The translations under genes were made by a program, and so were the position numbers. 64,000 bases of DNA. It comes from Hyphomicrobiales bacterium. Its GTDB lineage: Bacteria > Pseudomonadota > Alphaproteobacteria > Rhizobiales > Rhizobiaceae. Below are positions 1-64,000 of the stretch, in pieces. The stretch is taken from NCBI GenBank assembly GCA_900468805.1, contig UEIF01000004.1:19490-83489 (forward strand), read 5' to 3'. Below the pieces are notes generated by a model. The model made no database searches and had not been told where the DNA came from. It saw only the letters and a list, made by a program, of their open reading frames with translations. The stretch's first letter is position 1. Each line of letters opens with the position of its first letter.

Positions 1-18
1 TTTGCTGGAATTGCTTTA
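1..18. repeat. Truncated copy of a palindromic intergenic repeat (family A)
   Basis: The first 18 bases match the right-hand end (TTTTGCTGGAATT) of the repeats at 3082-3130 and 50243-50330. The rest lies outside the window. It abuts the stop codon of the PilZ gene, as the other two copies abut gene 3' ends. Confidence 0.6.
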
Positions 19-627
19 GAGAAATTCGCGCAGTGTTTCGCGCGACTGGACCGAAAGGAACTCGATCGCAACACCTTCCGAGAAGTGGCGAACGACGCGG
101 CCGCGCATGTTGCCCAGACGAGCAGGCGTGCCGAGCGGCGGGCGCACTTCGCAATCGACGGCAGCGCCCGAAAGTGAAAGGTCCATGATGCGGCAGGTAT
201 AGCGCGTGCCGTCATCGAGGGTGAGATCGGTCTTGGTTTCGCGCGGGGTCAGACGATCATGACGGCGATCTTCCGGCAGGCCGAGCTCGTGTTTGTTGGC
301 GAGCCAGGTGAGCTGAGCCGCGAGCTTCTCGCGCTTACGCTCGGTGGCGTTGATCGACATGGTGAAACCACGCATATCGACCGTCTGCACATGGCCTTCG
401 ACGCGGCCGAGATGATCGATATAGGCAACGACACGCTCATTGGCCCGCGGGCGACCGGCACAGGTGACATACATGTCGCCGGGCGACATATCGATCACCG
501 TGCACTCGAATTCTTCGTAATTCGCAAGCATCAGGCGGCCCTGCATATTGATGGGGACGCGCTGGAACACTCCCTGTTCAGGGCGCGGCGCAGGTCTGTG
601 CGTCTGAGCGGACTGGAACGAGTGCAT
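16..627 (-). CDS. Tandem PilZ-domain protein, putative c-di-GMP receptor
   Basis: This 203-residue cytoplasmic protein has two PilZ-like halves, roughly residues 20-95 and 118-200. The second half has both halves of the c-di-GMP signature: RRHDR (RxxxR) at about 121-125 and DLSLSG (DxSxxG) at about 149-154. The first half has only a degenerate form: no RxxxR, and DMSPGD in place of DxSxxG. PilZ proteins bind c-di-GMP and act on motility, polysaccharide synthesis or transcription; the target cannot be read from this sequence. I start at the ATG at 627, three bases inside a TTG, because it follows a purine-rich GAAGAAG. The next gene upstream on the same strand encodes a PAS protein, after a gap of about 120 bp. 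The PilZ assignment is firm; its partner is unknown. Confidence 0.85.
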   Translation of the reverse strand: MHSFQSAQTHRPAPRPEQGVFQRVPINMQGRLMLANYEEFECTVIDMSPGDMYVTCAGRPRANERVVAYIDHLGRVEGHVQTVDMRGFTMSINATERKREKLAAQLTWLANKHELGLPEDRRHDRLTPRETKTDLTLDDGTRYTCRIMDLSLSGAAVDCEVRPPLGTPARLGNMRGRVVRHFSEGVAIEFLSVQSRETLREFL

Positions 628-750
628 CAAAGGGCTTCTTCATGAAATTGCTAGGCCCAATCCTTACCCCCAATCCATTAACAGAAGGTTGTAGGAACCA
701 GCTGTCATATAACCCTAAAGTACTATGGGCGGCGACCCAAAATGGGGCAG

Positions 751-1368
751 TCAGCGGGCGGTTGCCCCGTGCAGGAAATGCGACATGGCGCGCAGCATGG
801 CCCGGCCGAAAGTGGGTTGTTTTTCGGTCGTGACTTCGACGGGGCGACGGGGCTCCATTTGTACCGCGCGGCCGAACTTGCCGTGCAGCAGGCGGCTGCG
901 GTCGAGGGCGAGAAGTTCCAGCGGCACGATTTCCAGCCAGCTTGCAACAACGGCAGGTGCGATGGCGCCGAGCAGCCGGTCGCAGCCGCCTTGCGGCGAA
1001 CGCAGCGGCATCATGATGATCTCGAAGGCAGCATGGTGGCCGGCGGTGCTGTAGCCCGTTGCGTTGAAAAGCGTCGGGATGGCGTGATCCATGACGCCTT
1101 TGGCCGTCCTTTCGATATCCTCGTGCTGGCCGTTGGCCCAGAGGGCGGAGAAACGCTCGCCGCGAAGATCGCGGCCGAAAAGATCGCAGATCTTGGTGCC
1201 GGCCAGGCGGAAACGAATATGCCGGTCCGCTTCTGTCTCCAGAATGAAGAGCCTCGACAGGAGGTGAGGGATCGCGCCGGGCTCGATCTGCGATTTCAGC
1301 GGAGCATCCTCTCCAACACGCAGAGCATTCCAGTAGTCGAAGATGTCGATCGTGGTTTGAAGGCGCAT
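751..1368 (-). CDS. PAS-domain protein (PF07310-type)
   Basis: This 205-residue protein resembles the alphaproteobacterial single-PAS family (PAS_5, PF07310). Family features seen are an N-terminal segment with YWNALR at about 12-17, an RHIRFRLAGTKICDLFGRDL stretch in the first half and a hydrophobic PAS-like core, followed by a basic tail. There is no kinase, GGDEF, EAL or helix-turn-helix domain, so it is a stand-alone sensor or adaptor. It is transcribed in the same direction as the PilZ gene, after which the two could work in one signalling path; that link is inference only. The start ATG at 1368 follows GAGACAG. Ligand and partner are unknown. Confidence 0.75.
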   Translation of the reverse strand: MRLQTTIDIFDYWNALRVGEDAPLKSQIEPGAIPHLLSRLFILETEADRHIRFRLAGTKICDLFGRDLRGERFSALWANGQHEDIERTAKGVMDHAIPTLFNATGYSTAGHHAAFEIIMMPLRSPQGGCDRLLGAIAPAVVASWLEIVPLELLALDRSRLLHGKFGRAVQMEPRRPVEVTTEKQPTFGRAMLRAMSHFLHGATAR

Positions 1369-1561
1369 GACGCTGTCTCATTTCGGTTCATTGGCGGGCG
1401 ATTTTCGCCCCTTCACCTTCTACCTTGCGGATTTCATGCCAAATCCGGGGAGTTAAGGTTAAAAAAGGGTTTCACTTGAGCTCGGGCCCCTGTCATGAGA
1501 CCGTCTCTCCATCACTTCGAACAGTGAAGTTCTGCACAAGACTGCCAGGGCAGGGATCATC

Positions 1562-1656
1562 AGAGCGTCGCTCGCCCATTCGGGCGAACAAAGGACGCTC
1601 TACTCTTTGAGTACGCATCAGGCTTTCCTAAAATCGATTTCGATTTTCGGGCCGAT
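1562..1656 (+). repeat. Mosaic intergenic repeat, family B, copy 1
   Basis: This copy matches 39727-39821 in the opposite orientation. Shared landmarks, in order, are a GAGCGT-like start, a six base-pair hairpin (TCGCCC 1572-1577 with GGGCGA 1582-1587), GACGCTCTA, a TTTGA element, GCATCAGGCTTTCC, then AAAATCGATTTCGATTTTCGG. Elements with this order are familiar from Rhizobium intergenic mosaic repeats. Confidence 0.7.
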
Positions 1657-1676
1657 GGTTGGGAATGCTCAGGCAA

Positions 1677-1708
1677 GCCGTCCGGCCATACCGGACGGCT
1701 TTTTTTTT
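1677..1708 (+). terminator. Rho-independent terminator
   Basis: A perfect nine base-pair stem (GCCGTCCGG 1677-1685, CCGGACGGC 1691-1699) has a five-base loop and is followed by nine T residues (1700-1708). It is the strongest intrinsic terminator in the window, yet no protein gene lies just upstream on this strand. Confidence 0.85.
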
Positions 1709-1756
1709 GAAGCCGGCTCCTGTATGGCTGAGACCTCAAAACGAGGCGACAAAAGC

Positions 1757-2536
1757 ATGAATGAACAGACGTCCGGGCCCGACCAGGCATTCCAGCCTTC
1801 ACAGCCCGAACCGCCGGCCCGCCCGCCGCGTCAGCCGGTTTTCAATCTTCCGCCGGCATTGCTCGCCACGCTGCTGCTTCTGATCCTGATCTATGCCGTG
1901 CAATCACTTCTGCCGGTCGATTGGTTCAACTGGTTTCTGTTCAGCTTCGGCTTCATTCCGCTGCGTTATGCCGTTTCACTCGCAGAGCAGGGGCCGCAGC
2001 TCTATTGGACGCCCGTCACCTATTCGCTGCTGCATGGAAGCGTCGAGCATATCGTCTTCAACGGGCTATGGCTGATGGCCTTCGGCGCGCCGGTCCTACG
2101 CCGCATCGGCACGGCACGATACATCATCTTCTGGATTCTTTCTTCTGTCGCCTCGGCTGCGCTGCACACGGCGCTGAACTGGGGCAGCGAAGCGCTGCTT
2201 ATCGGCGCGTCCGGCGTTGTCTCCGGTCTGATGGGCGCTGCCTGTCGCTTTGCCTTCCCCTCCGGGCGGCAGATGTTCGGCCCGGCGCATCTCAATCCGC
2301 GCCTGTCTATAGTGCAGGCGGTTCGGAGCCGCACCGTGGTCATGTTCATGCTTTTCTGGCTGGTCGGCAATGCGCTGATCGCCATCGGCATTCCGCTTGT
2401 CGGCGACGGCAGCCAGGAAATCGCCTGGGATGCGCATATCGGCGGTTTCGTCTTCGGCTTTTTCCTCTTTGCTCTGTTCGACCGAAAACTGCCGCAGGAA
2501 CCCGTGCCGACTCCTGACGACGAGTTGCAATCCTGA
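1757..2536 (+). CDS. Rhomboid family intramembrane serine protease
   Basis: This is a membrane protease of 259 residues. A Pro-rich cytoplasmic N terminus of about 30 residues precedes several membrane helices. The rhomboid dyad is visible: Ser152 in GASG (150-153) and His227 in DAHIGG. The His98 and Asn102 that usually form the oxyanion pocket are in EHIVFNGLW. Rhomboids cleave membrane proteins within or near the bilayer; the substrate is unknown. The frame is open back to 1607, but the terminator at 1677-1708 lies inside that extension. The ATG at 1757 has a GAGGCG upstream and gives a normal N terminus, so I chose it; 1724 is an alternative. The CBS gene follows 99 bp downstream. Confidence 0.88.
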   Translation: MNEQTSGPDQAFQPSQPEPPARPPRQPVFNLPPALLATLLLLILIYAVQSLLPVDWFNWFLFSFGFIPLRYAVSLAEQGPQLYWTPVTYSLLHGSVEHIVFNGLWLMAFGAPVLRRIGTARYIIFWILSSVASAALHTALNWGSEALLIGASGVVSGLMGAACRFAFPSGRQMFGPAHLNPRLSIVQAVRSRTVVMFMLFWLVGNALIAIGIPLVGDGSQEIAWDAHIGGFVFGFFLFALFDRKLPQEPVPTPDDELQS

Positions 2537-2635
2537 GCCAAGCAGTGCACCATTGACCAATCCGCGATGGGAGGAGAGACCACCGCGGAGCCTGTGTTCC
2601 CGACAAGTGTTTCACTTTCGCCATAGGAGGTCCAA

Positions 2636-3070
2636 ATGGCCAGTTCCGTCAAAGCAATACTCGATCTGAAGGGTCGGGACGTCGTCACAACCGGGCCGAA
2701 TACCACGGTTTCGGAAGCGGCTCAGATTCTCAGCAAGAAGAAGATCGGCGCGATCGTCGTCGTCGGCATGGAGAACAAGATTTCCGGCATGTTCACCGAG
2801 CGCGATCTCGTGCATGTCATCGCAAAGGCCGGCAAGGACGGGCTCGACCAGACGCTTTCTTCCGTCATGACCTCGAAGGTCTTCCGCTGCAACGAGCAGA
2901 CCTCGGTTAACGAGCTCATGGAGTTGATGACCAGCAAGCGTTTCCGCCATATTCCGGTCGAGGCTAACGGCAAGCTCGCCGGCATCATCTCGATCGGTGA
3001 CGTCGTGAAGTCGCGCATCGCCGAGGTCGAGCGCGAGGCCGAAGAGATCAAGGCCTATATTGCAAGCTAG
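2636..3070 (+). CDS. Protein with two CBS domains
   Basis: This soluble protein of 144 residues consists of a CBS pair and little else. The first CBS runs from about residue 8 to 65 (GAIVVVGMENKISGMFTERD) and the second from about 75 to 135 (FRHIPVEANGKLAGIISIGD). CBS pairs bind adenosyl ligands such as AMP, ATP or NADH and sense energy state, often by regulating another protein. This stand-alone form is common in alphaproteobacteria and its partner is not known. The ATG follows a consensus AGGAGG at about 2626. It ends in a T-rich stretch and a family A repeat, facing the convergent patatin gene. Confidence 0.9.
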   Translation: MASSVKAILDLKGRDVVTTGPNTTVSEAAQILSKKKIGAIVVVGMENKISGMFTERDLVHVIAKAGKDGLDQTLSSVMTSKVFRCNEQTSVNELMELMTSKRFRHIPVEANGKLAGIISIGDVVKSRIAEVEREAEEIKAYIAS

Positions 3071-3081
3071 GCTCTTTTTTC

Positions 3082-3130
3082 GAGCAATTCCCGACGCAAA
3101 ACCGCGGCATACTTTTGCTGGAATTTCTTC
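3082..3130. repeat. Palindromic intergenic repeat, family A, copy 2
   Basis: Nested inverted arms are AATTCC (3086-3091) with GGAATT (3120-3125) and GCAAAA (3096-3101) with TTTTGC (3113-3118). The same core occurs at 50298-50326. The element lies between the convergent CBS and patatin genes. A folded transcript could act as a 3' end for either. Confidence 0.75.
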
Positions 3131-3145
3131 GGGTAACGCTCTGCA

Positions 3146-4114
3146 TCAGGGGTGCCTGGCGTAGAGTTCCTGCATCCGCTGCAACTCGGGTAGCCTTACC
3201 CGGGCTTCCTCATAGCCACGTTCGATGGCTTCCCCTGCACGATGGAACTCCGACAGACCGATGTCCGACAGGCGCGGCTGTAGCGAAATGTCAGGCGGAT
3301 CGCCGGCAAGGCGGGCGCGGGCGATGCGATCCTGAATGATGTTGAAAGCCTGCACCATGACGCCGGTCATGCCCATCCTTGCGGCGTAGGGCGCATTCCT
3401 CTGCTGCTGCACTTCGGCAGGCGAGAGGCTGGCATTGTGGCGGACGACGGCGGAGCGGCCGTAGAGATCATAGTTGAGGTTGACGGCGACGACGAGCGGC
3501 TGCTCGTAGCTGCGGCAGACGGAAACCGGCACGGGATTGACGAGCGCGCCATCGACCAATGTGCGGTTATTGCTGCGCACCGGCTCGAAAATGCCGGGCA
3601 GGGCATAGGAGGCGCGGATCGCCGTGATCAGCGAGCCATTGGCGATCCAGACTTCGTGGCCGGTATTGACCTCGGCTGCGACTGCGACAAAGGGCCGGTC
3701 GAGATCCTCGATCGTCAGGCCTTCCAGATGCTCCTGCATGCGCTTGGTCAGCCGCATACCGCCGAAGAGGCCGGAGCCGCCGATCGTCAGATCGAGCAGG
3801 CTTGCAATGCGGCGCATAGTGAGCGAACGAGCGAAGTTCTCCAGTTCGTCTAGCTTCCCGGCGAGATAGCAGCCGCCGACGAGCGCGCCGATCGATGTGC
3901 CGGCGATCATGCCGATCTCGATGCCGGCCTCGTCGAGCGCACGGAGCACGCCGATATGCGCCCAGCCACGGGCAGCACCGCCGCCAAGCGCCAAAGCGAG
4001 CTTTGCTTTCTTTTCGGATAAGGATTGAACTGGGGGAATTGTCGTATCCTGAAGCGCTACCGTGCCGGAACTTCCGCCCTCGGCGCTTTGACGATGCATA
4101 TTCCAGCCCAGCAT
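3146..4114 (-). CDS. Patatin-like phospholipase (RssA-type)
   Basis: This predicted Ser-Asp lipid acyl hydrolase has 322 residues. All patatin signatures are present: the glycine-rich oxyanion loop GGGAARG (44-50), the nucleophile elbow GTSIG (72-76, Ser74) and the catalytic Asp in DGA (188-190). There is no signal peptide, so it is probably cytoplasmic or membrane-associated. The frame is open to 4204, but the ATG at 4114 has an excellent GGAGGGAGG six bases upstream and was chosen. It lies downstream of hisI on the same strand after a 116 bp gap. The substrate is unknown; bacterial relatives act on phospholipids or lysophospholipids. Confidence 0.88.
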   Translation of the reverse strand: MLGWNMHRQSAEGGSSGTVALQDTTIPPVQSLSEKKAKLALALGGGAARGWAHIGVLRALDEAGIEIGMIAGTSIGALVGGCYLAGKLDELENFARSLTMRRIASLLDLTIGGSGLFGGMRLTKRMQEHLEGLTIEDLDRPFVAVAAEVNTGHEVWIANGSLITAIRASYALPGIFEPVRSNNRTLVDGALVNPVPVSVCRSYEQPLVVAVNLNYDLYGRSAVVRHNASLSPAEVQQQRNAPYAARMGMTGVMVQAFNIIQDRIARARLAGDPPDISLQPRLSDIGLSEFHRAGEAIERGYEEARVRLPELQRMQELYARHP

Positions 4115-4230
4115 GGCGTCCCTCCCTCCAGGCAGAACACTCGGGTTTCTATTAGCCGCCCCGAACCCTTTCCAAATTGTATATAGAGGCGACTTGCGTC
4201 GCAATAAGGGGCAGGTGGCCGGGATCTAGC

Positions 4231-4683
4231 CTATTTTGCGTAAACATCCTTCGGATCGAAATGCAGATCGTCATCGACGATGGTCAGAACAGGCTTTCCA
4301 TCTTCCAGGGTGACGGTGCGGTAGAAGCAGGAGCGGCGGCCGGTATGGCAAGTGGCGTCGTGGCCGGCGACCTCGACCTTCAGCCAGATGGCGTCCTGAT
4401 CGCAGTCTGTGCGGATTTCCCTGACGGTCTGGAGATTGCCCGAGGTCTCGCCCTTCTTCCAGAGTTTGCCGCGCGAGCGGCTGAAATAGTGGGCGAAGCC
4501 GGTCTGGATGGTCAGCGCCAGGGCCTGCGCATTCATATGGGCGACCATCAGGAGTTCGCCGTCACCGGCATCGGTGACGATGGCCGTGATCAGGCCGCGA
4601 TCATCGAAGCGTGGCGTGAAATCGCCAGCATCCTCCAGCTCGGATTTGTCTTCCGACGGCTGATTGAAAATCAGTTCACTCAT
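4231..4683 (-). CDS. hisI: Phosphoribosyl-AMP cyclohydrolase
   Basis: HisI opens the adenine ring of phosphoribosyl-AMP, the third step of histidine synthesis. It is a cytoplasmic Mg/Zn enzyme of 150 residues, normal for the stand-alone form. The metal-binding signatures are visible: the aspartate-rich DCDQDA and the zinc cysteines in [10 protein letters not shown], with an earlier [16 protein letters not shown] segment. No HisE domain is fused. It sits 25 bp downstream of folE and is probably co-transcribed with it, away from the other his genes. This is as expected for rhizobia, where his genes are scattered. Confidence 0.95.
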
Positions 4684-4708
4684 CGCGGCCCTCCTGAGGG
4701 AGCCGGTA

Positions 4709-5323
4709 TCAGCGGCCCCGCACCATTGTCATGAATCGAACCTGATCGGCCGGTTCAGTCTTGAACGTTCCTGTAAAGGTTGTCGTCAATGTGGTCGAGC
4801 CCTGCTTCTGAACGCCGCGCATGGCCATGCACATATGTTCGGCCTCGATCATGACGGCGACACCGCGCGGGCGCAGCGTTTCGTCGATGGCCTTGGCGAT
4901 CTGTGAGGTCATCGTTTCCTGCGTCTGCAGGCGGCGACCGTAGATTTCGACGGTGCGGGCGATCTTGGAGAGGCCGAGAACCCTTCCGTCAGGCATATAG
5001 GCGACATGCGCCTTGCCGATGATCGGCACCATGTGGTGTTCGCAGTGAGAGAAGAAGGGAATGTCCTTCACCAGCACCATGTCGTCATAACCGGCGACCT
5101 CCTCGAAGGTACGGCCGAGCACGTCTTCCGGGCTCATCTCGTACCCCGCGAAGAGCTCGCGATAGGACTTGGCGACGCGGGCAGGCGTATCCAGCAGGCC
5201 CTCACGTGCCGGATCGTCACCAGCCCAGCGCAACAGGACACGAACGGCGTCCTCGGCCTCCTGCTGGGAAGGGCGATCGGATTCACGGGTGGTATGCGGA
5301 AAATTCTTGACGATGGCGTCCAT
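4709..5323 (-). CDS. folE: GTP cyclohydrolase I
   Basis: FolE converts GTP to dihydroneopterin triphosphate, the first step of folate synthesis. The protein has 204 residues. The zinc ligands are Cys94 and His97 in FFSHCEHHM and Cys165 in [13 protein letters not shown] and LGLSKIAR are family core segments. This is the classical type I fold. The frame stays open to 5509, but the ATG at 5323 has an AGGAGA nine bases upstream and gives the usual rhizobial N terminus [11 protein letters not shown] hairpin (5339-5355) sits directly upstream of that ribosome-binding site. hisI follows after 25 bp. Confidence 0.95.
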
Positions 5324-5338
5324 ATTCAATGGTCTCCT

Positions 5339-5355
5339 GGTCCGCAACGCGGACC
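5339..5355 (-). promoter_or_regulatory. Hairpin just upstream of the folE ribosome-binding site
   Basis: GGTCCGC and GCGGACC pair perfectly over seven bases with a three-base loop. The stem ends two or three bases before the AGGAGA used by folE. It could affect ribosome access. No known riboswitch class was recognised. Confidence 0.4.
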
Positions 5356-5511
5356 GCAATCGGACTAGCCACTGGTATCCCAAGCGGGAATTCTTGCACC
5401 TTTGGCAGGCTCCGGGGCTTTCCAGGCTCGCTTTCTCGAACCCTTCCGGCACGGTTTCCCAATCAAACTCATTCGAGGCCATTGCATTTCGATGGCCCTC
5501 GAACGACATAC

Positions 5512-5540
5512 ATATAGTAAGACGACCCGGCTATGTAAGT
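5512..5540 (-). promoter_or_regulatory. Candidate folE promoter
   Basis: On the minus strand an exact CTATAT lies 17 bases after a weak CTTAC-type -35. This resembles the alphaproteobacterial housekeeping consensus CTTGAC-N17-CTATAT. It implies a leader of about 180 bases before folE. The -35 match is poor. Confidence 0.35.
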
Positions 5541-5630
5541 ACGTTGTCGTTTGACTGTGTGTTTTTTGTTTACACGACAATCACATAGGAATTAGCGTCG
5601 ATTTTAGGCGTTTTTGGAGCCAAATCCGTC

Positions 5631-6077
5631 ATGGACGACATCTATAACAGCAAAATCCTCGAATTTGCCGGCAATATTTCCCTGACCGGTATGCTTGACG
5701 ATGCGGATGCGAGCGCCCAGGCGCATTCCAGGCTCTGCGGTTCGAAAGTGCGCATCTGGCTGAAAATGGACGGCGATACGATCAGCGCCTTTTCGCATGA
5801 CGTGAAGGCCTGCGCGCTCGGCCAGGCTTCCTCCTCGATCATGGCCCGTCACGTCATCGGCGCGACATCAGGCGAAGTACGCAAGGCGCGCGAGGACATG
5901 CTCGCCATGCTGAAGGCGGATGGCGAGGGGCCGGATGGACGATTTGCCGACATGCGCTATCTTCTCCCCGTGAGAGAATACAAAGCGCGCCACGCCTCCA
6001 CCATGCTGACCTTTGATGCCGTCGTCGACGCGATCGGCCAGGTCGAGGCCAAGCGCGCCGAAGTCGTCGAGGCTTAA
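5631..6077 (+). CDS. IscU/SufU-like iron-sulfur scaffold with an altered third cysteine
   Basis: This 148-residue protein is of the NifU N-terminal family, which holds nascent Fe-S clusters on three Cys. Cys36 (RLCGSKV) and Cys61 (KACALGQASSS) are present. The position of the third Cys (usually KCA) reads KARHAS near residue 118-123, so the ligand appears to be His121 or is lost. It may be a degenerate or specialised scaffold, as often annotated in rhizobia. It is the first gene of a tight cluster, three bases before yidD. The ATG at 5631 directly follows the divergent folE leader region. Involvement in Fe-S assembly is by family only. Confidence 0.8.
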   Translation: MDDIYNSKILEFAGNISLTGMLDDADASAQAHSRLCGSKVRIWLKMDGDTISAFSHDVKACALGQASSSIMARHVIGATSGEVRKAREDMLAMLKADGEGPDGRFADMRYLLPVREYKARHASTMLTFDAVVDAIGQVEAKRAEVVEA

Positions 6078-6080
6078 GTT

Positions 6081-6482
6081 ATGTGCGAATTCTGCCTGCT
6101 GCGCGAGGAGGAAGACGATGGCGGTGCGGCTGCGCCGCAGCCTCGCGCTCAGCCACAGCAGAAATTTTCGCGCAATTACCGGGGCCTGTTCCGCAAGACC
6201 CCGGACCGACTTCTCGGCATGGGGCTGATCCGCCTCTATCAGCTGACACTGTCAGGCTTCGTCGGCAATGCCTGCCGGCACATTCCGACCTGTTCCGAAT
6301 ATGGTTATGAGGCCGTCGCCCGCCACGGGCTTTGGGCCGGCGGGTGGATGACGCTTTTCCGCGTCGGCCGATGCGGTCCGGGCGGCACGAGCGGACTCGA
6401 CCTCGTGCCTGACAACCTCGAATCCCGTTTCCGCTGGTTTACGCCCTGGCGCTATTTCGTGCTTGGGCGAAAGGAGGCATAA
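6081..6482 (+). CDS. yidD: Membrane protein insertion efficiency factor YidD
   Basis: YidD is a small membrane-associated protein that assists YidC-dependent insertion of inner membrane proteins. The family signature is clear: CRHIPTCSEYGYEA followed by RVGRCGPGG and DLVP. The protein has 133 residues, longer than the usual 70-100, because of a 45-residue N-terminal region that begins with CEFC, a possible metal-binding CxxC. It starts three bases after the IscU-like stop, so the genes are surely co-transcribed. The DUF1697 gene starts one base after its stop. In many bacteria yidD sits with rnpA and yidC, so this position is unusual outside alphaproteobacteria. Confidence 0.93.
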   Translation: MCEFCLLREEEDDGGAAAPQPRAQPQQKFSRNYRGLFRKTPDRLLGMGLIRLYQLTLSGFVGNACRHIPTCSEYGYEAVARHGLWAGGWMTLFRVGRCGPGGTSGLDLVPDNLESRFRWFTPWRYFVLGRKEA

Positions 6483-6483
6483 G

Positions 6484-7011
6484 GTGTGTACCTTCATCGC
6501 ACTGCTGCATAGCATCGTCCTGACCTCCGAGCGGCGCGTGATCATGGAGGATCTACGAAAGCTTGCTGAAGAGCTGGGTTATCGAGAACCGCGCACGCTG
6601 GTTTCCACCGGCAACCTCGTCTTCGAGGCGGACGGAATGCGGCCGCATGAAGTCGAAGAGCAGCTGGAAGAGGCCTTTGAAGAAAAGTTCGGCAAGCATG
6701 TCGATATCATCGTGCGGAGCGACTGCACCTGGATGGCGCTCTGCAGCGCCAACCCCTTCAAGGACGGCGTTGGCGATCAGGTGATCGTGCGTGTGAGCCG
6801 GCTGCCGATCGATCCGGAAAAGGTGGCGGCGCTGAAGCCGCTTCTTTCCGAGGGGCAGCGGATGGAACTGGTCGGCTGCGATCTGTGGATCGATTTCCAC
6901 GGCAAGCCTAGCGAGTCCAAGCTGCTTTCGGCGCTCAGCACCAAGCGCATGGGCGTGGGCACGATGCGCAATTGGAACACCGTGCGCGGCCTCTTCGAAA
7001 TGGTCGCCTAA
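6484..7011 (+). CDS. DUF1697 family protein
   Basis: This 175-residue cytoplasmic protein of unknown function matches the DUF1697 pattern: an N-terminal CTFIALLHSI, a MEDLRKLAEELGY helix, then VSTGNLVFEADG. The conserved C terminus has TMRNWNTV. I choose the GTG at 6484: it has AAGGAGG about five bases upstream and begins one base after yidD, whereas the upstream ATG at 6463 would overlap yidD. Family members have no established reaction. In this one the typical glycine-rich RGINVGG stretch is replaced by HSIVLTS, so it may be a diverged member. Confidence 0.78.
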   Translation: MCTFIALLHSIVLTSERRVIMEDLRKLAEELGYREPRTLVSTGNLVFEADGMRPHEVEEQLEEAFEEKFGKHVDIIVRSDCTWMALCSANPFKDGVGDQVIVRVSRLPIDPEKVAALKPLLSEGQRMELVGCDLWIDFHGKPSESKLLSALSTKRMGVGTMRNWNTVRGLFEMVA

Positions 7012-7133
7012 GCAGGCTTTTCCTTTACTACCACCGTAAATATCATTATCAGGCGGCAGCGCATCCGCGGCCGGATGACGCTTCCGTTTCAACCACCCGC
7101 ATTCGTTGGCGGGACTGGACAAGGAGAATTTAA

Positions 7134-9140
7134 ATGTCCCAATCTATTTCCCTGACATTTCCCGATGGTTCGGTGCGCAGTTTCCCGGCTGGCGCAACCG
7201 GCAAGGATGTCGCCGAATCCATTTCCAAGTCGCTTGCCAAGAGCGCCGTCGCCATTGCGATCGACGGTACCGTGCAAGACCTTTCCGACACTGTCACCGA
7301 TGGCAAGATCGAGATCGTCACGCGCAAGGACCCGCGCGCGCTGGAGCTTATCCGGCATGACGCCGCGCACGTGATGGCAGAAGCCGTGCAGGAACTGTGG
7401 CCCGGCACCCAGGTGACCATCGGTCCCGTGATCGAGAACGGTTTCTACTACGACTTCGCCAAGAACGAGCCCTTCACGCCCGACGATCTACCGAAGATCG
7501 AAAAGAAGATGAAGGAGATCATTGCCCGCAATGCGCCCTTCACAAAGCAGATCTGGTCGCGCGAAAAGGCCAAGGAAGTGTTTGCCGCCAAGGGCGAACA
7601 GTACAAGGTCGAGCTCGTCGACGCGATCCCTGAAGGACAGGATCTGAAGATCTACAATCAGGGCGAATGGTTCGACCTTTGCCGCGGCCCCCACATGGCC
7701 TCCACCGGCCAGGTCGGCACCGCCTTCAAGCTGATGAAGGTTGCCGGAGCCTATTGGCGCGGCGACAGCAACAACGCCATGCTGTCGCGCATCTACGGCA
7801 CGGCATGGGCCGACCAGGCCGATCTCGACAACTATCTGCACATGCTGGCAGAAGCCGAAAAGCGCGACCACCGCAAGCTCGGCCGCGAAATGGACCTGTT
7901 CCATTTCCAGGAAGAGGGCCCGGGCGTCGTCTTCTGGCATGGCAAGGGCTGGCGCATCTTCCAGTCGCTCGTCTCCTACATGCGGCGCCGGCTGGCCGTC
8001 GATTATGAAGAAGTCAATGCACCGCAGGTGCTCGACACTTCGCTCTGGGAAACCTCGGGGCACTGGGGCTGGTACCAGGAAAACATGTTCGCTGTAAAAT
8101 CGGCCCATGCGATGACGCATCCGGAAGACAAGGAAGCGGATAACCGCGTCTTTGCGCTGAAGCCGATGAACTGCCCTGGTCACGTGCAGATCTTCAAGCA
8201 TGGCTTGAAGTCCTATCGCGAACTGCCGATCCGCTTCGCCGAATTCGGCCTGGTGCATCGCTACGAGCCTTCGGGCGCGCTGCACGGGCTGATGCGTGTG
8301 CGCGGCTTCACGCAGGACGACGCGCACATCTTCTGCACAGACGAGCAGATGGCGGCCGAATGCCTGAAGATCAACGACCTGATCCTGTCGGTCTACGAAG
8401 ACTTCGGCTTCAAAGAAATCGTCGTCAAGCTTTCGACCCGTCCGGACAAGCGTGTCGGTACCGACGCGCTCTGGGATCGAGCAGAATCGGTCATGACCGA
8501 CGTGCTGAAGACGATCGAGGCGCAGTCCGAGGGACGCATCAAGACCGGCATCCTGCCGGGCGAGGGCGCCTTCTACGGGCCGAAATTCGAATATACGCTG
8601 AAGGACGCAATCGGCCGCGAATGGCAGTGCGGCACGACGCAGGTGGACTTCAACCTGCCGGAACGCTTCGGCGCCTTCTACATCGACAGCAATTCGGAAA
8701 AGACGCAGCCGGTGATGATCCATCGCGCCATCTGCGGCTCGATGGAACGCTTCCTCGGCATCCTCATCGAGAACTTCGCCGGACATCTGCCGCTGTGGGT
8801 TTCGCCGCTGCAGGTCGTCGTCGCGACGATCACCTCGGAAGCCGATGGCTACGGCCAGGAAGTGGCCGACGCGCTGCGCGAAGCCGGGCTACATGTCGAG
8901 ACCGACTTCCGTAACGAGAAGATCAATTACAAGATCCGCGAACATTCCGTTACGAAAGTTCCCGTCATCATCGTCTGCGGCAAGAAGGAAGCGGAAGAGC
9001 GCACGGTCAATATCCGCCGCCTCGGCAGCCAGGAACAGACGTCGATGTCGCTGGATTCGGCGATCGAAAGCCTTGCCCTGGAGGCGACTGCGCCCGATAT
9101 CCGTCGTAAGATCGAGGCAAAGAAGGCTAAAGCCGCCTGA
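7134..9140 (+). CDS. thrS: Threonyl-tRNA synthetase
   Basis: ThrRS charges tRNA-Thr in the cytoplasm. The protein is full length at 668 residues. It has an N-terminal TGS domain (1-64), an editing domain with [10 protein letters not shown] near 77, the class II catalytic core with NCPGHV and [20 protein letters not shown] (motif 2), motif 3 near [12 protein letters not shown], and a C-terminal anticodon-binding domain. The ATG at 7134 follows AAGGAG. The 122 bp upstream leader carries an imperfect hairpin (CATCCG/CGGATG near 7065) but I see no known regulatory element. It is followed by a separate acyltransferase gene. Confidence 0.97.
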
Positions 9141-9263
9141 AATTGCCTATTGGATGATGGCAGCGCCCGGCATTGATCTGCTCGGCGCTGTCAGAAATCT
9201 GACATGCAACAGTAATATAGCCGCCATAAAACAGGGGACGGGTTCATCCCGCCAGGCATTCCA

Positions 9264-10103
9264 GTGCGCTTCAAAGAGCTTTCCTACGCGAACGAAAGAG
9301 ATCCGCGTTTCAAGCGCTGGCTCATCCGCTCCATCGAGGGGCTTTCGGGCCGCGATCGCTATGTGCGGCTCTATGACATGTGGCGTAGCGATATCGTCGG
9401 CAAGAGCGAGCGCGTCTTCGGCAAGATGCTCGATCTCATCGATGTCGAGATCAATGTGAAGGGCAGCTGGCCGCTCGCGCCGGTGCCGGACGAGCCGATC
9501 GTCATCGTCGCCAACCATCCCTTCGGCATCGGCGACGGAATTGCGGTGCTGGCGCTTGCTGAACAGCTCGGACGTCCGTTCCGGGTGCTGATCCACAACG
9601 ATCTCCTGAAGGTGCCGGAGATGGCGCCCTATTCGCTGCCGATTTCCTTCGAGGAGACCAAGGAAGCGATGGCGATGAACATGAAGAGCCGTCACGAGGC
9701 GGTTCGCCTGCTGAAGGAAGGCACAACGATCGTGATTTTCCCGGCCGGCGGCGTGGCCACCGCCAAGAAGGGCTTCGGCCGCGCCGAGGACCTGCCGTGG
9801 AAGATGTTCCCGGCCAAGCTCATCCAGGCGACCCGCGCCAGCGTATTGCCGATCTATTTCGAGGGCCAGAATGGCCGGCTCTTCCATCTCGCCAGCAGGG
9901 TTTCGATGACGCTGCGCCTGTCGCTGCTCATCCGCGAGTTTCGCCGTCTTTCAGGCAGCACGATCACCGCGCATGTTGGCAGGGTGCTGTCCTTCGAGGA
10001 ATTGAGCAGCGGCAGCGACCGCAAGGATTTGCTCGCCCGTCTCTTTGACGCCGTCTTCTCTATGGCGCCGAAGAAGAAGGCCTTCCTCAAGCGCGCAAGC
10101 TGA
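9264..10103 (+). CDS. Lysophospholipid acyltransferase family protein (PlsC-like)
   Basis: This 279-residue acyltransferase of the PlsC/hemolysin-like group has the HX4D catalytic motif as HPFGIGD near residue 90, followed by IVIFPAGGV, the glycerophosphate-binding type FPxG segment. There is no clear transmembrane anchor, so it is probably peripheral. In rhizobia such enzymes acylate lysophospholipids or ornithine lipids; the substrate here cannot be assigned. The start is GTG at 9264; the ribosome-binding site is weak, so the start is uncertain. It follows thrS by 123 bp, a gap that holds a seven base-pair hairpin (CAGCGCC/GGCGCTG) without a T tract. Confidence 0.8.
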   Translation: MRFKELSYANERDPRFKRWLIRSIEGLSGRDRYVRLYDMWRSDIVGKSERVFGKMLDLIDVEINVKGSWPLAPVPDEPIVIVANHPFGIGDGIAVLALAEQLGRPFRVLIHNDLLKVPEMAPYSLPISFEETKEAMAMNMKSRHEAVRLLKEGTTIVIFPAGGVATAKKGFGRAEDLPWKMFPAKLIQATRASVLPIYFEGQNGRLFHLASRVSMTLRLSLLIREFRRLSGSTITAHVGRVLSFEELSSGSDRKDLLARLFDAVFSMAPKKKAFLKRAS

Positions 10104-10136
10104 AAACTCAAAACTCCTGATAGTCAGGATGCAGCG

Positions 10137-11243
10137 TCAGTCGAGGCTGGCGCCGCCGTCGCTTTGAAGATCTTCATAGGACGGCAAAGGCGGCTGCGGC
10201 GGGATCTCACCGCCCGGCTGGGGCACGCCCTTCGGTCCGGCCGCGGTCTGTCCAGGCGGCACGGCCGTGGCAGCCGGGGCAATCGGCTGCTGGGCCTGCT
10301 GGTCCTTCATGAGCACTTCGACATCGGTATTGACGCCGGCAGCGACGGTGAAGTCGCGCTGGTAGATCTTGTCCTTGTTGCGGGCAACGGCGGTGTATTC
10401 ACCTTCAGACAGGACCATGGCCGGGAAGGCGCTCACACTTTCACCGACAGTGTCGCCGGCCGCCGTCAGGATCGACCATGCGGTATCGGCGATCGCTTCG
10501 CCGCCGGATTCCGAGACCAGCTTGAAATTGATCTGCGCTGCCCTGTGCTGGATCGTCGCTTCGGTCAGTTTGCCAGCTTCCACCTGGATGTCGGCGCGGA
10601 TCGTGGCGTTGACACTGCCATACTCGGAAACGACGTGATAGGTGCCGGCATTAAGGCGCACGACCGTATTCGGCGGCACATCGGCCATCACGAGGCCGCG
10701 CTCGCCATCGTCGCGGATCTCAGCGGAATAGATCGAGAAGCTCAGCTGGTTGGGACGGATGCGGACATCGGAGCCGGAAACGGCATTCAACAGCAGGCCG
10801 CCGGCATCGAGCACCATCACCTGTCTATCGACTTCGCCTTCATCCGGCACCGTCAGCTTTTTGGTGACGCCGGCGCGGCCGAAAGAGACGTTGACGAAAT
10901 AATCGCCGGCAGCGAGCTGGAAGGCAGCGGTGCCGCCCCGGGAGCTGGCGATAAGCGGCAGCTTGCCATCGCTTCCGGCGACCGGGCTGAATACATACCA
11001 GGAAAGCCCGTCTTCGACAGGCGCGCCATCAGCAGTGAGTTTGGCCTCCAGAGAGACGTCGCGCAGATGCGCGCCCCCCTGTGCCGTGCCTGGCGCGATA
11101 AACGCGTTGAGCTTCGGCATTTTCGGCGTCGATTCGAGTTGCTTGAATTCCTTGAAGGCGTCCTGGGCGGCAGCGCCAAATGGCGTCAGCATCATCAGGG
11201 CAATAGCAAGGCCGATCCGTGCAAAAGGCAAAATGCCAAACAT
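10137..11243 (-). CDS. Secreted protein of unknown function
   Basis: This 368-residue protein has an N-terminal signal peptide (FARIGLAIALMMLTPFGAAA) with likely cleavage before QDAFKEF. The mature part looks like several beta-sandwich repeats, with recurrent VRLNAGTYHV, LAAGDYFVNVSFG and LSEGEYTAVAR segments that resemble carboxypeptidase-regulatory or PEGA-like folds. The C-terminal 60 residues are rich in Pro, Gln and Ala. I recognise no catalytic motif. The frame opens at GTG 11285, but the ATG at 11243 puts the signal peptide at the true N terminus. It is convergent with the acyltransferase and divergent from the nitroreductase. A periplasmic structural or binding role is a guess. Confidence 0.7.
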   Translation of the reverse strand: MFGILPFARIGLAIALMMLTPFGAAAQDAFKEFKQLESTPKMPKLNAFIAPGTAQGGAHLRDVSLEAKLTADGAPVEDGLSWYVFSPVAGSDGKLPLIASSRGGTAAFQLAAGDYFVNVSFGRAGVTKKLTVPDEGEVDRQVMVLDAGGLLLNAVSGSDVRIRPNQLSFSIYSAEIRDDGERGLVMADVPPNTVVRLNAGTYHVVSEYGSVNATIRADIQVEAGKLTEATIQHRAAQINFKLVSESGGEAIADTAWSILTAAGDTVGESVSAFPAMVLSEGEYTAVARNKDKIYQRDFTVAAGVNTDVEVLMKDQQAQQPIAPAATAVPPGQTAAGPKGVPQPGGEIPPQPPLPSYEDLQSDGGASLD

Positions 11244-11356
11244 CCTGTTCGTGAACCGATTGACTTCTGAAATGGCAGAGTCCACTTCAAGACCAATGCC
11301 ATGGCAAATTCAAGACCTCTGGCCATCCTCTGCATACAAATGAGAGTTTCTCCCGC

Positions 11357-11941
11357 ATGAAATCCGACATCAAGCTGATCGATTATCTCTCCGTGCGCCG
11401 CTCCATCCCTGCGTTCCAGATGTGCGAACCGGGACCGGAAAAGGACGAGATCGAGGAAATCCTGCGCCTTTCATCGCGCGTTCCCGATCACGGCAAGCTC
11501 GCCCCCTGGCGCTTCATCGTCTATCGCGGTGAGGAACGCGTGCGGCTGGGCGAAGAGCTGCTGAAGCTCGCGCTGGAAGCAAAACCCGACCTCTCCGAGG
11601 AAATGATCCAGGTGGAGCGCACGCGCTTTACCCGTGCACCCGTCGTCGTCGGGATCGTCAGCAAGGCCGGCCCGCATTTCAAGATCCCGGAATGGGAACA
11701 GATCATGTCGGCGGGCGCGCTGTGCCTCAACGTCATCCTGGCTGCCAATGCGCATGGCTATGTCGCCAACTGGCTGACGGAATGGTTCGCCTTCGATGAG
11801 CGTGCCTATCCGCTGCTCGGCGTCCAGCCGGGCGAGAAGGTCGCCGGCTTCATCCATATCGGCTCCACTACCTTCCCGCCCGTCGAGCGTCCGCGCCCCG
11901 AACTGACCGAGACGGTCACGTGGGTCGGCGGGGAAGGCTGA
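11357..11941 (+). CDS. Nitroreductase family protein
   Basis: This 194-residue FMN-dependent oxidoreductase is of the small YdjA-like type. The family pattern is the N-terminal RRSIPAFQ, then [15 protein letters not shown] (FMN-binding), [16 protein letters not shown] in the middle and a C-terminal GFIHIGST. Members reduce nitro compounds, quinones or enones with NAD(P)H; the natural substrate is unknown. Its stop overlaps the start of the next gene (TGATG), so the two are translationally coupled. That partner is a flavin reductase-like protein, which suggests a shared flavin-linked function. Confidence 0.85.
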
Positions 11942-12543
11942 TGTTCTATACGACGGATACCAACCGGCACGGTCTGGCGCACGATCCCTTCAAGGCGATC
12001 GTCTCACCACGCCCGATCGGCTGGATCGGCAGCAAGGGCAGGGATGGGTCGCTCAATCTCGCACCCTATTCCTTCTTCAACGCGGTTGCCGACACGCCAA
12101 AGCTGGTGATGTTTTCGTCGAGCGGGCACAAGCACAGCCAGAAAAACGCCAGGGAAACCGGCGTCTTCACCTGCAATTTCGTCAGCCGCAATCTAGCTGA
12201 CAAAATGAACCTTACCTCCGCTGCCTTGCCCTACGGCACGAACGAGTTCGAATTCGCCGGCCTGACGCCGAAGCAGGCCGAGCTGGTCGATGCGCCCTAT
12301 GTGGCTGAAGCCTTTGCCGTGCTGGAATGCAGGGTGACCGAGATCATCGAGCCGAAGACACTGTCCGGCGATGCGTCCGAGAATGTCTTCGTTTTCGGAC
12401 AGGTCGTCGGCATCCACATCGATGAGGCTGTTGTCAGCAACGGGCGGCTCGACATGGCGCTGGCGCGGCCGGTCGCACGCATGGGCTATATGGACTATTG
12501 CGAGGGCAGCGACGTCTTCGAAATGTTCAGACCGAAGGCCTGA
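11941..12543 (+). CDS. Flavin reductase-like domain protein
   Basis: This 200-residue FMN-binding split-barrel protein shows SPRPIGWIGSKG and NLAPYSFFNAVA near the N terminus, FSSSGHKHSQKNARETG in the middle, and YCEGSDVFEMFRP at the C terminus. The family transfers electrons from NAD(P)H to flavin or acts as a flavoprotein oxidoreductase. The ATG at 11941 overlaps the upstream stop; an in-frame upstream start at 11920 would lie inside the nitroreductase gene and was rejected. It is co-translated with the nitroreductase. The substrate is unknown. Confidence 0.82.
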   Translation: MFYTTDTNRHGLAHDPFKAIVSPRPIGWIGSKGRDGSLNLAPYSFFNAVADTPKLVMFSSSGHKHSQKNARETGVFTCNFVSRNLADKMNLTSAALPYGTNEFEFAGLTPKQAELVDAPYVAEAFAVLECRVTEIIEPKTLSGDASENVFVFGQVVGIHIDEAVVSNGRLDMALARPVARMGYMDYCEGSDVFEMFRPKA

Positions 12544-12662
12544 CGGCTGTCGCGTGGGTTCGGCCAAAACCCTAATAAATATGGTGAACCAATCATAAAC
12601 TTTTTCCGGCTACCGTCATCGTATTGAATGAGACGCGAAGGAATCGCGTTCAGTGCTGGGGC

Positions 12663-13799
12663 ATGGTCGTGATCATAGAGGCATTTCTTCGTTGGGCCGA
12701 AACGGCCAAGGCCGCTGACAGGGCCGCCGCTGCAAGTGCCCTGGGACGCGTCTATCTCAAATCCGAAATGTCGGACGAGCGGCGCGACGCCGCCGAAAAA
12801 GCATTGACCTATCTGCTCGACGATCCGTCACCACGTGTGCGTCTTGCACTGGCCGAAGCAATCGCCTGGGCGCCGCATGCGCCGCGCAACATCATTCTTT
12901 CGCTCGCCGAGGACCAGCCGGAGATCGCCTGTCATGCGGTGACATGCTCGCCGATCCTGACCGATGCCGATCTCGTCGACCTCGCCGCGCGCGGCAGCGG
13001 CGCAACGCGGATGCTGATTGCGGCGCGCGCCCATGTGACGCGTCCGGTTTCGGCGGCACTCGCCGAAGTCGGCGACGAGGACGAAGTACTCTGCCTGCTC
13101 GAAAATGACGGTGCGTCGATTTCCGCCCAGTCCCTGAAACGGATTGCGGAACGGCTCGGTGATATCAGCGACGTCAGAAACCTGCTTCTCGACCGCATCG
13201 ACCTGCCGGCCGATGCCCGCCAGCTCCTGACCCAGCATGTCAGCAATGCGCTTGTCGGCCTGCCTCTGGCCCAGGCGGCAATCGGCCTGCAAAGGCTGCA
13301 ACGCATCAGTCGCGAGGCGACGGAAGCGGCGATCGTTTCCATCGCCGGCGATATCGCGCCGATCGAAGTGCCCGACCTCGTCGAGCATCTTCGCCTGAAC
13401 GAACGGCTGACGCCGTCCTTTCTCATGCATGCCCTCTGCTGCGGCAAGGTGGAATTCTTCGCCTGCGCCATTGTCAATCTGTCGGGCTGCAGCGACCGGC
13501 GCGTGCGGGCAATCCTTGCTACGGGACGGATGCATGCCGTGCGCGCGCTCTATGAATCGGCCGGTCTGCCGCGCGACATCAGCATCATTTTCGTGGAAGC
13601 GACCTTTCTCTGGCGCGAGGCTTCCCGCAAAACGTCAGGCTCGTTGCTCGGCAGCATTTGCGGACGCCTGCTTCAGAAATTCCATAGCCGGATAGGGCAG
13701 CATGATGCCGTCGGCGAGTTGCTCGACATGGTCGAGAAACTGCACGTGGCCGACCAGCGCCGGTCGGCCCGCGTATATGCTTCGCTTGCAGCTGCCTAG
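12663..13799 (+). CDS. DUF2336 domain protein
   Basis: This is an alpha-helical, HEAT-like repeat protein of 378 residues. Features are FLRWAETAKAADRAAAASAL at the N terminus, a DPSPRVRLALAEAIAWAP segment near residue 60 and many leucine-rich helices, all matching DUF2336, an alphaproteobacterial family of unknown biochemical function. Some members affect motility or the cell envelope, but that is not shown here. The frame opens at TTG 12624; I prefer the ATG at 12663 because the residues before it look unlike the family. Its end overlaps the convergent small secreted protein gene by four bases. Confidence 0.78.
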   Translation: MVVIIEAFLRWAETAKAADRAAAASALGRVYLKSEMSDERRDAAEKALTYLLDDPSPRVRLALAEAIAWAPHAPRNIILSLAEDQPEIACHAVTCSPILTDADLVDLAARGSGATRMLIAARAHVTRPVSAALAEVGDEDEVLCLLENDGASISAQSLKRIAERLGDISDVRNLLLDRIDLPADARQLLTQHVSNALVGLPLAQAAIGLQRLQRISREATEAAIVSIAGDIAPIEVPDLVEHLRLNERLTPSFLMHALCCGKVEFFACAIVNLSGCSDRRVRAILATGRMHAVRALYESAGLPRDISIIFVEATFLWREASRKTSGSLLGSICGRLLQKFHSRIGQHDAVGELLDMVEKLHVADQRRSARVYASLAAA

Positions 13800-14203
13800 T
13801 CGGTAAACCGGGCCGCAGCCCAGGAATAGCTCGAAGAGACGAAATGCAACGGCTTCGCCAGGGTGTTTTTCACGTCCTGGCCGGAAGGCAGATTGGCACG
13901 CACACGCCCGGCAATCGTATCCACAAAACCACCAACGCCATCCCGTTCTTCGGCTACCTCGGCCACTGCCGGAGCAGCAGGCGCCGGCTTGGCCGGTTCG
14001 GCCGCGGCAAGCGCCTTCGGCGCCTCGCAGACAGCAATGACAGTCGGATAGCTGGCATTGGCATAAATCCTCAACCGTTGTTCGGCCTCGGCATCGCAGG
14101 CGACGACGGTTTCCCAGCGTTTATCTACCGTGGCGACGTAATTGCACTGGCTGACGGAATCGTCGCAACCGAGGATCGTCATGGCGATGAGGACGGCTTG
14201 CAT
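13796..14203 (-). CDS. Small exported protein of unknown function
   Basis: This 135-residue protein starts with a short hydrophobic segment (AVLIAMTILGC) compatible with a signal or lipoprotein peptide. It is followed by a Cys-containing domain (DDSVSQCNYVATVDKRWETV), an Ala/Pro-rich linker (about 62-80) and a conserved-looking tail (FVSSSYSWAAARFTD). No family is recognised. The gene converges on the DUF2336 gene with a four-base overlap. The AP-rich linker suggests that it spans the periplasm or cell wall. Coding potential is supported by composition and by the ends; function is unknown. Confidence 0.6.
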   Translation of the reverse strand: MQAVLIAMTILGCDDSVSQCNYVATVDKRWETVVACDAEAEQRLRIYANASYPTVIAVCEAPKALAAAEPAKPAPAAPAVAEVAEERDGVGGFVDTIAGRVRANLPSGQDVKNTLAKPLHFVSSSYSWAAARFTD

Positions 14204-14332
14204 ATTCTGCTTCCATGGCTATTGAGCATGTCACCATCTTCGAAAGCGCAATTCCAACGGAATGAAGGCAGCGGCATTAATTTTTCGTCATACCGGCGAA
14301 AAATCGCGCCCATTACCGCAAAAGGAGTGAGA

Positions 14333-14791
14333 ATGTCCGTCACCATTGCCCTGGAGCCGCCGCGTCAGGATGGCGTGATCCGCCTTCTTAATCTTTCGGA
14401 TGCCTATGCGCAGTCACTCTATCCGCCAGAGAGCAACCACCTCGTCGATATTTCGACGCTGGAAAAGCCGTCCGTCAGTTTCCTCGTGGCGCGCAACGAC
14501 AGCGAGATCGTCGGCTGCTGTGCGCTGGTCGAGGCGGGCGACGGGACGGCCGAGATCAAACGCATGTTCGTCGATCCGCAGGCGCGCGGCTTGAGGGTCG
14601 CGAGCCGGCTCATGGACCGGCTGGAGGAGATCGGCAGGGAGAAGGGTCTCCATGCAATCCGTCTGGAGACCGGCATTCACCAGCCGGAGGCGATCGGCCT
14701 TTACAGGAAATATGGATACGGGGATATCGAGCCGTTCGGCTCCTATCTGCCGGATCCGCTCAGCCTTTTCATGGAAAAGCGGTTTATCTGA
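14333..14791 (+). CDS. GNAT family N-acetyltransferase
   Basis: This 152-residue acyltransferase has the GNAT acetyl-CoA motif as KRMFVDPQARGLRVASRLMD, then EKGLHAIRLETG and a final YRKYGYG. These enzymes transfer an acetyl group from acetyl-CoA to an amine; the substrate cannot be deduced. The ATG at 14333 follows AAAAGGAG at good spacing. The frame is open far upstream to 13844, antisense to the small exported protein, but that extension is not credible. The gene ends one base before the stop codon of the convergent permease-like gene. Confidence 0.87.
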   Translation: MSVTIALEPPRQDGVIRLLNLSDAYAQSLYPPESNHLVDISTLEKPSVSFLVARNDSEIVGCCALVEAGDGTAEIKRMFVDPQARGLRVASRLMDRLEEIGREKGLHAIRLETGIHQPEAIGLYRKYGYGDIEPFGSYLPDPLSLFMEKRFI

Positions 14792-14792
14792 C

Positions 14793-15977
14793 TTAACCCT
14801 CGGCAGCCCGCTGCACGGGCGGCGCGTGCTCGTCGAGAATGATCTGCGGACCCACATCGGCGGTGCGGACTTCGTGTATCCATTCGCGCCAGATTGCGAC
14901 CAGCAGAGCCATCAGTACCGGACCAATGAAAAGGCCGAGAAAACCCATCGTCTTCACGCCGCCGACGAGGCCGAAGAAGGTGGGCAGGAAAGGCAGCTTG
15001 ATCGGTCCGCCGACAAGTTTCGGCCGCAGCGTCTTGTCGACGATGAAGAGTTCGACAGTACCCCAGACGAACAGGCCGATGCCCGCGACATGCGAGCCGC
15101 TGGCCAGCAGATAGACGGATACCAGCGTGAAGGAGAGCGGCGCCCCGCCGGGGATCAGCGCCATGACACCGGTCAGCACGCCAAGCGTGACGGGCGAGGG
15201 AACGCCGGCGATCCAGTAGGCCACACCGAGCACGATGCCTTCGCCGATCGCGATCAGCGTCATGCCCATGACGGTGGAGCTGATGGTAGCAGGTACGACG
15301 CGGGAAATGCGCTCCCAGCGGTTCGGCAGGATGCGCTCGCCGAGCATGTCGATCTGCTTGGAAAAGGAGAAACCGTCGCGATAGACGAAGAAGAGCGCGA
15401 TCAGCATGAAGAGCAGCGTCAGGAACAGGTGGAAGGCACCGCCGCCAGCCGCCAGAACCGCACGGTAGATATTGCCGATATTGGCGCCGCTGACAGCCTG
15501 GATGAGCTCACCCATGGCGCCGGGGCTGCCGATATATTTCGTCCAGAGCTCGTCGAGGTAGGAACCGGCCAGAGGCAGGGCGACGATCCATTGCGGCGTT
15601 TCCGCACCGAAGCGGTTGGCGTGGATAGCCCAGGCAACCCAGGTGCGCACTTCACCGGTCGTATAGGTGACCGCAAGGCCGATAGGAATGACGAGGAAGG
15701 TGACGATGAGGATGATCGCGATCGTTGCGGCAACGGTCGTATTGCCGCCCACACGCGCCAGGAGCTTGCGGTAGAGCGGCCAGCTCGCAAAGCCGATCAC
15801 GAGAGCGGCCAGCACCGGCACGACGAAGCCATAGAAGAAATAAACGCCGGCTGCGGCGACGAGTATAAGCAGCCAGCGGGCTGCTGAAATGGAGGGTATC
15901 AGCGGCGTACGCGTCGTCGCCGACGGCCCTAGCCACCGCGGCTCCGTATTGCTTTTCTGACGATCAAACACACCCAC
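14793..15977 (-). CDS. AI-2E transporter family (UPF0118/PerM-like) membrane protein
   Basis: This 394-residue polytopic inner membrane protein matches the PerM/TqsA superfamily: N-terminal hydrophobic pair near 33-80, a long central loop (about 100-200), then a cluster of helices with LTLLFMLIALFFVYRDG and a final block with PKLVGGPIKLPFLPTFFGLV. Family members export small molecules or ions; the AI-2 activity is established only for a few enterobacterial members, so this name is only a family label. It stands alone, convergent with the GNAT gene. Confidence 0.8.
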   Translation of the reverse strand: MGVFDRQKSNTEPRWLGPSATTRTPLIPSISAARWLLILVAAAGVYFFYGFVVPVLAALVIGFASWPLYRKLLARVGGNTTVAATIAIILIVTFLVIPIGLAVTYTTGEVRTWVAWAIHANRFGAETPQWIVALPLAGSYLDELWTKYIGSPGAMGELIQAVSGANIGNIYRAVLAAGGGAFHLFLTLLFMLIALFFVYRDGFSFSKQIDMLGERILPNRWERISRVVPATISSTVMGMTLIAIGEGIVLGVAYWIAGVPSPVTLGVLTGVMALIPGGAPLSFTLVSVYLLASGSHVAGIGLFVWGTVELFIVDKTLRPKLVGGPIKLPFLPTFFGLVGGVKTMGFLGLFIGPVLMALLVAIWREWIHEVRTADVGPQIILDEHAPPVQRAAEG

Positions 15978-16019
15978 GCGCGCCTCTTTTTATTGTTGCC
16001 CTATTTTATGGGCTATGAA

Positions 16020-16044
16020 CCGGGCGGTTTCAAGGTCCGCCCGG
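16020..16044. repeat. Stem-loop between two leftward genes
   Basis: CCGGGCGG (16020-16027) pairs with CCGCCCGG (16037-16044) across a nine-base loop. There is no T tract on either side. It could end the phytase-like transcript (stop at 16094) or be a processing or pausing element. Confidence 0.4.
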
Positions 16045-16093
16045 ATAAAGGGTATACAAAGCGTGGTTATCTGGTCGGTAAATCCTTGAGATA

Positions 16094-17239
16094 TTATTGC
16101 GGGCGACGGTTGATCTTGAAGGCGTAGAACTGACTCTTCTGGCCGGTCGAGAAATTATTGTCCGAGCCGAGGATCAAAACATCGGTTCCATCCTTCGCCT
16201 TGCCGATCGCCATAGCCTCGATATTGTCAGGCGTCAGGCCGATGGCGCGCAGGTCGAGCACCTGGCTCTTGCGGGCTGGCACCACGCGCTGGTCGTTCTT
16301 GGCGAGCGAGGCGATACTGGAAACGTCGGTCGCGCCGTCGAGATCCATCATGAAGAGCTTGATGTTGTTGCCGAAGCCCTGCGCATAGCTGCGTTCAACG
16401 GCGAGCAGGCGATGATCGTCAAGGGCGACCATTTCCGACATGCCGTTGTCGTTGCCGCCGTCGGGTTTGACGGCGGCCTGCGGGATCGGCGAGACCGGAT
16501 AGACGTATTGAGCCTTCGGCTCGCCCGTTGCGCCGTCATAACGGATGATGCGCGAGAGGCTGCCGGTCGTCAGATTGGGGTTCGGGCCATCCTGATAGAG
16601 AGCTGCTTCGACGCCGACGAAAACGTCACCGGACGGAGACACCGCCAGATCTTCGAAAGCGAGGTTGTCGCGGATGCCGGTGGACTTGTCGGCGGTCGGC
16701 GCAAAACCGTCAGGCAGCTTGAACTCGCGCACGAAGGCGCCATCCGGAGAAGCGACGCGGACGAAAGGCGGGATGAGCACCTTCGCATCACCTTCGCTGC
16801 CCCAATAGATGCCGTCCTTACCGAAGCGGATGGATTCCGGATCGACTGTGCGGATGGCGAAGGGCTGGCCGTTCTTGTCCTGGAAGGTGGTGTGCTTGAC
16901 GACGGTGACGCCCTTCAGGCCTTCAGCGCTGACATCGATATCGAGATCGAAGAAGCGGGCCGGGGCCTTTTCGGAGCGGTCATCGCTGATCGCGATGTAA
17001 TGGCCGGTGGCGGCATCGAAATCGAAGCCGGAAATGCCGCCGAATTCGACGCCGTTTTCCATCTGGCCGGTCGGGATAACGAATTCACCGAGATAGGAAA
17101 GAGAGATCGCTGCCGCACAATCGCCGAAGGGGCAGGCGGTCTCGACCGTCGCGCCAATATCGGTCGCGTAAACGGAAGCGGTGCTGGACAGGAGAACGAA
17201 AGCGGCAGTCGCGAGAAAACGCTTGGTCATGACAAACAT
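16094..17239 (-). CDS. Secreted phytase-like / esterase-like protein (PF13449)
   Basis: This 381-residue protein has a signal peptide (FLATAAFVLLSSTASVYA). It contains an esterase-like phytase-type domain: GGISGFDFDAATGHYIAISD near the start, VDPESIRFGKDGIYWGSEG, a central NLAFEDLAVSPSGDVFVGVE, and a C-terminal NIEAMAIGKAKDGTDVLILG. The family forms a beta-propeller with predicted phosphoesterase activity. True phytate hydrolysis is not proved. The Cys pair near residue 35-40 may form a disulphide. The start is uncertain between 17239 and 17230. It is followed by a hairpin at 16020-16044. Confidence 0.8.
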   Translation of the reverse strand: MFVMTKRFLATAAFVLLSSTASVYATDIGATVETACPFGDCAAAISLSYLGEFVIPTGQMENGVEFGGISGFDFDAATGHYIAISDDRSEKAPARFFDLDIDVSAEGLKGVTVVKHTTFQDKNGQPFAIRTVDPESIRFGKDGIYWGSEGDAKVLIPPFVRVASPDGAFVREFKLPDGFAPTADKSTGIRDNLAFEDLAVSPSGDVFVGVEAALYQDGPNPNLTTGSLSRIIRYDGATGEPKAQYVYPVSPIPQAAVKPDGGNDNGMSEMVALDDHRLLAVERSYAQGFGNNIKLFMMDLDGATDVSSIASLAKNDQRVVPARKSQVLDLRAIGLTPDNIEAMAIGKAKDGTDVLILGSDNNFSTGQKSQFYAFKINRRPQ

Positions 17240-17259
17240 CCGGCAAAAGGTTGAAACAA

Positions 17260-17308
17260 AACGGCCGGCGCTACGGAAACCTCGCGGGAGGACAGAGCGC
17301 CGGCCGTT
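17260..17308 (-). terminator. Terminator-like hairpin downstream of parE
   Basis: Perfect 13-base arms (AACGGCCGGCGCT 17260-17272; AGCGCCGGCCGTT 17296-17308) enclose a 23-base loop with a small inner hairpin. On the minus strand the stem is followed by TTTTGTTT. It lies between the parE stop (17374) and the start of the phytase-like gene. Confidence 0.7.
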
Positions 17309-17373
17309 CTATTGCGCCGGTAATTTGACGGACTCGTAACGGTTCTTCGTCAGTTCGATGAATTCGCAGTGCC

Positions 17374-19443
17374 TTAAATATCGAGGTCCTCGGCAAAGGC
17401 CGCACGCTCCTGGATGAAGCGGAAACGGGCTTCGGCCTTGGTTCCCATCAGGTCGTCGACGGCATTGCGCGTTCCCTCGAAATCCACCTCGTCGATCAGC
17501 ACCCGCAGAAGCGTGCGCTTGGACGGATCCATGGTGGTTTCCTTGAGCTGGGCGGGCAGCATTTCGCCGAGACCTTTGAAGCGGCTGATCTCGATCTTGG
17601 CCTTGCCCTTGAATTCGGTTTCCATGAGTTCGGCGCGGTGATCGTCATCGCGGGCATAGGCGGACTTTGCCCCTTGCGTGATCTTGTAGAGCGGCGGCAC
17701 GGCCAGGAAGAGATGACCGCCGCGGACGAGCTCCGGCATCTCCTGATAGAAGAAGGTGATGAGCAGCGAAGCAATATGCGCACCGTCGACGTCGGCATCG
17801 GTCATAACGATGACGCGCTCGTAACGCAGATCCTCTTCCCGGTATTTCGAGCGGGTGCCGCAGCCGAGCGCCTGAACGAGATCGGAGATCTGCTGGTTGG
17901 CCGACAGCTTCTCGCGGCCGGCGCTGGCAACGTTGAGGATCTTGCCGCGCAGCGGCAGGATCGCCTGGTTGGCGCGGTTGCGCGCCTGCTTGGCCGAGCC
18001 ACCTGCCGAGTCACCCTCGACCAGGAAAAGTTCAGCACCTACGGCGGTGTTCTGCGAGCAATCGGCAAGCTTGCCGGGCAAGCGCAGCTTGCGCACGGCC
18101 GTCTTGCGGTTGACTTCCTTCTCCTTGCGGCGGCGCAGGCGCTCTTCGGCGCGCTCGATCACCCAGTCGAGAAGCTTCTCGGCCTCGTTCGGATTGTCGG
18201 CAAGATAATGGTCGAAGGGGTCGCGCAGCGCATTTTCGACGAGGCGCTGGGCTTCGACGCTCGCCAGTCGATCCTTGGTCTGGCCGACGAATTCCGGCTC
18301 GCGGATGAAGACCGAGAGCATGCCGACGGCCGAGATCATCACATCATCGGTGGTGATCTGTGCGGCACGCTTGTTCTGCGTCAGCTCGGCATAGCTCTTC
18401 AGGCCCTTGGTCATCGCAATGCGAAGACCGGCCTCATGCGTGCCGCCTTCGGGCGTCGGGATGGTGTTGCAGTAGGAATGGACCTGCGGATCGCCGCCAT
18501 ACCAGGTGATCGCCCATTCCAGTGCACCGTGGCCGGCTACCTTCTCGGTCTTGCCGGCGAAGATCTCGCGGGTGACGGTGAATTCCTTGCCCATCGTTGC
18601 CTGCAGGTAATCCTTCAGGCCGCCGGGGAAGTGGAAGACGGCCTTGTCGGGCAGGTCCGATCCTTCCGGCAGCACGCCCGGATCGCAGCTCCAGCGGATT
18701 TCGACGCCGCCGAAGAGATAGGCCTTGGAGCGGGCCATGCGGAACACACGCGCCGCATCGAACTTCGCATGATCACCGAAAATCTGCGGATCGGGATGAA
18801 AGCGAACCTTGGTGCCGCGACGGTTATGCACATCGCCCAGCTCTTCGAGCCCGCCCTGCGGCACCCCGCGCGAGAAGCGCTGGCGATAGAGCTTGCGGTT
18901 ACGAGCGACCTCGACTTCGAGATGATCCGACAGAGCGTTGACGACAGAGACGCCAACGCCGTGCAGACCGCCCGAGGTCTCATAGGCCTTGCCGTCGAAT
19001 TTACCGCCGGCATGCAGCTTGGTCATGATGACTTCGAGCGTCGATTTGCCGGGAACCTGCGGATGGTTCTCGACCGGAATGCCGCGGCCGTTGTCGGTGA
19101 CCGTCAGATAGCCCTGGGTATCGAGATGAACATCGATGAAATCGGCATGGCCGGCCACCGCTTCGTCCATCGAATTGTCGATGACTTCGGCAAAAAGGTG
19201 GTGCAGCGCCTTCTCGTCGGTGCCGCCGATATACATGCCGGGGCGCATGCGCACCGGTTCCAGGCCTTCCAGAACGCGGATCGAGGAGGCGCCGTAATCA
19301 TCGCCGTTCGATGTCGCCGGGGCGGGGCGGGGGGCGGCGGGTGCGGCGGCCACTGCAGGCTTTTCGGCCGGCGCAGCAGGCTTTGCGGCCTCCTGCTTCT
19401 GTGTCAGGGGCACTCCGGAAAAGAGGTCGTTGCTGTCTTCCAT
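17374..19443 (-). CDS. parE: DNA topoisomerase IV subunit B
   Basis: ParE is the ATPase subunit of topoisomerase IV, which decatenates sister chromosomes with ParC. The protein has 689 residues, typical for ParE and shorter than GyrB. Domains: GHKL ATPase with EVIDNSMDEAVAG, TDNGRGIPV and GGLHGVG (about 85-150), transducer with the QTK loop (GQTKDRL), and a Toprim domain with EGDSAGGSAKQARNR and MTDADVDGAHI. A Pro/Ala-rich segment of about 30 residues precedes the ATPase, a lineage-specific addition. The ATG at 19443 is supported by the conserved N terminus. Quinolone-pocket residues were not assessed. Confidence 0.95.
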   Translation of the reverse strand: MEDSNDLFSGVPLTQKQEAAKPAAPAEKPAVAAAPAAPRPAPATSNGDDYGASSIRVLEGLEPVRMRPGMYIGGTDEKALHHLFAEVIDNSMDEAVAGHADFIDVHLDTQGYLTVTDNGRGIPVENHPQVPGKSTLEVIMTKLHAGGKFDGKAYETSGGLHGVGVSVVNALSDHLEVEVARNRKLYRQRFSRGVPQGGLEELGDVHNRRGTKVRFHPDPQIFGDHAKFDAARVFRMARSKAYLFGGVEIRWSCDPGVLPEGSDLPDKAVFHFPGGLKDYLQATMGKEFTVTREIFAGKTEKVAGHGALEWAITWYGGDPQVHSYCNTIPTPEGGTHEAGLRIAMTKGLKSYAELTQNKRAAQITTDDVMISAVGMLSVFIREPEFVGQTKDRLASVEAQRLVENALRDPFDHYLADNPNEAEKLLDWVIERAEERLRRRKEKEVNRKTAVRKLRLPGKLADCSQNTAVGAELFLVEGDSAGGSAKQARNRANQAILPLRGKILNVASAGREKLSANQQISDLVQALGCGTRSKYREEDLRYERVIVMTDADVDGAHIASLLITFFYQEMPELVRGGHLFLAVPPLYKITQGAKSAYARDDDHRAELMETEFKGKAKIEISRFKGLGEMLPAQLKETTMDPSKRTLLRVLIDEVDFEGTRNAVDDLMGTKAEARFRFIQERAAFAEDLDI

Positions 19444-19648
19444 GGAACCGTTCAGATCTTCATTCTCGTGAAGGGCCGCCGCTGGCCCACAATATCTGCA
19501 TTCGGCATCGCGTTTGCGAATCAGGGGAATTCTGACAGAAAGCGCCCCGATACGCGACGCGCCCCGGATTTGCGGAGCTTTTCAAGATGTGATTTGCGTT
19601 GCCGGGCGGCGAATGGCAAGTCGCGGCAGCTCTCTGGGAACCATCCGC

Positions 19649-20533
19649 ATGCCGATGTCCACAAGTCATTGCACCATAATCACCGCAATTGCGGCCTTTT
19701 TCCTGTCCGCGGCTGTCACGACCGCCGAGGCCGATGCCCTGCCGCCCTACAAGGACGATCTGTTTTCGAAGCAGACCGTGCTGCAGACGGGCGATGACGG
19801 CGCCTTCGACATGATCGATTACGACGAGATGCGCGACATCAACGCGCGCGATCAGATCCCGCAAAAGCGGGTGCAGCAGAAATATGTCTCGCTCGGCGTG
19901 AAGAAGCTGCAGGCTGATGAGACGCTGTCGCTCGACGGCATCAGGTTCGATGTCACCAGGGTGGGACCGACTGAGAACGCCGCCTTCACGGTCATCTTCA
20001 TCCACGGCCGCGACGGCGACCGGCGGCTCGGCGCCAACGACTATTCGTTCGGCGGCAATTTCAACCGGCTGAAGAACCTTACGGCCGGCAATGGCGGCGT
20101 CTATTATTCGCCGACCGTCAAGACCTTCGATGCCAATGGCGTTGCGGCCATTGCGGGGCTTATCCGCTACGCGAGCGCCCAATCTCCCGGCCGGCCTGTC
20201 ATCCTCAGCTGCGCCTCCATGGGCAGCCAGATCTGCTGGGGCATCACGCGCGATGCTGAAAGCGTCAAGCGGCTGAAGGGCATGCTGATCATGAGCGGCG
20301 TCTCGGACCCGGATTTCACCAAGAGCCCGTTTTACAAGGCGAAGCTGCCGCTCTGGTTTGCGCACGGCAGCCGAGACCCGGTCTATGCCGCAGCCAACCA
20401 GCAGGCGCTGTTCGAGAAGCTCTACAAGGCGAAGTACCCGACGCATTTCACCCTCTTCCAGAACGGCAATCACGGCACGCCGATCCGCATGATTGACTGG
20501 CGGAAAGTATTGAACTGGATATTGGCGTCCTGA
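19649..20533 (+). CDS. Secreted alpha/beta hydrolase
   Basis: This 294-residue protein has a signal peptide (TAIAAFFLSAAVTTAEA), a beta strand with TVIFIHGRDGDRR, a nucleophile-type elbow LSCASMGSQICW near residue 190, and a C-terminal LWFAHGSRDPVYA and GNHGTP, likely the Asp and His of the triad. The candidate nucleophile lies in CASMGS, in which Ser occupies the GxSxG-like position loosely. It is predicted to be periplasmic with unknown substrate. The start at ATG 19649 has GGGAA about eight bases upstream; ATG 19655 is possible. The gene is divergent from parE. Confidence 0.75.
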   Translation: MPMSTSHCTIITAIAAFFLSAAVTTAEADALPPYKDDLFSKQTVLQTGDDGAFDMIDYDEMRDINARDQIPQKRVQQKYVSLGVKKLQADETLSLDGIRFDVTRVGPTENAAFTVIFIHGRDGDRRLGANDYSFGGNFNRLKNLTAGNGGVYYSPTVKTFDANGVAAIAGLIRYASAQSPGRPVILSCASMGSQICWGITRDAESVKRLKGMLIMSGVSDPDFTKSPFYKAKLPLWFAHGSRDPVYAAANQQALFEKLYKAKYPTHFTLFQNGNHGTPIRMIDWRKVLNWILAS

Positions 20534-20659
20534 GGGGCCGGATTTAAGGCCGCGCAGAGCTTTCAAACGATCATATTCCCCCAAGGTTAAGCGGGGCGCT
20601 TTCCTTTATTGCAGGCTTTTGCTAAGGCCGCCCGGATATGCAGATTTTGGGAGAGCAGC

Positions 20660-21430
20660 ATGACACCTGACGTACGCCCGCTCGTGGCGGGGAACTGGAA
20701 GATGAATGGCACGCGCGCCTCATTGGACCAGATCAAGGCGATAGCCCAAGGCGTCAGCACCCCCTTGTCCGAAAAAGTCGAAGCCTTGATCTGCCCGCCG
20801 GCGACGCTGCTCTACGTGGCGACGGCGCTCGCCACCGACAGCCCGCTTGCGATTGGCGGCCAGGACTGCCACCAGGCCGAATGCGGCGCGCATACGGGCG
20901 ATATTTCGGCTGACATGATCGCCGACTGCTTCGGCACTTATGTGATCGTCGGCCATTCGGAGCGCCGCACCAATCATGCCGAGACCGATCATCTGGTGCG
21001 TGCCAAGGCACAGGCCGCCTATCAGGCCGATCTGACCGCGATCGTCTGCGTTGGCGAAACCGGAGACGAGCGCGACGCTTACCAGACACTCGACATCCTC
21101 AAGCGCCAGCTTTCGGGTTCGTTGCCCGAGGAGGCAACGGCGGAGAATACCGTTATCGCCTACGAACCTGTCTGGGCGATCGGCACCGGCCTGACGCCGA
21201 CCGCACAGGATGTGGAAATCGTCCACGCCTTCATCCGCGACGAGCTCGTCCTGCGCTTCGGCAAAGAGGGCAGGGGCATGCGCATTCTCTATGGCGGTTC
21301 GGTCAAGCCCGGAAATGCCCTCGAGCTCTTGGCCGTCGACAATGTTGACGGCGCTCTCATTGGCGGGGCGAGCTTGAAAGCCACTGATTTCCTCGCCATC
21401 TACGACGCATATGAAACGCTGCTTGCCTGA
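20660..21430 (+). CDS. tpiA: Triosephosphate isomerase
   Basis: TpiA interconverts dihydroxyacetone phosphate and glyceraldehyde 3-phosphate. The 256-residue protein is a TIM barrel with the substrate Lys in AGNWKMNGT near the N terminus, the catalytic His in VGHSERR, and the catalytic Glu in [11 protein letters not shown]. The C-terminal phosphate loop [10 protein letters not shown] is intact. The ATG at 20660 follows GGGAGAG; an upstream in-frame start at 20609 lacks support. It heads a rightward group with secG and pyrG, though a terminator follows secG. Confidence 0.97.
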
Positions 21431-21537
21431 AGCGATTGCATATTCCTGGCCGAAGGGCTTGGAATAGCTGAAGACCTCATGTAAAGAGCCGCCAGATTTT
21501 ACTTTATGTCCGTCCTCAGACGGGCAGGACTGGACCC

Positions 21538-23854
<2,317 letters not shown>

Positions 23855-23860
23855 AATTCA

Positions 23861-23889
23861 GCCGCTCCCTTAAAGGGAGCGGCTTTTTT
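23861..23889 (+). terminator. Terminator after pyrG
   Basis: GCCGCTCCC (23861-23869) pairs with GGGAGCGGC (23875-23883), followed by six T. It lies between convergent genes and could also help end the citrate synthase transcript, though its T tract is on the pyrG side. Confidence 0.85.
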
Positions 23890-23896
23890 CTTCAGG

Positions 23897-24985
23897 TCAT
23901 GCGGCTTCCGGCAATGGTCCGACATAGACCGAACGCGGACGGATGAGGCGGCCTTCCAGCGCCTGCTCACGGGCATGGGCGATCCAGCCGACAGTGCGAC
24001 CGATCGCGAAAACGCCGGTAAAGGCGTCGCGTGGGAAGCCAAGGCTTTCCAACAGCAGAGCGGTATAGAATTCCACATTTACATCCAGCGGCCGGTCCGG
24101 CTTGCGCTCCCTGAGAACCGCAAGTGCTGCTTGCTCCACGGCTTCGGCAAGAGCGATACGCCCTGCATTGACCTGGCCTGCGGCAACGATCGGCTTCAGC
24201 GCATTTTTCAGGGCATCGGCCCGCGGGTCGCGTACCCGATAGACGCGGTGGCCGAAACCCATCAGCCGCTCACCGCGATCGAGCGCTGAACGCAGCCAGG
24301 AGCCGGCATTGGCCTCGCTGCCGATACCGTCCAGCATATCAAGCACCGGTCCCGGCGCGCCGCCATGCAGAGGTCCCTTAAGCGCACTGATGGCCGCCAG
24401 CACCGACGAGGTGAGGCCGGCGCGGGTGGAGGCGATGATGCGCGACGCGAAGGTCGAGGCATTCAGGCCGTGATCCGAAATCGTCACGAGATAGGTGTCG
24501 AGGGCGGCGGTCTGCTCGGCACTCGGCGCGGCACCTGTGAGCATGCGCAGGATATCGGCGGACTGCGAGAGGCCTGCATTCGGCTTCACCGGCTTTTCGC
24601 CGCGTTGCAGTCGCAGGACCGCCGGCAGGAAGACAGCGGGTGCGGCAAGAAGGCGAAGCGCGGTATCGATTTCCTCGCCATCGGGCAGACGAGCGACGAG
24701 CGCGCGCATGGCATCAACCGGCGGCAGCGCCAGCAGGCGGGAATCGGCGGCCTTGACTTCGGCGAATACCTCCGTTCGTGCCTTACCGAGCCGGCGGCGC
24801 AATTCGCCAGCATCGAGATGCGGTTCGATCAGGCCGTCCAGCAGCAGAGCCGCAACGTCCTCATAGGTGCTGCGTCCCGCCAGATGATCCAGCGACACGC
24901 CGCGGATAATCAGTCGTCCGGCTTCACCGTCGACATCCGAGAGCTGGGTTTCAGCGGCAATGACATCTTCCAAACCGTTTTTCAT
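23897..24985 (-). CDS. Citrate synthase/methylcitrate synthase family enzyme
   Basis: This 362-residue cytoplasmic enzyme condenses an acyl-CoA with oxaloacetate. Two catalytic His are clear: GPLHGGAPG and FGHRVYRVRDPR. The residue equivalent to the catalytic Asp (normally in NVDF) is Glu in DVNVEFYTALL. The C terminus ends with GWIAHAREQ and RPRSVYVG. The length suits the short type (about 360-370), not the gltA type of about 430. The ATG at 24985 follows AAGGAG. It is divergent from a second citrate synthase homologue with an N-terminal DNA-binding domain. Whether it makes citrate or methylcitrate cannot be decided. Confidence 0.85.
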   Translation of the reverse strand: MKNGLEDVIAAETQLSDVDGEAGRLIIRGVSLDHLAGRSTYEDVAALLLDGLIEPHLDAGELRRRLGKARTEVFAEVKAADSRLLALPPVDAMRALVARLPDGEEIDTALRLLAAPAVFLPAVLRLQRGEKPVKPNAGLSQSADILRMLTGAAPSAEQTAALDTYLVTISDHGLNASTFASRIIASTRAGLTSSVLAAISALKGPLHGGAPGPVLDMLDGIGSEANAGSWLRSALDRGERLMGFGHRVYRVRDPRADALKNALKPIVAAGQVNAGRIALAEAVEQAALAVLRERKPDRPLDVNVEFYTALLLESLGFPRDAFTGVFAIGRTVGWIAHAREQALEGRLIRPRSVYVGPLPEAA

Positions 24986-25028
24986 GGGTCTTTCTCCTTT
25001 ACCGGATGAAAGATCCGCCCTAGTTTAG

Positions 25029-25058
25029 TTGACGTCAATCTTGATGTAATTGATCAAT
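25029..25058. promoter_or_regulatory. Candidate paired operator between the citrate synthase genes
   Basis: Two perfect 10 bp palindromes, TTGACGTCAA (25029-25038) and ATTGATCAAT (25049-25058), have centres exactly 20 bp apart, about two helical turns. Both carry TTGA and TCAA half-sites. They lie in the 84 bp divergent region, upstream of the HTH-citrate synthase ATG at 25070. Confidence 0.55.
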
Positions 25059-25069
25059 ATGAGGCTGAC

Positions 25070-26209
25070 ATGACCTGGTTGACGGCTGAGGAAGCACTGG
25101 CCGAACTCGGCACCAAGCCGCAGACGCTCTATGCCAATGTCAGCCGCGGACGGATCCACTCCAAGGCAGATCCGTCTGATCCACGCCGCAGCCTCTATCA
25201 GGAAAGCGACGTCAAGCGGCTTGCCGAGCGGCATACGGGCCGGCGCAAGAGCGAGACGGTTGCCGCCGAAGCGATCCGCTGGGGCGATCCGGTGCTGACA
25301 TCCTCGATCTCGACCATCGCCGCCGGACGATTGCTTTATCGGGGGCAGGATGCGGCGGAGCTTTCAGCTCATGCGACGCTGGAGGATACGGCGCTGCTTC
25401 TCTGGAATGCGGAGAGTTTCGCTTGCGTACCGGCATCGGCCTTGGAGCCGGCATCTCCCTCCATCCGGGCGGCACTTCTGGCGCTGGCTGGACGGGTGAG
25501 CACCGATCTGCCGTCCCTCGGGCGCGCACGCCCGGCCTTGCAGATGGAAGCATGTAGCGTGCTGTCCACCGTTGCCGATGCGCTGGCGCCGGGACCGGCG
25601 GACCATCCCCTACATGACCGTCTCTCCGCATGCTGGGGCAGGCCGGAAGCGGCCGAATGCCTGCGGCGGGCGCTTGTCGTGCTGGCTGATCATGAGCTCA
25701 ACGCCTCCACCTTCGCGGTCCGCGTCACTGTTTCGACGGGGGCAGCACTTTCTGCTGCCGTGCTTTCGGGCCTCGCGACGCTGACAGGACCGCTGCACGG
25801 TTCGGCATGGCGGAGCGTCGATGCACTCGCCGAGGCTGCATCCACCTTCGGGGCAGAACAGGCGATCCGCGGCCTGTTGTTGCGGGGAAACAGGTTAGTG
25901 GCCTTCGGACATCCACTTTACCCCGACGGCGATGTGCGAGCGAGCGCGCTGCTGTCATCCTTCGAAGCGCCGCCGGTTTTTCGCGATGTTCGGCAAGCCG
26001 GCGAGGAAATAGTGGGCGAGAAGGTGAACGTCGATTTCGCGCTTGCCGCCATGACAGCAGCCTTCGATCTGCCCGAGGAGGCACCGATCATCATCTTTGC
26101 GCTGGCGCGCACGGCCGGCTGGCTGGCGCATGCGATGGAGCAGATCGAAAGCGGCCATCTGATCCGCCCGCGTGCCCGCTATGTCGGGCCTTCGCCAGCC
26201 GAGGCTTGA
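25070..26209 (+). CDS. Citrate synthase homologue with N-terminal MerR/excisionase-type HTH
   Basis: This 379-residue protein has an N-terminal DNA-binding domain (about 1-55: LTAEEALAELGTKPQTLYAN, then a wing ending in DVKRLAERH) fused to a citrate synthase domain. The synthase part keeps the two catalytic His (GPLHGSAW, AFGHPLYPDGD) and the Asp in VNVDF, but its surroundings are diverged from active enzymes. Family members of this form occur in rhizobia and Burkholderia. It may be an acyl-CoA or oxaloacetate-responsive regulator, an enzyme, or both. It is divergent from the plain paralogue. The ATG at 25070 follows TGAGG and opens directly with the HTH. Confidence 0.82.
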   Translation: MTWLTAEEALAELGTKPQTLYANVSRGRIHSKADPSDPRRSLYQESDVKRLAERHTGRRKSETVAAEAIRWGDPVLTSSISTIAAGRLLYRGQDAAELSAHATLEDTALLLWNAESFACVPASALEPASPSIRAALLALAGRVSTDLPSLGRARPALQMEACSVLSTVADALAPGPADHPLHDRLSACWGRPEAAECLRRALVVLADHELNASTFAVRVTVSTGAALSAAVLSGLATLTGPLHGSAWRSVDALAEAASTFGAEQAIRGLLLRGNRLVAFGHPLYPDGDVRASALLSSFEAPPVFRDVRQAGEEIVGEKVNVDFALAAMTAAFDLPEEAPIIIFALARTAGWLAHAMEQIESGHLIRPRARYVGPSPAEA

Positions 26210-26338
26210 GTTGGGCGACGCGCGCTCCGAATGGCTTGCGCAGTCTCACGTTTTTGCATAGGGAAACCGGCGAATTCAGCTAGTATGAGCCGGCCGGCGC
26301 CATTCGAGGATGTACCGGCGGGTCACGAGGGGCGGATC

Positions 26339-26866
26339 ATGAAAGCCATGTCAGCAATCTCCCGCAGCCTGTTTTCCGCGGTGCTGATCATCAGCCTGCT
26401 GCCTGATGGCCCAGCTTATGCCCAGTCTGCCGGCTGCGCGATTTCGCGTGCGGCGAACGGCAACCAGATTTTCCGTTGCCCCGGTGGCGTCAACATCACA
26501 GCTGAGCGTGGCGCATCCTTCACGCTCACCGACCGCAATCGCGACGGCAGCCCGGATTCGCTTGCATTGCGCAGCAAGGCTGCCCTTGTCGACGTCGACA
26601 GCAGCCAGCACCGCGGCGGCTTCCAGGTGGTGACGCCGCAGGCGATCGCCGCCGTTCGCGGCACGCAATGGGCCGTCGATGTCAAAGGCGGCACGACCTC
26701 CGTACTGGTAACCCGTGGTCGCGTCGGCGTACGCCGTCCGACAGGCGCAGCCGTCGTGCTCGGACCTGGCGAGGGTGTGGATGTAACACGCGGAACCGCT
26801 GCGCTCACCGTCCGCACGTGGCCGGCGCCGCGCGTCGCGGCCCTTCTTGCACGCCTCGGTCAATAA
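26339..26866 (+). CDS. Exported FecR-domain protein
   Basis: This 175-residue protein has a signal peptide (FSAVLIISLLPDGPAYA) and a compact FecR-like domain: VTPQAIAAVRGTQWAVDV, then VLVTRGRVGVRR and VVLGPGEGVDV. Two Cys (AGCAIS, FRCPGG) may form a disulphide. It lacks the transmembrane and anti-sigma parts of true FecR and there is no ECF sigma gene nearby, so it is a stand-alone periplasmic member. The ATG at 26339 has GAGGGG upstream. It is followed after eight bases by the CHASE2 cyclase, so the two are surely an operon; a sensor-ligand pair is a reasonable inference. Confidence 0.8.
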   Translation: MKAMSAISRSLFSAVLIISLLPDGPAYAQSAGCAISRAANGNQIFRCPGGVNITAERGASFTLTDRNRDGSPDSLALRSKAALVDVDSSQHRGGFQVVTPQAIAAVRGTQWAVDVKGGTTSVLVTRGRVGVRRPTGAAVVLGPGEGVDVTRGTAALTVRTWPAPRVAALLARLGQ

Positions 26867-26874
26867 GTGGTCTC

Positions 26875-28731
26875 ATGAACCATCGGCGTCAGACCGTTAT
26901 CGCGCTGCTGCTCGCCGGTCTGTGGGGCGCGGTACTCGGCTATTTCCATCTGCAGTCGGACTCCGGCCTCATGGAGCGCATGGAGGCCACGCTGGCCGAT
27001 CTGCGCAGCACGATCGTCGGCGTCCGCGCGCCGCCCGATATCGTTTCCATTATCGCGATCGATGACAGTACCGCCGCAACACATGGCTATCCGCTCAAGC
27101 GGGAGACGCTTGCGCAACTCGTCACGTCGATCGGAGCGTTGAAACCAAAGGCTTTGGCTCTCGATATATTGCTCGTCGATCCCGACACGGAGGAGGGGGA
27201 TGCGGCGCTCGCAACAGCTATCAAAGCGGCGCCCAGCATCATCGCCGGTGCTGCGACCTTCCCGCAAAGTCTCCAATCGGTGACGGTAAACGCGGAGGAT
27301 CCGCTTGCGGCGGTTCCCGAGGCGCAGCAGCTCCTGCTACCGCAGCCTCGCTTCGCAGAGGCTGCAGCGCTCGGCATCGTCAATGTGGCGACGGACCAGA
27401 GCGGTGTGCCGCGATTCATTCCGCTGTTTTCTCGTGCCGCCGACCGTCTGGATGCAGCCTTTCCACTAAGGGTCGCCTCGATTGCGCTCGGCGCTGAACC
27501 ATTGATCGAGGCGGACGGCATCCGGCTTGGCGCCCGCCGCATTCCAACGGATACGGGCCAGCGCCTGCCGCTGACGTTCTACGGACCTGCAGGCAGCATC
27601 CGCACTTTCAGCGCTGCCGATGCGCTCGATGGCAAGCTGCCGGCGGATGCCATCACCGGCAAGGTGGTGGTGATCGGTGCGACCGTGACCGGCGGCGGCG
27701 ATGTCTTTCCCACCCCGTTCGATCCTATCCTGCCGGGTGTCGAAGTCATGTCGACGGCGATTACCCATCTGATCGCAGGCGACGGCATGGTGCGCGACAG
27801 CAGGACACGACAGGCGGATGCCGGCATTGCGACGGCCTTGCCTGTTCTCCTGGTTGCACTGATCGCATGGCGCCGCGGTGCCCTCGGCTTTTTGATCATC
27901 GGCCTGACGGGCATTGTCTGGGCGATGCTCAACCTTGCCGCTTTCGCGAACGGCTACTGGCTGAGTGCTGCATTGCCGATTGCGGCCGCCCTCCCACCCG
28001 CAGTTATTTTCGGCGCCACAGAACTCTGGCGCGACCGCAGCCGTGCGCGGCACTTCGCCGATCAGTCCGAGCGGCTGCAGCGCATCGAGGCGCCGGGCCT
28101 GGGCGAGTGGCTGGCGCGCGACCCGGCCTTCCTGGCCGAGCCGGTTCGGCAGAATGCTTCCGTCGTCTTCATCGACCTCTCGGGCTTCACCGGCCTCAGC
28201 GAAGCGGTCGGGCCGGCGGCGGTGCGGGAGATCCTCAGCAGTTTCTTCGAACTCATCGACGAGGAAGTGCGGCTGCTTGGCGGGGCGATCACCAGCTTCA
28301 TGGGCGACGGCGCCATGATCCTCTTCGGGCTGCCGGAACCGACGGCGGACGATGCAGCCCGGGCAGCAGCCTGCGCCGTGCGGCTTGCCGACCGCACGCG
28401 CAGCTTCCTTGCAGGCCATCTGGAGCTTCGTCGCAGGAAGATCGGTTTCAAGCTCGGCGCTCATTGCGGCACGATCGTCGCCTCACGGCTCGGCAGCGGC
28501 GACCGGCAGCAGATCACTGCGACGGGTGATACCGTCAATGTCGCACAGCGGCTCATGGAGGTGGCGGCGAGCCGCGGCGCTGAACTTGCGCTGAGCGCCG
28601 ACCTGCTCGACGCGGCCGGTCCGGAGGCTGTTCCGTCGCAGGCAGGACGGCTGACCGGACCGTTCGAGACGAAGCTTCGTGGCCGCTCGGGCAGCATCGC
28701 CATCTACACATGGCGTGGCGAGACACTTTGA
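26875..28731 (+). CDS. CHASE2-domain class III adenylate/guanylate cyclase
   Basis: This 618-residue membrane protein has an N-terminal helix (residues 8-26), a CHASE2 extracytoplasmic sensor (about 30-300), three membrane helices (about 320-385) and a class III cyclase domain (about 425-600). Cyclase motifs are VFIDLSGFTGLSE (first metal Asp), FMGDGAMILFG (second metal Asp) and TATGDTVNVAQRL with the transition-state Asn and Arg. It is therefore expected to be an active cyclase producing cAMP or cGMP. The ATG at 26875 is eight bases after the FecR-like gene stop. The stimulus is unknown. CHASE2-TM3-cyclase architecture is common in rhizobia. Confidence 0.88.
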   Translation: MNHRRQTVIALLLAGLWGAVLGYFHLQSDSGLMERMEATLADLRSTIVGVRAPPDIVSIIAIDDSTAATHGYPLKRETLAQLVTSIGALKPKALALDILLVDPDTEEGDAALATAIKAAPSIIAGAATFPQSLQSVTVNAEDPLAAVPEAQQLLLPQPRFAEAAALGIVNVATDQSGVPRFIPLFSRAADRLDAAFPLRVASIALGAEPLIEADGIRLGARRIPTDTGQRLPLTFYGPAGSIRTFSAADALDGKLPADAITGKVVVIGATVTGGGDVFPTPFDPILPGVEVMSTAITHLIAGDGMVRDSRTRQADAGIATALPVLLVALIAWRRGALGFLIIGLTGIVWAMLNLAAFANGYWLSAALPIAAALPPAVIFGATELWRDRSRARHFADQSERLQRIEAPGLGEWLARDPAFLAEPVRQNASVVFIDLSGFTGLSEAVGPAAVREILSSFFELIDEEVRLLGGAITSFMGDGAMILFGLPEPTADDAARAAACAVRLADRTRSFLAGHLELRRRKIGFKLGAHCGTIVASRLGSGDRQQITATGDTVNVAQRLMEVAASRGAELALSADLLDAAGPEAVPSQAGRLTGPFETKLRGRSGSIAIYTWRGETL

Positions 28732-28829
28732 CATTCGCACCCGGAGCGAGTAGGAACGGCCCAACTCTTCGGCCGGACGATTCCGGCTACGGCGCGTTAT
28801 GCGTCTGACAGCTCCGAAAGATCGAACAC

Positions 28830-30713
28830 ATGACTGACTATAACGGCGTCTCTCCGGCGATCGCCAAGGCGTTGCAGAAGCGCGGCTATACCGAGCTCAC
28901 CCCTGTCCAGAAGGCGATGCTCGATCCGGCGCTCGCTGCATCGGATGCACTCGTCTCCGCGCAGACCGGCTCAGGCAAGACCGTCGCATTCGGGCTTGCA
29001 CTCGCGCCGACGCTTCTCGAAAGCGCCGAACGGTTCGGCCCTGCCGCTGCTCCCGTTGCCCTCGTGATCGCGCCGACGCGCGAACTGGCGCTGCAGGTGA
29101 AGCGCGAGCTGGAATGGCTTTACGAAATGACCGGTGCTGTCATCGTCAGTTGCGTTGGCGGCATGGACATTCGCAGCGAGCGCCGTGCGCTGGAGCGTGG
29201 CGCCCATATTGTCGTCGGCACGCCAGGACGCCTCTGCGACCATATCCGCCGCAACGCGCTTGACATGAGCGAGCTCAAGGCAGCGGTGCTGGACGAAGCG
29301 GACGAGATGCTCGATCTCGGCTTCCGCGAAGATCTGGAATTCATCCTTGACGCAGCACCGGACGAACGCCGGACGCTGATGTTTTCCGCCACGGTTCCTG
29401 CAGCCATCGCCAAGCTGGCGAAAAGCTATCAGCGCGACGCAGTGCGCATCAGCACGCAGGCGGAAGAAAAGCAGCATATCGATATCGAATATCGCGCGCT
29501 CGCCGTGTCGCCGAGCGACCGCGAAAACGCGATCATCAACGTTCTGCGCTATTACGAAGCGCGCAATGCGATCGTCTTCTGTTCGACGCGCGCAGCCGTC
29601 AATCACCTGACCGCGCGGTTCCACAACCGCAATTTCCACGTCGTGGCGCTCTCGGGCGAACTGACGCAGAACGAGCGCAGCCATGCGCTGCAGGCGATGC
29701 GCGACGGGCGTGCCCGTGTCTGCATCGCAACCGATGTCGCAGCACGCGGTATCGACCTGCCTGGCCTCGATCTCGTCGTGCATGCCGATCTGCCGACCAA
29801 TCCAGACACACTTCTGCATCGCAGCGGCCGTACGGGCCGCGCCGGGCGCAAGGGTGTCAGCGCGATCATCGTGCCGCTCAATGCACGCCGCAAGGCCGAG
29901 CGACTTCTTGAAAATGCCGGCATCGCCGCCACCTGGGCGCGGCCGCCCTCGGTGGAGGAAGTGACGGAGCGTGATGACGAGCGGCTGCTGGCCGACCCGA
30001 TCTTCGCCGACAAGCCGCTGGAGGAAGAGCTGGGGCTGGTGCAGAAGCTCATCGCCAGCCACGGCGCCGAGACGCTTGCCGCCGCCTTCGTGCGTCTTTA
30101 CCGCTCCAACCAGTCGGCGCCGGAAGACCTGATCGAAGTTTCGGTGCAGGACGATCGCGCCCGCAAGCGCCGCGAAGGCGAGCCACGCGAATTCGCACCG
30201 GCGCAAAAGGGACCGCGCGATGATTTCGGCCCGAGCGTCTGGTTCTCGGTCTCCGTCGGCCGCAAGCAGAATGCCGAACCGCGCTGGCTGATCCCGATGC
30301 TCTGCCGCGCCGGCAACGTGACCAAGCGCGAGATCGGCGCGATCAAGATGCAGCCGGACGAGACATTCGTGGAAATCGCCGCCGACAGCGCCGACAGCTT
30401 CCTCGGTGCACTTGGCCCGAACAAGACGATGGAACGCGGCATCCGCGTAGCCAGGCTGAACGGCACGCCCGACTTCAGCAAGCCGGCCAAGCCCGCCTAC
30501 GCCAAGAAGCCGTTCGAAGACCGCGGCGAGGATCGTTTCCGCAGCGACAAGCCGAAGGGCAAGTTCGGGAAGGACAGGCCCGCTGGCGCTGGACGTCAGG
30601 ACGACAAGCCCTGGACGAAGAAAGACCCAAAGCCGAAATTCGAAGGCGCCAAGTTCGAAGGCGCCAAGTTCGAGGGCGGCAAGGGCAAGTTCAGCAAGAA
30701 GAAAGACCGCTGA
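28830..30713 (+). CDS. DEAD-box ATP-dependent RNA helicase with DbpA-type RNA-binding domain
   Basis: This 627-residue protein remodels RNA or ribosomal precursors. Motifs: Q motif (LTPVQKAML), Walker A AQTGSGKT, PTRELALQV, TPGRL, DEAD (about residue 154), SAT, and the C-terminal helicase domain with ARGIDLP and HRSGRTGRAG. A DbpA-like RNA-binding domain lies at about 468-545. The basic tail (about 565-627) has three near-repeats of KFEGA/GK. The ATG at 28830 follows a weak site. In rhizobia this type is variously called DeaD or CsdA; I leave the symbol empty because the exact paralogue is uncertain. Confidence 0.9.
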   Translation: MTDYNGVSPAIAKALQKRGYTELTPVQKAMLDPALAASDALVSAQTGSGKTVAFGLALAPTLLESAERFGPAAAPVALVIAPTRELALQVKRELEWLYEMTGAVIVSCVGGMDIRSERRALERGAHIVVGTPGRLCDHIRRNALDMSELKAAVLDEADEMLDLGFREDLEFILDAAPDERRTLMFSATVPAAIAKLAKSYQRDAVRISTQAEEKQHIDIEYRALAVSPSDRENAIINVLRYYEARNAIVFCSTRAAVNHLTARFHNRNFHVVALSGELTQNERSHALQAMRDGRARVCIATDVAARGIDLPGLDLVVHADLPTNPDTLLHRSGRTGRAGRKGVSAIIVPLNARRKAERLLENAGIAATWARPPSVEEVTERDDERLLADPIFADKPLEEELGLVQKLIASHGAETLAAAFVRLYRSNQSAPEDLIEVSVQDDRARKRREGEPREFAPAQKGPRDDFGPSVWFSVSVGRKQNAEPRWLIPMLCRAGNVTKREIGAIKMQPDETFVEIAADSADSFLGALGPNKTMERGIRVARLNGTPDFSKPAKPAYAKKPFEDRGEDRFRSDKPKGKFGKDRPAGAGRQDDKPWTKKDPKPKFEGAKFEGAKFEGGKGKFSKKKDR

Positions 30714-30766
30714 GACGGTCGCCGGCCGCGCCGGTAAGGTGACGCGGCTGGCATCCTACAGCGGCT

Positions 30767-31549
30767 TCAGCCCTTGTTGCTGAGACCGGCTGCTGCGAGG
30801 ATGAGATTGGCGACAGCCTGCGGCTGAGAGATCAGCGAGACATGGCTGGCGTCGAGTTCGATCGTTGTCGCGTTCATGCGCTTTGCCATGAAGCGTTCCA
30901 GATCCGGATTAATGGTCCGGTCATTCTTCGAAACCGCGTACCATGACGGTTTGGAGCGCCAGGCGGCGACGGTCGTCCTGGCGGTGAACAGCGTGTCTGA
31001 AATGCGGCCCTGCACGGCGTAAAGCGCCTTGGCGCGGGCAACCGGCAAGTCGCCGGCAAAATCCCGGACGAAGGCTTCTTCGCTCAACTGGGCGTAACCG
31101 CCGGCCTGAACGAGGCCGGCGCTGGCCGGTGGCGTCGGATATTGCTTGGCAAGCGCGGTATAATCCTCACCAGCATCCGGCGCGCGGGCGGCGATATAGA
31201 CGAGCGCCGTCACCTTCGGGTCGACACCGGTTTCGGTAACGAGCATTCCGGAATAGGAATGGCCGACGAGCACGGTCGGGCCATCCATGAGCGCCAGGAT
31301 GCGCTTGGTCGCCTCGACATCATCGGCGAAGGAGGTGAGAGGGTTCTGCACGGCCATCACATTCAGGCCGGCAGCCTGGAGATGGGGGATGACATCCAGC
31401 CAGCAGGAAGCATCGGCATAGGCGCCGTGAACGAGAACGACATTCTTTGCCTTGGCGATATCGGCGGCCCGGCCGGCGGCCGGAAACATGCTGAGTGCGG
31501 CCCCTGCAGCGAGCGCGGCCGAGAATGAACGTCTGGTCATCGGTTGCAT
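30767..31549 (-). CDS. Tat-exported alpha/beta hydrolase
   Basis: This 260-residue protein has a twin-arginine signal (MTRRSFSAALAAGAALSMFP). The fold has the oxyanion HGAYADASCW and the nucleophile Ser in VGHSYSGML (GxSxG); the final acid and His are in the C-terminal part (LDASHVSLISQP). It belongs to the AB-hydrolase/EstC-like group, sometimes annotated as salicylate esterase-like. The substrate is not known. The ATG at 31549 has GGAGG eight bases upstream; the ATG at 31540 is equally close to the signal. The gene is divergent from the methyltransferase. Confidence 0.85.
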   Translation of the reverse strand: MQPMTRRSFSAALAAGAALSMFPAAGRAADIAKAKNVVLVHGAYADASCWLDVIPHLQAAGLNVMAVQNPLTSFADDVEATKRILALMDGPTVLVGHSYSGMLVTETGVDPKVTALVYIAARAPDAGEDYTALAKQYPTPPASAGLVQAGGYAQLSEEAFVRDFAGDLPVARAKALYAVQGRISDTLFTARTTVAAWRSKPSWYAVSKNDRTINPDLERFMAKRMNATTIELDASHVSLISQPQAVANLILAAAGLSNKG

Positions 31550-31714
31550 AATGGAGTCCTCCGGCTTGTAGGAAATTTGGGGCGATGCCCTTTGGATCGC
31601 TACAGAAACGTTACGCCGAGACTCGGGCTTGGATAACTATACAAAGGTCCAGCGAGGTATTATGCCGTCCAGCACGGCCAGATGGCCTGTCGTAACGAGG
31701 GTAATCGACACAAG

Positions 31715-32377
31715 ATGAGATCGGCTTCCGCAGATGATCGTCTCGACCTGGCGGCCTTCATCGAGGCGAACTTGCCGCTTGCAAGCGTACCTTCCATACC
31801 CAAGGTAAGGCTGCATATGGCGACACCGAGGAGCGGCCTCTATCGCCTTGCAATGGCTGACGATTCCGATTTGATGCCGCCCTATTGGGCTTATCCCTGG
31901 GCGGGCGGGGCGGTGCTTGCGCACTATCTTTTCGACCATCCCGAAGAGGTGGCCGGCAAACGTGTCGTCGATCTCGGCACCGGCTCCGGCCTCGTCGCCA
32001 TCGCAGCGATGAAATGCGGTGCAGCCCAAGTGCTCGCTATCGATATCGATGCGAAGGCGATCGCTGCAGCGCGGCTGAATGCTCATGCCAACGATGTCGA
32101 GATCGAGACACGGCTCGGCGAGATTATCGAAGACGAGCCGCCTGAAGCCGATATGATCCTGGCCGGCGATGTCTTCTATGACGAGGCGCTGGCGGAGCGT
32201 GTTCTGCCTTTCCTTGGACGCTGCCGAGCAGCCGGGCTCGACGTGCTCATCGGCGATCCGGGGAGGGCGCCTCTGCCCGCTACGTCCCTGGAGAAAATTG
32301 CGGAATATCCGGTGCCGGATTTCGGCGGGCCTGCTCGGGGTACGGCCGCCAACAGTGCGGTTTTCCGCTTGAGGTGA
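31715..32377 (+). CDS. Class I SAM-dependent methyltransferase (ETFB lysine methyltransferase-like)
   Basis: This 220-residue methyltransferase has a SAM-binding motif RVVDLGTGSGLVAIAA, an acidic loop AIDIDAKAIAAARLN and a downstream motif DMILAGDVFYDEALA. The PPYWAYPWAGG segment before the Rossmann core matches the ETFB lysine methyltransferase and METTL-type family, which methylates electron transfer flavoprotein in some species; that substrate is inferred only. ATG 31715 is chosen over 31682 because the preceding residues are not conserved-looking; both lack a strong ribosome-binding site. It lies upstream of the marR gene with a gap of 88 bp. Confidence 0.72.
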   Translation: MRSASADDRLDLAAFIEANLPLASVPSIPKVRLHMATPRSGLYRLAMADDSDLMPPYWAYPWAGGAVLAHYLFDHPEEVAGKRVVDLGTGSGLVAIAAMKCGAAQVLAIDIDAKAIAAARLNAHANDVEIETRLGEIIEDEPPEADMILAGDVFYDEALAERVLPFLGRCRAAGLDVLIGDPGRAPLPATSLEKIAEYPVPDFGGPARGTAANSAVFRLR

Positions 32378-32425
32378 GTGAAGGTGGATTGCGCGGGTAG
32401 CGCGTCACCTCGCCTTGCGTTAAAT

Positions 32426-32443
32426 TAGATGATATGTCATCTA
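32426..32443. promoter_or_regulatory. Candidate MarR operator
   Basis: TAGATGA (32426-32432) and TCATCTA (32437-32443) form an inverted repeat with a four-base spacer, upstream of the marR-type ATG at 32466. The size and symmetry suit a MarR dimer. Autoregulation of the marR-efflux operon is inferred. Confidence 0.5.
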
Positions 32444-32465
32444 TTGTTCTCTCATCGATATTTCC

Positions 32466-32918
32466 ATGACCGAAGACAAGATCACAACCTCATTCGGGAG
32501 CCTCGTCTCCCAGACCGCGCGCTACTGGCGCAGGGTCGCAAACCTGCGCCTGCAGCCTTTTGGACTGACGGAAGCGACATGGCTGCCGCTGCTGCGCATC
32601 GCCCGCTCGCCGTCGCCGATGCACCAGAAGGAGCTTGCAGCCTCGCTCTCGCTCGACAATTCCTCCGTCGTGCGCCTGATCGACAATCTGGAGAAGGCGG
32701 GGCTGGTCGAGCGGCGGGAAGGCGAAGACAGGCGGGCCAAGGAGATATTGCTGACGGAGGAGGGCAGGAAGACCGTGGAGGAGGTCGAACGCGTGGCGCA
32801 GGGCATTCGTGAGGAGGCGCTTGGTCTTCTCCCGCGTGAAGACATCGAAACCACATGGCGTGTGCTCGATCACATCAGCGACGTACTTGCCCGACAGCTC
32901 GAGGAGCCCGAACAGTGA
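32466..32918 (+). CDS. MarR family transcriptional regulator
   Basis: This 150-residue winged-helix regulator has the pattern LGSLVSQTARYWRRV-type N-terminal helices, the recognition segment KELAASLSLDNSSVVRLIDN, and the wing GLVERREGEDRRAKEILLT. MarR proteins repress nearby genes until a phenolic or toxic ligand binds. Its stop overlaps the GTG start of the drug transporter gene, so it very probably regulates that efflux pump, and a palindrome lies upstream (32426-32443). The ATG at 32466 is the only good start. Confidence 0.9.
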   Translation: MTEDKITTSFGSLVSQTARYWRRVANLRLQPFGLTEATWLPLLRIARSPSPMHQKELAASLSLDNSSVVRLIDNLEKAGLVERREGEDRRAKEILLTEEGRKTVEEVERVAQGIREEALGLLPREDIETTWRVLDHISDVLARQLEEPEQ

Positions 32919-34156
32919 ATTCGCATCCCGGCCCAATGACCGAAGCCAGACCGCTTGGTGTAAAGCTTCACATACCAGTCTGGCTGCTCGGGCTCATCAC
33001 CTTCAGCGGTACGCTTGCCATGCATATTTTCGTGCCGGCCCTGCCGGCGGCGGCGAGCGATCTCGGCGCGTCGATCGGCGAGATGCAACTGACCGTCAGC
33101 CTCTACATCTTCGGTCTTGCCGTCGGCCAGCTCATCTATGGGCCGCTTTCGGACCGCTACGGCCGCCGGCCGGTGCTGATGAGCGGGCTTGTGCTCTATA
33201 CGATCGCCGGCGTGGCAGCGCTGGTCTCACCCGGCGTGCATGCACTGATCGTGGCAAGGCTCTTTCAGGCTTTCGGCGGTTGTGCCGGTCTCGTCATTGC
33301 CCGCGCCATCGTCCGCGATACGTCCAGCCCCGATGAAACAGCCAAGCGGCTCGCCATCATGAACCTCATGGTGACGGTAGGACCGGGGCTTTCACCTGTT
33401 GTCGGTGGTGCGCTTGCCGCCACGCTCGGCTGGCGCTCGATCTTCGTGGCGCTTTGCGGGCTTGGCATCGTCAACCTGCTGCTGACCTGGCGCAAGGTGC
33501 CTGAGACAGGCACCCGCAATGTCGAGACTTCGATGAAGGCGCTCGGCCGCGACTATCTCGGCCTGCTTTCCTCGCGCTCCTTTGTCGGTTATGCCATCGG
33601 CGGCGGCTGTGCGACAACCTCCATGTATGCTTTCACCGCATCCGCGCCCTTCATCGTCATCAACGAACTCGGCCGTCCAGCAACAGAAGTCGGCATCTGC
33701 CTGGCGCTGCTGATCTTCGGCTACTGGATCGGCAGCATGATCGCCACGCGGCTGATCGGCCGGTTTGCGATGAAGAGGCTGATGGTGATTTCCAACCTCG
33801 TCAGCATCGCAGCCGCGATCGTCTTCTTCGGCTTTGCGGTGACCGACCATCTGACGCTCTTGCCCATGATGGCCTCCATCATGGTCTATACGATCGGCGC
33901 CGGCGTAGCCTCGCCCAATGCGCTGACGCTCGCCGTCAGCGTCAATCCAAAGGTCACAGGGTCTGCCTCCGGCCTCTATGGCTCGACACAGATGGCTGTC
34001 GGGGCCGTCTGCAGCGCTCTCTCGGGTATCGGTGGCGATCCGGGGCTTGCGGCGGCGACCGTCATTCTCGGCGCCAGCGTGCTGGCGCAGCTCTGCTTCT
34101 GGGTTGCTGTCGCTTCGAGAAATGTCAGGCGAGAAAATCTGGCCGCAGAAGCATGA
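32915..34156 (+). CDS. MFS drug efflux transporter, Bcr/CflA type
   Basis: This inner-membrane antiporter has about 413 residues and 12 predicted helices. The MFS signature is GPLSDRYGRRPVLMSG in the second loop, and FVPALPAAASDLGAS in the first helix region typical of Bcr/CflA. Substrates cannot be named. It starts with a GTG that overlaps the marR stop (GTGA), behind GAGGAG; the ATG at 32936 is an alternative start. The coding end overlaps the 3' end of moeA (convergent, 32 bp). Control by the adjacent MarR protein is likely. Confidence 0.87.
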   Translation: MNSHPGPMTEARPLGVKLHIPVWLLGLITFSGTLAMHIFVPALPAAASDLGASIGEMQLTVSLYIFGLAVGQLIYGPLSDRYGRRPVLMSGLVLYTIAGVAALVSPGVHALIVARLFQAFGGCAGLVIARAIVRDTSSPDETAKRLAIMNLMVTVGPGLSPVVGGALAATLGWRSIFVALCGLGIVNLLLTWRKVPETGTRNVETSMKALGRDYLGLLSSRSFVGYAIGGGCATTSMYAFTASAPFIVINELGRPATEVGICLALLIFGYWIGSMIATRLIGRFAMKRLMVISNLVSIAAAIVFFGFAVTDHLTLLPMMASIMVYTIGAGVASPNALTLAVSVNPKVTGSASGLYGSTQMAVGAVCSALSGIGGDPGLAAATVILGASVLAQLCFWVAVASRNVRRENLAAEA

Positions 34157-35348
34157 CCGGGCAGGTGGCACCGGCCGGCAGTTCCGGCGCATGCGGCGGG
34201 CGGATGATCAAGCAATCCGAATGGGCAAAGGTCTTCATCATAGACGAATCCTGCTTGTCGAAGGGTTCGACCAGCCAGTTGCCGTCGGCCGATTTCGAAA
34301 GCTTCGCGCGCATATAATCCTGTCGGTGATCATTGGCCCGCAGCGTGACGGCTGCTTCCACCGTTGTCTCGCGCCGGACCGGCGGCAGCGAGGCGAGTTT
34401 GCGGATCAGCGGCTCAAGGAAAAGCAGAGAACAGACGAGGCTAGAGACCGGATTGCCTGGCAGGCCGAGCACATGCGTCTCGCCAAAACTGCCGACCATC
34501 AGCGGCTTCCCGGGGCGCATGGCGATGCGCCAGAAATCGAGCTGCATGCCGGCCTCAATCAGCGTAGCCTGCACCAGATCGTGGTCGCCGACCGAGGCAC
34601 CCCCGAGCGTGACGATGACATCGACCTTGGCATTGCGCGCCTTGTCGATCGCCGCAGTGATCTCAGCCCTGTCATCGGGCACGATGCCAAGATCGAGCAC
34701 ATCAGCGCCGGCCCTGCGGGCAAGGGCTGCTACGCCAAAGGTGTTGGATGCGATGATCTGCGAAGGACCGGGCGTGCTTCCGGGGGGCAGAAGCTCGTCG
34801 CCGGTTGCAAGGATCGCGATCATCGGACGGCGCAGGACCTCGACTGATGGCCGGTTCATGCCGGCAGCAGCCGTCAACCGCGAGAAATCGAGCACAGTGC
34901 CGGCGGCCAACACCACTTCGCCCTCGGCAAAATCCTGGCCTCGCGGGCGCACATGCTGACCCTGCCTTACCGGGAATTTGGTTCTGATGCCGCTTTCGAT
35001 CTTCTCCGCATCCTCCTGCAGCAGGACGCTATCGGCCCAAGACGGCACCGGCGCACCGGTGAAGATCCTGATAGCCTCTCCCTGACCGACGCTTCCCTCG
35101 AAGCCGTGGCCAGCCGCGGACGTGCCGACGACCGTCAGAACGGCACCGGGCTCCGGCGCATCTTCACGGCGCAGCGCATAACCATCCATAGCGGAGGAAT
35201 TGAAGGGCGGCTGTGTCAGGCCAGCCGTCAGATCAACGGCAAGGACGCGTCCTTCGGTCTCGGCAAGCGGCAGCGTTTCGGACGTCGTGACGGGATTTGC
35301 GCTGGAGAGCAGGCGGCTCAGGGCTTCAGCGACCGGTAGAAGGTTCAT
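34125..35348 (-). CDS. moeA: Molybdopterin molybdenumtransferase
   Basis: MoeA inserts molybdate into adenylated molybdopterin. The protein has 407 residues. The N-terminal domain begins [12 protein letters not shown] with [15 protein letters not shown], the conserved MoeA core signature. The MogA-like subdomain contains [10 protein letters not shown] and [12 protein letters not shown]. The C-terminal beta barrel holds [10 protein letters not shown]. It is the last gene of a leftward run: trpD-trpC-moaC-moeA. It overlaps moaC by four bases at its start and the MFS gene 3' end by 32 bp. In other Rhizobiales lexA often follows; here it does not. Confidence 0.95.
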
Positions 35349-35842
35349 ATCGCCTCCGGATGACGGAAATCGCCGGATTTGCCGCCGGATTTTTCCAGCA
35401 GCCTGACGCCACCGATTTCCATGGCCTTGTCGGCGGCCTTGGCCATGTCGTAGATCGTCAGGCAGGCGACCGAAACGGCGGTCAGCGCCTCCATCTCCAC
35501 ACCGGTCTTGCCGGTGAGTTTGGCACTCGCCGTGACGCGCAAGCCGGGCAGGGAAGCATCTTCCTCGATTTCGACCGTGACCTTCGTCAGCATCAGCGGA
35601 TGGCAGAGCGGGATGAGATCGGCAGTCCGCTTGGCGGCCATGATACCGGCAAGGCGCGCGGTGCCGATGACATCGCCCTTCCTTGCATTGCCTTCGCGGA
35701 TAAGAGCAAGCGTTTCCGGCGCCATCTTCACATGGCCCTCGGCGGTGGCGATGCGCACGGTCTCGGCCTTGTCGGAAACATCGACCATATGCGCCTCGCC
35801 GGAGGCGCCGATATGGGTGAGGCTGGGCTTTCCGCCGCTCAT
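35345..35842 (-). CDS. moaC: Cyclic pyranopterin monophosphate synthase
   Basis: MoaC completes cPMP synthesis for molybdenum cofactor together with MoaA. The protein has 165 residues, starting [12 protein letters not shown], and holds [25 protein letters not shown] (active-site region) and [11 protein letters not shown]. The ATG at 35842 follows the trpC stop by one base. The in-frame extension to 35872 lies inside trpC and was discarded. It overlaps moeA by four bases. The pairing of moaC and moeA with trp genes is a usual alphaproteobacterial arrangement. Confidence 0.96.
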
Positions 35843-35843
35843 A

Positions 35844-36656
35844 TCATTCAGCCGCGATGGCGGCTTCACCAAACAGCAGTGCGCGCGTGGCGGCCGTCAC
35901 GTCGTCTTTGCGCATCAGGCTTTCGCCGACGAGGAAGGTGTTGATGTCGACGGCCTGAAGGCGCATGCAATCCGCATTGGTGAAGATGCCGCTCTCGCCG
36001 ACGAGGAGCCTATCATCAGGAACCATGGGTGCCAGCGTCTCGCTGACGGTGAGGCTGACTTCGAAGGTCCGCAGGTTGCGGTTGTTGATGCCAACGAGCG
36101 GCGAGGAAAGCTTCAGCGCTCGCTCCATTTCCTCGATATCATGAACTTCGACCAGCACATCCATGCCAAGCGAGAAGGCTTCGTCCTGCAGACGCTCGGC
36201 ATCATCATCCGTCAGCGAAGCCATGATGAGCAGGATGCAGTCGCCACCCCAGGCGCGGGCTTCATGGACCTGATAGGTCTCAAACATGAAATCCTTGCGC
36301 AGCGCGGGCAGGGCGCAGGCGGCACGTGCTGCCGTCAGGAATTCCGGCGCGCCCTGGAAGCTCGGCGTATCCGTCAATACCGAAAGGCAGGCGGCGCCAC
36401 CGGCTTCGTACGCCTTGGCAAGTGCAGGCGGATCAAAATCCGGACGGATCAGGCCTTTGGACGGGCTTGCCTTCTTGATCTCGGCAATCAGGCCGATCTC
36501 TCCCGCATCACGCTTGGCGACCAGCGCCTTGTGGAAGCCGCGCGGCGCGGACTGGCCGGCCTGCATGGCCTTCAGATCAGCAAGCGAGGTCTTCGCCTTG
36601 GCGGCAGCGATTTCCTCACGCTTGTAGGCTTCGATCTTCTTCAGGATATCGGTCAT
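35844..36656 (-). CDS. trpC: Indole-3-glycerol phosphate synthase
   Basis: TrpC makes indole-3-glycerol phosphate in tryptophan synthesis. The 270-residue TIM barrel has [18 protein letters not shown] near residue 60, [23 protein letters not shown] and VGESGIFT. No TrpF domain is fused, as expected for rhizobia. It begins [16 protein letters not shown]. It lies nine bases after trpD and one base before moaC, indicating a single transcript. Confidence 0.97.
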
Positions 36657-36665
36657 GAGGCAATC

Positions 36666-37682
<1,017 letters not shown>

Positions 37683-37695
37683 GCGGCGCTTCCCC

Positions 37696-39588
37696 CTAGC
37701 GGACGGTTGCCTGTTCGGCGAGGTTCTGGTTGACCTGTGCACCGTACCGGGTCTGCAGCAGGTTGACCATCTGATCGAGAATGTCGTCACCGGCGCCATT
37801 TGCAATGGCGGCGATCTGCTGATCGCGATTATCGAGCGCATCGGTCGTCGGCTCATCGTTGACCTCAGTCACCTTGAGCAGGATCTGCGTGCTCGGATCG
37901 GCGCCTACAGCCGTTGCCACGGTATCGGCGGGACCGGAGAAGGCGGCGTTGATGCCGGCACGGCCGAGAACCGGATCATCGGTCGAACGGGTAAAGCCGC
38001 TCTTGCTTTCGACGGCGATGCCGAGCGGGGTGGCGATATCGGCCAGCGAGGTGCCCTTCTGCGCTTCGGCCTTCAGCTCGTCGGCCTTTTTGGCGAGCTC
38101 GGCCTTCTGCTGCTCGGCGGTCCAGTCCTGAACCGCCCTGTCACGCACTTCAGCAAGCGGACGATCGCGATCAGGCATGACGTCGCGCACGTCGAACCAG
38201 ACATAACCGTCATTGCCGACGGCAATGGCGGAGGCATCGGCGCCGACATCGGTCTTGAAGGCTTCCGGCAGCAACTGCTGCTGGGCCGGAATATCCTTGA
38301 CCGGATTTCCGTCCTTGTCCGCACCCGTCATGTCGATGGCGTCGATGGTGACGGCCTTCAGCTTCAGCTGATTGGCGATCTCTTCGAGGGACGTACCGCC
38401 GGCGCGCATTTCCTCGATGCGGTCGTGAACGTTGATGACTTCCTGCGAGGCATTGGCGACCGAAAGCTGCTTGCGGATCTCTTCCTTGACCTCATCGAAG
38501 CTCTTGGTGGTCTCCGGCTTGATATTGGTCACGCGCAGGATCACCGGACCGAAGCTGCCGTCGACGACAGCCGTGGTTCCACCATCCGTCTTCACCCCGA
38601 AGGCAGCTTCGGCAACGGCCTGGTCCGGAACCTTGTCCTTGGTGAATTCGCCGAGCAGCACATCGCTTGCGGTCTTGCCCTGATCGGTGACGAGCTGATC
38701 GAAGCTCGTGCCGCTCTTCAGCGCGGTTTCAGCCGCGTTGGCGAGATCCTTGCTGGCGAAGGTCAGCTGCTCCAGCGTGCGGCTTTCCGGCGTCGTATAG
38801 GCCGCCTTGGCCTTGTCGAAGGCTTCCTTGATCTGGTCGTCGGTGACCGTCGTGGGATCGGCGATATCGCCAGGCTGAAGCTTCAGATAGCCGATCTTGC
38901 GGTACTCCGGCGCACGGTAGCGCTGCTTGGCGTCTTCGAACCACTTGGACAGAACATCATCGGCGGGCGCCTTGATCGGCTCGATATTGGCGTTGGTGAG
39001 CAGCAGGTAATCGACGCTGCGGCTCTCATTGCCATAGAGTTTCAGCGCGTTGACGAGAGTCGCAGGCGCCTGGAAGCCGTTGGAGACGGCTTCGATGATC
39101 TGGCTGCGCACAGCCTGCTTGCTGCGATCCTTGATATAGTCGTCTTCCCGGATGCCGGCATTGCGCAGACGAGAGGTAAAGAGCGAGCGGTCGAACTGGC
39201 CGTTGACCGCCTTGAAGGCCGGATCCTCGCCGATCAGCTGGGCGAGCCGGTCTTCGGAAAGGCCGAGGCCCATGTCATCGGCAAGCTGGTCCAGCGAGGC
39301 ACCGGCCAGAAGCTGGGCAAGCACCTGCTGCTCGACGCCGAAAGCACGGGCCTGCTCCGGCGTCAGGCGCACACCGTATTGCTGACCGAGCGCTGCGACC
39401 TGACGCTGATAGGCGAGACGGAATTCATTGACGTCCACATGCTGGTCGCCGACGGTGACCACCGTCGTGCTGTTGCCGCCGCTTATCAGCTCACGCGACA
39501 CGCCCCAGATGCCGAAGGAGGCGACGAGCAGGAGCAGGAGCAGCTTGGCAACCCAGGTCTGAGCAGCTCTTCTCAGAATATGGAACAT
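37696..39588 (-). CDS. ppiD: Peptidyl-prolyl cis-trans isomerase PpiD-like (SurA_N plus parvulin domain)
   Basis: This inner-membrane-anchored periplasmic chaperone has 630 residues. A single membrane helix follows the first ten residues ([18 protein letters not shown]). A SurA-type N-terminal region runs to about 170, and the parvulin domain lies near 250-370 (from [15 protein letters not shown] to [15 protein letters not shown]). The C-terminal part repeats PpiD-like segments. Such proteins help folding of exported proteins next to SecYEG. The ATG at 39588 has GAGG upstream. The 2.5 kb ORF on the opposite strand is a shadow. It heads the trpD-trpC-moaC-moeA run, after which transcription likely continues. 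Confidence 0.9.
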
Positions 39589-39909
39589 GGAAACGCAAAC
39601 CTCGCATTATCATTGGCCCAAAAGGGCAGACATTCGTCGTTCCATAAAACAAAGCTGCGAGGAAATGAAGGCTTGTCACACGAAAAGCTTGCGGGGCGTG
39701 CACACGCTCTCGCCACGGCACCCGCCCGAAAATTCGGAATTGATTTTCGGAAAGCCAGATGCGCAGATTCAAAAGCGTTAGAGCATCCCTTATGCATCCG
39801 AATGCATGCACGCTTCTCGAGGTGCCTTGAGCGACAAAAGATGCCTGGTTGCGGAACCTTTCCAGTCTTCATTTCGTTGAAGCGGCATTCCACCAAACAG
39901 GAGCAGACC
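39589..39909. other. Intergenic region upstream of ppiD, with a mosaic repeat
   Basis: This 321 bp stretch lies between the divergent ppiD and DUF883 genes. A family B repeat fills 39727-39821. A short palindrome GCCCAAAAGGGC lies near 39618. The DUF883 gene start is preceded by an AGCAGACC-type sequence. No ORF is supported. Confidence 0.5.
39727..39821 (-). repeat. Mosaic intergenic repeat, family B, copy 2
   Basis: This is the reverse-oriented relative of 1562-1656. It has the same order of blocks and a six base-pair hairpin in the corresponding place (ATGCAT 39792-39797 and 39802-39807), with arms unlike those of copy 1. The differing hairpin arms and conserved flanks suggest that structure is kept. 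Confidence 0.7.
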
Positions 39910-40191
39910 ATGGCCGAATTGAAAACCGCTTCCGTCGAATCCACCGCTGCGCGCGTCAAGGCCGAAGTTGCCGCCGAAGATCTGTCCGCGCAGGTTGCTG
40001 CGTTGCGTGAGGATCTGAGTCGCCTTTCGGACAGCGTGATCGCGCTGGGGCAGGGCGCGAGGACCGCAGTGGCCGACGAAGCCTCCGTCATGACCGAGCG
40101 TGTCCGCGACAAGGTGCGTGAAGAGCCGCTGACGGCAATCGCCATTACGGCCGGTGTTGCCTATCTCATCGGTCTCCTCAGCCGTCACTAA
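39910..40191 (+). CDS. DUF883 family small membrane protein (ElaB/YqjD-like)
   Basis: This 93-residue protein has a long amphipathic helix (residues 15-70, with repeated Ala, Glu, Val and Arg) and a C-terminal hydrophobic anchor (ITAGVAYLIGLL). That is the shape of ElaB/YqjD, a tail-anchored inner-membrane protein that binds ribosomes in E. coli stationary phase; the same role here is inference. The frame runs upstream through the antisense strand of ppiD, but the ATG at 39910 is the credible start. It is followed by a bidirectional terminator. Confidence 0.78.
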   Translation: MAELKTASVESTAARVKAEVAAEDLSAQVAALREDLSRLSDSVIALGQGARTAVADEASVMTERVRDKVREEPLTAIAITAGVAYLIGLLSRH

Positions 40192-40194
40192 ATG

Positions 40195-40221
40195 AAAAAA
40201 GCCGGACGCATGACGTCCGGC
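40195..40221. terminator. Bidirectional terminator hairpin
   Basis: GCCGGACG (40201-40208) pairs with CGTCCGGC (40214-40221). On the minus strand it is followed by six T, so it suits the leftward GlsB-like gene best. It also ends the rightward DUF883 gene, with only a weak T-rich stretch. Confidence 0.75.
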
Positions 40222-40255
40222 CTTTAATCTTTCTGGCAATCTTTTCCCTGTCAGC

Positions 40256-40510
40256 TCAGCGGCGGATGAGGCGTCCGATCGCGATCAGTATGCATGCGCC
40301 GACAAAGCCAGTGACCAGGTAGCCTAGCCAGCCGCTGAGTGGCTGGATGTGAAGGATACTGAGAATCCAGTTGGCGACAATCGCGCCTATGATGCCGAGC
40401 AATATGTTCATGAACACGCCCATATTGCTGTTCATGAACTTTTCCGCCAGCCATCCGGCGAAGCCGCCGATAATGATAGCTGCAATCCAACCTACACTTT
40501 CGTTTTCCAT
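40256..40510 (-). CDS. GlsB/YeaQ/YmgE family stress-response membrane protein
   Basis: This 84-residue integral membrane protein has three predicted helices with glycine-rich motifs: WIAAIIIGGFAGWLAEKFM, a central FMNILLGIIGAIVANWIL, and a final GWLGYLVTGFVGACILIAIG. It belongs to the transglycosylase-associated/YeaQ family, induced by stress in several bacteria. The ATG at 40510 has GGAGGGAG at ideal spacing. An upstream small ORF runs in the same direction. A terminator (40195-40221) ends the gene. Confidence 0.9.
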   Translation of the reverse strand: MENESVGWIAAIIIGGFAGWLAEKFMNSNMGVFMNILLGIIGAIVANWILSILHIQPLSGWLGYLVTGFVGACILIAIGRLIRR

Positions 40511-40590
40511 GGCAATCTCCCTCCTGGCAAAACGTGAGATACAACGCGCACAATCGAAAAAAGTTCCGCTGGGGCAGCGGCTTAGCACTG

Positions 40591-40707
40591 TCAGGGATGA
40601 AGCAACGTCACCGGCGCAGAAAGCGCGTGAACCGCAATCTGAAACATCAGGCCTGAAAAGGCCAGCGCGGCAAAGCCGGCCGGCATCAGCAAACTCTTGG
40701 TGAACAT
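40591..40707 (-). CDS. Small hydrophobic protein of 38 residues
   Basis: This short ORF has a very good AAGGGGGA ribosome-binding site five bases before its ATG and a hydrophobic middle (LLMPAGFAALAFSGLMFQIA) that could be one membrane helix. It ends APVTLLHP. It lies 80 bp upstream of the GlsB-like gene on the same strand. Proteins this short usually escape annotation. I cannot assign a family. Ribosome profiling or conservation in related species would test whether it is made. Confidence 0.5.
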   Translation of the reverse strand: MFTKSLLMPAGFAALAFSGLMFQIAVHALSAPVTLLHP

Positions 40708-40710
40708 CAA

Positions 40711-40900
40711 ATCCCCCTTTATCGGGAGCAAGCATAGTTCATCGCCTCAACTGCGCAAGCTGCTTATTAATAAGTAGTTAAGCATGAAATTTAAGTAAAA
40801 TCGTCACGACACTACATGCGCTACGACTAATATTAAATTATCAGGATATTACATTATCTGGAACAGGCGCTTCTCGATTTTCATGAGTAAGCAGTCATTC
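40711..40900. other. AT-rich intergenic stretch
   Basis: Bases about 40740-40870 are markedly AT-rich compared with the rest of the window, with TTAATAAGTAG-like and ATTAAATTATC-like segments. No gene is seen. It may be a regulatory region for the small ORF, GlsB or flagellin genes, or a trace of acquired DNA. Confidence 0.45.
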
Positions 40901-40923
40901 AACGCTACCTGGAGGAGATCGAT

Positions 40924-41040
40924 ATGCGTCCCTCCCTTTTCATCGAGAATGAGAAACAGCCCGCGAGACTGGGGCCGGATGGCCAAAATCGCGCGGAATA
41001 CTGTCCTTTAGGCAGCACGGCAAGATTGTATCTCAATTGA
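40924..41040 (+). CDS. Possible 38-residue protein upstream of flagellin
   Basis: This ORF starts with ATG behind GGAGGAG (six-base spacing) and runs 38 codons to TGA. The peptide is hydrophilic, begins MRPSLFIENEKQPARLGPDG, and has one Cys. It lies 172 bp before the flagellin gene on the same strand. The strong ribosome-binding site is the main evidence. No family is recognised; it may be a leader peptide, a remnant or not translated. Confidence 0.35.
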   Translation: MRPSLFIENEKQPARLGPDGQNRAEYCPLGSTARLYLN

Positions 41041-41212
41041 AGTGAGCCGGCCCGAGAAAGACCCAATAAAGGTACAGCAAGAGTAAAAACAATTCGAGAT
41101 TTCACGCTTCCTTTTACGCAGGATTAACCCAACCTGACGTCAATTCATAGCTAACAGAATCTCAAGAAGATCGATTCATCGACCCTGCTGTTTCTCGTAT
41201 TTCAGGCCGCGT

Positions 41213-42898
41213 ATGTCTTCTATTAATACAAATTATTCCAGCATGGCGGCGTTACAAACCCTCCGGTCTGTGACGGCAGATCTCTATGCGACGCAGAATA
41301 GAGTTTCGACCGGCCTGCGGGTCGAGAAGGCATCCGACAATGCAGCCTACTGGTCCGTTGCAACGACGATGCGCACGGACAACAGGGCGCTTTCAGCGGT
41401 TTCCGATGCCTTGGGCCTCGGCGAAGCAATGACGGATACCAGTTCTTCCGCGCTTGCCTCGATCGTCGATATCATCGGCGACATGAAAGCCAAGGTGATA
41501 GCGGCGACCGAGAAGAGTGTCGACAAGGCAAAAATCCAGGATGAGCTCGATGCGCTGAACGGCAGACTGGTGGCGACCGCCACTTCTGCCTCCTTTTCCG
41601 GCGAGAACTGGCTAAATACCGACATTCCCGGCCTCGACCTGATGACGCAATATAACAAGAGTATCGTTTCGGCCTTCATTCGCGGAGGCGACGGCAGTGT
41701 CAGGGTCGACACGACCGATGTCGATCTCACACGGTTGGCGCTTTTCAATTCGAGCGGCGGAGGGCTGCTGCAAGCGGATGAAAAATCGCTTGGGCTGATC
41801 GGCGGATTGCGGAATGCCGATTTTACCGGCGTCGGGCAAAGGGGTTACAGCGTCTACTGGTTCTTCGGCCCCGCCACTCTTCCCAATCCAAGCACCGGCG
41901 TCTTCACTGCAACGGACAAGATGACCTTCGACCTCACCGTCGACGGCGCGGAAACGCGCACGGTGACGATCGACAGGAATACGATCGACGCTGCATTGGG
42001 AACGACCAATGGTTATATCGCCAACGCCAATGATTTTGCCACCGTTATACGCCTGGCAATGTCCAACATGGGCTGGTCACCTGGCAGCGTCACATCCCCA
42101 GGAGGCCTGCTTTATTTTACCAGCGGCGAAATTCCGGGTAGCAGTGCATCGAGCATGGTCATTTCAAACGTGACCTCGACGCTTGCCGGCGGTTACGCTT
42201 TCGCGCTCAACGTACCCGCTTTACAACGGCAGGACGGCACCGTCGCGAGCTACCAGTTCGGATTTGCAGGTCCATTCGCCGTGCAGCGTGATGTCGCGTT
42301 TTCTTTCAGCGTGAATGTCAACAACGGCGCCACGAAAACCGTGACCATCAACCGCAGCCTTGTCGACAGCGTTCTCGGCACGAATGACGGAAAGATCAAT
42401 ACTGCCGGCGATTACGCGCGCATCCTTGGCGCCGTGCTGGCCGGAAGCGGAATGCAGGCCACTGCGGCAGGCTCGAATATATTGCTTCAGGCGGATTCGG
42501 CCATGCATCCGCAAGCGGGCGCGACGCGATCAACCATCCGGCTTTTCGGCGTTACCGACAACATCGGCTATGCGCCCAATTTCGATATTACCGATATCGA
42601 CATCACCAATCCCGCCAATGACCTGCAAAACTATATCGGCGGTATCAACATGATGGAGCAGAAAGTTATCCAGGCTTCAAGCTATCTGGGCGATGTCAGC
42701 AAGCGGCTCAACATGCAGGACAATTTCGTCAATACGCTGCAGGATTCCGTCGCAAGCGGCATCGGGCGGCTCATCGATGCCGATATGGAGGAAGAATCCT
42801 CACGGCTGACGGCCCTGCAGAGCCAGCAGCAACTCGCCCTGCAATCTCTCTGGATCGCCAACAGCGCACCGCAGAACGTGCTCCAGCTCTTCCAGTAA
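41213..42898 (+). CDS. Stand-alone flagellin with duplicated variable domain
   Basis: This flagellin has 561 residues. The conserved N-terminal D0/D1 part begins SSINTNYSSMAALQTLRSV and the C-terminal part ends with LQSLWIANSAPQNVLQLFQ. The variable middle holds two homologous blocks of about 45 residues, starting near 240 and 362. They share TVTIDR/TVTINR, LGT and NDF/GDY landmarks. It is longer than the usual rhizobial flagellins (about 300-430). No other flagellar gene lies in this window, so it is an orphan relative to the main flagellar cluster. The ATG at 41213 has a weak ribosome-binding site. Expression and role in the filament are unknown. Confidence 0.88.
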   Translation: MSSINTNYSSMAALQTLRSVTADLYATQNRVSTGLRVEKASDNAAYWSVATTMRTDNRALSAVSDALGLGEAMTDTSSSALASIVDIIGDMKAKVIAATEKSVDKAKIQDELDALNGRLVATATSASFSGENWLNTDIPGLDLMTQYNKSIVSAFIRGGDGSVRVDTTDVDLTRLALFNSSGGGLLQADEKSLGLIGGLRNADFTGVGQRGYSVYWFFGPATLPNPSTGVFTATDKMTFDLTVDGAETRTVTIDRNTIDAALGTTNGYIANANDFATVIRLAMSNMGWSPGSVTSPGGLLYFTSGEIPGSSASSMVISNVTSTLAGGYAFALNVPALQRQDGTVASYQFGFAGPFAVQRDVAFSFSVNVNNGATKTVTINRSLVDSVLGTNDGKINTAGDYARILGAVLAGSGMQATAAGSNILLQADSAMHPQAGATRSTIRLFGVTDNIGYAPNFDITDIDITNPANDLQNYIGGINMMEQKVIQASSYLGDVSKRLNMQDNFVNTLQDSVASGIGRLIDADMEEESSRLTALQSQQQLALQSLWIANSAPQNVLQLFQ

Positions 42899-43054
42899 TA
42901 TGCCCCGCAATGGGCGCCGATATGCCTCATCGGGGTGCGTCATGACCTCGCATCGATGGCAGTAGCTTTGCTGCCTGCCAGCGGATAAGAGACATTCTGC
43001 GGCGAGCCTCGCGACGGAGACTCCTATCGCAAAGTCGGGTGCGGCGAGGTTTGC

Positions 43055-43954
43055 ATGAAGTCCGAAACAGTAGAAGTACGGCCGCTGGCAGGCATCGCGC
43101 TTGCTTGCGCCGGTTACGCTTGCTTTGCCCTGCAGGACGCCTTGGTCAAATGGCTCGTGGCCGACTACGAGGTTCCGGAAATCCTGTTCATGCGCAGCAT
43201 GGTCATCGTGATCATCACCGGCGTTCTCGTGCGCTACCGCCGCCATCCTTCGATCTTCAAGAGCCCCTATAGAGGCACGGTCGTGCTTCGCTCGGCGCTG
43301 ATGCTGATCGCCTGGCTGCTGTTTTACAACGCCGCCCGGTATCTGGGACTTGCCGAGCTGACGACGCTCTATTTCTCGGCGCCGATCATTGTCATGTTCC
43401 TGTCGATCCTGGTTCTCAAGGAAACAATCGGACCGGGGCGCTGGATCGCCTGCGTCGGCGGCTTCATCGGCGTCACCATCGCCGCAAACCCCACGCATTC
43501 GCCGAACCTGCTGCCGGCCGCCATGTGCCTCACCGCGGGTTTCTGCTGGGCCTGGAGCACGATCCTCATCCGGCTCGTCAGCCGCAGCGAGACGACACTC
43601 ACTCAGATGTTCGCGACAAGCTTGCTGTTCGCGATTGCCTGCGCCCTGTCGTTCCCCTGGATCTGGAAAACACCCGATGCCACAGGCTGGGCTTTGATGC
43701 TGGGTCTCGGCCTCGTCGCCACACTCGGGCAATTCCTTCTCTATGAAGGGTTCCGATACGCGCCGGCCTCGGCGCTCGCACCCGTCGAATATAGCGGGCT
43801 CTTGTGGGCCTTCGTTTACGGCTATCTCATCTGGGCGGAAATTCCGGCGGTAAACGTCTTCGTGGGCGCGCTCATCATCGTCGCCTCAAGCCTGGTATTG
43901 ATTGCCTGGGAGCGCCATGGCGAGCCCGGCCGGAAGAAGCGCGCGGCTTGCTGA
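43055..43954 (+). CDS. EamA/DMT family transporter
   Basis: This 299-residue membrane protein has about ten helices arranged as two EamA halves. Typical segments are ALACAGYACFALQDALVKWL near the start, ALLAYYN-like LLFYNAARYLGLAELTTLYF in the first half, and a second half with LLYEGFRYAPASALAPVEYS. The family exports amino acids, purines or other metabolites; the substrate is unknown. The ATG at 43055 starts 156 bp after flagellin. It is convergent with the FAD oxidoreductase gene. Confidence 0.87.
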   Translation: MKSETVEVRPLAGIALACAGYACFALQDALVKWLVADYEVPEILFMRSMVIVIITGVLVRYRRHPSIFKSPYRGTVVLRSALMLIAWLLFYNAARYLGLAELTTLYFSAPIIVMFLSILVLKETIGPGRWIACVGGFIGVTIAANPTHSPNLLPAAMCLTAGFCWAWSTILIRLVSRSETTLTQMFATSLLFAIACALSFPWIWKTPDATGWALMLGLGLVATLGQFLLYEGFRYAPASALAPVEYSGLLWAFVYGYLIWAEIPAVNVFVGALIIVASSLVLIAWERHGEPGRKKRAAC

Positions 43955-43979
43955 GAGAAACGTATCGAAATGGCTGACG

Positions 43980-45116
43980 TCAGTGAGGATTTCCAGCGAA
44001 CGCCTTGCCGGCAAGCCGCGCCACGCTCTGCCCGATAGCCAGTGAGGCAGTCAGGCCGGGGCTTTCGATCCCATACAGCGCTATATAGGCGGGATGTCCC
44101 GTTTTCTCCGGCCCTTGAAGCACAAAGTCGCCACCACCGCCCGAAACCGGGCCGGCGATTTTCGGACGTATGCCTGAATAGGCCGGCTGCAGGGCACCAT
44201 TCTCCAGATCGGGCCAATAGCGGCGGATTGCGGAATAAAATTTATCCGCGCGACGCGGGTCGACATCATAGTCGATCGTCTCAACCCACTCGACATCAGG
44301 ACCGAAGCGCGCCTGGCCTGCAAGATCGAGCGTCAGGTGCACACCGAGACCACCGGGTTCGGGGACCGGGTAGATCAGCTGCGTCGCCGGCGCGCGGCCG
44401 GTCAGTGCGAAGTAGCATCCCTTGGCGTAGTGACGTGGCGGGATTGTGCTGACGTCCAGGCCCAACAGTTTTTCGGACAGCGCCCAGGCATTCAAGCCTG
44501 CAGCATTCACCACGAGGCCTGCTTCAATTTTGACCGGATCGCGGCCGCCGACTGACAGACGGATCTTGTCCGCAGCCAACTCGCCTTCGATGACAGGAGA
44601 ATTGCAGACGATCGCTCCCCCGTTTGCCTCGATATCCGTGATGTATGCCTGCATGAGACTGTGACTGTCGATGATGCCTGTTGACGGGGAGACAAGCGCC
44701 GCAAAGCCCCTGATCCGGGGTTGCCTGCGGGTAAGCTCCGCTGCGTCGATCAGGTAGCAGTCCTCCACTCCATTTGCTTCAGCCTGCCTGGACAGCTTTT
44801 CGAGGTAACCGAGTTCCTCCTCGCTCGACGCAACGACGAGCTTGCCGCAAGCCTTGTGAGGGACGCTCCGCTCACGGCAATATTCGTAGAGCTTGTGTTT
44901 TCCGGCAACGCAGAGCTCTGCCTTCAAACTGCCAGTTGCATAGTAGAGCCCGGCGTGGATGACCTCGCTGTTGCGGGCAGACGTAATGCTGCCGGTCATT
45001 GGCTCCGCTTCGAGAAGCACCACCTCGCGGCCGGACATGGCAAGTTCGCGCGCTACCGCCAACCCCACGACCCCTCCACCCACGACGACGCAGTCGAGGT
45101 CCAGTACCTCCGTCAT
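43980..45116 (-). CDS. FAD-dependent oxidoreductase (L-2-hydroxyglutarate oxidase-like)
   Basis: This 378-residue flavoprotein has the dinucleotide-binding motif VVGGGVVGLAVAREL near the N terminus. It has TSARNSEVIHAGLYY, typical of DAO/LhgO-type enzymes, and a C-terminal YGIESPGLTASLAIG. It oxidises a 2-hydroxy or amino acid and passes electrons to a quinone or oxygen; L-2-hydroxyglutarate is a guess by family. The frame opens at 45200, but the ATG at 45116 has GAGGGAG upstream and fits the family start. A tRNA-Ser gene lies upstream on the same strand. Confidence 0.85.
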   Translation of the reverse strand: MTEVLDLDCVVVGGGVVGLAVARELAMSGREVVLLEAEPMTGSITSARNSEVIHAGLYYATGSLKAELCVAGKHKLYEYCRERSVPHKACGKLVVASSEEELGYLEKLSRQAEANGVEDCYLIDAAELTRRQPRIRGFAALVSPSTGIIDSHSLMQAYITDIEANGGAIVCNSPVIEGELAADKIRLSVGGRDPVKIEAGLVVNAAGLNAWALSEKLLGLDVSTIPPRHYAKGCYFALTGRAPATQLIYPVPEPGGLGVHLTLDLAGQARFGPDVEWVETIDYDVDPRRADKFYSAIRRYWPDLENGALQPAYSGIRPKIAGPVSGGGGDFVLQGPEKTGHPAYIALYGIESPGLTASLAIGQSVARLAGKAFAGNPH

Positions 45117-45343
45117 GCAGCTCCCTCTCATCCTCCAACTGCGGGGAGGGGCCTCTCCGGTCGAATTTTGGGAGCCCCTGACAACGCAATTCAGCGCCAA
45201 GTATCGTCGGTCGAACCTATCCCAAAATCAGGACGATGGGGAAATACGATTCCGCGGGCGAGATCTGAGCCGTCACCCCAGAGAGGGAACGATTCCGGAA
45301 CCTAGCCTGACAAGGCGAAAATACCCGTGTTTTCAGAGATTTA

Positions 45344-45433
45344 TGGCGGAAGAGGTGGGATTCGAACCCACGGTACGGTTTCCCGCACGCCGGTTTTCAA
45401 GACCGGTTCCTTAAACCACTCGGACACTCTTCC
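45344..45433 (-). tRNA. tRNA-Ser (anticodon UGA)
   Basis: Read on the minus strand, acceptor arms GGAAGAG and CTCTTCC pair around a class II (long variable arm) tRNA. The anticodon arm reads CTTGAAA in the loop, giving UGA for serine UCA codons. The GGTTCGAATCC T arm and an encoded CCA (45344-45346) are present. Confidence 0.96.
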
Positions 45434-45944
45434 ATCCAGTTGATCTGGCTGATCTTTGCCGGAAGAATTCGTTTTTGACGAAGACTGCTTCCGTCGACAA
45501 CCAAATCGCGGTTTGGCAGGCTTTATAGCGGTTCGGACTTCAGCGTCAACTTGCTCTCTCACATATCGAGCGGCAATTGCGCAGATAAACTGCTTCGATC
45601 GTCCGGCTCCCCCAGGCGTTACCCAATCTACTCAACTGTTTATAACATCGGGAAGAAATACCCCATTGTGGGGCATCGCGACGGCTTCCAACCGAATAGT
45701 CCTGTCACGAAGCGAAACCGGCCGATGCGGGGATAAATGCCCCTATTCCATTCCCGGACAGGTTAAAATCAACCAGACATTAACCATAGTCATTAGAATT
45801 CGAGCTATCATCGGGAAATTGTTCGCAAATTTGCCACGATATTCACAAGATTAAAGTCTCGTTAGGCAGGCAGGTAATAAGGCAACTCCAACTCATTCAC
45901 GAGTGAGTTCCTTAACCATAACGGTCTTGAGTGGCGTGGGGCAT
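45434..45944. other. Intergenic region between tRNA-Ser and rlpA
   Basis: This 511 bp divergent region has no supported gene. Inverted repeats include CCAAA/TTTGG around 45501. The AT-rich part after 45740 is a likely promoter zone for rlpA. An ORF of 132 residues (45456-45854) is judged spurious. Confidence 0.5.
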
Positions 45945-47123
45945 ATGAAACTGAATTACGGGGCGGCGTCTTTCGCAACGACAGCTCGATGGCTGGCATT
46001 GTCGGCCATGTGCGCAACAGTGGCGGCCTGCGGCTCGACACAAGCCGTTCCCAAGAAGAAATCCCACGGCAAGGAATATTTCTCCGAGAGCGAATACGGC
46101 GTCAAAGCCAGCCCGCGCGTTGCCAACGGCAACAACATCCCGAAGGGCGGCGGCCGCTACATCGTCGGCGATCCCTATGTGGTGAAGGGCAAGATGTATT
46201 ACCCTAGGGAGGATTACTCCTATAACAAGGTAGGCATCGCTTCCTGGTACGGTTCCGCCTTCCATGGCCGGTTGACGGCAAATGGCGAAGTCTACGACCA
46301 GATGCACCTTTCCGCTGCGCATCCGACCTTTCCGCTGCCGAGCTATGCGCGCGTAACCAATACGGAGAACGGTTCGTCCGTGATCGTGCGGGTCAACGAC
46401 CGTGGGCCATACCATGAAGGTCGCATCATCGACCTTTCCAACAAGACGGCCTCCATGCTCGACCTGCAGCACAGCGGCACGGGCAATGTTCGCGTTCAAT
46501 ATGTCGGGAAGGCGCCGCTTGATGGCCACGACATGCCGTATCTGATGGCATCCTATGTTCCGAAGGGCAGCCGTATTCCGGGCGCCTATCCGGGCGGGGG
46601 CCAGATCGCGACCGGCGTGATGGTTGCCTCCAACAGCAAGAAGATCACCGGCGACCAACTGCAGAGCCTTGGCGACTATTCCAGTCCTTCGCCTGCCAAC
46701 GTACCGGTACCATTCTCCTCGACAGCCTATGCGGGCTCGACGCCGAATGCCAAGTATCCCGGCGCCAAGTATCAAGGCTCTACGCAGAGCGCCAAGTATA
46801 CTGCGGCTCCGGCTGCGCAGATGGCACCCGTGCCGATGCAGGCGCCGGCAGGCGGTCATTTCCTGGCCCCGCCGCCCGCCTTCGCCAATGGCGGACAGGC
46901 GATGGAGCAGATGGTGGTTCTGCCGGAAATCGGCCCCATTCCCTATGAGCGCCCGAATGGCTGGTCGAAGGGCACGTCGCTTGCCATGAACTACCAGGAA
47001 GCAGTCGTCGTCAACGTTCCGATCGCCTTCGACGCCGTGATGGTGCGCAATGACGGGCTGACGCAGGACTCGATCCTCGCTTCCTTCAAGCGGCAGAATG
47101 GCGGCGCTGCACAGGCGCGATAA
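45945..47123 (+). CDS. rlpA: RlpA-like septal ring lytic transglycosylase lipoprotein
   Basis: This outer membrane lipoprotein has 392 residues. The lipobox ends TVAAC with Cys29 and follows a hydrophobic leader. The double-psi beta-barrel domain lies at about 97-175, with GIASWYG, and the catalytic Asp in RVNDRGP (about 152). RlpA cleaves naked glycan strands at the division site. The C-terminal region is a low-complexity linker rich in Ala, Pro, Tyr and Ser with KYPGAKYQG repeats; no SPOR domain is recognised. The ATG at 45945 has GTGGGG upstream. A D,D-carboxypeptidase-like gene follows after 83 bp. Confidence 0.87.
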   Translation: MKLNYGAASFATTARWLALSAMCATVAACGSTQAVPKKKSHGKEYFSESEYGVKASPRVANGNNIPKGGGRYIVGDPYVVKGKMYYPREDYSYNKVGIASWYGSAFHGRLTANGEVYDQMHLSAAHPTFPLPSYARVTNTENGSSVIVRVNDRGPYHEGRIIDLSNKTASMLDLQHSGTGNVRVQYVGKAPLDGHDMPYLMASYVPKGSRIPGAYPGGGQIATGVMVASNSKKITGDQLQSLGDYSSPSPANVPVPFSSTAYAGSTPNAKYPGAKYQGSTQSAKYTAAPAAQMAPVPMQAPAGGHFLAPPPAFANGGQAMEQMVVLPEIGPIPYERPNGWSKGTSLAMNYQEAVVVNVPIAFDAVMVRNDGLTQDSILASFKRQNGGAAQAR

Positions 47124-47206
47124 AAACCCACGATAAAGTGTAATTGCATCGGCTTCCGGCTCGCTTTACCCTCTTGAATCAGCCCGCACGATCAATGGGA
47201 TTAGCG

Positions 47207-48400
47207 ATGTTGAAGCCGCTGCTTCGCCTCTTTGCATGTCTGCTTTTACCTGCTTCTGCAGCCCTTGCCGCAGAAGGCACCGATGCCGGCTTCGTCACCA
47301 AGGCCACGCAGGCCTATATGATCGAAGCTTCGACCGGAACGGTGCTTCTCTCCAAGAACGAAAACCAGGTCTTTGCCCCTGCTTCGCTTGCCAAGCTGAT
47401 GACGATGGATCTCGTTTTCAGTGCCGTCAGCAAGGGTCAGATTTCGCTCGATACGGAATATCCCGTCTCCGAATATGCCTGGCGCACCGGCGGCGCGCCT
47501 TCGCGTGCTGCCACGATGTTTGCAGCGCTGAAATCGAAGGTCCGCGTCGAGGATCTGATCAAGGGCGTTGCGATCCAGGGCGCCAATGACGGCTGCATCA
47601 TCCTTGCCGAGGGCATGGCCGGCAGCGAGGACCAGTTTGCGGCATCGATGACCCGGCGTGCTCGCGAGCTCGGTATGGAAAAGGCTGTCTTCGGCAATTC
47701 AACCGGGATTCCGGATGGCAAGAGCAAGGTGACGGCAAAGGAATTGGTGACGCTCGCCGTCGATCTGCAGGCTTCTTACCCCAATCTCTATCCCTATTTT
47801 GCCCAAGCGGATTTCGAGTGGAACAAGATCTTCCAGCGTAACCGCAATCCGCTGCTCGGCATGGATCTTGGCGCCGACGGGCTGGCGACCGGCTTTACAG
47901 AAGGCGAGGGCTATTCGATCGTCGCCTCGGTGCAGCGCGACGGACGGCGGCTCTTCGTGGCACTTGCCGGCATCGCCTCCGACAAGGAGCGTACGGAAGA
48001 AGCCAAACGCGTACTGGAATGGGGGCTGACGGCCTTCGAAAGCCATCAGGTCTTTGCAGACACGGAAGTCATTGGCGCTGCAAGCGTGTATGGCGGCACG
48101 GCGCGCACCGTCGATCTCGTCGCCAAGGCGCCGGTCAGCGTCTATGTTCCGATCAATAATCCCGACCGGCTCGCAGCCCGCATCGTCTATCGCTGGCCGC
48201 TGACGGCGCCCGTGAAGGCTGACACGGAGGTCGGTACATTGCGCATCGTTTCCGGCAACAGGATGCTGCGCGAAGTGCCGCTCTATACGGTGCAATCCGT
48301 CGAGGTGGGGTCGCTCACCAGCCGGGCGGTCGATGCGCTGCTGGAGCTTGGCGAATCGCTGTTCTTCTCCTGGCTGTGGGACACGTCCGAGCAGAGCTGA
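47207..48400 (+). CDS. D-alanyl-D-alanine carboxypeptidase-like protein with altered motifs
   Basis: This 397-residue protein has a signal peptide (LFACLLLPASAALAA) and the PBP5/6 fold. The first motif is intact: SLAK at 60-63. The second motif, normally SxN, is GAN at 125-127. The third, normally KTG, is ATG at 227-229. The C-terminal PBP5-like domain and an amphipathic tail (ELGESLFFSWLWD) are present. The changes could lower carboxypeptidase activity or redirect it. It lies between rlpA and tmk, close to the division-related rlpA. The start at ATG 47207 has GGGA seven bases upstream; 47195 is possible. Confidence 0.8.
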   Translation: MLKPLLRLFACLLLPASAALAAEGTDAGFVTKATQAYMIEASTGTVLLSKNENQVFAPASLAKLMTMDLVFSAVSKGQISLDTEYPVSEYAWRTGGAPSRAATMFAALKSKVRVEDLIKGVAIQGANDGCIILAEGMAGSEDQFAASMTRRARELGMEKAVFGNSTGIPDGKSKVTAKELVTLAVDLQASYPNLYPYFAQADFEWNKIFQRNRNPLLGMDLGADGLATGFTEGEGYSIVASVQRDGRRLFVALAGIASDKERTEEAKRVLEWGLTAFESHQVFADTEVIGAASVYGGTARTVDLVAKAPVSVYVPINNPDRLAARIVYRWPLTAPVKADTEVGTLRIVSGNRMLREVPLYTVQSVEVGSLTSRAVDALLELGESLFFSWLWDTSEQS

Positions 48401-48535
48401 GACCGTTTTTGCGAGCGAATTTTCGCGCGATTTGCCGGGGAAGGTGAATATGTCGCCGCGGCAAAAGGTTTCGTTCCGCACTATCTTCGGATAGATAGAG
48501 GAAGAGCGCGGCGCTCAGAATGCGGGAAAGTATCA

Positions 48536-49213
48536 TTGTCGTCCGGTACAGGATTGTTCGTTACGTTTGAAGGCGGAGAGGGCGCTGGGAAGTCCACGCA
48601 GATCCGCCGCCTTGCCGAGGCCCTTAAGGTCGACGGCCATGACGTGTTGTTGACCCGGGAGCCGGGAGGCTCGCCGGGAGCCGAAGCGGTGCGCCATGTG
48701 CTGCTTTCCGGTGCGGCAGAAGCTTTCGGCACCCGCATGGAGGCGATCCTCTTTGCCGCCGCCCGCAACGATCACGTTGAAGAGGTCATCCGGCCAGCAC
48801 TCGCCAAGGGCAAGATCGTGCTCTGCGACCGCTTCATGGATTCCTCGCGCGTCTATCAGGGTGTCACCGGCAATCTGGAAGCGGAGTTCATCGAGACGCT
48901 GCAGCGCATCGCCATCAACGGTGTGATGCCTGATTGCACACTGATCCTTGATATTCCTGCCAAGCTGGGACTGCAGCGCGTCAGCCAACGAAACGCCGGC
49001 GGCCCTGACCGTTTCGAGAAGGAAACGCTCGAAACCCACGAGAAACGTCGCGAAGCCTATCTGGATATCGCCGCGCGCGAGCCGGAGCGCTGCCATGTCG
49101 TCAATGCCACGCAGCCCGAAGAGGTAATCGCCGCAGAGATCCTCACCATCATCAGGCAGTTGCTGAAACCATCGGCCGAAGAGCGGATGCCGGAAGCGGC
49201 GCATCATGAGTGA
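48536..49213 (+). CDS. tmk: Thymidylate kinase
   Basis: Tmk phosphorylates dTMP to dTDP. It has 225 residues. The P-loop is [12 protein letters not shown] near the start, followed by the DR motif (CDRFMDSS) and a LID region with [13 protein letters not shown]. The start is a TTG at 48536, behind GGGAAAG; no in-frame ATG lies at the proper place before the P-loop. It overlaps holB by eight bases, indicating translational coupling. Order tmk-holB is standard. Confidence 0.94.
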
Positions 49214-50231
49214 GGACAGGCCCGGACTGCTCGACGGCGCCATCTGGCCGGCCGAGAATTCGAAGCTCTTCGGTCATGAAGCGGCCGAGGATTTCCTGGC
49301 GCAGTTCTACCGCTCGGGCAAGGGCCATCATGCGATCCTGATCGAAGGCCCCGAAGGCGTCGGCAAGGCGACGCTTGCCTTCCGCTTCGCAAATCATGTG
49401 CTGTCGCATCCCGACCCGACTGGCGCACCCGAACGAATTGGCGATCCGGACCTCAACTCCGCGGTCAGCCGCCAGATCGTCTCTGGTGCCTCGCACAATC
49501 TGCTGCATCTTGCGCGGCCTGTGGATGAAAAGACCGGGAAAGTGAAATCGGCGATCACCGTCGACGAGGTGCGCCGGGCCGGCAAGTTCTTCTCGCAGAC
49601 CTCGGGCACCGGCAATTGGCGGATCGTCATCATCGATCCTGCCGACGACATGAATCGGAACGCTGCAAACGCCATCCTGAAGATCCTCGAAGAGCCGCCG
49701 AAGCGGGCGATGTTCCTCGTCCTGTCGCATGCGCCGGGAAAGCTGCTGCCGACGATCCGGTCGCGCTGCCTGCCGTTGAAGCTTGCGCCGCTCGACGATC
49801 AAGCGCTGGTTTCCGCACTAACTCATCTCGGTATTCAGGGAGAGGGACAGGCCCTGCTTTCCGCCGCCAAGGGCAGCGTGGGCGAGGCGCTGAAATTGCT
49901 GAACTATGGCGGCGGGGATATTATCGAAGCCTATAACGCGGTTCTGTCCTCAGAAGGGCCTGCGGCGCGCAAGGCCATGCACCGGCTTGCCGATGCGCTT
50001 TCGGGCAAGGAAAGCGACACGATCTTCGATTTCTTCGTTAGTCATGTGGGTGATGATGTGATGAACCGCGCGCGCAGCGCGGCAGGCGAGGGGCAGATTG
50101 CGACGGCGGAGCGCCTGGCGCGGCTCTATTCCGCGATCACCGAGAAGCTGACCATCTCCGACGCCTATAATCTCGACCGCAAGCAGACGATCATGGAAGT
50201 GCTTTCCGACATCAAACAGCCGGGTGCTTAG
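49206..50231 (+). CDS. holB: DNA polymerase III subunit delta'
   Basis: HolB is part of the clamp loader. It has 341 residues, with an AAA+ fold: [13 protein letters not shown] (P-loop-like), a sensor region [23 protein letters not shown], and a long helical C terminus. The tmk stop overlaps its ATG. The usual Cys zinc motif of clamp loader subunits is not visible, as in many alphaproteobacterial HolB. A repeat and the opposing tauE gene follow, so metG is no longer directly downstream. Confidence 0.92.
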
Positions 50232-50242
50232 AACGTCCTGTG

Positions 50243-50330
50243 TTCATTCCGACGCACCAAGGATACTCTACCTCTTTATTTTTATGCGGTCCCGGACGCA
50301 AAACCGCTGCACACTTTTGCTGGAATTGTT
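50243..50330. repeat. Palindromic intergenic repeat, family A, copy 3 (longest)
   Basis: This element spans the gap between holB and tauE. It shares GCAAAACCGC and TTTTGCTGGAATT with 3082-3130. ATTCC (50246-50250) and GGAAT (50322-50326) mark the outer arms. It also carries an additional left half (ACTCTACCTCTTTATTTTT) not seen in copy 2. The genes at both sides converge. Confidence 0.8.
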
Positions 50331-50334
50331 CTGG

Positions 50335-51123
50335 TCAGCCGGCCAGCAATTTCCAGGCGACGATGGCAAGCGTAACGGCCAGCACGATACGGATTGTCCG
50401 CTCGTGCAGTTTCGGTGCGAGAAGGCTGCCGACGATGATGCCGGGAATGGAGCCGACGAGCAGGGCAAGCAGCATCGACCAATCGATCTCTCCAATGAGC
50501 CAGTAACCCGTGCCGCCGATCAGCGTCAGGGGCACCGCATGGACGATGTCGGAGCCGACGATCTCACGCACATCGAGCCGCGGATAGAGGACGAGCAGGA
50601 TCGTGACGCCGAGAGCGCCGGCGCCGACCGATGTCAGGGTGACGAGCATGCCAAGCACAAAACCGAGAACGACCGTGAAGACCGCGATGGTCGCCGGCTG
50701 CGGCGGCATCCGATCACCGATGGCGCGGCGGGCAAATTCGAGGATCTGGCTGCGGAAAACGAGCATGATCGCGGTCATGACCAGAAGCCAGCCGAGCGCC
50801 GTGGTGATGGTGTTGGTCACGCCGATGCTCTTGCGGTCGACGCCGGCCATCAGCCAGAGCATTAGCAGCGCGGCCGGAACGCTGCCGGCTGCAAGACTGC
50901 CGACGATCTTCCAGTTGACGCGCCCATGCATGCCGTGAACGGCGGTGCCGGCGCTCTTGGTGATCGCCGCATAGAGAAGATCGGTCCCGACTGCCGTTGC
51001 CGGATGGACGCCGAAGAGGAGAACGAGCAGGGGCGTCATCAGCGAACCGCCGCCCACGCCGGTGATGCCGACAAGCGCTCCCACTACGAGACCGGACAGG
51101 GAATAGAGAGGCTCGAACGTCAA
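50335..51123 (-). CDS. Sulfite exporter TauE/SafE family membrane protein
   Basis: This 262-residue inner membrane protein has about seven to eight helices with the two TauE halves: VGALVGITGVGGGSLMTPLL near the N terminus and a second half with GALGVTILLVLYPRLD. The GGG loop motif and the second half pattern are typical. It may export sulfite, sulfoacetate or other organosulfur anions. It is leftward between holB and metG, interrupting a run that is contiguous in many Rhizobiales relatives. The left side has a family A repeat. The ATG at 51123 is acceptable. Confidence 0.87.
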   Translation of the reverse strand: MTFEPLYSLSGLVVGALVGITGVGGGSLMTPLLVLLFGVHPATAVGTDLLYAAITKSAGTAVHGMHGRVNWKIVGSLAAGSVPAALLMLWLMAGVDRKSIGVTNTITTALGWLLVMTAIMLVFRSQILEFARRAIGDRMPPQPATIAVFTVVLGFVLGMLVTLTSVGAGALGVTILLVLYPRLDVREIVGSDIVHAVPLTLIGGTGYWLIGEIDWSMLLALLVGSIPGIIVGSLLAPKLHERTIRIVLAVTLAIVAWKLLAG

Positions 51124-51357
51124 ATACGCGCCTCCGACGGCGTGCGGCCATGACCATTCCGATCGATGAAAAATAGCACTTCGCTTCCGTCCCGCCCTCT
51201 TGTGAGAGAAGGGGTAGATTGCGCCAGAACGTGAGTCAAGTTCACCGCCGCGCGTCTCCGAAATCGTAGGCGGCTGCCAAACTTGATGTTTCGCTCGTGC
51301 GAGACATGCGCTAATAGCGGCTGATGATTTTTATAGAGTAAGCCGGAATTGGCCGCC

Positions 51358-52908
51358 ATGACAGACAAGACCCCCTTCTACATCACGACCGCGATTTCCT
51401 ACCCCAACGGCAAGCCGCATATCGGCCATGCCTACGAGCTGATTGCGACTGACGCGATGGCGCGCTACCAGCGCCTCGACGGCAAGGATGTCTTCTTTCT
51501 GACGGGGACCGACGAACACGGCCAGAAGATGCAGCAGACGGCGCGTGCGGAGGGCATCACGGCGCAGGCGCTTGCTGACCGCAACTCCGGCGAATTCCAG
51601 GCAATGGCAAAGCTGCTCAATGCTTCGAACGACGACTTCATCCGCACCACGCAGGAGCGTCACCACGAGACCTCGCGGAACATCTGGAACCTGATGGCCG
51701 ACAACGGCGATGTCTACAAGGATTCCTATGCCGGCTGGTACTCGGTGCGAGACGAAGCCTATTACCAGGAAAATGAGACGGAGCTGCGCGCCGACGGCGT
51801 GCGCTATGGGCCGCAGGGCACCCCTGTCGAATGGGTGGAAGAGGCAAGCTACTTCTTCAAGCTCTCCGAATACCAGGACCGGCTGCTGAAGCATTACGAG
51901 GAGAACCCCGATTTCATCGGTCCGGCCGAACGCCGCAACGAGGTGATCTCCTTCGTCAAGTCGGGCCTGAAGGATTTGTCGATCTCGCGCACGACCTTCG
52001 ACTGGGGCATCCAGGTGCCGAACGATCCCTCGCATGTCATGTATGTGTGGGTCGATGCGCTGACGAACTACATCACGGCGACCGGCTATATCGAAGACCG
52101 CAACGGACCGCGGGCGAAATATTGGCCGGCTGATGTGCACATCATCGGCAAGGACATCATCCGCTTCCACGCCGTCTACTGGCCGGCCTTCCTGATGTCG
52201 GCCAAGCTGCCGCTGCCGAAGCGCGTCTTTGCCCACGGCTTCCTGCTCAACAAGGGCGAGAAGATGTCGAAGTCGTTGGGCAACGTCGTCGATCCCGTCA
52301 ATCTGGTGAACCATTTCGGCCTCGACCAGGTACGCTATTTCTTCCTGCGCGAAGTCTCCTTCGGACAGGACGGCAGCTATAGCGAAGAGGCGATCGGCAC
52401 GCGCATCAATTCCGACCTCGCCAACGGCATCGGCAACCTTGCCAGCCGTTCGCTGTCGATGATCGTGAAGAATTGCGATGGCCAGATTCCGGAATGCGGC
52501 CCGCTGACCGACGAGGACAAGGCCCTGCTGGCGCAGGCCGATGCTCTGTACGCCTCGACACGCGAGGACATGGGCAAGCAGCTGATCCACCGCGCGCTCG
52601 CCTCCATCATCGCCGTCGTCTCCGAGACCGACCGCTATTTCGCCGGCCAGCAGCCGTGGGCGCTGAAGAAGACCGATCCGGCGCGCATGGGCACGGTGCT
52701 TTATGTGACAGCAGAGGTCGTCCGTCAGATCGCCATCCTGCTGCAGCCGTTCGTACCGGACTCCGCCGACAAGCTGCTCGACCGCGTGGCCGCCCCTGCA
52801 GACAAGCGCGATTTCGCAGCGCTTGGCGAAGCGGGCCGCCTGGTGCCGGGAACGCCGCTCGAAGCACCGACGCCGGTCTTCCCGCGCTATGTAGCTCCGG
52901 AGGCTTAA
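51358..52908 (+). CDS. metG: Methionyl-tRNA synthetase
   Basis: MetRS charges tRNA-Met. It has 516 residues. The class I motif is [17 protein letters not shown] and the second is KMSKSLGN. It is the short type without the zinc-finger Cys of E. coli MetG, and no C-terminal tRNA-binding domain is fused. I start at ATG 51358, not at TTG 51349, because the residues [10 protein letters not shown] match the normal start. tatD follows after four bases, so these are co-transcribed. Confidence 0.97.
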
Positions 52909-52912
52909 GGCC

Positions 52913-53695
52913 GTGCTGGTCGATACGCATTGCCACCTGGACTTCGCCGACTTCGAGGCGGAGCGCGACGAGATCGTTGCACGCGCCCATCAGATCGGAG
53001 TTGCGCAGATGGTGACGATCTGCACCCGCGTGCGCAAGCTCGACGGGCTGCTTGCCATCACCGAGAAATATCCCTCCGTCTTCTGTTCGGTCGGAACGCA
53101 TCCCAACAATGCGGGTGACGAACTGGATATCCAGACGGAAGATCTGGTGCGGCTCGCCAATGCTCATCAGAAGGTTGTCGCGATCGGCGAAGCGGGTCTC
53201 GACTATTTCTACGACACGCAGAAGCCTGAGGACCAGCAGACCGGCTTTCGTCGCCATATCGCTGCAGCGCGCGAAACGCAGCTTCCGCTTGTCATCCACA
53301 GCCGCAGCGCAGATGCCGACATGGCTGCAATCCTGACCGAAGAGACAGGGAAGGGGGCCTTCCCCTTCATTTTGCATTGCTTTTCTGCCGGTCCGGAGCT
53401 GGCGAAGACCGGTGTCGAGCTCGGCGGCTATATCTCCTTTTCCGGCATCCTGACCTTTCCGAAATCGGAGGAACTGCGCGAGATCGCCAAGACAATCCCG
53501 CACGACCGGCTGCTCGTCGAAACGGACGCCCCGTATCTGGCGCCGAAGCGCTGGCGCGGCAAGCGCAATGAGCCGTCCTATGTGGTGAACACGGCCGAGG
53601 TGCTGGCCGATACGATCGGCCTTCCTTACGAGGAGGTCGCGCGGATCACCACCGATAACGCCTTCCGCCTGTTTTCGAAGATGCCGAGGATCTAG
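52913..53695 (+). CDS. TatD family metal-dependent DNase/hydrolase
   Basis: This 260-residue TIM-barrel hydrolase has the metal ligands in VDTHCHLDF near the start, GEAGLDYFYD and the later VIHSRSADADM and HCFSAGPE. The C-terminal VETDAPYLAPK is intact. TatD-type proteins are 3'-5' exonucleases or phosphohydrolases; many bacteria have two or three. The start is GTG 52913, behind GGAGGCTTAAGGCC. The MBL hydrolase gene follows after four bases. Confidence 0.9.
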   Translation: MLVDTHCHLDFADFEAERDEIVARAHQIGVAQMVTICTRVRKLDGLLAITEKYPSVFCSVGTHPNNAGDELDIQTEDLVRLANAHQKVVAIGEAGLDYFYDTQKPEDQQTGFRRHIAAARETQLPLVIHSRSADADMAAILTEETGKGAFPFILHCFSAGPELAKTGVELGGYISFSGILTFPKSEELREIAKTIPHDRLLVETDAPYLAPKRWRGKRNEPSYVVNTAEVLADTIGLPYEEVARITTDNAFRLFSKMPRI

Positions 53696-53699
53696 CGGC

Positions 53700-54512
53700 G
53701 TGTCACGGCGGCAGCGGTTCACCATTCTCGGCTGTTCGTCGTCACCGGGCGTGCCGCGCATCACCGGTGACTGGGGCGCCTGCAATCCGGACAATCCAAA
53801 GAACAAAAGAACGCGCGCGGCCTTTATGGTGCAGCAGTTTTCGGCAGATGGGGCTGCGACGACCGTCGTGGTCGATACCGGCCCGGATTTTCGCGAACAG
53901 ATGATCAGGGCAGGGGTGGACCACGTGGATGCGGTTCTATACACCCATCCGCATGCCGACCATATTCACGGCATCGACGATCTGCGTGGTTATTTCCACA
54001 ATACCCGCCGGCGCGTACCGATCTTTGCCGAACCGTTCACCATGGGCAGGCTGCAGGAGGCCTTCGGCTACTGCCTGGAGACGCCGCCGGGCAGCAATTA
54101 TCCGCCTATTGCGCTGCCGAACGTGATCGAGGACATGGAAAAGCCCGTTGAGATCCATGGGCCAGGCGGAACGATCGCCTTCATGCCGCATCTGCAGCAG
54201 CACGGCGACATCCATTCGCTCGGCTTCCGGATCGGGAATGTTGCCTATTGCAGCGATGTCAGCGATTTTCCGCCGCAAACGGTAGAGAAGTTGCAGAACC
54301 TCGACATTCTCATCATCGACGCTCTGCAATATGCCTATCATCCCAGCCATCTCTCGCTGGAACAGTCGCTCGACTGGATAGAGCGGCTAGGACCGAAGCG
54401 GGCGATCCTCACGCACATGCATACGCCGCTCGACTATGATGTGGTCATGGCGCAAACGCCGGACCATGTGGTACCGGCGTTCGACCAGATGAGCTTCGAG
54501 GTCGAGATTTAG
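53700..54512 (+). CDS. MBL-fold metallo-hydrolase (PhnP-like)
   Basis: This 270-residue enzyme has the beta-lactamase fold with HPHADHIHG at about residue 81 (HxHxDH) and downstream metal ligands HGDIHSLGF, YCSDVSDFPP and the C-terminal HMHTPLDYD. PhnP-type enzymes are cyclic phosphodiesterases and the alphaproteobacterial form next to tatD is usually annotated as such. The reaction is not proved here. The start is GTG 53700. It overlaps the terC gene by four bases at their convergent ends. Confidence 0.85.
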   Translation: MSRRQRFTILGCSSSPGVPRITGDWGACNPDNPKNKRTRAAFMVQQFSADGAATTVVVDTGPDFREQMIRAGVDHVDAVLYTHPHADHIHGIDDLRGYFHNTRRRVPIFAEPFTMGRLQEAFGYCLETPPGSNYPPIALPNVIEDMEKPVEIHGPGGTIAFMPHLQQHGDIHSLGFRIGNVAYCSDVSDFPPQTVEKLQNLDILIIDALQYAYHPSHLSLEQSLDWIERLGPKRAILTHMHTPLDYDVVMAQTPDHVVPAFDQMSFEVEI

Positions 54513-55120
54513 CTGCCGATGTAAGGCGCAACCTCGAGGTATCCGCGATGGATCATGTCCAGCGAGACATAGAGGATGATCAGCAGGCCGACGTAGGCGA
54601 TCCAGCGATGTTTGTTGAGCAGGCGGGCGATGAAGTTCGCTGCAATGCCCATCAGCGCAATCGAAAGGCAGAGACCGAGGACGAGCACGCTCGGGTGCTC
54701 GCGAGCGGCACCCGCAACCGCCAGCACGTTGTCGAGCGACATGGAAACATCGGCGATGACGATCTGCGTCGCAGCCTGGAGAAATGTCTTCCTCGGCGCA
54801 GCTGCGCCGGCTTCAGCCGCATGTTCCTCACCATGACCGGCGCGCAGCTCACGCCACATCTTCCAGCATACCCAGAGAAGCAGCAGGCCGCCAGCGAGCA
54901 GCAATCCGACGATTGCCAGAAGATAGACGGCGACGGAAGCAAACAGGATGCGGAGCACCGTTGCCGCCAGAATGCCGACAATGATCGCCTTGCGGCGCTG
55001 CGTAGCTTCCAGGCCGGCAGCAGCAAGGCCGATGACGACGGCGTTGTCGCCGGCGAGAACGAGGTCGATAGCAATGACCTGCAGCAGAGCCGTCAAACCG
55101 GCCGCTGTGAAAATATCCAT
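54509..55120 (-). CDS. TerC family integral membrane protein (YjbE-like)
   Basis: This 203-residue protein has seven helices. The family pattern is DLVLAGDNAVVIGLAAAGL in the first helix, and DVSMSLDNVLAVAGAA later. TerC proteins are implicated in metal ion export, commonly manganese, and in metallating exported enzymes. Its upstream region has a good alphaproteobacterial promoter (55152-55179) and a GGGGG ribosome-binding site, but no convincing yybP-ykoY riboswitch. Confidence 0.87.
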   Translation of the reverse strand: MDIFTAAGLTALLQVIAIDLVLAGDNAVVIGLAAAGLEATQRRKAIIVGILAATVLRILFASVAVYLLAIVGLLLAGGLLLLWVCWKMWRELRAGHGEEHAAEAGAAAPRKTFLQAATQIVIADVSMSLDNVLAVAGAAREHPSVLVLGLCLSIALMGIAANFIARLLNKHRWIAYVGLLIILYVSLDMIHRGYLEVAPYIGS

Positions 55121-55151
55121 ATTGAAGTACCCCCAGGATATGCTTCGAGCG

Positions 55152-55179
55152 TGCTAGCGTCTTGAGGGTTTTCCGTCAA
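55152..55179 (-). promoter_or_regulatory. Candidate promoter of the terC gene
   Basis: On the minus strand TTGAC is followed, after exactly 17 bases, by CTAGCA. This fits the alphaproteobacterial consensus TTGAC-N17-CTATAT at the first half and partly the second. It lies about 30-60 bases upstream of the terC ATG. Confidence 0.5.
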
Positions 55180-55329
55180 CCGGCGAAGGGATGCGTTGTC
55201 GGCCGCGTCCACGGATATGCCCATTGTAATCTGAGCCGTGTAATTCGGTCGGTTGCGCTCGATGTGGTGTCCCGCGCGAACGGATCGATGTAGATTATGG
55301 AACGATTCTTTTCTTCGATCCGCAGGCCC

Positions 55330-55998
55330 ATGGAAACTTTGCTTTATCTCCCCGTCAAAGGCTTCCTCGAAAAGGCAGGTTACGTCGTCAAGGGTGAAGT
55401 CGGCGGCTGTGATCTCGTCGGCTTGAGCGATGACGATCCGCCTGTGGTGGTGGTTTGCGAGCTGAAGCTCAGCTTCAATCTCGAGCTCATCCTTCAGGCG
55501 GTCGATCGCGCTGCCGTCTCCGACGAAGTCTGGATCGCGGCGCGGATTTCTGCCAAAGGCAAAGGGCGGGAGGCCGACAAGCGCTACCGCGACCTCTGCC
55601 GCAGGCTCGGCATCGGCATGCTCGGCATTTCGGATGCCGGTGACGTCAGCATCATCGTCGGCTCCGTATCGCCAATGCCACGGACCAATCCGAAGCGACG
55701 CTCGAGGCTCATGCGCGAGCACCAGAAACGGCGCGGCGACCCGGCGCTCGGCGGCAGTACGCGCACGCCGCTCATGACGGCATATCGCCAGCAGGCGCTC
55801 GGCTGTGCGGCAGCGCTGGCGTCAGGACCGCTTCGCGTGCGCGACATCAGGGCCAGTGTGCCGGAGGCTGGTAAGATCCTACAGTCCAATGTCTACGGCT
55901 GGTTCGAACGGCTCGACAGAGGCATCTATGGCTTGACGAACGCCGGACGGGAAGCGCTGCAGCGCTGGCCGCAACCGGAGATGCAAGCGGCTGAATAG
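55330..55998 (+). CDS. DUF2161 family putative PD-(D/E)XK phosphodiesterase
   Basis: This 222-residue protein has a PD-(D/E)XK-like core: Asp28 in GGCDLVGLS and ELK (44-46) in VVCELKLS, followed by a second domain ending in YGWFERLDRGIYGL. The D-x15-ExK pattern supports nuclease fold but activity is not shown. The family is named DUF2161. Its C terminus resembles a winged helix, so binding of DNA is plausible. The ATG at 55330 is preferred to that at 55297 because family members begin METxLYLPVK. It is unlinked to any restriction genes here. Confidence 0.75.
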   Translation: METLLYLPVKGFLEKAGYVVKGEVGGCDLVGLSDDDPPVVVVCELKLSFNLELILQAVDRAAVSDEVWIAARISAKGKGREADKRYRDLCRRLGIGMLGISDAGDVSIIVGSVSPMPRTNPKRRSRLMREHQKRRGDPALGGSTRTPLMTAYRQQALGCAAALASGPLRVRDIRASVPEAGKILQSNVYGWFERLDRGIYGLTNAGREALQRWPQPEMQAAE

Positions 55999-56355
55999 CT
56001 ATCCGGCACAGGCTTTAGTTCCATAATCTATCTTATGCGATTTCGTGCAGCCAGAGCTACATTCTATTTCCAAGTGCGACATGCCAATGATATCAACGGC
56101 TTGCTCTGAACTTTTAAAATCTCCCCACTCCCATGTTTGAACGGCTAAGCGATCGTGGACGGAATTGATGGCGATGAGTGAGTGCGACCTACAGCGGATC
56201 GAGCGCTGAAAGTGATCGATGCACGGCATGGCGATGATTTATGGCGAAGCGTCAATCACGGAAAATAGACGTTGATGTGAGATGCAACCTGTCTGATAGT
56301 TCGATCAACATCACACACCTCTCCATGCCATATCTGAGCGGAATGCTTTAAACAT
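55999..56355. other. Intergenic region before the M16 peptidase gene
   Basis: This 357 bp region has no supported gene. It has slightly lower GC than its flanks. A 76-codon ORF on the minus strand (55999-56229) was considered and rejected. The peptidase promoter should lie near the 3' end of this stretch. Confidence 0.45.
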
Positions 56356-59193
56356 ATGAGATCCCCTATTTTTTCGCGGTTCCTGGCAGCGATAGCGCTC
56401 GCCGCAATCTTCACGTCAGGGCAGCCAGCCTATGCGGAAAACCCGTCCGCACCCTGGCCACAAACGCTGAGCGACCTGCCGGCGGAATCCGGCATCCGAT
56501 TCGGCACGCTCGAAAACGGCATGCGGTTTGCGATCATGCGCAACGCCACGCCACCTGGACAGGCCGCGATCCGCTTCCGTATCGGGTCCGGCTCGCTGGA
56601 CGAGAACGAAGATCAACAAGGTCTGGCGCATTTCCTCGAACATATGGCATTCAAGGGCTCGACGCATGTCGCCCAGGACGAGATGATCCGGATCCTGCAG
56701 CGTAAGGGCCTGGCCTTCGGGCCAGATACCAATGCCAACACCTCCTATGACGAGACCGTCTATGCGCTCGATCTTCCAGAAGTCGACGCGGACACGCTTT
56801 CAACCGGCCTGATGCTGATGCGCGAGACGGCGAGCGAGCTGACGCTGGATGCCGGCGCCTTCGATCGGGAGCGCGGCGTCATCCTGTCGGAAGAGCGGCT
56901 GCGCGACACGCCGCAATATCGTGCCGCAATCGGCGTCACGAACTCCCTGCTCGCCGGCCAGCGTGTTACGCTGCGCTCACCGATCGGCAAAGTCGACATC
57001 ATCAGCAATGCGCCCGTCGATCTGCTTCGCGATTACTACCACACCAACTACCGGCCAGAGCGCGCAACGCTGATCGTGGTCGGCGATGTCGACCCAGCCG
57101 CAATCGAGACCCAGATCAGGCAGCGTTTTGGCGACTGGAAGGTCGCCGCTCCGGCCCCGCAGAAGCCCGATCTCGGCACGCTGAAAGCGAAAGGCGAAAG
57201 CGCCGAGGTCATTCCGGTCCCCGGCGGCACAACGAATGTGCAAATCGCCTGGACGCGTCCCTATGACGCCTCACCCGACACGTTCGCCAAACGCCGGGCA
57301 GAATTGGTCGAGGATCTCGGTCTTCTCGTGCTCAAACGCCGGCTGAGCGCCATGGCCAACAGGGCCAACGCGCCCTTCGTCAGCGCCGCCGTCGGTTCCC
57401 AGGATCTTTTCGACTCCGCCCGCATCGTCGTCATCATGGCGAATTCCGAGGCGGACAAATGGCAGCCGGCACTTGCGGCCATCGACCAGGAGCAGCGCCG
57501 TTTCCAGCAATTCGGCGCCGAGCAGTCAGAGCTCGATCGCGAAATCATCGAATACCGCTCGCTTCTGCAGGCCGCTGCGGCCGGTGCTGCGACACGCACG
57601 AGTCCCGACATCGCTTCCATGCTGGCGAGTAGCGTCGATGACAAGCAGGTCTTCACCTCACCCGCGGAAGATCTGTCGATGTTCGAAACCATGACGAAAG
57701 ACCTCACAGCGGCCGAGGTCAACCAGACCCTCGCGCATGTCTTCTCAGGCAACGGTCCTCAGCTCGTGCTGCAGACGGCGCAAGCGCCGCAGGGTGGTGC
57801 CGGCGACATCCGCCAGGTCTATGACACCTCCCTCGCCGTTCCGGTTACGGCGCCGTCAAGTGCGGCAGCCGTCGTCTGGCCCTACGCGCATTTTGGCGAT
57901 CCCGGCACGGTCGTCGAACGACGCGTCGTCGAAGATCTCGGTCTGACCATGGTGCGCTTTGCCAACGGCGTGCGGCTCACCGTCAAACCGACCAAGCTGC
58001 GCGCCAACGAAGTGCTTGTCCGCGAGGATATCGGCCACGGCCGGCTGGACCTGCCGAAAGACCATCCCCTGCCGATCTGGACGTCGCCGGCCGTTGTCCT
58101 GTCAGGCACCAAGGCCATGGATTATCCGGATCTGCAGAAAGCACTGGCAGCGAAGATCGCGGGTATCGATTTCTCCGTGAACGACAGCTCCTTCCAGTTC
58201 ACCGGTCAGACGCAGACGGAGGATCTTGCGACGCAATTGCAGATCATGACCGCCTACACGTCCGACCCGGCTTACCGGCCGGAAGTTTTCAAGCGCGTCC
58301 AGCAAGCCTATTTGAACAACCTCGATCAGTATGAGGCAACGCCTGGCGCCGTCATCAGTCGCGATTTTGCCGGCCTCGTGCATTCCGGCGATCCGCGCTG
58401 GAGTTTTCCTGATCGGGCGCAATTGTCGGCCACGAAGCTGGAAGATTTCGAAGCGCTGTTTCGGCCCCATATCTCCACTGGACCGATCGATATCACTATC
58501 GTCGGCGATATAACGGCGGACGAGGCAATCCGTCGGACCGGAGAAACCTTCGGCACCCTGCCGGCCCGTGCAGACACGACACTGGGCAATGCGGCAAACG
58601 AGGTGAATTTCCCCGCGCCCACTGGAAAACCGGTCATGCGGACCCATAGCGGCAGAGCCGATAATGCCGCGGCCATCGTCGCTGCTCCTGTCGGCGACAT
58701 GCTTTCGGATATGCAGCGGGGTTTTGTGGCCAACGTCGCTGGCCAGATCTTCGAGAACAGGCTGATCGACCAGTTTCGTATTGCCGAAGGCGCGACCTAC
58801 AGTCCGCGAGGCGCCATGGACCTGTCATGGGACATTCCCGGCTATGGCTACGCCTATCTCTATGTCGAGACGACGCCGGCCAAGGTCGAAAATTTCTATG
58901 CGCTCGTGGACAAGATCGCTGCCGATCTGCGATCAAACGATGTCTCGCCAGACGAACTTGTCCGTGCCAGAGCGCCGATTATCGAGACATTGAAGCACCA
59001 GCAGCAGAGTAACGAATATTGGGTGCAATATCTGAACGGCGCTCAAACGGACCCTCGGCGTCTGGAGCGAATACGAGACAATCTCAGCGGCTACGACAAC
59101 GTGACTGCCGAGAGTATCCGCCAATTTGCCACGACCTATTTCCAGCCGGATAAATTCTGGAAATTCGAGGTGCTGCCGGCAGCGGTACGATAG
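56356..59193 (+). CDS. M16 family zinc peptidase, two-domain
   Basis: This large exported peptidase has 945 residues. The signal peptide is FLAAIALAAIFTSGQPAYA. The inverted zinc motif HFLEH is at 92-96 and the third ligand Glu lies in FDRERGVIL near 172. A second M16-like half, from about residue 480, lacks this motif, as usual for the inactive partner half. It probably cleaves periplasmic peptides or misfolded proteins. The ATG at 56356 leads straight into the signal peptide. A hairpin (59213-59247) follows the stop. Confidence 0.9.
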   Translation: MRSPIFSRFLAAIALAAIFTSGQPAYAENPSAPWPQTLSDLPAESGIRFGTLENGMRFAIMRNATPPGQAAIRFRIGSGSLDENEDQQGLAHFLEHMAFKGSTHVAQDEMIRILQRKGLAFGPDTNANTSYDETVYALDLPEVDADTLSTGLMLMRETASELTLDAGAFDRERGVILSEERLRDTPQYRAAIGVTNSLLAGQRVTLRSPIGKVDIISNAPVDLLRDYYHTNYRPERATLIVVGDVDPAAIETQIRQRFGDWKVAAPAPQKPDLGTLKAKGESAEVIPVPGGTTNVQIAWTRPYDASPDTFAKRRAELVEDLGLLVLKRRLSAMANRANAPFVSAAVGSQDLFDSARIVVIMANSEADKWQPALAAIDQEQRRFQQFGAEQSELDREIIEYRSLLQAAAAGAATRTSPDIASMLASSVDDKQVFTSPAEDLSMFETMTKDLTAAEVNQTLAHVFSGNGPQLVLQTAQAPQGGAGDIRQVYDTSLAVPVTAPSSAAAVVWPYAHFGDPGTVVERRVVEDLGLTMVRFANGVRLTVKPTKLRANEVLVREDIGHGRLDLPKDHPLPIWTSPAVVLSGTKAMDYPDLQKALAAKIAGIDFSVNDSSFQFTGQTQTEDLATQLQIMTAYTSDPAYRPEVFKRVQQAYLNNLDQYEATPGAVISRDFAGLVHSGDPRWSFPDRAQLSATKLEDFEALFRPHISTGPIDITIVGDITADEAIRRTGETFGTLPARADTTLGNAANEVNFPAPTGKPVMRTHSGRADNAAAIVAAPVGDMLSDMQRGFVANVAGQIFENRLIDQFRIAEGATYSPRGAMDLSWDIPGYGYAYLYVETTPAKVENFYALVDKIAADLRSNDVSPDELVRARAPIIETLKHQQQSNEYWVQYLNGAQTDPRRLERIRDNLSGYDNVTAESIRQFATTYFQPDKFWKFEVLPAAVR

Positions 59194-59212
59194 GCACAGC
59201 GTGTTTCAGAGC

Positions 59213-59247
59213 AGGATCCCGGACGCGGCCGCGTACTTCGGGATCCT
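59213..59247 (+). terminator. Hairpin after the M16 peptidase gene
   Basis: AGGATCCCG (59213-59221) pairs perfectly with CGGGATCCT (59239-59247). The loop itself includes the palindrome ACGCGGCCGCGT. The following T run is short, so termination is likely but not certain. Confidence 0.6.
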
Positions 59248-59384
59248 TTCCAATTTGCTTCATCATACCGGTTGATGCCTGACAATGACGAGCGGGATTG
59301 TCTGTGTAAAAACGTCGAGATCGTTTTGATGGCGAAGCTGCGCTCAGCTGGCTAGATGCGCAAACGAATTTTACCGGTCTTCGC

Positions 59385-59612
59385 ATGGCATCCGATCATT
59401 CTCATCCCATCCAGGAATATGCGCGCGTCGTGCGCGAGAAAAATCTTTTGAAGCTTCGTCTTCTTTCGGTCGACCGGCAGCTTGCCACGGCCGGCGGCGC
59501 CTGGAAATCCTATCTGGAGGAGACGCGCCTGTCGATCATCGAAGCGATGCTTGCGCTTGAGGAAGAGGGCGACAGCTATCTCTTGCTGATGCGCAAGGAC
59601 GGCTCGGCGTAG
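59385..59612 (+). CDS. Small protein of unknown function
   Basis: This 75-residue ORF encodes a soluble, helix-rich, acidic peptide: HSHPIQEYARVVREKNLLKL, then TRLSIIEAMLALEEEGDS and a final YLLLMRKDGSA. No family is recognised. It overlaps tail to tail with the HTH-like gene on the other strand by 37 bases. The ribosome-binding site is poor, so the start and reality are moderately uncertain. Confidence 0.5.
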   Translation: MASDHSHPIQEYARVVREKNLLKLRLLSVDRQLATAGGAWKSYLEETRLSIIEAMLALEEEGDSYLLLMRKDGSA

Positions 59613-60058
59613 GTTCCCTTCAGGCCGAGGCGAAGGGATGCGAGCGCCCTCTCCGCCTCCTCGATCTCCTTAAGCACCAGGCGCTGCTTGCGATGATCCA
59701 TTCCGCCACCAGCGAGTGCGGCATCCACCAGTTCAAGCACATCAGTCGCTTCGACGACCACGCGCGTCGCACCTCTCTGCAACGACGCGACAGGCTCTGC
59801 GTGTTCCACACCGGAAGAGCGCTCCGCAGCAACAAAGATGCTTCCCTCGAGGAGATAGGATGCGAGGCGTGGATCGGGCACGACTTCCAGCAGATTCTGG
59901 ATTTCGTCAGCGGAAAAACAGGTTCGGCTGATCAAGCGCGAGTGAAAGGCCGCGTAGTTCATCCCCAGCGCGGCGGCGACAACATCCACCGGGTAGGCTC
60001 TCTCTACAATGAGGATCGTGTAGACGATGTCTGCGAAGGCACGGCCGCGTTGCATCAT
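59576..60058 (-). CDS. Putative CII/CP76-like DNA-binding protein
   Basis: This 160-residue protein has an N-terminal region resembling phage regulatory protein CII (CP76) with a helix-turn-helix-like segment (VVAAALGMNYAAFHSRLISR) and a following FSADEIQNLLEVVPDPRLAS helix. The C-terminal half is helical and Glu-rich. It could be an orphan regulator from a former prophage or a chromosomal regulator; no other phage gene is here. The ATG at 60058 has GGGGG upstream. It is divergent from fdhA across a structured 335 bp region. Assignment rests on pattern similarity only. Confidence 0.55.
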   Translation of the reverse strand: MMQRGRAFADIVYTILIVERAYPVDVVAAALGMNYAAFHSRLISRTCFSADEIQNLLEVVPDPRLASYLLEGSIFVAAERSSGVEHAEPVASLQRGATRVVVEATDVLELVDAALAGGGMDHRKQRLVLKEIEEAERALASLRLGLKGTYAEPSLRISKR

Positions 60059-60393
60059 GATCGCCCCCAGGCTCTGTTCCTGCAACTATAGCGGAAGCCG
60101 CGTCAAAAGGGAGAGGCTGTTTTGATATCGCATACGTCGGGGCGATGCTAACGCGGCGCCTCGGCAGGAGACACCCCACCTGCCGGGGAAAGGCCACCTG
60201 CCTCCGGGTCCGCCAAGGCGGGTGGCCGGACCGCATCGATGCGCCCTACCCTTTGGCTCGGTTTTTGCGATTTTCGCCCGCGAGGCGTCGCTTTCGGGAC
60301 GGCACTCGGATCTTTCTGGTCTACTCTGTCATAGGCAACGGCTGCGGGAGGAGCTGCTGGCGCGCTGCCCTGATTTCAACGGAGGAGACGGAA
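60059..60393. other. Structured region between the CII-like gene and fdhA
   Basis: This 335 bp divergent region is GC-rich and has several inverted repeats. CGGCAGG (60162-60168) can pair with CCTGCCG (60179-60185) or its core with a second CCTGCC at 60197-60202. GGTCCG (60207-60212) pairs with CGGACC (60227-60232). The word CCACCTGCC occurs twice (60176-60184 and 60194-60202). No ORF is supported. Confidence 0.55.
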
Positions 60394-61584
60394 ATGAGCA
60401 AGAACCGTGGCGTCGTCTATTTGCGGCCCGGAAAAGTGGAAGTCCGCGACATCGACGATCCGAAACTCGAGGCGCCGGATGGCCGCCGTATCGAACATGG
60501 CGTCATCCTGAAAGTCATCTCCACCAATATTTGCGGTTCGGACCAGCACATGGTCCGTGGCCGCACCACAGCAATGCCGGGCCTTGTGCTCGGACACGAA
60601 ATCACCGGCGAGATCATCGAAAAAGGCATCGACGTGGAAATGCTCGATGTCGGCGACATCGTGTCCGTGCCCTTCAATGTTGCCTGCGGACGCTGCCGCT
60701 GCTGCAAATCTCAGGACACCGGTGTCTGCCTGACGGTAAATCCATCGCGTGCCGGCGGCGCCTATGGCTATGTCGACATGGGCGGCTGGATCGGCGGCCA
60801 GGCTCGTTATGTCACGATCCCCTATGCGGATTTCAATCTCCTGAAATTCCCCGACCGCGACAAGGCGATGGCCAAGATCCGCGATCTCACCATGCTGTCC
60901 GATATCTTGCCGACCGGCTTCCATGGCGCCGTCAGAGCCGGAGTCGGCGTCGGATCGACCGTCTATGTCGCGGGCGCCGGCCCGGTCGGCCTTGCCGCAG
61001 CGGCATCGGCCCGCATCCTTGGCGCGGCTGTCGTCATGATCGGTGATTTCAACAAGGATCGCCTCGCCCATGCCAGCCGTGTCGGCTTCGAGGCTATCGA
61101 CCTCTCGCGGAGCGACCGGCTGGGAGACATGATTGCCCAGGTGGTCGGCACCAATGAAGTGGACAGCGCGATCGATGCCGTCGGCTTCGAAGCGCGTGGA
61201 CATTCCGGCGGAGAGCAGCCGGCGATCGTGCTGAACCAGATGATGGAAATCACCCGCGCTGCCGGTTCCATCGGCATTCCCGGCCTCTATGTCACGGAAG
61301 ATCCGGGCGCGGTGGACAATGCCGCCAAGCAGGGAAGCCTGTCGCTGCGCTTCGGCCTTGGCTGGGCAAAGGCGCAGTCGTTCCATACCGGTCAGACGCC
61401 GGTTATCAAATACAACCGCCAGCTCATGCAGGCCATCCTGCACGACCGCCTGCCGATCGCCGATATCGTCAATGCGAAGGTGATTTCACTTGAAGATGCT
61501 GCCCAGGGCTATGAGAGCTTTGACCAGGGAGCAGCCACGAAATTCGTTCTCGACCCGCATGGTGCCATCGCCAAGGCCGCCTGA
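60394..61584 (+). CDS. fdhA: Glutathione-independent formaldehyde dehydrogenase
   Basis: This 396-residue zinc-dependent medium-chain dehydrogenase oxidises formaldehyde to formate with NAD. The catalytic zinc region is STNICGSDQHMVRG with GHEITG, and the structural zinc Cys cluster is CGRCRCCKSQDTGVC. The Rossmann motif is VAGAGPVGLAAAA. Length and the GYVDMGGWIGGQARY segment match the Pseudomonas putida type FdhA. The ATG at 60394 follows GGAGGAG. A terminator (61594-61640) follows. The upstream region is structured. Confidence 0.93.
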   Translation: MSKNRGVVYLRPGKVEVRDIDDPKLEAPDGRRIEHGVILKVISTNICGSDQHMVRGRTTAMPGLVLGHEITGEIIEKGIDVEMLDVGDIVSVPFNVACGRCRCCKSQDTGVCLTVNPSRAGGAYGYVDMGGWIGGQARYVTIPYADFNLLKFPDRDKAMAKIRDLTMLSDILPTGFHGAVRAGVGVGSTVYVAGAGPVGLAAAASARILGAAVVMIGDFNKDRLAHASRVGFEAIDLSRSDRLGDMIAQVVGTNEVDSAIDAVGFEARGHSGGEQPAIVLNQMMEITRAAGSIGIPGLYVTEDPGAVDNAAKQGSLSLRFGLGWAKAQSFHTGQTPVIKYNRQLMQAILHDRLPIADIVNAKVISLEDAAQGYESFDQGAATKFVLDPHGAIAKAA

Positions 61585-61593
61585 CTGAAATGA

Positions 61594-61640
61594 TATGCCG
61601 GGACGGTAGTGTCCCGGCATATTCTTCTTGTCTTCCACCC
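61594..61640 (+). terminator. Terminator after fdhA
   Basis: TATGCCGGGAC (61594-61604) pairs perfectly with GTCCCGGCATA (61611-61621) across a six-base loop, followed by a T-rich TTCTTCTTGTCTT. It ends fdhA before the opposing secretion gene. Confidence 0.8.
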
Positions 61641-61680
61641 ACGAGAACCGATGTGCCTTCCCTGCACCCTTGCAGGAAAG

Positions 61681-62979
61681 TCACTGCTCGCGGAATGTAT
61701 GGCTGATCTGATCCATCAGCGGCTTCGTCATGTATGAGATGACGGAGCGATCCGCGACCTTGATGAAGACTTCCGCCGGCATGCCGGGATAGAGCTTCAT
61801 GTTGGTGAGCTTCCCGAGGCTCGCTGGCTCCGGCTTGATGCGCACGGGATAATAGTCGGCGCCGCTGCGCTGCTCGGTAACGACATCGGGAGAAATCGAT
61901 ATGACATCGCCCTTCACTTCCGGCGTCGTCCGCTGGTCGAAGGCGCTGAAGCGGATATCGACTTTCTGGCCGAGCGTGAGCTGATCGATATCGCGCGTGG
62001 CGATCTTCGCCTCAATGGTCAGATCACGCTGATCGGGTGCCAGCAACATCAGCACTTCACCGGGATTGATGACGCCGCCGACGGTATGAACCGTGAGCTG
62101 ATAGATGCGGCCATTCATCGGCGCGCGCAGTTCCAGCCGGTTCAACTGATCGACGGCGGCGATGCGGCGCTCCTGCGTTTCTGAAATCTTGCCCTCGACA
62201 TCCGTCAGGTCCTTGGAATTCTCCGTCCGGCGATCCTCGTCGAGCTGCAGGATCTGCAGATTGATCTCGGCGATCTTGCCTTCGGCCTGCGCCCGCGACG
62301 ACAGGCGCTCGCCGCGATTGCCGTCGAGTTCGACACGCTGGCGCTTGAGGCCGTTGATCTTCTGCATGGTGACGATCTTCTGATCGTAGAGCTTGGCGGC
62401 GGCATCATATTCCTGGTCGATGAGCCGGGTGGCCTCGTCGATCGACGCGAGCTGCACCGTATCACCCTTTATCTCCTCGGCGAGCTGCGCCTTGCGCTCT
62501 TCCAGCTGCTTGCGCATGCCGACGAGCGACGACCGGCGGGCATTGAAGAGCTGGACTTCGCCGTCTACGAGGTTCCTGTTGGCCGCGATATCGATGTCCT
62601 TTGCGACAATATCATCCGCGGAGAATTCCGTTGCGCCGACGCCTTCAGCCTGCAAGCGGGCGCGGCGGACATAGAGCTGGGCAAGATTGCTGTCGATGAT
62701 AGCAAGATTGGCCTTCACCGAGGCGCTGTCGAGACGCAGGAGAACATCCCCAGCCTCGACATGAGCCCCTTCCTTAGCCATCAGCTCCGAGACGATGCCG
62801 CCGGTCAGATGCTGAACCTTCTTCACGTTCTGGTCGATAATGACAGTGCCCTGCCCGACCACGGCATTCGAAAGCGCCGTCGATGCAGCCCAGCCGCCCA
62901 TGCCACCGACAAGGGCGACGGACAAGGCCCACACGGACAGGATATGGCGGTTCAGTGAGTGTTGCGATTTCATCCTCAT
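61681..62979 (-). CDS. prsE: Type I secretion periplasmic adaptor (HlyD family, PrsE-like)
   Basis: This membrane fusion protein has 432 residues: a short cytoplasmic start, a membrane helix (about 14-33), a long coiled-coil region (about 100-280) and a beta-barrel domain. The biotinyl-lipoyl-like motif is VSELMAKEGAHVEAGDVLLR; the C-terminal HlyD segment has LTNMKLYPGMPAEVFI. It bridges the ABC transporter and the TolC channel. Its ATG overlaps the upstream ABC gene stop by four bases (ATGA). In Rhizobium PrsDE exports glycanases and adhesins; this symbol is given by similarity and order. Confidence 0.82.
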   Translation of the reverse strand: MRMKSQHSLNRHILSVWALSVALVGGMGGWAASTALSNAVVGQGTVIIDQNVKKVQHLTGGIVSELMAKEGAHVEAGDVLLRLDSASVKANLAIIDSNLAQLYVRRARLQAEGVGATEFSADDIVAKDIDIAANRNLVDGEVQLFNARRSSLVGMRKQLEERKAQLAEEIKGDTVQLASIDEATRLIDQEYDAAAKLYDQKIVTMQKINGLKRQRVELDGNRGERLSSRAQAEGKIAEINLQILQLDEDRRTENSKDLTDVEGKISETQERRIAAVDQLNRLELRAPMNGRIYQLTVHTVGGVINPGEVLMLLAPDQRDLTIEAKIATRDIDQLTLGQKVDIRFSAFDQRTTPEVKGDVISISPDVVTEQRSGADYYPVRIKPEPASLGKLTNMKLYPGMPAEVFIKVADRSVISYMTKPLMDQISHTFREQ

Positions 62980-64000
62980 CGGCTTCGCTCCGGACTGTCT
63001 CCAACGACCTTCAGAGACGCCTGTCTTGGCTGCTCGGTCTGATTTTCGGTGCTGATCACCTTGGCGAGCACCAGATCCTTCGGCCCGAAGGCCAGCGCCT
63101 GGCCGTCGCGCATGGCCAGAACCAGATCGACGCTCGAGAGCGTGCTCGGCCGGTGGGCGACGACGATGACGATGCCGCCGCGCCGGCGAACGCCTGATAT
63201 CGCGCCGGCCAGTGCTATCTCGCCGTCAATGTCCAGATTGGAATTCGGTTCGTCGAGCACGACGAGGAAAGGATCGCGGTAGAGTGCACGGGCGAGCGCA
63301 ATGCGCTGACGCTGGCCAGCCGAGAGCATGGAGCCGCCCGGCCCTATTTCCGTTTCGTAGCCCTTCGACAGCCGCAGGATCAGTTCGTGAACGCCGGCGT
63401 TGCGCGCTGCTGCGATAATCTCCTGCGCCTGTGCATCCTTGCGAAAGCGCGCAATGTTCTGAGCGATGGTGCCGGCAAAGAGTTCCACATCCTGCGGCAG
63501 GTAGCCGACATGACGTCCGAGCGAGGCGTCATCCCACTGGTCGAGTGCTGCGCCATCGAGGCGCACCGACCCGCGATGCACGGGCCAGAGGCCCACGAGT
63601 GCGCGCACCAGCGAAGATTTGCCCGAAGCGCTCGGGCCAATGATGCCGAGTGCGCTCCCTGCCCGCAGCGTGAAACTGACACCCTGGACGACGAGTTCTT
63701 GCTTGCCGGGCGGGCCGCTCGAAACTGCCTCGACGGCAACCTCACTGGAAGGCGTCGGCAGGGCAAGCGGCGAAACCGTCTCGGGCAGCAGTGCCAGCAT
63801 CTGGCGCAGCCGGTCCCAGGACTGCTGGGCCGCAACAAAGCCCTTCCAGTTGGCAATCGCCTGCTCGACGGGTGCCAACGCCCGCGATGTCAGGATCGAA
63901 GCGGCGATGATGATGCCGCCCGAGGCCATGTTTTCGATGACGAGCACGGCGCCGGCGGCAAGCACCGCCGACTGCAGCGTCATGCGGAAGATCTTCGAGA
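62976..64000 (-). CDS. prsD: Type I secretion ABC transporter (PrsD-like), 5' end outside the window
   Basis: The 3' part of an ATP-binding/permease protein, about 341 codons, is seen; the N terminus lies beyond the right edge. The last membrane part (VLVIENMASGGIIIAASILT) precedes the ATPase domain. Walker A is GPSASGKSS, the signature is LSAGQRQRIALARAL, and Walker B with the catalytic Glu is FLVVLDEP. It energises export of substrates that carry C-terminal secretion signals. The stop overlaps the adaptor start. The partial length makes the exact paralogue uncertain. Confidence 0.82.
   Translation of the reverse strand, partial: SKIFRMTLQSAVLAAGAVLVIENMASGGIIIAASILTSRALAPVEQAIANWKGFVAAQQSWDRLRQMLALLPETVSPLALPTPSSEVAVEAVSSGPPGKQELVVQGVSFTLRAGSALGIIGPSASGKSSLVRALVGLWPVHRGSVRLDGAALDQWDDASLGRHVGYLPQDVELFAGTIAQNIARFRKDAQAQEIIAAARNAGVHELILRLSKGYETEIGPGGSMLSAGQRQRIALARALYRDPFLVVLDEPNSNLDIDGEIALAGAISGVRRRGGIVIVVAHRPSTLSSVDLVLAMRDGQALAFGPKDLVLAKVISTENQTEQPRQASLKVVGDSPERSR

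Follow-up and report, generated by a model that had tools for sequence, protein, structure and literature searches.

An HTH-citrate synthase that is probably a gene switch, and the conserved site that accompanies it

The divergent gene pair and the fusion protein

The window examined here, a 64,000-nucleotide stretch of contig UEIF01000004.1 from a bacterium of the Rhizobiaceae, carries a gene for a citrate synthase fused to a helix-turn-helix (HTH) domain and, divergent from it, a gene for a plain citrate synthase (Table 1). Both open reading frames (ORFs) lie where the original prediction had placed them, and the two perfect palindromes that it had reported in the intervening gap (TTGACGTCAA and ATTGATCAAT) are present, separated by 20 bp when measured between their centres (25033.5 and 25053.5). 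The same contig carries a further citrate synthase gene some 150 kb away (C46:194002), which is the genome's best match, at 466 bits.

Table 1. Features of the divergent gene pair and its intergenic gap, in window coordinates
Feature	Position	Strand	Description
Plain citrate synthase gene, PRK12350 group	23897..24985	-	362 aa; 472 bits, cut-off 332; proposed regulated neighbour
Gap between the divergent genes	24986-25069		84 bp
AAGGAGA, probable ribosome-binding site for the plain citrate synthase	24993..24999	-	sequence reading
Palindrome TTGACGTCAA	25029..25038		clade-specific leftward extension of the conserved site
Conserved site TCAATCTTGATGTAATTGATCAAT, proposed operator	25035..25058	+	exact pattern in 122/122 divergent pairs
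Half-sites of TCAATCTTGATGTAATTGATCAAT	25035-25038, 25041-25044, 25054-25057		TCAA, TTGA, TCAA
Inverted repeat in TCAATCTTGATGTAATTGATCAAT	25041-25045 / 25053-25057		TTGAT / ATCAA, 7-bp spacer
Palindrome ATTGATCAAT	25049..25058		right half-site and part of the variable spacer
HTH-citrate synthase fusion gene	25070..26209	+	379 aa; MerR-like winged HTH at about residues 1-56, citrate synthase fold at about 71-366

Of 199 genomes in the order, 33 encode a full-length HTH-citrate synthase; at E<=1e-60, the plain enzyme is found in 31, all of which are among the 33, and the plain gene adjoins the HTH gene, as judged by coordinates. Across the phylum, a match at E<=1e-35 was found in 50 of 398 genomes.

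In two Rhizobium strains, the leader of the plain citrate synthase contains an IS110-family element, identified by transposase matches (L075:4457-6000 and the same gap of L098). The two insertions are apparently at the same position and leave the site before the HTH gene intact; they may separate the plain citrate synthase from its promoter. A third locus (L102:2380-5916, minus strand) has a plain citrate synthase match limited to residues 1-289 in a frame that continues to 1178 aa and matches no other Pfam family, probably the result of a frameshift or sequencing error.

The fusion of an HTH with a citrate synthase domain, also part of the original prediction, is confirmed by a match to Citrate_synt (PF00285; 177.5 bits, 5e-52) in the window protein and by an HTH that is firm at the family level. 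In the window protein, HTH_17 is the only HTH family matched (E 3.3e-4) and is sub-threshold alone, at 21.3 bits versus a Pfam cut-off of 27; among 26 relatives, HTH_17 is found at E<=0.01 in all 26, MerR_1 in 20, and MerR in 19. A search of solved structures with the single HTH sequence gave no match, and the HTH family profile gave three, including SoxR, at E values (0.35-0.65) that make them unusable alone. The AlphaFold2 monomer (pLDDT 80.6, pTM 0.74) has a winged HTH and a citrate synthase fold, with a helix at residues 45-67 in which confidence is below 50 from residue 57. Model residues 73-366 align to the citrate-bound citrate synthase 2 of M. bovis (6wgy; Z 28.4, rmsd 3.3 over 291 residues). 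A tree of 83 rows, computed by a quick method, places the HTH proteins in a single clade (support 100) that is separate from the plain enzymes (96).

The active-site pocket of the fold is conserved. Among 140 proteins whose genes have the conserved site described below, H208, H243, R290, D322, and R366 are kept in all 140, and H281 and R347 in 139; from their correspondence to the pig enzyme, we take these seven positions to be the catalytic His/His/Asp and the oxaloacetate-binding His/Arg residues.

The conserved site, its distribution, and the genes it faces

Comparison with relatives defines a conserved unit of 24 bp, TCAAT(C/A)TTGAT-N7-ATCAAY, which in the window is TCAATCTTGATGTAATTGATCAAT. 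The palindrome TTGACGTCAA occurs in 79 of the 79 Rhizobiaceae gaps with both genes and ATTGATCAAT in 57, in a set made up of the best 80 of 191 loci from a named-genome scan, mostly Rhizobium (the 80th is cut at a contig edge). Outside Rhizobium, both palindromes decay; TCAAT(C/A)TTGAT, the 7-bp spacer, and ATCAAY persist. The 69 proteins kept after thinning to less than about 80% identity provided 63 non-redundant sites; TTGACGTCAA is present in 20 of these, all on one tree branch that includes the window, and ATTGATCAAT, which requires a particular variable spacer, in 14. The palindromes had been proposed as the binding unit, to be compared across genomes carrying the pair; these counts lead us to reject them as a conserved operator unit, which fails outside the window's branch, and the revised 24-bp site passes the same comparison.

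Spacing is fixed in the 63 sites. The half-site positions carry 1.8-2.0 bits each, a value that is in part by construction because the half-sites defined the search. Positions T5, T11, A14, A19, and T26 were free to vary in that search, yet carry 1.2-1.8 bits.

Loci were selected by similarity to the window protein, and the counts given here describe that sample. It includes 147 distinct upstream regions, loci with identical upstream DNA having been omitted, and 122 of these have a divergent plain enzyme. The exact site is found in all 122, in a single orientation and 26-78 bp before the alignment-derived start of the HTH gene; when these upstream regions were shuffled by mononucleotide, 2,940 shuffles produced no exact match and one with a single mismatch, for a pattern of 12 fixed bases. 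The other 25 regions comprise 16 with the exact site (including L085 and L112, which are merely contig-edge cases), two with one mismatch, and seven with no site directly upstream. Also omitted at this stage were L026 and L180, which represent one gene (G087) with no N-terminal alignment; it has the exact site and was later restored as one locus. Loci from plasmid records have the site with at most one mismatch in 15 of 16 cases; five of the 16 were already in the 147, and the 11 added have no upstream stretch in common with the 147. Overall, 152 of 159 loci have the site directly upstream (at most one mismatch), two have it at the head of an operon, and in five none was found.

Thirty-one loci have no adjoining plain citrate synthase, a count from which alone L085 and L112 were excluded; the site is directly upstream in 24 of these, at an operon head in two, and not found in five. 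The site tracks the HTH protein rather than the enzyme gene, because it is kept in 26 of these 31 loci, and it is conserved in loci down to 37% protein identity. The operon-head loci are L143 (Burkholderia cenocepacia) and its relative L133/L177, both among the seven regions with no directly upstream site. In each, the HTH gene is last in the operon, and the interval between the operon and a divergent 2-hydroxyacid dehydrogenase-type gene holds the site twice, as inverted copies separated by 170 bp; 0.01-0.03 matches would be expected in these intergenic regions, versus the two found. Both operon-head proteins retain all seven pocket residues.

The five proteins without a site share one tree branch, together with one site-bearing row and with modest support (81). 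L132 lacks only H281; L187 lacks H243, H281, and D322; and L188, L193, and L194 additionally lack H208. In these five proteins, site and pocket are lost together.

Four of these HTH-citrate synthases (L187, L188, L193, and L194) belong to one family (f55), with the site and three to four pocket residues gone; this branch has perhaps switched to another ligand and operator. A search of six genomes of the site-less branch, with one mismatch allowed, yielded two exact matches far from the HTH gene, one each in G301 (inside a 348-aa ORF) and G328 (overlapping one ORF and possibly intergenic to two others).

The 7.6-Mb genome of the window contains one exact site, with 19 further sites at one mismatch versus 4 in a reversed control. 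The exact pattern, with a final Y, occurs 86 times in the 199 order genomes; 33 of these sites adjoin the HTH gene, 3 lie elsewhere in HTH-bearing genomes, and 50 are in other genomes. The site is thus beside the HTH gene in 33 of 33 HTH-bearing genomes; the 50 other matches are spread over 40 of the 166 genomes without the gene, and the reversed pattern gives 8 over all 199. HTH-bearing genomes have no excess of further sites, so the predicted regulator looks local. A wider regulon was considered and is unsupported, given the single exact site in the window's genome.

The genes faced by the HTH gene differ among loci, and the family extends well beyond a citrate synthase pair. The HTH gene is divergent from prpB (411 bits) and prpC (PrpC, 717 bits) in L186 and from prpB (414 bits) in L185; in L191 it faces a PEP-mutase/isocitrate-lyase-type gene followed by a PrpC-like gene (the latter judged by its N-terminus only), and prpF is found further along L184 (746 bits). 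A family III CoA-transferase is faced in L178, L181, L183, L180, and L141 (scanned) and in L192 and L189 (by similarity). Other neighbours are a 2-hydroxyacid dehydrogenase (L175, L142, and L217), an MFS carrier followed by a 2-hydroxyacid dehydrogenase (L221 and L222), DUF2332 (L216 and L219), and a methyltransferase that fits no theme (L182). Outside the named records, gene calls were mechanical, and neighbour identities there therefore rest on ORFs and family matches.

Genome G499 encodes two HTH-citrate synthases whose putative targets differ, and both have an exact site of their own; one (L192) faces a CoA-transferase-like gene, and the other (L177) ends an operon divergent from a 2-hydroxyacid dehydrogenase-type gene.

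Proposed regulation and alternatives

We propose, with a probability of roughly 0.78, that the HTH-citrate synthase is a MerR-like one-component regulator that has the intact citrate synthase pocket as its sensor and acts on its own gene and one adjacent target; a metabolic enzyme has probably been made into a gene switch here. The winged HTH would bind TCAATCTTGATGTAATTGATCAAT; a dimer sitting on the 17-bp inverted repeat TTGAT-N7-ATCAA is the likeliest arrangement, and the left TCAAT may provide an extra contact or be part of the neighbour's promoter. In the window, the regulator would activate or repress both the HTH gene itself and the divergent gene for the plain citrate synthase. Citrate synthase closes on oxaloacetate. 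The citrate synthase domain, with its kept oxaloacetate/citrate pocket, would be the sensor, and its closure on an oxo-acid or citrate-type ligand could move the two HTH heads of the dimer. Candidate ligands are, in order of preference, an acid of the citrate or 2-methylcitrate type, oxaloacetate, and acyl-CoA.

The autoregulatory site suggested earlier is supported in part: an intergenic site is kept with the HTH gene far beyond Rhizobium and moves with it to new neighbours, the behaviour expected of an autoregulatory operator, and the pocket residues are conserved. What does not stand is the choice of palindromes.

It is possible, though unlikely, that the fusion is a trigger enzyme, a working (methyl)citrate synthase or lyase that also binds DNA and whose turnover sets regulation; the complete pocket, kept at each of its seven positions in 139-140 of 140 proteins, fits a working enzyme as well, and the HTH proteins have a GHP signature in common with the PrpC of L186. 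Against this, R290 and D322 are joined by a segment of 32-39 residues, versus 46-50 in 12 plain relatives, indicating a reduced small domain. The Arg found four residues after H281 in the plain enzyme is Pro in 129 of the 140, an argument concerning the CoA site that is weakened because the PrpC of L186 also lacks this Arg. Another reading makes the fusion a subunit, regulatory or structural, of a heteromeric enzyme formed with the plain citrate synthase, and assigns the DNA site to another regulator; it would account for the fact that none of the 199 order genomes has the plain enzyme without the HTH protein. We regard it as highly improbable: the HTH protein and the site occur together in 26 of the 31 loci where the plain enzyme is absent, and a regulator other than the HTH protein should have additional sites, whereas the window's genome has a single exact one.

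The conserved block might instead be a promoter, with TTGA/TCAA half-sites as -35 boxes of the divergent genes. A promoter-like sequence toward the dehydrogenase operon of Comamonas (L142), TTGACC-N18-TAGGAT, does begin in the first half-site, and this overlap would fit repression of the neighbour; the point is weak because 0.3 such matches are expected by chance. No sigma-70-like promoter was found in the window's gap by a scan with 16-18 bp spacers, and a hand reading of TTGACG there as back-to-back -35 boxes is a guess. A plain promoter would not be expected to be tied to one protein family or to show a fixed spacing of three half-sites, and we give this reading very little credence; an overlap of operator and promoter is possible and would be compatible with the one-component regulator. 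That the palindromes arose by chance in a short AT-rich gap is a negligible prospect: short palindromes occur often, and ATTGATCAAT differs between relatives, but the exact site in every one of the 122 pairs, its absence from the shuffles, and its conservation down to 37% protein identity already refute this.

The predicted regulator resembles the MerR superfamily (HTH_17/MerR_1) in its N-terminal MerR-like winged HTH and in the dyad site in the gene's own divergent promoter region; it differs in having a whole citrate synthase fold as its effector part. MerR proteins dimerize via an antiparallel coiled coil after the HTH, and their operators, though not those of all members, occupy the space between a -35 and a -10 box set 19-20 bp apart. 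In its 17-bp length and 7-bp spacer, the dyad is reminiscent of GlnR/TnrA sites. With citrate synthase and 2-methylcitrate synthase (PF00285), the protein shares the fold and the catalytic and oxaloacetate-binding residues, and is distinguished by the fused HTH, the shorter small-domain segment, its own putative operator, and a separate tree clade. MocR/PdxR regulators combine a GntR-type winged HTH with an aminotransferase fold and offer a possible analogy, in that the fold of a metabolic enzyme has become the sensor part of a one-component regulator; in the window protein, only HTH_17 and Citrate_synt were matched, so that both the HTH type (HTH_17/MerR) and the enzyme fold are different. 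PrpR, a sigma-54 activator of prp genes, senses 2-methylcitrate. In L185 and L186, the HTH gene has the position expected of such a regulator, divergent from prpB (and prpC), but the AAA sigma-54 interaction domain of PrpR is absent from the window protein, which has only HTH_17 and Citrate_synt.

More broadly, and somewhat more tentatively, we favor the view that these proteins form a one-component regulator family in the alpha-, beta-, and gammaproteobacteria (classes taken from plasmid records), in which the sensor would be a complete citrate synthase active site. The operator would travel with members rewired to local organic-acid targets (a second citrate synthase, prpB/prpC, CoA-transferases, and 2-hydroxyacid dehydrogenases). 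The pocket that in the enzyme produces a tricarboxylate would here sense that compound or its oxo-acid precursor as ligand, and pocket decay would be accompanied by operator loss. If the protein is a regulator, a central-metabolism pocket has been converted to a transcription sensor, and metabolic models that count HTH-citrate synthases as enzymes are wrong. The fixed operator, the wiring to one target, and the change of target from clade to clade make ligand and rewiring directly testable.

Suvorova and colleagues are said to have treated the malonate and propionate regulators of proteobacteria by comparative genomics in 2012, and that work may already name the HTH-citrate synthase family for the prp branch, lowering the novelty of the proposal. 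Searches of open-licence PMC papers found no title or abstract describing an HTH-citrate synthase regulator; SCO5831 is tabulated as a citrate synthase-like protein, with no regulator role, in PMC7324645. The annotated plasmid records examined name the HTH-citrate synthase "citrate synthase" or "citrate synthase family protein."

Two plasmid-borne proteins, from Caballeronia (L140; betaproteobacteria) and Ewingella (L141; gammaproteobacteria), are closely related to the rhizobial protein, with identities of 56% and 52%, respectively. Both loci have the TTGACGTCAA extension and no adjoining plain enzyme; the presence of rhizobial-like proteins together with TTGACGTCAA on beta- and gammaproteobacterial plasmids suggests that they were acquired by horizontal transfer.
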